A DNA stretch of 33,945 nucleotides, taken from assembly GCA_017961585.1 (NCBI GenBank), contig JAGCWX010000036.1, positions 1 through 33,945 on the forward strand. The letters are read 5' to 3'. Shown piece by piece: positions 1-33,945 of the stretch. A program made the translations under genes and the position numbers. Under the pieces are notes generated by a model, which was given only the letters and a program-made list of their open reading frames with translations, did no database searches and had not been told where the DNA came from. The stretch comes from Elusimicrobiaceae bacterium (GTDB lineage: Bacteria; Elusimicrobiota; Elusimicrobia; Elusimicrobiales; Elusimicrobiaceae). Position 1 is the stretch's first letter; every line of letters starts with the position of its first letter.

Positions 1-112
1 AAGGTTTTTGTGGGGAATCTCCCACATCCGTCTCGTAAGTAAGTGCTTGGGCGGGTGTTAATGCTGGGAATAGGCAGAAGGGAGATCCCCGACAGCGACC
101 TTCGGGGATGAC
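1..112. repeat. Truncated copy of a dispersed ~122-bp palindrome-ended repeat
   Basis: This stretch matches 33819-33930 with very few differences. The complete copy at 33809-33930 begins GTCATTCCCC and ends GGGGATGAC, so its ends are inverted repeats. The copy here lacks the first 10 bases because the window starts inside it. Similar ends (GTCAT...ATGAC) occur on the other repeats of the window. Confidence 0.85.
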
Positions 113-148
113 AATTTGTTTTATGACAACATACAGCATGCGTGGAAG

Positions 149-172
149 ATGCTGAATCAAGTTCAGCATGAC
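149..172. repeat. Half-element (right arm) of the palindromic repeat family
   Basis: The sequence is a small hairpin, ATGCTGA / TCAGCAT around a short loop, and ends in the family terminus ATGAC. It has the same design as the right arm at 8808-8834. No gene is visible between 113 and the pilin promoter. Confidence 0.65.
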
Positions 173-218
173 ACCTTTATTATATAGCGCGGTTGAAACG
201 TAGGTCCAAAATAGGCCT

Positions 219-246
219 TGTTTTTTTAACGAATGTCCATTATACT
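219..246 (+). promoter_or_regulatory. Predicted sigma-70 promoter of the first pilin
   Basis: A TTGTTT box at 219-224 lies 16 nt before TATACT at 241-246. Transcription would start about 20 nt before the pilin ATG, leaving room for the AGGAGGG ribosome binding site at 263-269. Confidence 0.5.
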
Positions 247-272
247 ATTAAATGACGTATTAGGAGGGAGTT

Positions 273-788
273 ATGAAAAACGGATTCACGTTAATAGAGT
301 TATTGGTAGTAGTGTTAATCATTGGTATTTTGGCGGCGGTAGCGCTGCCGCAATACCAAAAAGCAGTCTGGAAAGCACGCTTTAGCGAAGCAATGTTAAA
401 AACACATGATATGGCCCAAGCGTTGGAAATATACGTCATGCAAAATGGGTACGGTGAAGTGCCAAGTGGACACAGTAGTGTGTATTTGACACCGGATGAT
501 TTGGACATAGATGTATTTGCAGGGCTGGAAGAAGAGGAAATAGGAGAAAATACCTTCTATTGTTCGGATTATGTATGCGCTTACATATTTCTTACCGGCT
601 CTAGCGGGAGCGTATCTGGAATGTTGTTTAGAGATAAAGAGCATTCCGATGTGGTAGTTGAGTTTGGATACACTACCTCTCGTGACTGGCGTCCACAGCG
701 CTATTGTTATTACGAGGATGATTTGGGCGAATTCTTGTGTGCGCAAGCAAGAGCCCAAGGTTGGGAAGATGTCGGTGCAGGATTTTAA
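273..788 (+). CDS. Type IV pilin / pseudopilin-like protein
   Basis: This 171-residue protein has a class III signal: a four-residue leader MKNG, a cleavage site G|F, Glu at mature position 5, and a hydrophobic helix ending at ALPQYQKAVW. The prepilin peptidase would cut the leader and the protein would assemble into a pilus-like fibre at the cell surface. The C-terminal half is a variable head with several cysteines, including C...YYEDDLGEFLC, probably a disulphide loop. The start is fixed by AGGAGGG at 263-269. The gene stands alone with its own promoter, with no pilus assembly genes in the window, and converges on recG with only 23 bp between stops. Whether it is a major pilin, a minor pilin or a type II secretion pseudopilin cannot be told from sequence. 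Confidence 0.9.
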   Translation: MKNGFTLIELLVVVLIIGILAAVALPQYQKAVWKARFSEAMLKTHDMAQALEIYVMQNGYGEVPSGHSSVYLTPDDLDIDVFAGLEEEEIGENTFYCSDYVCAYIFLTGSSGSVSGMLFRDKEHSDVVVEFGYTTSRDWRPQRYCYYEDDLGEFLCAQARAQGWEDVGAGF

Positions 789-811
789 AGGGGCTGATTT
801 TGTTTCGCAAA

Positions 812-2908
812 CTAGCTCAAATCAATTAAATGCCAGTTTTGCTGGTAGAGTTCTTGCAGTTTGTGTTTGAAAAGCGCGTGTTCGGGTTTCAAAAGGCCCG
901 GATCCGCGCTTAATAATTGGTCGCGGTCTTCAATGGCCCAATACAAAATAGCGCGGTCTTTAAAAATATCGCCGGCTTTAAATTCCAGCTCGCCGCTTTG
1001 ACGGGTGCCTAAAATCTCGCCGGGGCCGCGCAGTTGCATATCACGCTCGCCAATTTTAAAACCGTCGCGCGTGGCACAAATGATGTCCACCCGCTCTTTG
1101 GCCACACTGCCCGCGTTTTGCGGAACTAAAATACAATAGCTTTCGTGCTCGCCGCGGCCCACGCGCCCGCGCAACTGGTGCAAGCTGGCCAGGCCAAAGC
1201 GCTCGGCATTTTCAATGACCATCACTGTGGCATTTTTGACATCAATGCCTACTTCAATAACGGGCGTAGCCACTAAAATATCGGTCTTGTGCGCGGCAAA
1301 ATCCGCCATGACTTGTTCCTTTTCCTGCTGGCTCATCTGCCCGTGCAATACCGCCAAGCGAAACTGCGGGAAAACTTTTTTGAGTTTCTCAAATTCTTCG
1401 GTTACGGCTTTGGCGGAGATTTTTTCGCTCTCTTCAATCAGCGGGAAAACGATATACGCCTGGCGGCCTTTGCTGACTTCCGTGCGTACCCGGTCGTAAG
1501 CCAATTTGCTGGTGGCGCACTCGGTGGCAATGGGTTGGCGGCCGGGGGGGAGCTCGCTTAAGGTAGAAACGTCTAAATCCCCGTAAAACGCCAACGCTAA
1601 CGTGCGCGGGATGGGGGTGGCGGTCATGGTGAGCAAATCCAGCTTGGCGGTTTTCTCTTTGAGTTTGCTGCGCTGTTTCACGCCGAAGCGGTGCTGTTCG
1701 TCAATAACGGCCAAGCGCAGGTTGTGAAATTGTACATTGTCTTGAATCACCGCGTGCGTGCCAACCAGGATGTGAATGGAGCCGTCTGCCAGCCCGTTTA
1801 GAATTTTCTTTTTCTGCGCGGCCTTGGTGCTGGAAGTCAGCAGTGCCACGTTGACCGGGAGCCCTTTTAAAATGCGCTTAAACGTGAGGAAGTGCTGCTC
1901 GGCCAGGATTTCCGTGGGGGCCATCAGCGCGGCTTGGTAGCCGTTTTCCACGGCCAGCAACATAGCACACAACGCAACCACCGTCTTGCCCGAGCCCACG
2001 TCCCCTTGTAACAGGCGGTTCATGGGGCGCGGAGATAATAAATCGTTAAAAATTTCGTTAATGACTTTCTTTTGGCTGTTGGTAAATTCAAAACCCAGTT
2101 GCTTTTTAAAGGGCGTCAGTAACGTTTTTTTGATTTGGTACGTATAATCTTTGGCCAGTACTTTGGTTTGCGTGCGTTTGATGCCCCACGCGGTGGATAA
2201 GAGTAAAAATTCTTCGTACGCCAGGCGGGTGCGGGCGGCTTCCAGCTCGGCCTGCGAATTGGGGAAATGGATGGCCTTTAGGGCTTGCGGTGCGCTTAAA
2301 AGCTGGCGTTTTTTAAGCAGGGCTTGCGGCAGAATTTCGGGCGTGTTAGTTAAGGTGTCCGTTTGCAATGCCTCGTGCATAAATTGGCGAAATTGCTTGT
2401 TGGTTAGCCCTTCGGTCAGCCCGTAAATGGGGGTCAGCCGGCCCGCGTGCAACGCGGTGAGTGCATCAGCCGCCACGTAATATTCTTCCACCGTAATTTG
2501 CCGGGCAAACATGGCCCCGCGGTCGCTCTTGCGGCCAATGACCCACACCTCTGTATTGAGCTGAAAATCTTTTTTAAGCGGGCCGAACGGATCAAACCGG
2601 AACCCGCGGTACATCCGCTTTTTGAACCACGTACATTCAATTTGCTGGCCCTTTTCGTCTTCCAAGATGGCCTTAAAAATAAGTACGCTGCGCGCCGGGA
2701 TTTGCTGCGTGCGCAGTACGCGGCCTTTGAAAACGATCAATGCCTCGCTGTTATATTCGTTAGGGGGGGTATTGAGCCGCCGGTCCTGATATGTACGCGG
2801 ATAGTAGTGCAGCAGGTCTTGCACGGTTTGGATTTCCAACCGTTCAAACAGTTTGGCCTTGGCCGGGCCGATACCTTTTAAATATTGGATTTTAACCGGT
2901 GCGGACAT
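812..2908 (-). CDS. recG: ATP-dependent DNA helicase RecG
   Basis: RecG remodels branched DNA, reversing stalled replication forks and processing Holliday junctions. The 698-residue product is close to the usual family length of about 690. The N-terminal wedge/OB region opens with a helix-hairpin-helix-like LKGIGPAKAKLF. The helicase core shows Walker A GDVGSGKT, the DEQH box (DEQHRFG), TATPIPRTLA, and the C-terminal motif QLRGRVGRGEHESYC. The ATG at 2908 has no Shine-Dalgarno sequence. It is preceded by TATAAT at 2915-2920, only 6 nt upstream, which suggests a leaderless message. The gene is transcribed alone and is convergent with the first pilin. The identification is firm. Confidence 0.97.
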   Translation of the reverse strand: MSAPVKIQYLKGIGPAKAKLFERLEIQTVQDLLHYYPRTYQDRRLNTPPNEYNSEALIVFKGRVLRTQQIPARSVLIFKAILEDEKGQQIECTWFKKRMYRGFRFDPFGPLKKDFQLNTEVWVIGRKSDRGAMFARQITVEEYYVAADALTALHAGRLTPIYGLTEGLTNKQFRQFMHEALQTDTLTNTPEILPQALLKKRQLLSAPQALKAIHFPNSQAELEAARTRLAYEEFLLLSTAWGIKRTQTKVLAKDYTYQIKKTLLTPFKKQLGFEFTNSQKKVINEIFNDLLSPRPMNRLLQGDVGSGKTVVALCAMLLAVENGYQAALMAPTEILAEQHFLTFKRILKGLPVNVALLTSSTKAAQKKKILNGLADGSIHILVGTHAVIQDNVQFHNLRLAVIDEQHRFGVKQRSKLKEKTAKLDLLTMTATPIPRTLALAFYGDLDVSTLSELPPGRQPIATECATSKLAYDRVRTEVSKGRQAYIVFPLIEESEKISAKAVTEEFEKLKKVFPQFRLAVLHGQMSQQEKEQVMADFAAHKTDILVATPVIEVGIDVKNATVMVIENAERFGLASLHQLRGRVGRGEHESYCILVPQNAGSVAKERVDIICATRDGFKIGERDMQLRGPGEILGTRQSGELEFKAGDIFKDRAILYWAIEDRDQLLSADPGLLKPEHALFKHKLQELYQQNWHLIDLS

Positions 2909-2914
2909 ATCTTT

Positions 2915-2920
2915 ATTATA
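2915..2920 (-). promoter_or_regulatory. -10 box of recG, 6 nt before the ATG
   Basis: TATAAT reads on the minus strand, followed by exactly 6 nt and the recG ATG. No clear -35 box and no ribosome binding site are visible. This is one of eight such arrangements in the window. Confidence 0.6.
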
Positions 2921-2957
2921 CCAAGTAAAAACCCCTTGAAATTTTTGAGTTTTCCAT

Positions 2958-2963
2958 TATACT
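2958..2963 (+). promoter_or_regulatory. -10 box of the metalloprotease gene
   Basis: TATACT lies 28 nt before the ATG at 2992. An AAAGGAG ribosome binding site at 2979-2985 shows that this gene has an ordinary leader, unlike its divergent neighbour recG. Confidence 0.5.
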
Positions 2964-2991
2964 AAGAAATATATGGCTAAAGGAGCCCCTT

Positions 2992-4560
2992 ATGAAGCGG
3001 TTTGTAATAGGATGTTTAGCTAGTTTGTTTTTGGCGCCCACGTTGTGGGCCGCCGCGCCATGGGGTGCGTTGGGAGAGATAGACTGGGAGGCAGATCACG
3101 CCGCGGTGGATGATCCCCTTCATATCTTAAAGAAAATTACGTCCGGGAAAATTGTTTTTGTACATTTTACGTTTGAAACAAAAGATGAAGAAAAAAATGC
3201 AATGGAGAGAACGTTTTTTCTTGACTATGCTTTGCCCACCATGTACAAGTTTTGGCTCAAGGCCACTGCTGAATGGATTAATGAAAGTGGAAATCCTGCG
3301 CAATTTCCCCAAGTGTTGGAACGGTTAAACCAATCGGTAAAATTGTTTCCCACTAGTGATGAAAAAAAGGCGGATTTACGGGTGTTTGTGGCCAGTTCCC
3401 AAGAGATGATTTATACAAAATGTGAAGACAAAGAAGCTGCGGCTTGTGTAGACTTTTCCGGCGAAGGAAAGGGGCCGGAGCTAATCTTCCCTTCGTCCGA
3501 CTTTGTAGATAATGAGAAATACTCAGCAGAGAAGTATACCGTTTTTATGATACATGAATTGGGCCATACATTGGGTTTGAATGATATGTATAATGACTTT
3601 CCAAGAGATTCCCATAGTCGGTATCATTCAACGGGCATCCCAGCTTCCATCATGATGGCGGATGACGGTTTAAGCTGTGATGATGCGGACGGCCTGATTA
3701 ATTTGATAGATGTTCTGTACGGGACGGAACCGGCACGCGCTGCGGGTTGGCACAGTTTGTGCGAGTATTCTAAAGATGTATATTTAAACGGAGTGGTGGT
3801 AGGTTCCGGGAGCTATGAGCTTGATTATGATCTTGAAAATCCAGCAGGGACGATAGCGACCTATCAAGGGGGGAAGAAAATTAGCGAGCAAACATTCCCC
3901 TTTACGGCGGCGGATCCGTTTGTACAAATCCCGGATAAACAAGTGCTGCAAAAAGATCACCTCGGGCGCCCGGTGCGTGCCGTGGGACCAAACGGAGAAG
4001 ATATTTATTATGAGTATAAGTACAATGAACGGTTCCGGCTGGTTATTAAGGATGGCAAGGCCCTTGCTTTTGAAAGCTTTAAAGAGATGTACTGCGATGA
4101 TGGAGCTATGTGTACTTGGGAAAAGAGTAGTTGGTTTTTGGTTCCGCCAAAACGTTGGGGTGTGTTGGAGATGACAATAGACAAGGAAGAAGGAGGAAAT
4201 GTTACTTACACGGAAAGCGATGTTGATAAGGCGTGGGAAGCTTATGCTAAAGGAGAAGAAGGGATGAACTTTATCTTTGGTATAACATACAAGCTAAATA
4301 AGAACGGGAAAATAACCCCTGCCGTGATAACGGAGGGGAAATTGCCCCCAGCCCCGCAGGCGCAAAGTTTAGGGACCCGGTTATACCAACACGGGGCTAA
4401 GCAATTGCAGCAATGGGGGTTTAGCGCTCAGCCGGCCCCGCAGGTGCGTAAGCCCAATGCCAAAGCAGGTACCCCGCGTGCGGCGCAAGGGGTGCGGCGT
4501 TCTGTGGCGCAAGGGGTGCGTCGTTCTGCAGCTACCCCTACGCGGCGTTCCCGAAGGTAA
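2992..4560 (+). CDS. Secreted metzincin-like zinc metalloprotease
   Basis: The 522-residue protein begins with a Sec signal peptide (MKRFVIGCLASLFLAPTLWA), so it is exported. Residues 188-198 read HELGHTLGLND, an HExxHxxGxxD zinc site with the catalytic Glu at 189, followed by a Met-turn SIMM at 219-222. That layout is typical of metzincins. Asp in place of the third His is known in the snapalysin group. Cysteines around the site (TKCEDKEAAACVD, LSCDD) suggest disulphides. The C-terminal half, roughly residues 250-440, is a domain I do not recognise. The last 50 residues are rich in Pro, Ala and Arg and contain AQGVRRS twice, from a 24-bp DNA repeat near 4482-4525. The start is set by AAAGGAG at 2979-2985. 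The substrate is unknown. Confidence 0.75.
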   Translation: MKRFVIGCLASLFLAPTLWAAAPWGALGEIDWEADHAAVDDPLHILKKITSGKIVFVHFTFETKDEEKNAMERTFFLDYALPTMYKFWLKATAEWINESGNPAQFPQVLERLNQSVKLFPTSDEKKADLRVFVASSQEMIYTKCEDKEAAACVDFSGEGKGPELIFPSSDFVDNEKYSAEKYTVFMIHELGHTLGLNDMYNDFPRDSHSRYHSTGIPASIMMADDGLSCDDADGLINLIDVLYGTEPARAAGWHSLCEYSKDVYLNGVVVGSGSYELDYDLENPAGTIATYQGGKKISEQTFPFTAADPFVQIPDKQVLQKDHLGRPVRAVGPNGEDIYYEYKYNERFRLVIKDGKALAFESFKEMYCDDGAMCTWEKSSWFLVPPKRWGVLEMTIDKEEGGNVTYTESDVDKAWEAYAKGEEGMNFIFGITYKLNKNGKITPAVITEGKLPPAPQAQSLGTRLYQHGAKQLQQWGFSAQPAPQVRKPNAKAGTPRAAQGVRRSVAQGVRRSAATPTRRSRR

Positions 4561-4580
4561 TTTGTTGAAATAAATAAAGA

Positions 4581-4607
4581 AGCCCCGGCAATTGCCGGGG
4601 CTTTTTG
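4581..4607. terminator. Bidirectional rho-independent terminator
   Basis: A perfect 22-nt palindrome (AGCCCCGGCAA and its complement, 4581-4602) is followed by TTTTT on the plus strand and preceded by A-rich sequence that gives a U-tract on the minus strand. It serves both the protease gene and rpoD, which converge here. Confidence 0.9.
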
Positions 4608-4608
4608 A

Positions 4609-6324
4609 TTAGTTTTCTTGATAATCTTTTAGCATCTTGGTGCGGCTGGGGTGGCGCAATTTGCGGATGGCCTTGGCCTCTATTTGGCGCACACGCTCGC
4701 GCGTGACGTTAAACATTTTGCCCACTTCTTCCAGCGTGCGCGGATAGCCCGAGTCAATCCCAAAACGCAAGCTGATAATTTTGGCTTCCCGTTCGGAAAG
4801 GGTGGCCAGTACGTCGGCCACTTCCTGCTTGCGCAAGAAATCGGCCGCGGCCAACGTGGGGTTGGGCCCGCTTTTATCTTCAATAAAGTCTTCCAGATTG
4901 GAATCTTCATCCTCTCCAATGGGGGTAGAGAGCGAGATGGGATCCTGCATAATTTTAAGCACGCTCTTTACTTTTTCCATGGATAGGTGCAACGTCTTGG
5001 CGTAATCTTCCAACGTGGGTTCACAGCCGTGTTCCTGGCGGAATTTGTTGGTAACTTTGGTCAATTTGGAAACCAACTCTTTCATATGCACCGGGATGCG
5101 GATGGTGTTGGCTTGGTCGGCAATGGCGCGGTTGATACTTTGGCGGATCCACCACGTGGCGTAGGTGGAAAATTTAAACCCGCGTTTGTATTCAAACTTT
5201 TCTACTGCTTTCATCAGCCCCAGGCCGCCTTCTTGAATCAAGTCGGAAAGTTCCAAGTTGGAGTTGACGTGCTTTTTGGCAATAGATACTACCAAGCGCA
5301 AGTTGGCTTTGATGAGTTTTAGCTTGTCCTGCAAAATCATATCTTCAAAAAACACAATGCGGTTGTTGAAGGCCAAAAATTCTTTTTCGCTCATGGGCAG
5401 CGTTTCCACCATTTGCGCGTGGCGGCGGCGGATGTGGTCAATGTTGCTTAGTGCGCGTTCCAATTCGTCCAAAGAAAATTTGGTTGCTTTTTTGAAAGCT
5501 TTGTCGGTAATTTTTTTGGTTTTATAGTCGTGCACCAATTTTTTAACTTGGTTGTAGGGGCCAAAATAATCGTCAAAGCGTTGCATGTCGTTGGATGCTT
5601 CGCGCAGACGGTCGGCCAAGTTTTTAATTTTGTTGGTCAAACGTTTGATTTTGTTTTGGTTTAAATTGAGTTTGTTGATCAGCGTCACTACTTCTTTTTG
5701 CTTGGCTTCCAGCATATCAATGCAGCGGTTGCGGCGTTTTTCGGAAAGTTTTTCGGTGCGCAGCTCTTTCATCAGCTTGGTGATTTCTTTTTCGCGCTTG
5801 CCGATAAATTTGGCCGCTTCTTTGAGCTTGCGGCGCATGTTGTTCAGCTCGCGCGTGGTGCGTTTGCCGCGGGGCATGAGCTCTTTGGTGGTCATTTCTT
5901 CTTGGTCTACCAGCTCTTCCCAGTTGCAAATTTCGCGCATGGTGATGGGGGATTCCAGCACCAGTCTGCGCAGTTCTTTTTCGCGTTCGCGGATGTTGCG
6001 CGCCAGGGTGATTTCTTCGTCGCGCGACAAGAGCGGCACCCGGCCCATTTCGGATAAGTACATCCGGATGGAGTTGGAAACGTCAATCCCGGCGGCGGAA
6101 AGACTGTTCCAATCTTCGCTTAACGCTTCTTTTTCGGTCTCTTTAAATTTTTTCTGATCTACTACTTGGATGCCCAAATCATCCAGCGTGCCCATGACGC
6201 CGTCCACATCTTCGGCACTCATGTCGGCCGCGGCCAAAGAACGGTTCAAATCCTCTAGGGATAAAAACCCGCTTTCTTTGCCCTCTTCTACGAGATCTTT
6301 TAACGCTTTGTTTCCAGATGCCAT
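4609..6324 (-). CDS. rpoD: RNA polymerase primary sigma factor (sigma-70/RpoD)
   Basis: This housekeeping sigma factor directs RNA polymerase to -10/-35 promoters. In its 571 residues, region 1.1-like sequence lies at the N-terminus and region 1.2 starts at [21 protein letters not shown] long charged coiled-coil insert with many Lys/Glu occupies roughly residues 150-300. Region 2 includes [16 protein letters not shown] and [20 protein letters not shown]. Region 4 ends with the helix-turn-helix [20 protein letters not shown]. The gene lies 6 bp downstream of dnaG, as in the classic rpsU-dnaG-rpoD operon, and its GGAG ribosome binding site overlaps the end of dnaG. Its conventional region 2.4 and region 4 fit the TATAAT and TTGACA boxes seen elsewhere in the window. 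Confidence 0.97.
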
Positions 6325-6330
6325 AATTTT

Positions 6331-8085
6331 TTAACTCCGGTATTTTTTTAATTTTCGCTGCAGTTGCATATAAGTCTGAAAAACTTCCGGCGGCACTTGT
6401 CCCGTGCCATATGTTTTCATTTGCCGTGTAACGGCTTGTAATTTTTTTTGGATGCCGGCTTGTTCCAGCTTGGCCGCGCAGGCGGCAATGTCGCGCGCGG
6501 GATCAAAATCTTTCGGTGTTGGCAACAGGGCCAACTTGATAATTTCGTTTTTCTGCCCGGGGAGTGCCTGGGCGGTTAAATTGGTCAAATCGGTTTCTTG
6601 CGGATGAGCCAAATGCGTTTTAACCAGGGCTTGCAAAATTTGCCACAAGGCCGGGGAAGAAAAATTTTGCTCGGTCAGTTCGCTACACAGCACGGCGTGT
6701 TGCGGGCTTTTTAACACCCAAGAAAGCAGTTCTTCTTCCACCGAAGAAGTATTTTGGGCGGGGGTGGCACTGGGCGTGGCGGCCGCGTGCGTACGGTTGG
6801 AAAAGTTTTTCGCCCGCTGCATTTGTTCCAAGCGTTGCAAGACCAGCTGTTCTTCCAGGTTGAGCGATTCGGCCACGTATTTCACCCATTCGCGCCGGAC
6901 GATAGGATCGGGCTGGATGAGGATAATTTGCGCAAGCTCGGTTACCATTTGAGTTTTGGCCTGTGCCGTGAGCGAAGGGTGCAACGTAAGTTGACGCTGC
7001 AGGGCAAAGGCAATCAGCTCTTGCGCGTTGTCCAGGATTTTCTCAAAACTTTCTTTGCCGTATTGGGCAATATATTCATCCGGGTCTAAACCGTCGGGCA
7101 ACGAGGCCACTTTTACAAAAAGCCCTTCTTCCAAAAGCAACAGTGCCCCACGCAATGCCGCTTTGAGCCCGGCTTCATCCGGGTCAAAAAGTACGATGAT
7201 ATTTTGCGTGTAGCGTTTTAATAATTTGGCGTGCTGGCTGGTTAAGCTGGTGCCCAGCGGCGCCACGGTGTAGGCAATGCCCGCCTGGTGGCAGCCAATC
7301 ACGTCCATATACCCTTCCAGCAATACGGCCCGGTCCGCCTTGCGGATAGCGGGGCCTGCAAAATTGAGCCCGTAGAGCACGCTGGATTTTGTAAACAAAA
7401 TCGTTTCCGGCGAGTTTAAATACTTGGGTTCGCCGGGGCCTAAAATGCGTCCGCCAAAGCCCACCGTGTCGCCACGTTGGTTGATGATGGGGAACATCAG
7501 GCGATTGCGGAAATATTCGCGCAAACCGTGCTCGGTCTGCACGCACAGGCCGCAGTCTTTTAAATCGGCCTCGGTGTAGCCGGCTTGTTTGGCCTCGCGC
7601 AGCAGTACGCCGGCGGCGGGGGATAAACCTAATTCAAAATGTTCACACGTTTCTTTGGTGAGTTGGCGGCTTTTTACGTACGCGCGCGCGTGATCGCCCG
7701 CGCGCGAGAAAAAAAGTTTATGATAGTATTTACGGGCAAAATCAAGCGCTTTGCGCACGTTGGCGCGGCGTTGTTCCTCGGCGGTGAGTTGCTGAGCGGG
7801 CTGATATTCAATGCCGGCCATGTCGGCCAGTTTTTCAACGGCCTCGCGGAAGGACAAATTTTCCATCTTCATCAGGAAGGCAAACACGTCGCCCCCTTCC
7901 TGGCAGCCAAAACAGTAGAAAAGCCCCTTCTCGCTACTGCAAGTGAAGGAGGGCGTTTTTTCTTGATGGAAAGGACAACACGCCTTGTACGTTTTCCCCG
8001 CGCGCTTTAAACTGGGTACATATTGGCGCACGAGTTCTACAATATCAATGCGGTCTCGGATTTGTTCTACAACGTCTGTTTTCAC
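6331..8085 (-). CDS. dnaG: DNA primase DnaG
   Basis: DnaG lays down RNA primers for DNA replication. The 584-residue product has the N-terminal CHC2 zinc-binding domain (Cys37, His40, Cys58, Cys61 in CPFH...FYCFGC). The catalytic core and TOPRIM domain follow, with GYMDVIG and the metal-binding LFDPDEAG. The C-terminal third, which would bind the replicative helicase, is poorly conserved. The start is a GTG codon at 8083-8085, supported by an AGGA ribosome binding site 7 nt upstream. A hairpin in the 79-bp gap behind rpsU may adjust the ratio of primase to S21. Confidence 0.96.
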   Translation of the reverse strand: MKTDVVEQIRDRIDIVELVRQYVPSLKRAGKTYKACCPFHQEKTPSFTCSSEKGLFYCFGCQEGGDVFAFLMKMENLSFREAVEKLADMAGIEYQPAQQLTAEEQRRANVRKALDFARKYYHKLFFSRAGDHARAYVKSRQLTKETCEHFELGLSPAAGVLLREAKQAGYTEADLKDCGLCVQTEHGLREYFRNRLMFPIINQRGDTVGFGGRILGPGEPKYLNSPETILFTKSSVLYGLNFAGPAIRKADRAVLLEGYMDVIGCHQAGIAYTVAPLGTSLTSQHAKLLKRYTQNIIVLFDPDEAGLKAALRGALLLLEEGLFVKVASLPDGLDPDEYIAQYGKESFEKILDNAQELIAFALQRQLTLHPSLTAQAKTQMVTELAQIILIQPDPIVRREWVKYVAESLNLEEQLVLQRLEQMQRAKNFSNRTHAAATPSATPAQNTSSVEEELLSWVLKSPQHAVLCSELTEQNFSSPALWQILQALVKTHLAHPQETDLTNLTAQALPGQKNEIIKLALLPTPKDFDPARDIAACAAKLEQAGIQKKLQAVTRQMKTYGTGQVPPEVFQTYMQLQRKLKKYRS

Positions 8086-8115
8086 GGCAAATTCCTGGAA
8101 AACGAAAAGGCAAAT

Positions 8116-8151
8116 CAGGCAATAGCCCTATGTTACAAGGACTATTGCCTG
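8116..8151 (-). promoter_or_regulatory. Hairpin between rpsU and dnaG, possible attenuator or processing site
   Basis: An inverted repeat with a 10-bp outer stem (CAGGCAATAG / CTATTGCCTG) plus 3 more pairs after one mismatch would form in the rpsU-dnaG message. The downstream sequence is only weakly U-rich. The hairpin could be a leaky terminator, like the one known between these genes in E. coli, or an RNA cleavage site. Confidence 0.6.
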
Positions 8152-8164
8152 TGAAATTTGAAGC

Positions 8165-8359
8165 TTAAAAGCGACGGCGTTTAGTACGGCGTGCGCGGCG
8201 CTGGGCTTCCTCGGATTTGAGTTTGCGTTTCACGCTGGGGGGCGTGTAGGTTTCGCGGCGTTTAATTTCGCGCAAGATACCGTTTTTTTCGCATTCCCGT
8301 TTGAAGCGTTTGATTGCTTCTTCCAAGTGTTCAGCGTCTCTAACTTTTACAAAAACCAT
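8165..8359 (-). CDS. rpsU: 30S ribosomal protein S21
   Basis: S21 binds the 30S subunit near the anti-Shine-Dalgarno end of 16S rRNA. The 64-residue form starts MVFVKVRDAEHLEEAIKRFK, which aligns with the usual S21 start. A longer reading from a GTG at 8374 would add five unusual residues. I prefer the ATG at 8359 because AAGGTGGTGAG lies just upstream as ribosome binding site. The tail is strongly basic (RRARRTKRRRF). It is the first gene of the macromolecular-synthesis operon with dnaG and rpoD. Confidence 0.95.
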   Translation of the reverse strand: MVFVKVRDAEHLEEAIKRFKRECEKNGILREIKRRETYTPPSVKRKLKSEEAQRRARRTKRRRF

Positions 8360-8410
8360 TGTGATTCTCACCACCTTCTAGGGTCAGTAGATTAAAATTT
8401 GTTCCCATAT

Positions 8411-8439
8411 ATTATAGATTATTTGTACACATAATACAA
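8411..8439 (-). promoter_or_regulatory. Promoter of the rpsU-dnaG-rpoD operon
   Basis: On the minus strand TTGTAT (8439-8434) and TATAAT (8416-8411) are 17 nt apart. The predicted leader is about 45 nt. The -35 box abuts the 36-bp repeat copy that begins at 8439, so the repeat has landed at the very edge of this promoter. Confidence 0.7.
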
Positions 8440-8474
8440 GCGGTGAGATTCCAAATCAAGTTTGGAATGACATT
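8439..8474. repeat. 36-bp direct repeat, copy 1 (half-element)
   Basis: This 36-bp stretch is identical to 8900-8935. It contains GGTGAGATTCC...GGAATGAC, the right arm of the palindromic family. The two copies bracket the GIY-YIG gene. Confidence 0.85.
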
Positions 8475-8486
8475 TAATCAAAAGCC

Positions 8487-8834
8487 GTCCTTCCGTACCG
8501 AATACGAGATCTCACTTTGTTGATAGATCTTTCCATTGTGGGTTTACGCGGTTGATTAGCTCTTCTTTCCAGGATCTGCGCCAGGATTTGAGTTGCTTTT
8601 CTCGGCGAATAGCATCTAGTATACTTGAACAACTTTCACAATACACTAGTTTGCATAGTTTATAGCGTTTAGAAAATCCTGGCAACAACCCACTCTTGTG
8701 CTCATAGATACGTCGTTCAAGGTTGCTCGTTACTCCAATATACAAGACCGTATTTGTATGATTGGTCAGGATGTATACGCACGCGTTCATATTTTAACAA
8801 CTTAAGGGAGAATGCTGATTCCGATCAGCATGAC
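8487..8834. mobile_element. Putative GIY-YIG element bounded by palindromic arms
   Basis: The left arm (8487-8515) begins GTCCTTCC, contains a CGTA/TACG mini-hairpin and ends ATCTCAC. The right arm (8808-8834) begins GAG, contains ATGCTGA/TCAGCAT and ends ATGAC. Gene-free family members, such as 8857-8932, have the same two arms separated by only about 16 nt. Here the GIY-YIG gene occupies that central position, and its stop codon lies inside the left arm. I infer a composite unit in which the nuclease gene belongs to the repeat. Mobility is not shown. Confidence 0.45.
8512..8790 (-). CDS. GIY-YIG domain endonuclease, small single-domain type
   Basis: The 92-residue protein is essentially one GIY-YIG domain: VYIL (residues 5-8), YIG (17-19), the catalytic arginine in LERRIYEHK (Arg27), and a glutamate in DAIRREKQLKSW. 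It ends NPQWKDLSTK. The family includes the YhbQ/UPF0213-like proteins, many of unknown role, and the domain nicks or cuts DNA. No ribosome binding site or clear promoter is visible. The gene is enclosed by arms of the local palindromic repeat, with its stop codon in the left arm, and by two identical 36-bp repeats further out. This suggests a role in repeat mobility rather than host DNA repair, but that is inference. Confidence 0.85.
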   Translation of the reverse strand: MNACVYILTNHTNTVLYIGVTSNLERRIYEHKSGLLPGFSKRYKLCKLVYCESCSSILDAIRREKQLKSWRRSWKEELINRVNPQWKDLSTK

Positions 8835-8856
8835 GACTATTCATACGATATAAAAC

Positions 8857-8932
8857 GTCATCCTGAACTTGATTCAGGATCTCACCCTGTGTTGTTGGAA
8901 GCGGTGAGATTCCAAATCAAGTTTGGAATGAC
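8857..8932. repeat. Intact 76-bp palindromic element
   Basis: The left arm of 30 bp (GTCATCC...ATCTCACC) and the right arm of 30 bp (GGTGAGAT...GGAATGAC) are near-perfect inverted repeats around a 16-nt centre. Each arm also has its own small inverted repeat, for example CCTGAA/TTCAGG. The RNA or single-stranded DNA would fold into one long hairpin or a cruciform. The right part is the second copy (8900-8935) of the 36-bp direct repeat. Confidence 0.85.
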
Positions 8933-8941
8933 ATTATCAAT

Positions 8942-9277
8942 TTACCCGGCGGGCCACAGGAACCGGCGGCCGGCCATCATGTGAAAGTGTAAATGGTCCA
9001 CGCTCTGCCCCGCGCCTTTGCCGTTGTTGGTAACCAGGCGGAAGTCCTTTAAATCAAACTGCTGCGCCAGCTTTTTGGCCACCAACAGGATGTGCCCCAA
9101 GAGGGCGGCATCCTTTTCGTCCGCTTCGCACAGGCGCGCAATGTGCTTGCGCGGGATGATCAAAAGATGGGTGGGGGCTTGGGGATTTAAGTCCTTAAAT
9201 GCCACCACGTGTTCGTCTTCGTAGATAAGTTGGCTCTTAATGGAGCCGTCGGCAATGCCACAAAATATACAAGTCAT
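8942..9277 (-). CDS. HIT family nucleotide hydrolase (HINT-like)
   Basis: The 111-residue protein has the histidine triad HLHFH at residues 95-99. It binds the alpha-phosphate of a nucleotide and forms the nucleotidyl-enzyme intermediate. The N-terminus CIFCGIADG resembles the zinc-binding start of HINT proteins. Family members hydrolyse AMP-linked lysine or other purine phosphoramidates, and the exact substrate here is unknown. The length is normal. The ATG at 9277 has no ribosome binding site and sits 6 nt after TATAAT (9284-9289), so the message is probably leaderless. The gene stands alone, next to the 76-bp palindromic repeat. Confidence 0.93.
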   Translation of the reverse strand: MTCIFCGIADGSIKSQLIYEDEHVVAFKDLNPQAPTHLLIIPRKHIARLCEADEKDAALLGHILLVAKKLAQQFDLKDFRLVTNNGKGAGQSVDHLHFHMMAGRRFLWPAG

Positions 9278-9283
9278 ACATCC

Positions 9284-9289
9284 ATTATA
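9284..9289 (-). promoter_or_regulatory. -10 box of the HIT gene, 6 nt before the ATG
   Basis: TATAAT on the minus strand is followed by exactly 6 nt (ggatgt) and the start codon. There is no room for a ribosome binding site after the expected transcription start. Confidence 0.6.
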
Positions 9290-9384
9290 CTAAACTAGAA
9301 CCAAGTTATTTTAAAAATTGGATGAGGGAAATTTAGCCCCTTCCCAAATGAGTAGCGAATAGCCCAAAAATCAAGGCCCCCCTA

Positions 9385-9405
9385 GGCCCAAAATGGGCCC
9401 TTTTT
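9385..9405 (+). terminator. Orphan terminator-like hairpin
   Basis: GGCCC and GGGCC pair around a small AT loop and are followed, after one C, by TTTTT. No plus-strand gene ends nearby. The block 9371-9438 resembles the terminator-plus-promoter block at 14330-14397, so it may be a relic of a lost gene or end an unseen transcript. Confidence 0.45.
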
Positions 9406-9409
9406 GCGC

Positions 9410-9438
9410 TTGACAATGCTAACATAATTTGCTAACAT
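9410..9438 (+). promoter_or_regulatory. Strong sigma-70 type promoter without an assigned gene
   Basis: TTGACA (9410-9415) and TAACAT (9433-9438) are separated by 17 nt. Transcription would start near 9445. The next recognisable gene on this strand is the pilin at 10104, about 660 nt away, which has its own closer promoter. Confidence 0.6.
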
Positions 9439-9444
9439 ACAGTT

Positions 9445-9718
9445 GCAGTACCCGGTGCGGTCCTCGCGCTGGGCTTTCAACATAATTTGTCAGTGAAACA
9501 CCCCAACAGTGCGTGCCCCTACCTCACACACTTTAAACCAGCAAAAGGAGTAAAATTAACGGGTGTTAGAACTGGTGTCTAGTCAGGCCATAGAGGCCGG
9601 AGCAACGTGCCACCCTCACGACTCCGCCACAGGCATACCCCCCTTTGCGGGGGGGGACCCTCTATTACCGAATCCGCTGGAAAATAAACCCATTTTGGTA
9701 TGGGCGCGTGGCGTTTAA
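9445..9718 (+). ncRNA. Candidate structured RNA of unknown class
   Basis: The stretch follows a good promoter and contains several pairings: a 9-bp stem CCCGGTGCG/CGCGCTGGG (about 9452-9474), AACACCC (9497-9503) with GGGTGTT (9561-9567), GGCC/GGCC around 9587-9599, and a C6/G6 hairpin (9638-9656). It does not show the signatures of tmRNA, 6S RNA, SRP RNA or the common riboswitches. A 51-codon frame from a GTG at 9563 to TAA at 9716 has an AAAGGAG 13 nt upstream, so a small protein is the alternative. I cannot assign either. Confidence 0.3.
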
Positions 9719-10032
9719 GTTTTTTTGCGCCGCAAAACCCAAGTAAGTATTTTCTTTACTTACAAATACTTAAACGGCTAAATGCCACAGCGAGCTACAC
9801 AGAAGCAGACCGAAATCTTGCCAGTTCTTTATGTCTTGCTTGCGGGAACATGATTGCTAAACCGCTTGCTGTAGGTGGTTTAGTTAAATGCCTAGGGGTA
9901 AAGGGTTTGTGTCATTTTCGTAGACAAGTTGGCTCCTATATACCAAACCAGGGCCGAGTTGTTTTGAAAATACTGCGTTGCCGGGTTGATGGACTTATTT
10001 GCTTTTTGCCATTCTTTCTTGATAAAAAAGAC
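9719..10032. other. Intergenic stretch without a recognised gene
   Basis: I see no promoter-like or repeat signal that I can assign here. A 114-codon open frame (9700-10044) crosses it, but it has no ribosome binding site, no recognisable motif and an unusually high content of Cys and Leu. I treat it as non-coding. A small AAGTAAGTA/TTACTTAC inverted repeat lies near 9740-9765. Confidence 0.5.
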
Positions 10033-10060
10033 TTGACATTTTGAAGAAAATGATTAGACT
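10033..10060 (+). promoter_or_regulatory. Predicted promoter of the second pilin
   Basis: TTGACA at 10033-10038 and TAGACT at 10055-10060 are 16 nt apart. A short GGGG/CCCC hairpin follows in the leader before the AAGGAG ribosome binding site. Confidence 0.55.
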
Positions 10061-10103
10061 ATACATAGGGGTTTGCCCCCAAATCAAAAAAGGAGATTAA
10101 CTT

Positions 10104-10595
10104 ATGAAAAAAGGTTTCACATTAATTGAGTTACTTGTAGTAGTACTCATCATTGGTATCTTGGCTGCAGTAGCCCTGCCCCAATATACCAAAGCAGTAG
10201 AAAAATCCCGCGCGGCTGAAGCAATGCAATTGTTGGGCGACATTGCTACCGCGGAACAAATCTATTACCTATCGGCCGATGACTTCACCAACGTAATGGG
10301 AGATTTGGACTTAACTTTCCCGGGTGTCTCAGAGGGGACCAACAATATCATTAAAACGAATAGTTACATCGTTGAAGTGACCGTGTCGGGTTCAGGATCT
10401 AATGCCCAAGTTATGGCTGAAGCTAGACGTAATGGAGGCGCTTTCAATGGAAGAGCCCTAAGACTGAAGGTAAAAGCCGACGGGACCGTGTTGAGAGGGT
10501 TTGCTCTGGATAATGATGGGAACAAGTTGTGCAACTTGGTATCCACTTGGAGTAACATCAACCCTAAGTGCACGACACTGGATTGGAACGCTTAG
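10104..10595 (+). CDS. Type IV pilin / pseudopilin-like protein
   Basis: This 163-residue protein has leader MKKG, cleavage G|F, Glu5 and the same hydrophobic helix as the other pilins in the window. After it, AVEKSRAAEAMQLL continues the helix. The globular head, from about residue 55, is unlike the head of the first pilin and ends with a probable disulphide pair (KLCNLVSTW...PKCTTLDWNA). The start is fixed by AAAAAAGGAG. The gene has its own promoter and a strong terminator at 10619-10650, so it is a single-gene unit. At nucleotide level the conserved helix differs from the other two pilins at many synonymous sites, so this is not a recent duplication. Its role in a fibre is inferred from the signal only. 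Confidence 0.9.
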   Translation: MKKGFTLIELLVVVLIIGILAAVALPQYTKAVEKSRAAEAMQLLGDIATAEQIYYLSADDFTNVMGDLDLTFPGVSEGTNNIIKTNSYIVEVTVSGSGSNAQVMAEARRNGGAFNGRALRLKVKADGTVLRGFALDNDGNKLCNLVSTWSNINPKCTTLDWNA

Positions 10596-10618
10596 AGCGT
10601 TTTAAGAATTAAAAAGAT

Positions 10619-10650
10619 GCTCCCCAGTTTTAACCGGGGAGCTCTTTTTT
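10619..10650 (+). terminator. Rho-independent terminator of the second pilin
   Basis: GCTCCCC (10619-10625) pairs with GGGGAGC (10636-10642), and the stem is followed by TCTTTTTT. It closes the pilin unit just before the promoter of the ACAD-Etf operon. Confidence 0.9.
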
Positions 10651-10651
10651 G

Positions 10652-10657
10652 TATAAT
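10652..10657 (+). promoter_or_regulatory. -10 box of the ACAD-etfBA operon
   Basis: TATAAT lies directly after the pilin terminator, 29 nt before the ATG at 10687. The sequence TATAATATAGT is shared with the region before ileS (15242-15252), and both leaders carry TTGGAGT about 10 nt before the start. Confidence 0.5.
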
Positions 10658-10686
10658 ATAGTATCTCTATTTGGAGTGTTTGAACT

Positions 10687-12330
10687 ATGGCTAAAAACGA
10701 CTTAACCACCCGCAACCTCATGCTGGATAGCTTGAAACAATATGCTAAAAAACGCATTTCGTTCAACTTCATCCGCGAACACGACGCGAAAAACCAAATC
10801 CCTTTAGAAATTTTAAAAGAAATGTACGACCACGATGTGCTGGGCGTGCATTTGCTGCTCATCCCGGAGGAGTACGGCGGCTTAAGCGGGCAAACCACCG
10901 AAATTTACCGCGTGTGCGAACAGCTGGCCCGTATTGACCTGGGCATTGCCACCGGCGTATTTGCCACCTTCCTGGGCAGCGACCCAATTAACGTAGGCGG
11001 TACCCCCGAGCAAAAAGCCAAATGGTTCAAAAAAATTGCGCAGGAAAACAAACTGGTTGCCTACGGTGCCACCGAGGCAGATGCCGGGTCCGACCTGGTT
11101 TCTTTGCGCACCCGCGCCGAGCACGTGGTTAAAGACGGCAAAGTGGTGGGCTACAAAATTACCGGCAGCAAAATGTGGATTTCCAACGGCGGCGTAGCCG
11201 ATATTTACACGGTGCTGGCCCTGGCCCCCGGCGGCCCGAGCTGGTTTATTGTGGAAAAAGGCACCCCCGGCTTTACGCAAGACGTGCATGAAGACAAACA
11301 CGGCATCCGCCTTTCCAACACGGCGGGGTTGGCGTTTGATGAAGTATACGTGCCGGCCGAAAATTTAATTGGGCTTAAAGAAGGACAGGGATTTTTGCAA
11401 GCCCAGGCCGTATTTGGTTATACGCGCTTGATGGTGGCGGCCTTTGGTTTGGGCGGCGGTGAAGAAGCCGTGGAAACCGCCCTGGAATATGCGCAACAGC
11501 GCGTCCAGGCCGGAACCCCACTCGCGCAAAAGCAGGGCTTTATGCTCAAGCTCATCACGCCGCATTACGTGCGCTTTGAAGCCGTCCGCGCGTACATTGA
11601 CTGGACGGCCAAACAGCTGGAAGTGAACAACCACGGCTTGGCTACCGAGGGCGCAATTGCCAAACTCTATGCCACCGAATCGGGCAACAAAGCGGCCGAA
11701 GATGCTATCCAAGCGATGGGTGGTTTTGGATATACCAAAGAATTCCCGGTGGAAAAAATCAAACGCGATGTAAAGATTACCTGCATTTACGAAGGAACCA
11801 GCGAAGTGTTGGAAATGACCATCTTCCGCGGACGCTGGCAGGAACATCTCAAATCGCGCGGGCAATATTATATGAATCAGGCCACCGAATTTGATACCCT
11901 TCACGCCCAAAACCCGAACGTGGGGGCAGACAGCGTGGCCCTGGGGTTGCGCGCGTTGGCGCGCGTGCTGGAAGATTGCCGTGTCAATAAACTCACCCGT
12001 CATCAATATGTTACCTTTATGTTGGGCGATTTAATCAGCGAAATGGAAGTGGCCGCGGTGTTCACCCGCCAATGTGCCAATAAGGTAGTGACGGAAGGCA
12101 GCCGGTTTGATATAGATTCGCTTTGTACCATGGCCCGCGTAAATGCGCGCCAAAGTGCCTTTAAAGTGGCTAGCGAAGGCATGCGCCTGATCTTGGGAAC
12201 CTGCCCCAACATCAACACGGCCGAGCTGGCGCAAGCGGTCAATTTGACAGGCATTGAAGATAAAATGCGCGGACTGATTGAAGATATGGATGGTGTGTCC
12301 GCTAAATTACGGGAAATTTTCAAAAAATAG
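10687..12330 (+). CDS. Acyl-CoA dehydrogenase, long form
   Basis: This flavoprotein interconverts an acyl-CoA and its 2,3-enoyl-CoA. Family signatures in order are YGATEADAGSDLVS, KMWISNGGVADIY and, in the C-terminal helical domain, AMGGFGYTKEFPVEKIKRD and IYEGTSEVLEM. In many short-chain members the glutamate of YEGTSE is the catalytic base. The protein has 547 residues against about 380 for the basic family, and the extra 150 or so form a C-terminal extension of unknown role. It is the first gene of an operon with etfB and etfA, whose EtfA carries two [4Fe-4S] motifs. In known systems of this design (caffeyl-CoA reductase, butyryl-CoA dehydrogenase complexes) the enzyme works as a reductase in flavin-based electron bifurcation. 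The acyl-CoA substrate cannot be read from sequence. Confidence 0.92.
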   Translation: MAKNDLTTRNLMLDSLKQYAKKRISFNFIREHDAKNQIPLEILKEMYDHDVLGVHLLLIPEEYGGLSGQTTEIYRVCEQLARIDLGIATGVFATFLGSDPINVGGTPEQKAKWFKKIAQENKLVAYGATEADAGSDLVSLRTRAEHVVKDGKVVGYKITGSKMWISNGGVADIYTVLALAPGGPSWFIVEKGTPGFTQDVHEDKHGIRLSNTAGLAFDEVYVPAENLIGLKEGQGFLQAQAVFGYTRLMVAAFGLGGGEEAVETALEYAQQRVQAGTPLAQKQGFMLKLITPHYVRFEAVRAYIDWTAKQLEVNNHGLATEGAIAKLYATESGNKAAEDAIQAMGGFGYTKEFPVEKIKRDVKITCIYEGTSEVLEMTIFRGRWQEHLKSRGQYYMNQATEFDTLHAQNPNVGADSVALGLRALARVLEDCRVNKLTRHQYVTFMLGDLISEMEVAAVFTRQCANKVVTEGSRFDIDSLCTMARVNARQSAFKVASEGMRLILGTCPNINTAELAQAVNLTGIEDKMRGLIEDMDGVSAKLREIFKK

Positions 12331-12339
12331 GACGAGCTT

Positions 12340-13128
12340 ATGAACATTATTGTATGCATTAAACAAGTACCCGATTCTTCCCAGGTAAAGGTGGACCCCA
12401 AGACCGGTACCCTCATCCGTGCGGGGGTGCCCAGCATTTTAAACCCTTACGACCATTTTGCCTTAGAAAAAGCCCTGGAAATTAAAGCCCAAACCGGTGC
12501 CAAAGTAACCGTGCTTTCTATGGGCCCCAACCAAGCGTTGGCGGTGCTGCGCTTGGCGTTGGCGTTGGGGGCGGACGAAGGGATTTTACTTTCCGACCGG
12601 GCGTTTGCCGGTTCGGATACGTGGGCTACCTCGTATGCGTTGGCTACGGCAATCCGCAAAATCGGCAAGTATGATTTGATTTTATGCGGCCAAATGGCAA
12701 TTGACGGCGATACCGCCCAAACCGGTCCCGGCATTGCCCGCCAGTTAAATATCCCGCAGATTACCTTTTGCACCCACGTGGATGCCAGCGGCAACCAAGT
12801 AATGGCCAAAAAACTCATTGAAGGCGGGAAACAAATTTTACAGGCCGATATGCCCGTGCTGATCACCATGACTACGCCGGCCGATTACGCGCCGAAATAT
12901 CCGTCTTTCCTGGCGGCCCATAAAGCGCAAGAAAAAACGGTGCACACGTGGACCGCGGCAGATATCGGGGCCGACCCGCACAAGTTGGGGCTGGAAGGTT
13001 CGCCCACCCGGGTGGACCGTATTTTCCCGCCGCCCGCGCGCCCCAAAGGCGAAATGTTTGCCGGTTCCCCCGTGGAATTAGCCAACAAATTGGTTGAAAT
13101 TTTGAAAAAGGAGAGCTTTGTAAAATGA
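12340..13128 (+). CDS. etfB: Electron transfer flavoprotein beta subunit
   Basis: The 262-residue product begins MNIIVCIKQVPDSSQVKVD and carries SILNPYDHFALEKALEIK and the flavin-binding stretch DGDTAQTGPGIARQL, all typical of EtfB. With EtfA it forms the heterodimer that passes electrons to or from the acyl-CoA dehydrogenase encoded 9 bp upstream. NPYDHFALE resembles the NPxD region of bifurcating Etfs, whose beta subunit binds NADH and the bifurcating FAD. This assignment to the bifurcating group is by resemblance and by context. The stop codon overlaps the etfA start by 4 bp (ATGA), so the two subunits are translationally coupled. Confidence 0.95.
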   Translation: MNIIVCIKQVPDSSQVKVDPKTGTLIRAGVPSILNPYDHFALEKALEIKAQTGAKVTVLSMGPNQALAVLRLALALGADEGILLSDRAFAGSDTWATSYALATAIRKIGKYDLILCGQMAIDGDTAQTGPGIARQLNIPQITFCTHVDASGNQVMAKKLIEGGKQILQADMPVLITMTTPADYAPKYPSFLAAHKAQEKTVHTWTAADIGADPHKLGLEGSPTRVDRIFPPPARPKGEMFAGSPVELANKLVEILKKESFVK

Positions 13129-14309
13129 TCCAGATTTCTGCTAGCTGCGTCGGTTGCGGCAAATGTGTATCTACCTGCCCGTTTGGGGCACTCTCTTTAG
13201 TAAACGGCAAGGCCGTGGCTTCGGCCGCGTGCAGCATGTGCGGCGCGTGCGTAAGCGTGTGCCCGATGAAGGCACTCTCGCTCCCGGCGGCCGGTGCGGC
13301 TAAAAAAGATTTGTCTGCCTACAAAGGCGTGTGGGTATTTATTGAGGTAGGCAACGACGGCCGCACCCAAAAAGTGCGCCCGGTAGGGTTTGAGCTTTTA
13401 TCCAAAGGCCGGGAACTGGCCGACCAATTGGGGGAGGAACTTTGTGCGGTAATTATCGGCAACCATGTGCAAAATTATTTTGCCGAACTTTCCCAATATG
13501 GTGCGGATAAAATCTATTCCGTCAGTGCGCCGGAATATCACTTTTATAATACGTTAGCGTATGCCAATGCTTTAATTACGCTGATTAAAAAATACAATCC
13601 CAGCGTGGTGCTTTTTCCGTCCACCTATATCGGGCGGGATTTATCCCCGCGGATTTCTTCCGAATTATTTGTGGGATTGACGGCCGATTGTACCGGGTTG
13701 TCTATTAAAGAGGGGAACCTCATCCAAACGCGCCCGGCTTTTGGCGGAAACATCTTGGCAGATATCAAATGCCCGGATTACCGCCCGCAAATGGCCACGG
13801 TGCGCCCGAACGTATTTAAGAAAAATCCGATTGCTGCGGGCCGTATGGCACAAGTTGTAGAGGAAACCATCCCCGTGCCGTTTGATGCCGGCAAAGTCCG
13901 CGTGATTGAAACGCAAATGGACCCGGTTTCCACAGCGCAAAAACTGGATGAAGCCCCGGTGGTAGTATCCGGCGGGCGCGGAATGAAAGACAAAGAAGGT
14001 TTCTACTTGCTGGAACGGCTTGCCCAAGCATTGGGCGGAGCCGTGGGTGCCAGCCGCGCGGCCATTGATATGGGTTTTAAACCCAAAGAAGACCAGGTGG
14101 GCCAATCCGGCGTAACGGTTACCAGCAAGCTCTATATTGCGTGCGGAATTTCCGGCGCGGTACAACATACCGTGGGGATGGAACATTGCGAAGTGATTAT
14201 CGGCATTAACAAAGATGCCAACGCCCCCATATTTAACGTATGTAAATACGGCCTGGTGGGTGACGCTAAACAAATATTGGCTAAAACCTTGGAACAACTC
14301 AAAAAATAA
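13125..14309 (+). CDS. etfA: Electron transfer flavoprotein alpha subunit with N-terminal 2x[4Fe-4S] domain
   Basis: The first 60 residues form a bacterial ferredoxin domain with two cluster motifs: Cys8, 11, 14 and 18, and Cys36, 39, 42 and 46. The EtfA part follows. Its C-terminal FAD domain shows GGRGM, GASRAAIDMGF, DQVGQSG and YIACGISGAVQHTVGM. At 394 residues the protein is longer than plain EtfA (about 320) because of the ferredoxin fusion. Similar fusions occur in the caffeyl-CoA reductase complex (CarE) and related anaerobic complexes, where the clusters link Etf to soluble ferredoxin. This supports a complex that couples NADH oxidation and enoyl-CoA reduction to ferredoxin reduction, which would conserve energy in a fermenter. 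Confidence 0.95.
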   Translation: MIQISASCVGCGKCVSTCPFGALSLVNGKAVASAACSMCGACVSVCPMKALSLPAAGAAKKDLSAYKGVWVFIEVGNDGRTQKVRPVGFELLSKGRELADQLGEELCAVIIGNHVQNYFAELSQYGADKIYSVSAPEYHFYNTLAYANALITLIKKYNPSVVLFPSTYIGRDLSPRISSELFVGLTADCTGLSIKEGNLIQTRPAFGGNILADIKCPDYRPQMATVRPNVFKKNPIAAGRMAQVVEETIPVPFDAGKVRVIETQMDPVSTAQKLDEAPVVVSGGRGMKDKEGFYLLERLAQALGGAVGASRAAIDMGFKPKEDQVGQSGVTVTSKLYIACGISGAVQHTVGMEHCEVIIGINKDANAPIFNVCKYGLVGDAKQILAKTLEQLKK

Positions 14310-14330
14310 CGATTGTTTTGGCAAAAAATC

Positions 14331-14363
14331 AAAGGCCCCCTTTTAAAAAGGAGGGCCTTTTCT
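14331..14363 (+). terminator. Rho-independent terminator of the ACAD-etfBA operon
   Basis: AAAGGCCC (14331-14338) pairs with GGGCCTTT (14353-14360), extended inwards by CCTTTT/AAAAGG with one bulge, and ends in a T-rich tail. The promoter of the third pilin follows within 10 bp. Confidence 0.85.
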
Positions 14364-14368
14364 GGGCC

Positions 14369-14397
14369 TTGACAATTTAACCTTTTCCCTATATACT
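14369..14397 (+). promoter_or_regulatory. Promoter of the third pilin
   Basis: TTGACA (14369-14374) and TATACT (14392-14397) are separated by exactly 17 nt, an almost consensus sigma-70 promoter. Confidence 0.75.
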
Positions 14398-14434
14398 TAT
14401 AATAGGGTAGTAGATGAAAATGAAAGGAGTGCTT

Positions 14435-14677
14435 ATGAAACATATAATTGGCAATAATGGAGCGAAAGGGTTTACCCTGATTGAGCTCTTGGTAGTAGTA
14501 CTAATTATCGGTATTTTGGCAGCGGTAGCGTTGCCCCAATATCAAAAGGCAGTGTGGAAGGCCCGCACGGCTGAAGCAAAAGTGTTTGCCGCTAATTTGG
14601 CAAATGCGGAAAGAATACACTATATGCAGACCGGGGAATTTACGACAAATTTCTCTGATTTGGATATTGAATTGTAG
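14435..14677 (+). CDS. Short type IV pilin-like protein lacking a head domain
   Basis: The 80-residue product has leader MKHIIGNNGAKG, cleavage G|F, Glu5, the conserved hydrophobic helix and ALPQYQKAVWKARTAEAK. It then stops at FSDLDIEL, the point where the other pilins continue into a globular head of 80-100 residues. I chose the ATG at 14435 because AAAGGAG lies 5 nt upstream. An in-frame ATG at 14414 would place that site inside the gene. The TAG stop is followed within 10 bp by an AGGGAGG site and a second gene that looks like the missing head with its own signal peptide. It is either a truncated pilin or one half of a split pilin. Confidence 0.8.
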   Translation: MKHIIGNNGAKGFTLIELLVVVLIIGILAAVALPQYQKAVWKARTAEAKVFAANLANAERIHYMQTGEFTTNFSDLDIEL

Positions 14678-14686
14678 GGAGGCATT

Positions 14687-15151
14687 ATGAAGAAATTATT
14701 TTTACTTTGTATGAGTGCGTTGGCAATGATGCTATTGCCGTTGGCTTTGAACGCAAAAATTCCGAGTGTCCAAGAGCCGTTGCCGCCCATAGATCCAGGG
14801 GACAATTCAACTGCGGACGTACCCATGGTTGCGGACCCGTATGGGGTGCAATTGCAGAACTTTGACCTCTCGGTTGACGTGGCAGTTTCGGATGAAATAC
14901 AAGTCACGCTGACCCCCAAGGGAGACCCGGGCTTTTACTTGCATGTTCAAATCCAGCCGGAATTCTCGTTTACTTGGTGTACGGGGGATGAAGCCCTGTG
15001 TAAAGTAGTGGGCAGCGGGCAATCGTGTGATGATGCCCCCGAGTCGGGTAACTGGTGCTATGAAGACTTGGAGGAAGACCAAATTGTTCCCGGTCATGGC
15101 TCGGGCAATTTCCCCCCTGGTCAAGGTCAAGGTGGCCTGCCTGGCTTGTAA
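14687..15151 (+). CDS. Secreted protein resembling a pilin head domain
   Basis: The 154-residue protein begins with a Sec signal peptide (MKKLFLLCMSALAMMLLPLA, cleavage near LNA|K). A Pro/Asp-rich linker leads to a domain with the pattern FTWCTGDEALC...GQSC...NWCYEDL, which resembles the cysteine-paired C-terminus of the pilins in this window. The tail is rich in Gly and Pro (SGNFPPGQGQGGLPGL). The start is set by AGGGAGG 4 nt upstream. It lies 9 bp after the headless pilin and shares its promoter, so the two are cotranscribed. I do not recognise a named family, and the pilin-head reading is an inference from pattern and position. Confidence 0.65.
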   Translation: MKKLFLLCMSALAMMLLPLALNAKIPSVQEPLPPIDPGDNSTADVPMVADPYGVQLQNFDLSVDVAVSDEIQVTLTPKGDPGFYLHVQIQPEFSFTWCTGDEALCKVVGSGQSCDDAPESGNWCYEDLEEDQIVPGHGSGNFPPGQGQGGLPGL

Positions 15152-15180
15152 TCTCCATGGCAACATAAAAACATCTTCAA

Positions 15181-15207
15181 ATCCCCGGTTACTGCCGGGG
15201 ATTTTAA
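15181..15207 (+). terminator. Rho-independent terminator after the split-pilin pair
   Basis: ATCCCCGG (15181-15188) and CCGGGGAT (15195-15202) pair around a 6-nt loop and are followed by TTTAATT. Confidence 0.85.
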
Positions 15208-15241
15208 TTGTATAAATACTCACAACTCCTTCTAGATTTAC

Positions 15242-15247
15242 TATAAT
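15242..15247 (+). promoter_or_regulatory. -10 box of the ileS operon
   Basis: TATAAT lies 44 nt before the chosen ileS start, with a TTTGGAG ribosome binding site at 15274-15280. No T-box leader is present, because the leader is too short. Confidence 0.5.
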
Positions 15248-15291
15248 ATAGTTACCCTTAATCTATAGACTTGTTTGGAGTATTTTCTACT

Positions 15292-18111
15292 ATGGCAAAA
15301 AATAAATATTCACATACCGTTTTGTTACCCAAAACGGAATTCCCGATGCGTGCGGGTCTTGCACAAAAAGAACCTACGTTGTTAGAATTTTGGAAGTCCA
15401 TCAACCTCTACGAAGCCATGCTCAAAAAGAATGAAGACGGCAAACATTTTGTGTTGCACGATGGACCGCCTTATGCCAACGGGAAAATCCACATTGGGCA
15501 CGCTTTAGATAAAACGATTAAGGATATTATTTTAAAATCCCGCGCCATGACCGGGCACTATACGCCCTATGTGCCGGGGTGGGATTGCCATGGTCTGCCC
15601 ATTGAACAAGCTCTTTTAAAAGAACTCAAACAAGAAAAAAAGCATATCACCGATGTGCCCGCTTTCCGTCAAAAAGCGCGCGCGTTTGCTGCCAAATTTA
15701 TTGATTTGCAACGCCAAGGTTTTAAACGCTTGGGCGTGCAAGGCGATTGGGATCACCCGTATCTCACCATGGATAAACGCTACGAAGGCATTACCATTGG
15801 CGTGTTTTTGGATTTGATTGAAAAAGGGTACGTGTACAAAGGGCAAAAAACCATTACGTGGTGCCCCCATTGCGAAACCGCCCTTGCCGATGCAGAAACG
15901 GAGTACAAGGATGTTTCTTCACCGTCCATCTACTTGCGCTTTAAATTGGTGCAAGCCCCCAAAGACATTTTTGGTAAGTTAGATTACAGCAACCCCGTCA
16001 GTTTAGCGGTGTGGACCACCACCCCGTGGACCATCCCGGCCAACCAAGCCGCGGCCGTTTCCAATACGGAAGATTACGTCATCTTGCAAGACGAAAAAAC
16101 CCACGAGTATTACATCGTGGCGGAAAAACTGGCGCAAGAATTTATTAAAAATACGGGCCGCAATTGCACGCAAGTGGGTACGGTGGCCGGTAAAGATTTA
16201 GTCGGTTTGAAATACTACCACCCGTTAACGCACCGTGAAAACCCGGTCATTTGGACCGACTTTGTAACCATGGATGCCGGGGTGGGGGTCGTTCACATTG
16301 CGCCCGGCCACGGGGAAGAAGACGCCCAAGCCGGTAAACAATGGAACTTGGAAACTTTCTGCCCGGTAGACGAAAAAGGTTGCTACACAAAAGATGCCGG
16401 TGTATTTGAAGGGATGAGCGTGTTTGAAGCCAACCCCTTAATGGTTAAAAAATTGGACGAGCTGGGTGCGCTTATTAAAGAGCAGGAAATTTCGCACAGC
16501 TATCCGCATTGTTGGCGTTGCCATAACCCCATTATTTTCCGCGCAACGGAACAATGGTTTATGTCCATTGATAAAAACGGCTTGCGCGAAAAACTGATGA
16601 AGAATTTGGACCCAGTAGAATTCTTCCCGCAAGGGGGGAGAGAACGCATGCGTTCCATGATCGGCTTGCGGCCGGATTGGTGTCTTTCCCGTCAGCGTTT
16701 TTGGGGAAGCCCGGTGACGATTTTGTATTGCAAAAAGTGCGGCAAAGCGCAAATTAACGACAAGCTGTTTACGTTCATTAAAAAACGTGCGCTGGAGGAA
16801 GGGTCCGACTTTTGGTTTATTGACCCCGTGGAAAAATTGGTTCCCGAAGAATATACTTGCGAATGCGGCTGCACGGAATTTAGAAAAGAAACCGATATTT
16901 TAGACGTGTGGTTGGATTCGGGCGTGTCCTGGGCGGCGGTATTAAAAGACCGCGGGCTTGACTTCCCGGCGGATGTCTATTCCGAAGGGTCGGACCAGCA
17001 CCGCGGCTGGTTCCAAAGCTCTTATATTCCTTCTTACACGTTGGAAAATAAAGCCCCTTTCAAAACCATTTTGACACACGGTATGGTGCTGGACGGCCAA
17101 GGCAAACCCATGCACAAATCTGCCGGTAACGCGGTAGACCCGGAAGATGTAATCAACAAATACGGGGCCGATATTTTGCGGTTGTGGGTGTCTTTATCGG
17201 ACTATCAAGGGGATGTGCGTATTTCGGACGAAATTTTGCAAGGGCCCATTGATACCTACCGCAAGTTGCGCAATACGGTGCGCTATGCGTTGGGGAATTT
17301 GTCCGACTACGACCCCGCTACCCACAAAGTGCCCACCAAAGAACTGGCCGAAATGGATCAGTATATGTTGGGCCGGTTAGATGCGTTAATTCAAGAAGTG
17401 CACGCTGCGTATAACGAATTTAATTTCCGCCGGGCGATGCGCGCGCTGACGGATTTTTGTATTTTGGATTTGTCCAGCTTTATGTTGGACGCTTCCAAAG
17501 ACCGCCTCTACACGTTGGGTACCAACGCCGCCGGCCGGCGCAGTGCACAAACGGTTCTGGCCGAAATTGTGGTGGACCTGCTTCAACTGATGGCCCCGGT
17601 GCTTTCTTTCACGGCGGAAGAAGCGTGGCAAACGCTGCGCAAAACGGCCTTAGGGCGCGACTTTGCCCAAAGCATTTTCTTAACCGATATGCCGCGTAAT
17701 TCGTCGTTTATTCCGGATGTACGGTTGGAAAATAAGTGGAACGAAATCCGCCGTATCCGGGAAGGCGTACAAAAATTTTTGGAAGAAGCGCGCGAGAAAA
17801 AAATTATCGGCTCTTCGCTGGAAGCCAAAGTCATCTTTAGCACCAACGATGCTTCCACCAAAGCGTTCTTGGAAGAAACCCAAGACCTGTGGCCGGAGAT
17901 TGCGATTGTTTCTCAAGTGGAAATTAAAGACGGGAACGACCCGTTGTTTGTGGAAGTAACCCACGCCACCGGTCATAAATGTGCGCGCTGCTGGCAATGG
18001 AAAGAGGAAGTAGGTACGCTTGCCCCGCATAACGATATTTGTGCGCGTTGTGCCCGTGTGCTGGAAAAAGAAAATTTGTCCGTAGAAGATACGGAGCCGG
18101 TACATGCCTAG
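15292..18111 (+). CDS. ileS: Isoleucyl-tRNA synthetase
   Basis: IleS charges tRNA-Ile and edits misactivated valine. The 939-residue protein has the class I HIGH motif at residues 67-70, the editing-domain signature WTTTPWTIPANQAA, and GKPMHKSAGN at 604-613 in place of the textbook KMSKS. The second lysine is kept, and similar MHKS variants are, to my knowledge, found in other bacterial IleRS. The C-terminus has a four-cysteine zinc site (Cys897, 900, 917, 920). I chose the ATG at 15292 because TTTGGAG precedes it. An upstream TTG at 15271 would include that site. The last 8 bp overlap lspA, a very common gene pair. It is the first gene of a six-gene run ending at 22713. Confidence 0.97.
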   Translation: MAKNKYSHTVLLPKTEFPMRAGLAQKEPTLLEFWKSINLYEAMLKKNEDGKHFVLHDGPPYANGKIHIGHALDKTIKDIILKSRAMTGHYTPYVPGWDCHGLPIEQALLKELKQEKKHITDVPAFRQKARAFAAKFIDLQRQGFKRLGVQGDWDHPYLTMDKRYEGITIGVFLDLIEKGYVYKGQKTITWCPHCETALADAETEYKDVSSPSIYLRFKLVQAPKDIFGKLDYSNPVSLAVWTTTPWTIPANQAAAVSNTEDYVILQDEKTHEYYIVAEKLAQEFIKNTGRNCTQVGTVAGKDLVGLKYYHPLTHRENPVIWTDFVTMDAGVGVVHIAPGHGEEDAQAGKQWNLETFCPVDEKGCYTKDAGVFEGMSVFEANPLMVKKLDELGALIKEQEISHSYPHCWRCHNPIIFRATEQWFMSIDKNGLREKLMKNLDPVEFFPQGGRERMRSMIGLRPDWCLSRQRFWGSPVTILYCKKCGKAQINDKLFTFIKKRALEEGSDFWFIDPVEKLVPEEYTCECGCTEFRKETDILDVWLDSGVSWAAVLKDRGLDFPADVYSEGSDQHRGWFQSSYIPSYTLENKAPFKTILTHGMVLDGQGKPMHKSAGNAVDPEDVINKYGADILRLWVSLSDYQGDVRISDEILQGPIDTYRKLRNTVRYALGNLSDYDPATHKVPTKELAEMDQYMLGRLDALIQEVHAAYNEFNFRRAMRALTDFCILDLSSFMLDASKDRLYTLGTNAAGRRSAQTVLAEIVVDLLQLMAPVLSFTAEEAWQTLRKTALGRDFAQSIFLTDMPRNSSFIPDVRLENKWNEIRRIREGVQKFLEEAREKKIIGSSLEAKVIFSTNDASTKAFLEETQDLWPEIAIVSQVEIKDGNDPLFVEVTHATGHKCARCWQWKEEVGTLAPHNDICARCARVLEKENLSVEDTEPVHA

Positions 18112-18595
18112 TTTAAGCGCAGCCCGTGCCTGGGCTTCAACGCACCGCGGGATGTTGGTTTTGGCGGCCGTGCTTTTGTTTGTGGATCGCCTAACCAAAG
18201 TATGGGCGTTGCATACGTTAGCCAAAGAGGGCCCCGTTGTACTGGGGAAATATTTTTGGCTAAACTATGTAGAAAATACCGGCGCAGCGTTTGGGATGTT
18301 TCACAACGCCAATACGCTGTTAATTGGGGTGATGTTGCTGATCATTGGGTATATTATTTTTAGTTGGAAAGAAATTGCCCAATATGGCCCTTGGTCCCAG
18401 TGCGGAGGAATTTTGGTTTTGACCGGAGCCCTGGGAAATTTGTACGACCGCTTGACGTTGGGATTTGTGGTGGATTTTTTGGATTTTCGGGTATGGCCGG
18501 TGTTTAATGTGGCCGACTCTTGCATTACGGTAGGTGCTGTGTTGATCGGGATTTGCCTGCTGGGTGCTTTAAAACAAAAGAGGGAGGAAAAATGA
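18104..18595 (+). CDS. lspA: Lipoprotein signal peptidase (signal peptidase II)
   Basis: LspA is an inner-membrane aspartic protease that removes the signal peptide of diacylated lipoproteins just before the modified cysteine. The 163-residue product has the expected four membrane segments and the conserved blocks NTGAAFG, GALGNLYDRL, VDFLDF and FNVADSCITVG. The two catalytic aspartates are in GNLYDR and NVADS. It overlaps ileS by 8 bp and the next gene by 4 bp (ATGA). That next gene encodes a lipoprotein, a likely client. Confidence 0.97.
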   Translation: MPSLSAARAWASTHRGMLVLAAVLLFVDRLTKVWALHTLAKEGPVVLGKYFWLNYVENTGAAFGMFHNANTLLIGVMLLIIGYIIFSWKEIAQYGPWSQCGGILVLTGALGNLYDRLTLGFVVDFLDFRVWPVFNVADSCITVGAVLIGICLLGALKQKREEK

Positions 18596-19668
18596 AAAAA
18601 ATTTACGGTGTAATAGTTTTGTGCTTATGCATGGTGGCGTGTGGATCTGAAACACAATTGTTTCAACAAGCCAAGTTAGCCCAATCGCAAGGGAACTATC
18701 AAAAAGCCCTGGGCTTATACAATAAACTCATCAAGCAAAACCCGAACCACGCCGCGGCATTGACCAACCGCGCGTTGGTGTGGGAATTGATGCCCGCTAA
18801 AGACAAGGCCGAAAAAGCCAAAAACCTGGATTTTGCCGAACAAGATTATTTGCGGGCCCTGGAAATCAACCCGGAACGCCCGGAAACGTATAACAATTTG
18901 GGCGGACTTTATTTGGACCGAAATCAAAATGGGTATGCCGTGGCCTATTTGTCGGAAGCATTGTATCGGGATCCGACGTATTTTAAAGCGCGGGTAAACC
19001 GTGCGGTGGCTTACTCTAAATTGGGTCAGTTTTCGGATGCCATAGCGGATTTTAATATCGCCAGCCAGCAACGCCCGCACGATCCTTTCTTGTTATTAAA
19101 CCGCGGCTTGGCCTATATGGATGTGTACAAGTACGAAGCCGCAGCAGGCGATTTTTCCCACGCGTTGGTAAAAGACCCTAACAATGCCCGTTTGTATGTG
19201 GAGCGCGCGCGTGCTTTTATGAAAATGGGTTATCCGGCGGATGCGTATGACGATTTAACCCAGGCCATTGCGTTGCAACCGTCTTACGCGGTAGCGTATT
19301 ATTTCTTGGCGGATTTGCTTTTCCGCAACGGGGAAAAAGACGAGGCCTTGGGAACCTTGGTAAGAACCAAGGAGTTGGCCCCGCAATACGTGGCGGCTTA
19401 TGATTTGATGGGGGATATGCTGGCCATGGAAGACCCCGTGGCCGCTACCGCCAACTATTTGGTTGCTTTGAAATTGGACCCGGAACACGAAGTGAAATAT
19501 CGCTGGAAAATTGAAATGATGAAAACCGAAGAAGGCCGTTACCGGGTGATGACGCAGCGCTTTTTCCCGCAAGGGCGTGCGTATGACGTCAGCGGGCAAC
19601 CTCGTTTCCGGGCGCCGGTGAACCGCGCCGCAGGTGCAACTCCAGCCAATCAAGGAGCTACCCGTTAG
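18592..19668 (+). CDS. TPR-repeat lipoprotein
   Basis: The 358-residue protein has a lipoprotein signal peptide with the lipobox MVAC, lipidated cysteine at residue 17, so it is anchored in a membrane on the periplasmic side. Residues 25-320 hold about eight tetratricopeptide repeats, recognised by repeated patterns such as ALGLYNKLIKQNPNHAAAL and YNNLGGLYLDRNQ...A..YLSEAL. TPRs are protein-binding scaffolds, and the partner is unknown. The tail is rich in Pro, Arg and Ala. The ATG at 18592 overlaps the lspA stop and has GGGAGGAAA before it. Earlier in-frame starts would lie inside lspA. Candidate roles include envelope assembly or pilus biogenesis (PilF-like), but nothing specific supports one. 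Confidence 0.88.
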   Translation: MKKIYGVIVLCLCMVACGSETQLFQQAKLAQSQGNYQKALGLYNKLIKQNPNHAAALTNRALVWELMPAKDKAEKAKNLDFAEQDYLRALEINPERPETYNNLGGLYLDRNQNGYAVAYLSEALYRDPTYFKARVNRAVAYSKLGQFSDAIADFNIASQQRPHDPFLLLNRGLAYMDVYKYEAAAGDFSHALVKDPNNARLYVERARAFMKMGYPADAYDDLTQAIALQPSYAVAYYFLADLLFRNGEKDEALGTLVRTKELAPQYVAAYDLMGDMLAMEDPVAATANYLVALKLDPEHEVKYRWKIEMMKTEEGRYRVMTQRFFPQGRAYDVSGQPRFRAPVNRAAGATPANQGATR

Positions 19669-19677
19669 TACGTTGTT

Positions 19678-21630
19678 ATGACCCCTGCTACTGTTCCCAA
19701 TTATTATGTGCCGGCGGCGTTAAAAGTGCCGTCTCGGGCGTTTACATACCGGTTTTTCCTGTCGGTATGCTTGCTGATTTTGGTGCTGTGTTCTTTAATC
19801 TTGCAACATTCCGCCATGGGCATTTTTATTTTGGCCCTGATGGATTTGTTCTTTTGTGCGGATATTTTATTGCGTTGCGGAATCAAAGATGTGTTCCACG
19901 GGAAATTGACTTTGTCCGTTTTAATTTCCGTCAGTGCGCTGAGCGGGTTGTTATACTCGGCCTTAAATAGTTTCCATTTGGTATTGCTGCGCGGCCCGGT
20001 GACGGATTTGTACGTCTATACCATGCTGCTCATCACGTTGGCCTTGTGGGTGGAACGCCGCCTCAGCCGCGAGAAAGAAAAAACACATATCTTTATTAAA
20101 AAATTAGACGATTTTTTGCCCAAGTCGGCCCGTTTGTGTGTGGGGCGGCAATTTCGCAAAGTGTTTGCCACGGAACTACACAAAGGGGATATTGTGCTCG
20201 TCAAACCCGGCGAACGCTTACCCGCAGACGGTATTATCCGCAAAGGGAAAACCTCTATTGATGAACAGCTCATTACCGGGAACATGATGCCCACGGCCAA
20301 ACGCTTAGACAACCGTGTGTATGCCGGTACGCTTAATAAGTCAGACAATATTTACGTGGAAGTAACCGAAACGTTACCCGGTTCGGCCATTATGAGTATT
20401 ATGGGCGCTATCAAAACCGGCGAAATCCACCGGGCGGGTGTGCGCAGCTTGTTGGATGTATATGCGGCGTGGGTGCTGCCGGCCATTTTTGGGGGCGCGT
20501 TGATTATATATGTGGCGTTTTTGATTCGTCACGGGCTTTCCATTTGGGCTTCTTATTTAGGGGTGTTGCTATTTGTGCTGGCGCTATTTTGCCCGGCGGC
20601 GTTATCGTTTTCCATTATCTTCCCGGCGTTTTTTGCACGCCGCGGTGCCAAACGGCTCAAATTAAATATTCAAAACTGGCACGCGTTGGAAAAAATCACG
20701 CAAGCGCAAACCTTCTTTTTTGATAAAACCGGTACGCTTACGTATGGGGAATTGCGTGTATCGGGGGTGTACCCGGTGTCGGAAACGGCTCGCAAACCCC
20801 TCTTGGATGCCGTATGTACCGCCGAACAGTTAGTGGACGGTCCGTTTGCGGATGCGGTAAATATGTATGCCAAAGAACATAAAATTAAGCCCAAAAAAGT
20901 GCTGGCGTTTGATGTGTTGCCCGGGTTGGGTGTGCAAGCGGTTAGCAATAAAAACCAAATTTTGGCCGGTTCCATCCCGTGGTTAGCCGAACAAGGTATT
21001 TTTATCAGCCAGCAAATTACCCAACAGTGCGAAGCCGTGATTTGTGTGGCCGTAAACGGTACGTATTTGGGATATTTAACCTTGGCGGATGAATTGCGCC
21101 CCGGTGCGCAAGAAATGGTGGAGTTTTTAAAATCGCACGGGAAAGAAATTATTTTGGTTTCCGGCGATAACGAAAGCTCCGTTTCGGCCATTGCCAAAGA
21201 GGCGGGCATTGAAACGTATAACTTTTTTGTACTCCCCAAAACCAAGGCAGAAATTGTGACCAACTTGCGCGGTTTAGGGCAAAAAGTGGTGATGGTGGGG
21301 GATGGTTTTAACGATATTATTGCCCTGTTACAAGCCGATGCCGGGATGGTGTTTTCTTCCGGCAAAAACGTGTATAATAACTGGGTAGATATCATTATCA
21401 AACGGCGCGATTTGCAAGCCGTGCGGTATTTGTTTGCTATTCATACCAAGCTGCGCCGGTTAATCCGGCAGAATGTGGTGCTTTCGGTGTTGCTTAACAT
21501 GATACTGGCAGGTTGGTTGGTGTGGCAGAGTTCGTCGGGCGTGGCCCAGTGGCATTGGCCGGTGGTGGGCGCCTTGGCAGCTGTTTTAGTAGTGTGGTTA
21601 AATTCAACAAGGATGTTATATATCAAATGA
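19678..21630 (+). CDS. Divergent heavy-metal-type (P1B-like) P-type ATPase
   Basis: The 650-residue membrane protein has the phosphorylation motif DKTGTLTYGE (Asp349), GDGFNDIIALLQADAGMVF in the P domain, and several membrane segments in P1B-like order. No N-terminal metal-binding GMTCxxC domain is present. The membrane metal motif reads CPA (Cys305-Pro306-Ala307) rather than CPC, the usual HP pair of the nucleotide domain is replaced by GPF, and the actuator loop reads TGNMMP (Thr200-Gly201-Asn202) where nearly all P-type ATPases have TGE. The missing Glu normally drives dephosphorylation, so the cycle may be altered or the protein may not be a classical pump. The ion cannot be predicted. 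It starts 9 bp after the TPR gene and overlaps queF by 4 bp. Confidence 0.85.
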   Translation: MTPATVPNYYVPAALKVPSRAFTYRFFLSVCLLILVLCSLILQHSAMGIFILALMDLFFCADILLRCGIKDVFHGKLTLSVLISVSALSGLLYSALNSFHLVLLRGPVTDLYVYTMLLITLALWVERRLSREKEKTHIFIKKLDDFLPKSARLCVGRQFRKVFATELHKGDIVLVKPGERLPADGIIRKGKTSIDEQLITGNMMPTAKRLDNRVYAGTLNKSDNIYVEVTETLPGSAIMSIMGAIKTGEIHRAGVRSLLDVYAAWVLPAIFGGALIIYVAFLIRHGLSIWASYLGVLLFVLALFCPAALSFSIIFPAFFARRGAKRLKLNIQNWHALEKITQAQTFFFDKTGTLTYGELRVSGVYPVSETARKPLLDAVCTAEQLVDGPFADAVNMYAKEHKIKPKKVLAFDVLPGLGVQAVSNKNQILAGSIPWLAEQGIFISQQITQQCEAVICVAVNGTYLGYLTLADELRPGAQEMVEFLKSHGKEIILVSGDNESSVSAIAKEAGIETYNFFVLPKTKAEIVTNLRGLGQKVVMVGDGFNDIIALLQADAGMVFSSGKNVYNNWVDIIIKRRDLQAVRYLFAIHTKLRRLIRQNVVLSVLLNMILAGWLVWQSSSGVAQWHWPVVGALAAVLVVWLNSTRMLYIK

Positions 21631-22025
21631 CAAAAGAACTTGATTTTGGTTATACAGCAGATCATGCCCGCAAAAATGCGGATACGGTTCTGCCGGCTAT
21701 TGAATGCTGGCCCAACCAGTATAAGCGCGATTATATCGTAAAAATTGAATTGCCGGAGTTTACTTCCGTCTGCCCCAAAACCGGGTTGCCGGACTTTGGC
21801 ACCATTGTAATTGAATATATCCCCGATGAAAAATGTTTGGAACTTAAATCGCTGAAGTATTATTTGTTGGAATACCGCGATATGGGGATTTTTATGGAGA
21901 ACATTGCCAATAAAATTTTGGACGATGTGGTGAAGGCCTGCCAGCCCAAAAAAGCAACCGTAACGGGTACGTTTACGCCGCGCGGGGGTTTAAAATCTGT
22001 AATAGTGGCCAGCTATGAAAAATAA
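21627..22025 (+). CDS. queF: NADPH-dependent 7-cyano-7-deazaguanine reductase
   Basis: QueF reduces the nitrile of preQ0 to the amine preQ1 in the queuosine tRNA-modification pathway. The 132-residue product is the short, unimodular type. It shows FTSVCPKTGLPDFGT, containing the catalytic cysteine and aspartate, and the NADPH/substrate motif ELKSLKYYLLEYRD followed by IFMENIANKI. The start ATG overlaps the ATPase stop (ATGA). No preQ1 riboswitch is visible, as expected for an internal operon gene. Other queuosine genes are not in the window. Confidence 0.95.
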   Translation: MTKELDFGYTADHARKNADTVLPAIECWPNQYKRDYIVKIELPEFTSVCPKTGLPDFGTIVIEYIPDEKCLELKSLKYYLLEYRDMGIFMENIANKILDDVVKACQPKKATVTGTFTPRGGLKSVIVASYEK

Positions 22026-22713
22026 CATTTTGCTCATCAGTATCTTTTTGTCCGGCGCTGTTTTTGGCGGGGCCGTGATGGGAATGTGGCAAAAAACACA
22101 TACCCCGGTGTGCCCGGCCGCCCAATGCCCGCAAAAGGCCGATTTGTTATTGGCACAGCTGGAGCAAGCGGGGCTGCCGGATGATGTGCGCCTGGCCCAG
22201 GACGAAGAAACCCAACTTAAAAAATCGTCTGATATCCCGTCGCAACTTTCGCCCATTGAACTGCCGGAAGGGGTGGATTTGTCTTCCATTGGGGTGATCG
22301 CGCCCGCGCAAAAATCAACAAGCACCGTCGCGTTAAATGATCAGCAAAATACGTTGGTGCTTAACGCGCAAAAACCGGCCGAGCAAGCGGCCGACGGTTC
22401 TGCCATCACCATGATAGAAGCCCCGGTGCAAGCCAAACGCATTAAAACGCTGGATGAATATAAGGCGTTCAAACGCACCGCGCAGGGCAGCTATCCGGCG
22501 GCCGATTTTGCCAAGGAAGACGTGCTGGTGCTGGAATCCGTGAGCAACTTGCCCGATAAAGTTTTTGAAATTGTGGCCGTGGAACCGGCGGCGGATCACC
22601 TGCTGGTGGTGTACCGCGTGAACGTGTTGGGGCTGGACAAAAAAACCAACAGCCACAGTGCACAAAAAATTACCAAGAGCAAATTGCCGGTAGTACTCAA
22701 ACAAGTGCTGTAA
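22015..22713 (+). CDS. Membrane-anchored protein of unknown function
   Basis: The 232-residue protein has one N-terminal hydrophobic segment (ILLISIFLSGAVFGGAVMGM) followed by VCPAAQCPQK, with two cysteines that could form a disulphide or a small binding site. Most of it should be periplasmic. A low-complexity middle leads to a C-terminal domain (about residues 145-232) with FAKEDVLVLESV...VFEIVAVEPAADHLLVVYRV, which faintly resembles PrcB-type protease-inhibitor domains. That is only a weak resemblance. The start overlaps queF by 11 bp and no ribosome binding site is evident, so it is probably translated by coupling. It is the last gene of the ileS run, closed by the terminator at 22728. Confidence 0.7.
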   Translation: MKNNILLISIFLSGAVFGGAVMGMWQKTHTPVCPAAQCPQKADLLLAQLEQAGLPDDVRLAQDEETQLKKSSDIPSQLSPIELPEGVDLSSIGVIAPAQKSTSTVALNDQQNTLVLNAQKPAEQAADGSAITMIEAPVQAKRIKTLDEYKAFKRTAQGSYPAADFAKEDVLVLESVSNLPDKVFEIVAVEPAADHLLVVYRVNVLGLDKKTNSHSAQKITKSKLPVVLKQVL

Positions 22714-22727
22714 GAATTTGTGAATTC

Positions 22728-22760
22728 AAAAAAACCGTCCCTTTGTAGGGACGGTTTTTT
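22728..22760. terminator. Strong bidirectional terminator
   Basis: A 14-bp perfect stem (A6 CCGTCCCT and its complement) surrounds a TTGT loop with a T6 tail on the plus strand and, by symmetry, on the minus strand. It ends both the ileS operon and rnpB. Confidence 0.95.
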
Positions 22761-22766
22761 CATATA

Positions 22767-23088
22767 GGTGGCAGCTAATACCCCGGATTCTGTCGCGGAT
22801 AACCATTACTCTAAGCGGCCTACTTGGTTACGAAGGCGGGCACCTATGAACCGGCTTGGCCTTGCTCCATGCGGGGTTTACCTTGCCGCGCTTGTTACCT
22901 CGCGCGCGGTGCGCTCTTACCGCACCTTTTCACCCTTACCCTTGCGGGCGGTTTGTTTTCTGCGGCACTTTCCATCCAACGGGTTTTTAGCCCATTGTTC
23001 CACCCTTTCGGATGGCGCATTGCCCTATGGAGTCCGGAAGTTCCTCCCCCTGCGCTAGACTTAGCCGGGAGCGGTTATCTAAGCTGCC
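22767..23088 (-). ncRNA. rnpB: RNase P RNA, bacterial type A
   Basis: The RNA subunit of RNase P cuts the 5' leader from tRNA precursors. On the minus strand the conserved blocks appear in order: GAGGAACTTCCGGACTCC (23046-23029, consensus GAGGAAAGUCCGGGCUCC), AGAAAACAAACCGCCCGCAA, GGGTGAAAAGGTGCGGTAAG followed by AGC and CACCGCG, and near the 3' end ACAGAATCCGGGGTATTAG. Helix P1 closes the molecule: GGCAGCT (23088-23082) pairs with AGCTGCC (22776-22770). The length of about 320 nt is normal for a compact type A RNA. The ends are estimated from P1. A terminator follows at 22760-22728. I see no convincing promoter in the repeats upstream. Confidence 0.96.
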
Positions 23089-23416
23089 AAATTTCTTTCT
23101 AATTTTGTGCATTTCGTTGTCGCTTGGATAGGCGGATACCTCCGCGCTAACGCGCGCGTGCCGCCAGTATTCCTTCTATCCGCGCTCCTAGAACTGCGCA
23201 AAATTCGTTTGAAATTTTCAAATTTCTTTCTAATTTTGTGCATTTCGTTGTCGCTTGGATAGGCGGATACCTCCGCGCTAACGCGCGCGTGCCGCCAGTA
23301 TTCCTTCTATCCGCACTCCTAGAACTGCGCAAAATTCGTTTGAAATTTTCAAATTTCTTTCTAATTTTGTACGTTTCGTTGTCACTTGGATGGGTGACCC
23401 GTTTCGTTGTACAAAA
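23089..23416. repeat. 131-bp tandem repeat, about 2.5 copies, upstream of rnpB
   Basis: Copies begin at 23089, 23220 and 23351 (aaatttctttct...), a constant period of 131 bp. The first two are nearly identical, while the third is partial and diverged. Each full copy contains GCGGATA/TATCCGC, and across the copy junction GCGCAAAATT pairs with AATTTTGTGC, so long hairpins are possible. The repeat fills the gap between rnpB and the end of the symporter gene. Confidence 0.9.
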
Positions 23417-24658
23417 CTAGTTGTTCGTTACCATATTTTCCGTTGATACCGGGTGTGTGGCTGAGGCCGGTTTCTTACGGGAATAAATTTTATCTACAAT
23501 CACGGCAATAGCGCCGTCGCCCGTTACGTTGCACGCAGTGCCAAAAGAGTCCATAGCAATGTAGAGCGCAATCATAAGGGCTAGTTCGGGCTGACCAAAG
23601 CCCAGCATGCTTTCCAATACACCCAAAGCCGCCATAATGGCTCCACCGGGTACGCCCGGCGCGGCTACCATGGTAACCCCCAGCATGCAGATAAATCCGG
23701 CAAATTGCTCCAGCGATACCGCTTGCCCGCTCATAATGATAATCGCCAACGCGCACGCCACAATTTTCATGGTGCTGCCCGATAAGTGAATGGTGGCACA
23801 CAGCGGCACCACAAAGCCGGCCACTTCTTCGCGCACGCCGATTTTAATGGTTTGCCGCAACGTAACCGGGATCGTAGCGGCGGAAGATTGGGTCCCCAGC
23901 GCGGTGGCATACGCCACGAGCATATTTTTGAGCATGAAAAACGGGTTTTTCCCGCCGATAATCCCGGCCAAGATAAATTGCATCAGTAGCATAGCCGCGG
24001 TAATTGCAAAAATGATCACAATAATTTGTGCAAACACGCCCAGCACCTTGACGGCTTGCCCGTTTACCGTCATATTTAAGAAGATACCGAAGATGTAAAG
24101 AGGCAATAGCGGGATGATGATTTTGACAATGACTTTGTCAATAATGTCGCGCAAGTCCAGCATGATTCCTTTTAGGCGGCTGCCTTGGATGACGGCCATC
24201 CCCAGCCCTAACGTGAAGGCAAGCACCAGCGCGCTCATCACGCTCATAACCGGCGGCATGGCAATCACAAAGTAAGGTTTTAGTTCAGCTACTTGCGCAA
24301 AAGAGGCAATTTCTTGGGAAGGATCCAAGAGGAGCGGGAAAGTCAACGCGGAAATCCCGTAACTAAAAAACCCGCTGGCCAGGGTAAACCCATACGCCAA
24401 GGCGGCGGTAATAAAAAGGAGCTTGCCGGCGCCGCGCCCCAATTCGGCAATGCCCGGGGCCACCAGCCCCACAATTAACAGCGGAATAATAAACCCTAAA
24501 AAATTGCCGAACAATTCGTTAAAGGTAATGACCACGCGTACCAGCCCATCCGGGAAAAACAACCCGCACACAATCCCGGCCGCAATGGCGATAATCACAC
24601 GGGGCAAAAGCCCCCATTTTAGCTTTACATTTAATTTTCTTCTTCTAAATTTAAACAT
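23417..24658 (-). CDS. Dicarboxylate/amino acid:cation symporter (DAACS family)
   Basis: The 413-residue membrane protein belongs to the glutamate-transporter fold (SDF family), which imports dicarboxylates or amino acids with Na+ or H+. It has multiple hydrophobic segments, a serine-rich re-entrant loop LGTQSSAATIPVT, a second loop VAAPGVPGGAIMAALG, and the substrate/cation site MDSFGTACNVTGDGAIAVI. The exact substrate is unclear. I chose the ATG at 24658 (MFKFRRRKLNVKLKW). Longer readings would add a 55-residue segment unlike the family. This start lies 6 nt after TATAAT (24665-24670), without a ribosome binding site. The gene diverges from the TolC operon, only 58 bp separating the two starts. 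Confidence 0.93.
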   Translation of the reverse strand: MFKFRRRKLNVKLKWGLLPRVIIAIAAGIVCGLFFPDGLVRVVITFNELFGNFLGFIIPLLIVGLVAPGIAELGRGAGKLLFITAALAYGFTLASGFFSYGISALTFPLLLDPSQEIASFAQVAELKPYFVIAMPPVMSVMSALVLAFTLGLGMAVIQGSRLKGIMLDLRDIIDKVIVKIIIPLLPLYIFGIFLNMTVNGQAVKVLGVFAQIIVIIFAITAAMLLMQFILAGIIGGKNPFFMLKNMLVAYATALGTQSSAATIPVTLRQTIKIGVREEVAGFVVPLCATIHLSGSTMKIVACALAIIIMSGQAVSLEQFAGFICMLGVTMVAAPGVPGGAIMAALGVLESMLGFGQPELALMIALYIAMDSFGTACNVTGDGAIAVIVDKIYSRKKPASATHPVSTENMVTNN

Positions 24659-24664
24659 ACGTTT

Positions 24665-24670
24665 ATTATA
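24665..24670 (-). promoter_or_regulatory. -10 box of the symporter gene, 6 nt before the ATG
   Basis: TATAAT on the minus strand is followed by 6 nt (aaacgt) and the start codon, another leaderless arrangement. Confidence 0.6.
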
Positions 24671-24703
24671 CGAAAATTTTCCCACTTCGTATAGGAAAAA
24701 TCC

Positions 24704-24709
24704 TATAAT
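24704..24709 (+). promoter_or_regulatory. -10 box of the TolC-MacAB operon, 7 nt before the ATG
   Basis: TATAAT is followed by 7 nt (gtaaaat) and the ATG at 24717, with no ribosome binding site. The two divergent -10 boxes lie within 45 bp of each other, so a shared regulator could act on both. Confidence 0.6.
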
Positions 24710-24716
24710 GTAAAAT

Positions 24717-26069
24717 ATGAGACGAACGTGGATTTTGCTTTGCTTGGTGTTGTTTCCTGTCGCCGCAGGAAGCGAAACTTTTACGGTAAACCGAGCCCTC
24801 CAATCCACCGATCCTATCCTCACTCATTTTACCCAAGATAGTTTTGTGCGCGCGTATTTGGCGCGCTCGCCGGAAGTAAAAGCCCGCCAAAATACTTTAT
24901 TAAACGCGCGGGTAAATTATCAAAACGCCTTTACGGAAGCATTTTTGCCGTCGTTCTCGGTTTCGGCCACGGCGGATAAGAACTACTCGCGCCCGGATAA
25001 TATCCGCTCATGGAGTGAACTGCGCCACGCGGATTCCAACGCGCAGGCCTCCGGCACGTGGAACTTGCTCAACAGCGGGAAAGACCGGTTGACGTATCAA
25101 AATGCTTCGCTGTCGTACGAGATTGCCCAAATTGCCTTTGACGATTTTATCCAAGAGAGCGTGTTGTCCGCCGTGCAAATTTATTATGATTTGCTACTCA
25201 ATCAAAAATTAGTGAAAGTGTATCAGGATGACTTGGAAATTAACCGCAAACAGTATCAGCAAGACAAAGTGCTCTATGATAACGGGCTTAAAACCCGCTC
25301 GGACTTGCTATCTAGCGAAACAAACTACCGCTCCAGCCAGCTTTCTTTATTCTCGGCCCAAAATGATTACGCCAACGCGCTTACGGCTTTTAATATTGCG
25401 TTGAACCAACCCACGGAAACGGAAATTACGCTGGATGAGAACCTGGATCAAACCCTCATCACGCTTCCTTCGTTGGAGCAGGATTTAACCCAAGCACTTG
25501 CCCAACGCCACGACGTGCGCCAGCGCCGCTTGCAACTTAAACAGGCGGATATTGAATTTAAACAAGGCAAATTAAAAACGTTGCCCTCTTTGTTTGTGGA
25601 TTTGTTTGGCTCTACCGGGCGCGGGCTCAACAATCATGAACTGTGGGGATATAATTACGGTATGGCGGCCGGGATCAGCTTTGATTTGGGGTTTTTGTAC
25701 GTGGATAAATATCGTACCCGCCAAAACTTGGCGCGCACGCACGAAAATGCCGCGCTAAATTTTGAGCAATTTTTGCGCACTACGCGCGATAGTGTGGTGC
25801 AAACCCGCAACGCCTTGGCCCTTAAAATGCAAAGCATGGAAATATCGGACTTGCGCTTACAAGCCGCTACGCAAAAATTTGAAGCCACGCAAACCAAGTA
25901 CAAAAACGGGCTGATGAGTGCGACGGATTTAACCGTTGCGCAACAAGCCATGGTATCTGCGCAAATTGAGCACGCCCGGTTACTTACCGACTTGGAAATT
26001 GCCAAACTGCGCTATCAATATGCAATCGGGCAAAATATTTTTGATTATTCCTTGGAGGATTTACAATGA
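24717..26069 (+). CDS. TolC family outer-membrane efflux protein
   Basis: The 450-residue protein has a signal peptide (MRRTWILLCLVLFPVAAGSE) and two related halves of long amphipathic helices with family patterns such as QIYYDLLLNQKLVKVYQDDLEINRKQ, KTRSDLLSSETNYRSSQLSL and ALNQPTETE. Members trimerise into a barrel and periplasmic tunnel through which a transporter exports its substrate. It overlaps the membrane-fusion gene by 4 bp and is the first gene of a complete tripartite set (TolC, fusion protein, ABC ATPase, ABC permease). It starts within a few nucleotides of the predicted transcription start. Confidence 0.92.
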   Translation: MRRTWILLCLVLFPVAAGSETFTVNRALQSTDPILTHFTQDSFVRAYLARSPEVKARQNTLLNARVNYQNAFTEAFLPSFSVSATADKNYSRPDNIRSWSELRHADSNAQASGTWNLLNSGKDRLTYQNASLSYEIAQIAFDDFIQESVLSAVQIYYDLLLNQKLVKVYQDDLEINRKQYQQDKVLYDNGLKTRSDLLSSETNYRSSQLSLFSAQNDYANALTAFNIALNQPTETEITLDENLDQTLITLPSLEQDLTQALAQRHDVRQRRLQLKQADIEFKQGKLKTLPSLFVDLFGSTGRGLNNHELWGYNYGMAAGISFDLGFLYVDKYRTRQNLARTHENAALNFEQFLRTTRDSVVQTRNALALKMQSMEISDLRLQAATQKFEATQTKYKNGLMSATDLTVAQQAMVSAQIEHARLLTDLEIAKLRYQYAIGQNIFDYSLEDLQ

Positions 26070-27037
26070 AACGGTTTTTCAAAAAACATTGGAAGAAATT
26101 AGTGCTTGTTCTTGTGATTGTAGGCGTGCTTACCGCCGGGTGGTTCTACGGTGTAAAGCCGCTGATTGCCAAAATCAAAGGGGCTGTGATTAACCCCGAA
26201 GATGTAGTTACGGTGAAAAAAGACAAAGTAGAAGTGCTGTTTACCGGTTCCGGCACGGTAACGGCCAAGCAGGACATCAAAGTAACGTCTAAACCCAGCG
26301 GTATTTTGAAAGCCGTCTACGTAAAAGAAGGCGACTACGTCAAAAAAGGGCAAGCCGTGGGCTTAATTAAACCGGGCCGTAACGAGTTTGAAGATTACAA
26401 GCCCATGCCCATTTATACCGAGGCCTCCGGCACCGTTGTAAAATGTGTGGGAAGGGGGGACTACGAAAAACCGTTGTCCGATAAAGATTTGTCTTTGCCG
26501 CGGCTGGGAATATTTTTAGAAGGCAGTTACGACAGTGCCGAAAATGCCACCTGCTTTTTGCGGGTAGTGAATATGGATTCGCTGCTCATTTCCACCTACG
26601 TTACCGAGGCCCAAGTGATGAAGTTAAAACCGGGGATGCCGGTGGAAATTACCATCCGTTCCCTGGGGGAAAACGCCCCCAAATTGGAAGGGAAAATTTC
26701 GCACGTGTCTTCGCAAAGTGAAGCTACCGATTGGAGCGGAAGTTCCGGGTTTTTGGTAGTTACCGAAATTGACAATTCGGATAAGAAAATTTTGTTGGGT
26801 GTTACGGCGGAAATGAAGGTAGCTATTGATAAAAAAGAAGATGTGCTGACCATCCCGGCCAATGCCCTTTTTGAGAAGGACGGAAAAAACTACGCCTTCA
26901 AAGTAGTAGGTAAAAATAAAACCAAAAAAGTGGAAATTGAAATCGGCCTTACCAGCGACAAGAATGTGGAAGTAACCAAAGGCCTTGCCGAAAACGACCA
27001 AGTGTTAACCACTCTTCCTTACGGAGAATCATGGTAA
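26066..27037 (+). CDS. Membrane-fusion (HlyD/MacA-type) periplasmic adaptor lacking the alpha-hairpin
   Basis: The 323-residue protein has a short basic N-terminus, one membrane anchor (LVLVLVIVGVLTAGWFYGV), and the first half of a lipoyl-like domain (SGILKAVYVKEGDYVKKGQA). Only about 15 residues later comes the second half (IYTEASGTVVKCVGRGDY). In MacA, AcrA and HlyD a long helical hairpin that reaches TolC is inserted at that point, and it is absent here. The beta-barrel domain (LLISTYVTEAQVMKLKPGMP) and the membrane-proximal domain follow. The adaptor should bridge the ABC permease and TolC. It is translationally coupled on both sides, with overlaps of 4 and 7 bp. Confidence 0.9.
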   Translation: MKRFFKKHWKKLVLVLVIVGVLTAGWFYGVKPLIAKIKGAVINPEDVVTVKKDKVEVLFTGSGTVTAKQDIKVTSKPSGILKAVYVKEGDYVKKGQAVGLIKPGRNEFEDYKPMPIYTEASGTVVKCVGRGDYEKPLSDKDLSLPRLGIFLEGSYDSAENATCFLRVVNMDSLLISTYVTEAQVMKLKPGMPVEITIRSLGENAPKLEGKISHVSSQSEATDWSGSSGFLVVTEIDNSDKKILLGVTAEMKVAIDKKEDVLTIPANALFEKDGKNYAFKVVGKNKTKKVEIEIGLTSDKNVEVTKGLAENDQVLTTLPYGESW

Positions 27038-27693
27038 TAGCACAGTGCAAAAAACTTATTAAAGTATATCCCGGGGCGCAAGATTTCCGCGCGTTGGATG
27101 AAGTTTCGCTGTCTATTAAAGAGGGGGAGTTTGTGTCCATCATGGGCCCCAGCGGGTGCGGGAAAAGTACGCTGCTTAATATTTTAGGGCTACTGGATGA
27201 ACCGACCGGCGGCGAATATATTTTAAACGGGGTGCCCACCCAGCGGCTGAGTGATGCGCGCCGCACCGAACTGCGCCGCAATGAAATTGGATTTATTTTT
27301 CAATCGTTTAATTTAATGCCGCGTTTATCGGTATTGGAAAATATTGCCTTGCCCATGCGTTATACCAATATGCCCCGTGCGGATATTTTGCCGCGCGCAC
27401 GGGAACTAGCCGTGCGGGTAGGGCTTGAAAAAAAATTGCATAGTACGCCGTTGCAACTATCCGGGGGGCAATGTCAGCGGGTGGCTTGTGCGCGTTCGCT
27501 GGCTAACAAGCCCTCTATCATTTTGGCGGACGAACCCACCGGGAATTTGGATTCTAAAGCCAGCGCGGAAATTTTAACCCTGCTCAAAGAACTAAACGAC
27601 GGCGGTATGACCATTATTATGGTAACGCACGACCCTAAAATTGCGCAGGGGACTCACCGTATTATCCATGTAAAGGACGGTAAAATTGTATGA
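27031..27693 (+). CDS. ABC transporter ATP-binding protein (MacB/LolD type)
   Basis: The 220-residue ATPase shows Walker A GPSGCGKST, Q-loop FQSFNLMPRL, the signature LSGGQCQRV, Walker B IILADEPTGNLDS and the switch VTHD. The length and sequence place it with MacB, LolD and FtsE ATPases, which pair with FtsX-type permeases in mechanotransmission rather than true channel transport. The permease is encoded immediately downstream with a 4-bp overlap. MacB in E. coli is one fused chain; here ATPase and permease are separate. Confidence 0.95.
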   Translation: MVIAQCKKLIKVYPGAQDFRALDEVSLSIKEGEFVSIMGPSGCGKSTLLNILGLLDEPTGGEYILNGVPTQRLSDARRTELRRNEIGFIFQSFNLMPRLSVLENIALPMRYTNMPRADILPRARELAVRVGLEKKLHSTPLQLSGGQCQRVACARSLANKPSIILADEPTGNLDSKASAEILTLLKELNDGGMTIIMVTHDPKIAQGTHRIIHVKDGKIV

Positions 27694-28958
27694 GATTACC
27701 GGATTTAATGGCCACCGGGTGGACGGAAGTTTGGGCGCACAAGATGTGCAGCTTCCTGAGCTTTTTTGCCATTGCAATCGGGATTGCCACCTTCTTCTAT
27801 ACCCTTAGCATACTCAGCCAACGGTATAGCCGCTTGGGGCAGACGGCCAAAGTTGCCGGGGCGGGCCGCGTGGAAACCAGCACCAATCACCCCCTTAGTC
27901 TTGTGCAATATCAAGACTTAAAGGCCAGGTTGCCGGAAGGGAGTTCGCTGGCACTGACTACCCGCAACTTTAATATATCCAACGGGCGTTGGTGGAATAC
28001 GCTTTATCATCGGGGGAACAAACTGCTGGGAGGAGGGGTACGCGGGATTTTACCTTCGTTTAAAGATGCGGATTTTGTTTACCGGTTGGAAGGCCGTTTT
28101 ATCAATTGGAAAGATGTAGAGAATAAGCACCGTGTGGTTGTAATGACCGTATTTCCCCATGAAGTAAAAAAAGCAAAGAAGCGTTTTTGGTGGGACGATG
28201 AGGAAGGGGTGCAGCTGGTTAAAGATTATTCGGCCCATCATCATTTGTTGCAGCAACAAATAGAGCTTCACCATCAAACATTTACTATTGTTGGGATTTT
28301 GCACCTGCCCACGGAAAGTGATGATGTGCGCTTGTCAAGAAACCGCGAAGATCGGCCCATGTTCTACATCCCTTACACTACGTGGTATGATCTCTACCCG
28401 GAAGAAAAAGATACCCGGCAGGTGGATATCCGCGTGGTAACGGGCAAAGAGTCCACGGCCAAGGCCGCGGGGAGAAGCTTGGCCAGTTATTTGCGTTCTC
28501 AATTTGGGGTGGACGAAAAACCGGAAATTGAATTCTTTCAAGAAAAAATGGAAGAACACCTTACGCAGGCCCGCAAATCGCTAAATAATATGCTGTTTAT
28601 GGGGATTATTGCTATGATTGCGGGCGGCATTGGTATTATGAACGTGACGATGGCGGTGATCTTCTCGCGCACCAAAGAAATTGGGATCCGCCGGGCGATT
28701 GGGGCCTCGCGCAAAGATATTTTGTTCCAGTTTGTAGTGGAGGCCATGTTGCTGGGTTTATGTGGTTCCGTGGCCGGAATGATTTTAGGATATATGGCCG
28801 TTTTGCACCTGGCCGAAGATACCAGCCAAATGACGTTTTCCTGGTGGGTGGTGGCACTGTCGGTGTTGATTGCGTTGGTAACCAGCTTTTTGTTTGCCTT
28901 GTACCCGGCGTGGCAAGCCGCCAAACTCAAACCCGTTGACGCACTCAAGAACGAATAA
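27690..28958 (+). CDS. ABC transporter permease (MacB/FtsX type)
   Basis: The 422-residue protein has one N-terminal membrane segment (LSFFAIAIGIATFFYTLSIL), a large periplasmic domain of about 250 residues, and three C-terminal segments with the FtsX signature: GGIGIMNVTMAVIFSRTKEIG followed by RRAIGASRKDIL. This four-segment layout is that of MacB. With the ATPase, adaptor and TolC encoded upstream it should form an envelope-spanning exporter. The substrate could be a peptide, a lipid-like molecule, a toxin or an antibiotic, and sequence does not decide. The following RNase HI gene has its own promoter inside the last codons of this gene. Confidence 0.93.
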   Translation: MRLPDLMATGWTEVWAHKMCSFLSFFAIAIGIATFFYTLSILSQRYSRLGQTAKVAGAGRVETSTNHPLSLVQYQDLKARLPEGSSLALTTRNFNISNGRWWNTLYHRGNKLLGGGVRGILPSFKDADFVYRLEGRFINWKDVENKHRVVVMTVFPHEVKKAKKRFWWDDEEGVQLVKDYSAHHHLLQQQIELHHQTFTIVGILHLPTESDDVRLSRNREDRPMFYIPYTTWYDLYPEEKDTRQVDIRVVTGKESTAKAAGRSLASYLRSQFGVDEKPEIEFFQEKMEEHLTQARKSLNNMLFMGIIAMIAGGIGIMNVTMAVIFSRTKEIGIRRAIGASRKDILFQFVVEAMLLGLCGSVAGMILGYMAVLHLAEDTSQMTFSWWVVALSVLIALVTSFLFALYPAWQAAKLKPVDALKNE

Positions 28959-28960
28959 GG

Positions 28961-28966
28961 TACAAT
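28961..28966 (+). promoter_or_regulatory. -10 box of the RNase HI gene, 6 nt before the ATG
   Basis: TACAAT is followed by 6 nt (ataact) and the ATG. A TTGACG at 28936-28941, inside the permease gene, could be a -35 box with a long 19-nt spacer. No ribosome binding site is visible. Confidence 0.55.
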
Positions 28967-28972
28967 ATAACT

Positions 28973-29545
28973 ATGCAAGTAAAAATAAATATTGACGGCG
29001 GTTCGCGCGGAAACCCAGGGCCTGGGGCTGCGGCGTATGTAATTTGCGATTTGAAGGGGAAAATCCTCTCGCAAGAAGGGTATTTTATGCCGCACTGCAC
29101 CAACAATCAGGCCGAATATACCGCCCTAAAATTGGCCCTCATTAAATGCAAAGAATTGGGCGCCAGCGAACTGTTTATTGAAGGCGATTCACTCCTTTTG
29201 GTCAAACAATTTACCGGGGAATATAAGATTAAAAACCCGGACTTGCAATCCCGCATGCAGGTCATCCGCAAATTGGCGCAAGGATTTACCATCCACATTA
29301 AACACGTGCTGCGGGAATTTAACAAAGCCCCCGATGCCCTGGCCAACAAAGCCATGGACGAAGAACAATCGGTGGGGTTTAACCCCATTGCGTACCTGCC
29401 GGAAGATGACGAAATTTTAGCCGCGCCCGAAAAGAACAACGTGGTCAACGGCGTGGAAGTGACCCCGGTCAAACGGGCCAACAAGCCCACCGCCTCTAAG
29501 CCGGCCCCCCAAAAAAGGCCGCACCAACCTAGTTTGTTTGATTAA
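28973..29545 (+). CDS. RNase HI family protein with C-terminal clamp-like motif
   Basis: RNase HI cuts the RNA strand of RNA-DNA hybrids. The domain (residues 1-130) has all four acidic catalytic residues: Asp8 in IDGGSRGNPGP, Glu48 in NNQAEYTAL, Asp72 in EGDSLLL and Asp121 in APDALANKAMD. It lacks the basic protrusion of E. coli RnhA, as many single-domain relatives do. About 60 further residues form a flexible Pro/Lys-rich tail ending QPSLFD (185-190), which fits the QxxLF type of motif that binds the DNA sliding clamp. It may therefore be tethered at replication forks. The gene is probably leaderless and converges on the HU gene. Confidence 0.9.
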   Translation: MQVKINIDGGSRGNPGPGAAAYVICDLKGKILSQEGYFMPHCTNNQAEYTALKLALIKCKELGASELFIEGDSLLLVKQFTGEYKIKNPDLQSRMQVIRKLAQGFTIHIKHVLREFNKAPDALANKAMDEEQSVGFNPIAYLPEDDEILAAPEKNNVVNGVEVTPVKRANKPTASKPAPQKRPHQPSLFD

Positions 29546-29559
29546 GGAGTATCTAAAAA

Positions 29560-29590
29560 AATTCCCCGGGTTTGCGCCCGGGGGATTTTT
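29560..29590. terminator. Bidirectional terminator between the RNase HI and HU genes
   Basis: CCCCGGG (29564-29570) pairs with CCCGGGG (29577-29583), flanked by an A-run on the left and a T-run on the right, so both converging genes can end here. Confidence 0.9.
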
Positions 29591-29853
29591 TATTTCTTTA
29601 AGATATTTTCAGACGGTTTGAAGCGTACTTTTTGCTTGGCAGGTACTTGCACCTTTTCCCCGGTTTTGGGGTTGTGGCGCTGCACGGGGCGGGCCATTTT
29701 AAGGTGAAAGGTACCAAAGTTGCTGATGACTACTTTGCCGTCGCGCTTGAGGCCGTGTTTAATAATTTCAAATACTTTATCTACAGCCGATTTGGCTTGC
29801 TTTTTGTCCAGCATACTGCGGGTTAAATGGCGAATCACATCATCTTTATTCAT
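29590..29853 (-). CDS. HU/IHF family DNA-binding protein
   Basis: The 87-residue protein is a standard HU-type histone-like protein: an N-terminal helical dimerisation part (MNKDDVIRHLTRSM), the ISNFGTFHLK strand, a DNA-binding arm with RHNPKTGEKVQVPAK, and FKPSENILKK at the end. It bends and compacts DNA as a dimer. The arm has QRHNP where HU usually has xRNP, a small variation. The gene starts 3 bp after gpsA, so it is cotranscribed with plsY and gpsA. Confidence 0.95.
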   Translation of the reverse strand: MNKDDVIRHLTRSMLDKKQAKSAVDKVFEIIKHGLKRDGKVVISNFGTFHLKMARPVQRHNPKTGEKVQVPAKQKVRFKPSENILKK

Positions 29854-29856
29854 AAC

Positions 29857-30861
29857 TTATTTATTTCCTCTGCTTGTAAATCCCATCGCGTGCAAAAGCA
29901 CATGCGGCTTTTTCCCTTGGCAAACCAACTGCCAAATGGCATCTAAGATGGGGGTTTGTAAATTGTTTTTGCGAGCAATATCGTACACGCTTTGTACGGA
30001 GTTTACACCCTCGGCAATGGTGCCTACTTCTTTTTTGGCTTCTTCTAAGCTAAGCCCGGCGCCCAATTTTTCGCCCAAGCGGCGGTTGCGGCTGATGGCG
30101 GACATACCGGTCAAAATCGCATCGCCAAACCCAGCCAAGCTATATACCGTGCCCGGTTGGCCGCCCTGGCTAACGATAATATCGTTCATTTCCTGCAGGG
30201 CTTGGGTGATTAGAGCCGCCTTGGTGTTGGCCCCGTCGCCAATGCCGTCAATGACGCCGCAGCCAATGGCAATGACGTTCTTCACGCCGCCGCCATATTC
30301 TACGCCGCGCCGATCCGTAGCCGGAACGACGATAATCGGGTCCCCATTGAGCACTTGCGCCAATTGGTTCACCAATTCTTTGTCGGCCCCCGCCAGCATA
30401 ATTTTGGTGGGTACCTTTTGGGCTACTTCCAACGCAAAACTGGGGCCCGAAAAAGCCAATACTTTGCCGGCACATTGCGGGAGTTCTTCTTCAATAATTT
30501 CGCAAATGGTTTTGAAGGTTTTGTCTTCCACGCCCTTAGACGCACTGATAATGGGCAAAGCGCGCCCGGCCAGCAGGGGCTTTAGTTGCTCGCGGCAGAA
30601 AGCGCGGATGGCCTTGGACGAGATGACAAAAATAATCAAATCGGTATTTTCTACGGCCTCGGCTACGTTGCCGGTTAGGCGTAGATTGTCGTGCAGTTTG
30701 AAGTTAGGAATATTGGGGTGGCGGCCGATGGTTTTAAGCACGTTTAAAAGCTGCTCGTTATATTCCCACAAGCGCACCTGATAGCCCTTTTGAGCCAAGT
30801 GTTGTGCAATCACGCTGCCCCAAATGCCAGCGCCAAATACGGTAATGTTATTTATTTTCAT
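29857..30861 (-). CDS. gpsA: Glycerol-3-phosphate dehydrogenase [NAD(P)+]
   Basis: GpsA reduces dihydroxyacetone phosphate to sn-glycerol-3-phosphate, the backbone of phospholipids. With the ATG at 30861 it has 334 residues, the normal length, and starts MKINNITVFGAGIWGSVIA with the dinucleotide-binding GAGxWG. The catalytic region reads EYGGGVKNVIAIGCGVIDG followed by NTKAALI. An in-frame TTG at 30891 would add ten residues that the family lacks. It overlaps the end of plsY by 14 bp. PlsY uses the product of this enzyme directly, so the gene pair encodes consecutive steps. Confidence 0.96.
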   Translation of the reverse strand: MKINNITVFGAGIWGSVIAQHLAQKGYQVRLWEYNEQLLNVLKTIGRHPNIPNFKLHDNLRLTGNVAEAVENTDLIIFVISSKAIRAFCREQLKPLLAGRALPIISASKGVEDKTFKTICEIIEEELPQCAGKVLAFSGPSFALEVAQKVPTKIMLAGADKELVNQLAQVLNGDPIIVVPATDRRGVEYGGGVKNVIAIGCGVIDGIGDGANTKAALITQALQEMNDIIVSQGGQPGTVYSLAGFGDAILTGMSAISRNRRLGEKLGAGLSLEEAKKEVGTIAEGVNSVQSVYDIARKNNLQTPILDAIWQLVCQGKKPHVLLHAMGFTSRGNK

Positions 30862-31474
30862 GGTTTTGGCGTTTTTTAGCGCCGTCCTCAAATTTTAATT
30901 CTTTTTGTGCCAATAGACGTTTGATGTTGGGGATGTGTTTGTAAATGACCAAAGCCCCCACAGCGGTGGCCATAATTTTTTCGGCTAGCGGGTAGCTCAT
31001 GCACCAGCTGGCCAGCGGCAAAACCAAGCACGCCGCAATAGAACCAATGGAAATGCGCCCCCAAATAGCTACTAAAATCACAAAGGTGATAAATGCCAAG
31101 GTGGTGGGAATAGGTGCCAAGGCAAAAAACACGCCGGCCGAGGTAGCCACCCCTTTGCCGCCGCGGAATTTAAGGTAAATGGTCCACATATGGCCCAAGA
31201 TAGCCACCACCCCACAGGCAATGGCGATAGCGTAGATATCCGGGCAGAAGTGCCGGGCTAACATCACGGGCACAAACCCCTTAATAGCATCAATTAAAAA
31301 GGTAGAAACGCCGGCCCATTTGCCTACAATACGGTAGACGTTGGCCGCCCCCGGGTTGCCCGAGCCGTGCTGGCGGATGTCAATATGCATTACGCGTTTG
31401 GCAATTAAATACCCGGTGGGAATGGAACCTAATAAATAGCTGAAAATAAGTAAGAGAATAATCGTTGTATTCAT
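30848..31474 (-). CDS. plsY: Acyl-phosphate:glycerol-3-phosphate acyltransferase
   Basis: PlsY is an inner-membrane enzyme that moves the acyl group of acyl-phosphate to glycerol-3-phosphate, making lysophosphatidic acid. The 208-residue product has several membrane segments and the three conserved cytoplasmic motifs: GSIPTGYLIAK with HGSGNPGAANVYR, DAIKGFVPV, and GHMWTIYLKFRGGKGVAT. The start ATG at 31474 has no ribosome binding site and lies 8 nt after TATAAT (31483-31488), so it is probably leaderless or nearly so. It heads a plsY-gpsA-HU operon. Confidence 0.96.
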   Translation of the reverse strand: MNTTIILLLIFSYLLGSIPTGYLIAKRVMHIDIRQHGSGNPGAANVYRIVGKWAGVSTFLIDAIKGFVPVMLARHFCPDIYAIAIACGVVAILGHMWTIYLKFRGGKGVATSAGVFFALAPIPTTLAFITFVILVAIWGRISIGSIAACLVLPLASWCMSYPLAEKIMATAVGALVIYKHIPNIKRLLAQKELKFEDGAKKRQNHENK

Positions 31475-31482
31475 ATATTAAA

Positions 31483-31488
31483 ATTATA
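31483..31488 (-). promoter_or_regulatory. -10 box of the plsY operon, 8 nt before the ATG
   Basis: TATAAT on the minus strand is followed by 8 nt (tttaatat) and the start codon. The neighbouring divergent gene has the same arrangement. Confidence 0.55.
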
Positions 31489-31530
31489 CTAAAAAAGGAC
31501 AAAAGAGTGGTTTTTTTAGGGTTTTTTATA

Positions 31531-31536
31531 TATACT
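31531..31536 (+). promoter_or_regulatory. -10 box of the trypsin-like protease gene, 6 nt before the ATG
   Basis: TATACT is followed by 6 nt (taaggt) and the ATG. A T-rich stretch precedes it, and no consensus -35 box is seen. Confidence 0.5.
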
Positions 31537-31542
31537 TAAGGT

Positions 31543-32454
31543 ATGAAAACACGTATTACGCTATTGTTGATGCTCTTATTTACCCCGCTGCTGGCGGTGC
31601 AGGCCCGCAACGTTTATGAAAAGGATTTTGTCTTTCAGAAACAGCTTTTGATTAATAATAAAAACACGTGCCAGGCGTTTCGTATTCACAGAAATTGGTT
31701 TGTGACGGCCGCCCATTGTGTGGAAAGCTGTTTGAACGGCGGCGCGTGCCGCGTACAAATATTGCTGGCCCAAGGGGAAGAAGTGAAAGCGTCGTACGAT
31801 TTCCACCCGCGGGATATTTTTATCCCGCAGGAGTACCGCTACGAGGACGAACACAAACAGGTGCGCACCCGTACGGCCTGGGATGTAGCCCTGCTGCACT
31901 ACCGCCCGTACGCCTATACGTATGAATTTGTGGAAGGCGGGTTTGCCACGCAGGGAGAATTTGACCAAGCGCTGCAGAAAGACCCCAACTTGCGGGTGCA
32001 ATTTGACGGGGCACAAAACCCTAAAATCCCGGTGCTCTACACGTATCAAGGGCCCAATTTGATGACGTTAAAAAACAATATTATGGTTCCTCGGTGGAAT
32101 TGGGGAAACATGGAATATTATCCCAACCCCAAGATGGTGCTTTACTTTGGGCAGGATAGCTCGGTGTGGGGGGCGGACGGTTTTGGCGTGGATCACGGCA
32201 ATTCCGGCGGGGCTGTAGTGTTAGATGACGGCGGCATTGTGGGGATCGCCAGTGCCAAGCATGCCAACAACTTGCCCGGCTTTGTGCGCGAGCAGTTCCC
32301 TGCGTTTGGGCAAGCGGATGAATTTTTCTTGTTTACCGGGTTTGCCAAAGGGACTACCCTTAAATTTATTAAACAGACTCTGTTGAAATTTGGGGACCGG
32401 GTGCAGACCAAAAAATTGAGGCGGATTGCCCCGACGGTTGAACAGCAACCGTAA
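31543..32454 (+). CDS. Secreted trypsin-like (S1 family) serine protease
   Basis: The 303-residue protein starts with a Sec signal peptide (MKTRITLLLMLLFTPLLAVQ, cleavage near QA|R). The catalytic triad is complete: His58 in VTAAHC, Asp114 in AWDVALLHY and Ser221 in DHGNSGGAV. Cysteine pairs near the His (TC...AAHC and ESC...GGAC) suggest disulphides. It is the second exported protease of the window, after the metzincin at 2992. No PDZ domain is present, so it is not a DegP-type quality-control protease. The target is unknown. The gene is leaderless by prediction and ends 12 bp before miaA, convergent. Its terminator lies inside the miaA coding region. Confidence 0.88.
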   Translation: MKTRITLLLMLLFTPLLAVQARNVYEKDFVFQKQLLINNKNTCQAFRIHRNWFVTAAHCVESCLNGGACRVQILLAQGEEVKASYDFHPRDIFIPQEYRYEDEHKQVRTRTAWDVALLHYRPYAYTYEFVEGGFATQGEFDQALQKDPNLRVQFDGAQNPKIPVLYTYQGPNLMTLKNNIMVPRWNWGNMEYYPNPKMVLYFGQDSSVWGADGFGVDHGNSGGAVVLDDGGIVGIASAKHANNLPGFVREQFPAFGQADEFFLFTGFAKGTTLKFIKQTLLKFGDRVQTKKLRRIAPTVEQQP

Positions 32455-32466
32455 ATTGTAGCGGAT

Positions 32467-33405
32467 TTATTTACTCACGCGGGCCAAAACGGCTTGCGTG
32501 AGTTTTTTTGTGTCAAAATCTTGCGGGGCATTGAGCGGCAAGCGTTGGGCTTGCGTATAGCGGTTGAACCAGGTGCGCTGGCGTTTAGCGTATTGACGGG
32601 TTTTAAGGGCCACGTCGGCCACTGCTTGCGCGCGCGAAAGGGCGTGCTGTAAATACGCCACCGCTTGCGGATATCCCAGCGTTTTCAGGGCAGGGATGTC
32701 TTTATCAAACCCTTGGGCCAAAAGCGCGTGGGCCTCGGCACACATGCCGTCAAAAATTTGTTCCGTGCGGGCGGCAATGCGGGCATTGAGCAAATCCTTA
32801 TCCCAATCCAAATATACCCAGTGTGATTGTTCAGGGTCCGGCAGTTCAAAAAACGCGCCGCTTTTTAGCTCGCTGGCGGGCTTGCCGGTTAAAAGGTAAA
32901 GCTCCAACGCGCGCATGGTACGCTGGATATTGCCGGGGGGGATTTGCGCGGCAGAGTCCGGGTCTTTTTGCGCCAGTAGTTGGTGCATGCCTTCTTTGCC
33001 GTATTTGGCAAGCAGCGTGGTCAGCTGTGCGCGGGATTTTTCCGTAGAGGGGGGCAAATCGTCCATCCCCACAAAATACGCGTGCAAATACATTCCCGTG
33101 CCGCCGGCAAAAATAAGGGGCTTGTCCGGGAATTGGGCGGCAATTTCGCGCACGCGGGCACAAAAGGCACCGGCGTTGAACGTGTCCGTTACTTCCACAA
33201 AATCTACCAGCAAATACGGCACGCCGTCCACCGTGTAGAGCCCGTTTTGATACGTGCCTTGCGGTTTGGCGGTGCCAATGGTAAGGTGCTTGTAAACTTG
33301 GCGCGAATCGGCCGATAGAATCAGCCCGCCCGTTTGACGGGCCAGTGCTAAGGCCAAATCTGTTTTGCCGGAGGCGGTCGGCCCGCAGATGATGATAGGT
33401 TTCAT
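32467..33405 (-). CDS. miaA: tRNA dimethylallyltransferase
   Basis: MiaA adds a dimethylallyl group to N6 of A37 in tRNAs that read codons starting with U. The 312-residue product has the P-loop GPTASGKT at residues 8-15, SADSRQVYKHLTIGTAKP with the catalytic aspartate, FAGGTGMYLHAY, and the C-terminal RQYAKRQRTWFNR. The length is normal. The ATG at 33405 has no ribosome binding site and lies 6 nt after TATAAT (33412-33417). Together with queF it is the second tRNA-modification gene of the window, but the two are not linked. Confidence 0.96.
   Translation of the reverse strand: MKPIIICGPTASGKTDLALALARQTGGLILSADSRQVYKHLTIGTAKPQGTYQNGLYTVDGVPYLLVDFVEVTDTFNAGAFCARVREIAAQFPDKPLIFAGGTGMYLHAYFVGMDDLPPSTEKSRAQLTTLLAKYGKEGMHQLLAQKDPDSAAQIPPGNIQRTMRALELYLLTGKPASELKSGAFFELPDPEQSHWVYLDWDKDLLNARIAARTEQIFDGMCAEAHALLAQGFDKDIPALKTLGYPQAVAYLQHALSRAQAVADVALKTRQYAKRQRTWFNRYTQAQRLPLNAPQDFDTKKLTQAVLARVSK
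32473..32509 (+). terminator. Terminator of the protease gene, embedded in the end of miaA
   Basis: ACTCACGC (32473-32480) pairs with GCGTGAGT (32496-32503), with an inner GCC/GGC, followed by TTTTTTT. The hairpin codes for the last residues of MiaA on the other strand. Confidence 0.8.
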
Positions 33406-33411
33406 AGATAT

Positions 33412-33417
33412 ATTATA
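33412..33417 (-). promoter_or_regulatory. -10 box of miaA, 6 nt before the ATG
   Basis: TATAAT on the minus strand is followed by 6 nt (atatct) and the start codon. Confidence 0.6.
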
Positions 33418-33430
33418 GAAAAAAACAAAT

Positions 33431-33716
33431 CGGTGGGGATTGCCGAGGTTTGAAAAAAAGAGTCATCCTGAAAGGTTTTAGTTCAGGATCTCTGCCTTGC
33501 GTTGCTGAAAGCGGATGAGATGCTGAGCAGAAACTCCTCAGCATGACGGAAAGAGAAAGCGGTGGGGATTGCCGAGGTTTGCAAAAAAGAGTCATCCTGA
33601 AAGGTTTTAGTTCAGGATCTCTGCCTTGCGTTGCTGAAAGCGGATGAGATGCTGAGCAGAAACTCCTCAGCATGACGGAAAGAGAAAGCGGTGGGAATTG
33701 CCGAGTCCTGCGGACG
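33431..33716. repeat. 129-bp tandem unit containing palindromic elements, 2.2 copies
   Basis: Copies start at 33431, 33560 and 33689 (cggtgggga...), a period of 129 bp. The two complete copies are nearly identical. Each carries a GTCATCCTGA...CTCAGCATGAC element (33462-33547 and 33591-33676), whose arms match the family near the GIY-YIG gene. No gene is present. Confidence 0.9.
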
Positions 33717-33750
33717 GCAACCTCGGGAATGACGCTTTACTTAATAAACT

Positions 33751-33780
33751 GTCACCCTGAACTTGATTCAGGGTCTTCCA
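33751..33780. repeat. Left arm of the palindromic family
   Basis: GTCACCCTGAACTTGATTCA and the following bases form the left-arm hairpin (CCCTGAA/TTCAGGG), as at 8857-8886. The right arm does not follow directly. Confidence 0.75.
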
Positions 33781-33808
33781 CGCTAGTTGTTGCAGTTTGT
33801 AATAGAGT

Positions 33809-33930
33809 GTCATTCCCCAAGGTTTTTGTGGGGAATCTCCCACATCTGTCTCGTAAGTAAGTGCTTGGGCGGGTGTTAATGCTGGGAATAGGCAGAAGGG
33901 AGATCCCCGACAGCGACCTTCGGGGATGAC
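33809..33930. repeat. Complete ~122-bp palindrome-ended repeat
   Basis: It begins GTCATTCCCC and ends GGGGATGAC, with internal GGGAATCTCCC and GGGAGATCCCC also in inverted order. A truncated copy opens the window at 1-112. Confidence 0.85.
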
Positions 33931-33945
33931 GCTTTATTTTATGAC

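Follow-up and report, generated by a model that had tools for sequence, protein, structure and literature searches.

The stretch of DNA analysed here, hereafter the window, comprises the 33,945 nucleotides of contig C23 (JAGCWX010000036.1) of a 1.49-Mb Elusimicrobiaceae genome, which probably stems from the rumen, judging by its placement in a genus of RUG (rumen-read) relatives. To the left of the RNA gene described below lie a gene that we take from its translation to be dnaG, the ribosomal S21 gene, a GIY-YIG gene and a HIT-domain gene, the last of these (8942-9277) reading left. To its right, a type IV pilin-like gene at 10104 and an acyl-CoA dehydrogenase gene at 10687 both read right. 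Between the HIT and dehydrogenase genes (9277-10687) lies a hotspot: across relatives this gap is empty in some species and harbours a pilin-like gene, not the same one throughout, or another frame in others, in a comparison where the dehydrogenase start was visible at 17 of the 30 loci. The small GIY-YIG gene (8512-8790) is flanked by two identical, partly palindromic repeats of 37 bases, at 8438-8474 and 8899-8935, with an inverted related copy at 8850-8886. Class A RNase P RNA is encoded on the minus strand of the window at 22764-23090 (Rfam, 202 bits).

On the plus strand at 9385-9404 there is a hairpin of the intrinsic terminator type (GGCCCAAAATGGGCC) followed by CTTTTT, which would insulate the adjoining region against transcription from the left. 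It is succeeded at 9410-9438 by a sigma-70-type promoter, TTGACA-17-TAACAT with an extended TG before the -10 box, which is recognized by its motif and its conservation and is overlapped by two copies of TGCTAACATA (9417-9426 and 9430-9439). Since 2 kb contain five promoter-like sites where 3.2 would be expected, the match is weak by itself, but homologues conserve it: the promoter is kept in the relatives G039, G058 and G009, and G027, the most distant homologue, has TTGACA...TACATT at the same place. The combination of terminator and promoter also precedes the copies in G039, in G058 and at three sites in G009.

Judging by the position of the -10 box, transcription would start at about 9445, and the 3' end of the predicted RNA is placed where conservation stops (TAAATGCCTAGGGGTAAAGGGTTTG), giving a plus-strand transcript of about 465 nt (9445-9909). 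In the alignment the conserved stretch begins with the terminator and promoter (about 9381-9440) and extends to GGGTTTG, at about 9909. A preliminary description made from the sequence had noticed the promoter, which is indeed present and conserved, and had drawn borders of 9410-9718 around a hairpin-rich stretch; the proposed end falls inside a conserved element that reaches nearly 200 bases further, and the best conserved part of the whole, the 3' domain, lies beyond it. Identity to G039 is 53/60 in the terminator and promoter; within the RNA it is 100/120, 103/130, 70/87 and 115/132 in successive segments, and past its end 48/131. The corresponding figures for G027 are 26/60, then 55/120, 80/130, 41/87 and 93/132, and finally 22/131. 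A terminator-like site within the RNA (9701-9717, followed by seven T) could yield a shorter transcript. An intrinsic terminator was looked for at 9909 and after the 3' tail, and none was found.

Clear matches to the element were obtained in four relatives (G039, G058, G009 and G027) by a DNA search of 101 genomes, whose overall tally of 101 in 101 is meaningless since the E limit of 10 admits noise for every genome. A longer DNA query matched 5 of 66 genomes of the genus, counting the source genome; when only near-complete genomes are considered, the figure is 3 of 36. R1, a covariance model built on the core, was run with stricter filters and recovered the identical five among 340 genomes of the phylum. 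When the core pattern was run against the genome_contigs collection, four records were returned, all from the RNA-carrying relatives.

The folding energy of the single sequence is unremarkable (9440-9730; z -1.35, 20 of 200 shuffles as good), and the case for a real structure is therefore made by comparison with relatives only. Within the 5' part, the hairpin P1 (9451-9459/9465-9473) has two of nine pairs changed on both sides. The long-range helix P2 joins AACACCC at 9497-9503 to GGGTGTT at 9561-9567 with four of seven pairs so changed, and reads CATGC-GGG/CCC-TGCATG instead in G027. The hairpin P3 (9508-9515/9525-9532) contributes two of seven. The core is a three-way junction closed by P4 (9586-9596/9659-9669; nine of 11 pairs with two-sided changes), from which branch the hairpin P4a (9598-9626; three of nine), of the form N5-CAA-CGUG-CYACCCU-CACG-A-N5, and, behind the invariant CCACAGGCAT (9627-9636), the hairpin P4b (9638-9642/9651-9655; three of five). 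All these elements are on the plus strand. A closing helix at the 5' end, P0, pairs in G039, G058 and G009; it was omitted from the model because the window forms only two of its seven pairs.

For the core (9560-9690), a hand-built structure placed on a MAFFT alignment of the five sequences left 93.2% of 118 cells paired, and both partners had changed in 15 of its 25 pairs, against a mean of 4.9 in shuffled controls (0 of 500 as high) and 3 to 5 when the partners were slid. In the 5' part (P1, P2 and P3) 92.5% of 107 cells were paired, and two-sided changes were seen in 8 of 23 pairs, against a shuffled mean of 2.6 (0 of 500 as high) and 1 to 2 with slid partners. The basis of these counts is five sequences, two of which (G009 and G058) were assembled from contig ends. 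When the alignment was folded with no structure supplied, the core reached z -4.0 and the 5' part z -5.1 relative to shuffled columns. Pairing strands within species gave an energy of -397.9, compared to a permuted mean of -277.9 for swapped strands (0 of 2000), a test that leans towards structure since the helices were picked by eye. P1 and P2 had both been pointed out in the preliminary description, and its suggestion of a new structured RNA, with covariation in relatives as the check, is supported by the homologues, by compensatory changes far above the controls and by the outcome of the Rfam search given below.

Next along the strand comes P5 (9675-9679/9788-9792), which encloses a variable arm, P6 (9690-9698/9769-9777). 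One compensated pair is seen in P5, where CGCTG/CAGCG becomes TGCTG/CAGCA in G027, and P6 differs in sequence in every species, with seven of nine pairs formed in the window. Further along the plus strand are the hairpin P8 (9803-9810/9833-9841) with the invariant loop GAAATCTTGCCAGTTCT, the hairpin P9 (9857-9883) and the conserved tail at 9885-9909. The sequence of P9 differs from species to species and is pairable in all five, with fold z of -4.7 in the window, -5.2 in G058, -2.8 in G009, -2.5 in G027 and -1.6 in G039 (12 of 200 shuffles). Alignment folding of the 3' domain by itself gives no more local consensus structure than expected (z +0.31), and the role of this domain is thus argued from conservation, from P9 and from candidate long-range pairings. 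In G027 (L100) the sequence behind the 3' tail, TTTGTCTTGGAAAC..GAAAAGGG, recurs slightly changed further downstream.

The first of these putative pairings, PK1, starts from the invariant strand AGAACTGGTGTCTAGTCA (9568-9585), in which 9568-9575 is complementary to CCAGTTCT (9821-9828) in the loop of P8; the two stretches lie about 245 bases apart and form an exact 8-bp complement, and PK1 is without covariation because both strands are invariant in all five sequences. In PK2, AGGCAT within the invariant strand preceding P4b can pair with ATGCCT (9888-9893), likewise invariant. In PK3, CCCCTA of the P3 loop (9516-9521) may pair with TAGGGG (9893-9898), with six of six pairs possible in four species and four of six in G027. 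PK2 and PK3 are candidates that, being invariant or nearly so, are short enough that they may have arisen by chance.

The window and the five homologue loci were compared with Rfam 15 at both threshold and permissive settings, and the element had chance-level matches only, in keeping with the earlier remark that no signature of tmRNA, 6S RNA or a common riboswitch is visible. tmRNA can be discarded as a candidate, none being present in the window and the gene itself lying at G000:C36:33544-33887 in the source genome. tmRNA, 6S RNA and RNase P RNA resemble the element as promoter-driven housekeeping RNAs in a similar size range, but tmRNA and RNase P RNA lie elsewhere (contig C36 and 22764-23090, respectively), 6S RNA has no match to the element, and the element is absent from most relatives. 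In having a covarying extended structure, its own promoter and no conserved coding frame, it falls within the general kind of large structured bacterial non-coding RNA. For ROOL, GOLLD and OLE, the formation of RNA-only oligomers is a criterion. ROOL (Rumen-Originating, Ornate, Large) is comparable as a large, protein-free RNA gene with multiple pseudoknots and a rumen link, and, according to PMC12286853, is carried by phages and prophages, frequently close to tRNA islands. The RNA described here differs in having no Rfam match and in its chromosomal position between housekeeping genes, with no tRNA in the window; the phage or prophage setting near tRNA islands that goes with ROOL and GOLLD was not found among its chromosomal neighbours. 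GOLLD shares the large ornate form and a strongly conserved 3' region, but many of its members exceed 800 nt, as the same source has it (PMC12286853), whereas the present RNA is shorter (about 465 nt), matches no Rfam family and is accompanied by no recognisable prophage. OLE, for which the account consulted gives a length of about 600 nt and an occurrence in Gram-positive species that are extremophilic or anaerobic, is a stand-alone large structured RNA with unexplained chemistry, and the raiA motif (ModT RNA), described in the corresponding account from Bacillota and other phyla, is likewise structured and stand-alone; neither gave an Rfam match here. The best reading is that of a new and separate family which resembles OLE, ROOL, GOLLD and raiA in general kind.

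We consider it likely that the locus encodes, as a gene in its own right, a large structured non-coding RNA, which acts in trans and is not a leader of the next gene. In the proposed mechanism, the terminator at 9385-9404 would shield the strong promoter at 9410-9438, from which the predicted RNA of about 465 nt (approximately 9445-9909) would be made. The RNA would fold into the 5' part (P1, and P2 closing P3), the junction P4/P4a/P4b, the P5/P6 arm, P8, P9 and the 3' tail, and PK1, perhaps with two more pairings, would fold the 3' domain back so that it contacts the junction and the P3 loop. The working product would be this folded RNA, alone or with a host protein. As to its role, our first guess is a scaffold or an RNA-protein particle and our second a ribozyme. 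Bacteria have few large RNAs of intricate fold, mostly with unexplained functions, and this would be a further class, in Elusimicrobiota, a phylum for which a literature search found no paper on a structured RNA.

The distribution of the RNA is patchy. On a DnaG tree of 27 genomes of the genus, the window groups with G009, G058 and G039 (support 92), and three relatives of this group, G060, G017 and G054, are without the RNA; G027 pairs with G003, which is also without it. The five carriers are not one clade on this tree, where the pattern takes two changes and a single clade is rejected, and gain by transfer and ancestral presence with losses both fit. The position beside the HIT gene is common to the four related species, and in G027 the RNA is found at a different locus while the HIT locus is without it. 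When a diverged copy was sought at the HIT locus of other species with the model and filters off, the best E was 0.39 among 26 of the 30 fetched loci. The existence of species with the RNA next to near relatives lacking it provides natural knock-outs for comparison.

The source genome (G000), G039 and G027 harbour a single copy each. The genome of G009 has the promoter block four times, on C110 beside the HIT gene, at the ends of C72 and C126, and on C38. On C72 and C126 the block is followed by the same RNA 5' end, after which the contig stops; contig ends inside the RNA are ascribed to the effect of repeats on short-read assembly. On C38 the block stands before a glycosyltransferase-like gene and the RNA body is absent after P1. 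G009 has at least three RNA 5' ends at different loci. The gene on C72 is BamA-like (by eye), and its orthologue in G058 and G039 lies directly before a gene that we take from its translation to be ruvA, with no insert. Since contig C28 of G009 carries the 3' half of the RNA directly before ruvA, the 5' end on C72 and this 3' half point to a copy between the BamA-like gene and ruvA in G009; the HIT-locus copy can be told from it by two base differences close to the promoter. A third copy in G009 is probably the one at C126. G058 has the 5' half at the HIT locus and the 3' half at ileS (also presumed from its translation), and two copies or one rearranged copy fit equally.

Dispersal of this kind may be taken to mean that the RNA belongs to a mobile element, as its working part or as a passenger, for example as guide or scaffold for a protein encoded elsewhere or as a non-autonomous unit, and is kept for its own spread. 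The several 5' ends in G009, one of them at a site that is insert-free in two relatives, the carriers scattered over the DnaG tree and the displaced copy in G027 are all consistent with such an element, but no protein gene travels with the RNA, neither terminal inverted repeats nor target duplications nor a transposase with the RNA copies could be established, three genomes are single-copy, and four related species have the HIT locus in common, and we regard this explanation as unlikely. A bolder version, which we hold to be doubtful, is that mobile, protein-free ornate RNAs form a new class, represented by an insulated cassette that spreads between chromosomal sites of rumen Elusimicrobium-type bacteria and has its central hairpin module, P4a, in common with a tRNA-adjacent phage RNA. 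If true, this would join the phage-borne way of life of ROOL and GOLLD to a chromosomal RNA in another phylum. A pure RNA gene dispersed within one genome is unusual and testable, and would be more than routine.

A cis-acting, riboswitch-like leader of the downstream gene is also to be weighed, as the next gene is co-directional in four of the five genomes, which a cis role also predicts, and a terminator-like sequence followed by a run of T lies inside the RNA. The RNA is followed by the pilin in the window, by acyl-CoA dehydrogenase in G039, by ruvA in G009, by ileS in G058 and, in G027, by a gene of convergent orientation, so that across the five genomes no constant downstream gene or pathway of the kind expected for a riboswitch or leader was found, and in close relatives the HIT locus is present without the RNA. 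In G039, G058 and G009 the next gene has a -10-like sequence of its own (by eye). The earlier proposal of a long leader of the pilin at 10104 fails since the downstream gene is different in every genome, and the terminator-promoter-RNA cassette standing before unrelated genes, together with several copies in one genome, argues against a leader in general, which we judge very unlikely.

A different origin, that of a domesticated phage RNA with the way of life of ROOL or GOLLD, was brought up by a single match of the P4a pattern in the viral collection, on phage contig L161 (IMGVR_UViG_3300029624_000040). The match lies in a stretch without an obvious gene (L161:2240-2690, minus strand) just behind a tRNA-like gene. 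Its hairpin has 23 bases identical to the P4a core of G027 and an outer 5-bp stem that is different but matching, hence compensated; it is enclosed by a further helix and scores 24.8 bits over 29 positions with R1. It is possible that this hairpin is a shared module, and homology is not claimed. The match was picked out of a very large collection, no other part of the RNA aligns with L161, the L161 stretch has no match in Rfam, ROOL and GOLLD included, and blastn of the RNA found no match in phages (50,697 phage records) or plasmids, and we consider a phage origin highly improbable. Hairpin queries against phages and plasmids gave chance-level matches only, four patterns from the core and 3' domain gave none in the viral collection, and the stretches of L161 and L162 gave none by blastn against phages. 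L162 is among the four stretches returned by a looser P4a pattern and has a matching stem, but within an open frame; L163 and L164, without matching stems, were rejected as chance matches.

The 51-codon GTG frame on the plus strand (9563-9718) and the AAAGGAG (9544-9550), which ends 12 bases upstream of it, are present as first described, and the frame is open across 26 codons in four species. Relative to the window, synonymous and non-synonymous changes in these 26 codons number 2 and 4 in G039, 1 and 4 in G058, 0 and 4 in G009, and 1 and 10 in G027, and the frame is 37 codons long in G039, at least 31 in G058 (contig end) and 69 in G009. With this mainly non-synonymous change, loop indels and varying length, and with no Pfam match for it or for a 114-codon frame at 9700, coding is not supported, and the idea of a small protein gene with its own leader deserves practically no credence.

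The promoter with tandem repeats like those at 9417-9439 of the window also occurs before an unrelated gene whose product starts with MKIPYIK or MKTPYIK (G039:C6:36477, G054:C16:17571 and G017:C122:3851), which might reflect a common regulator or the reuse of a favoured strong promoter.
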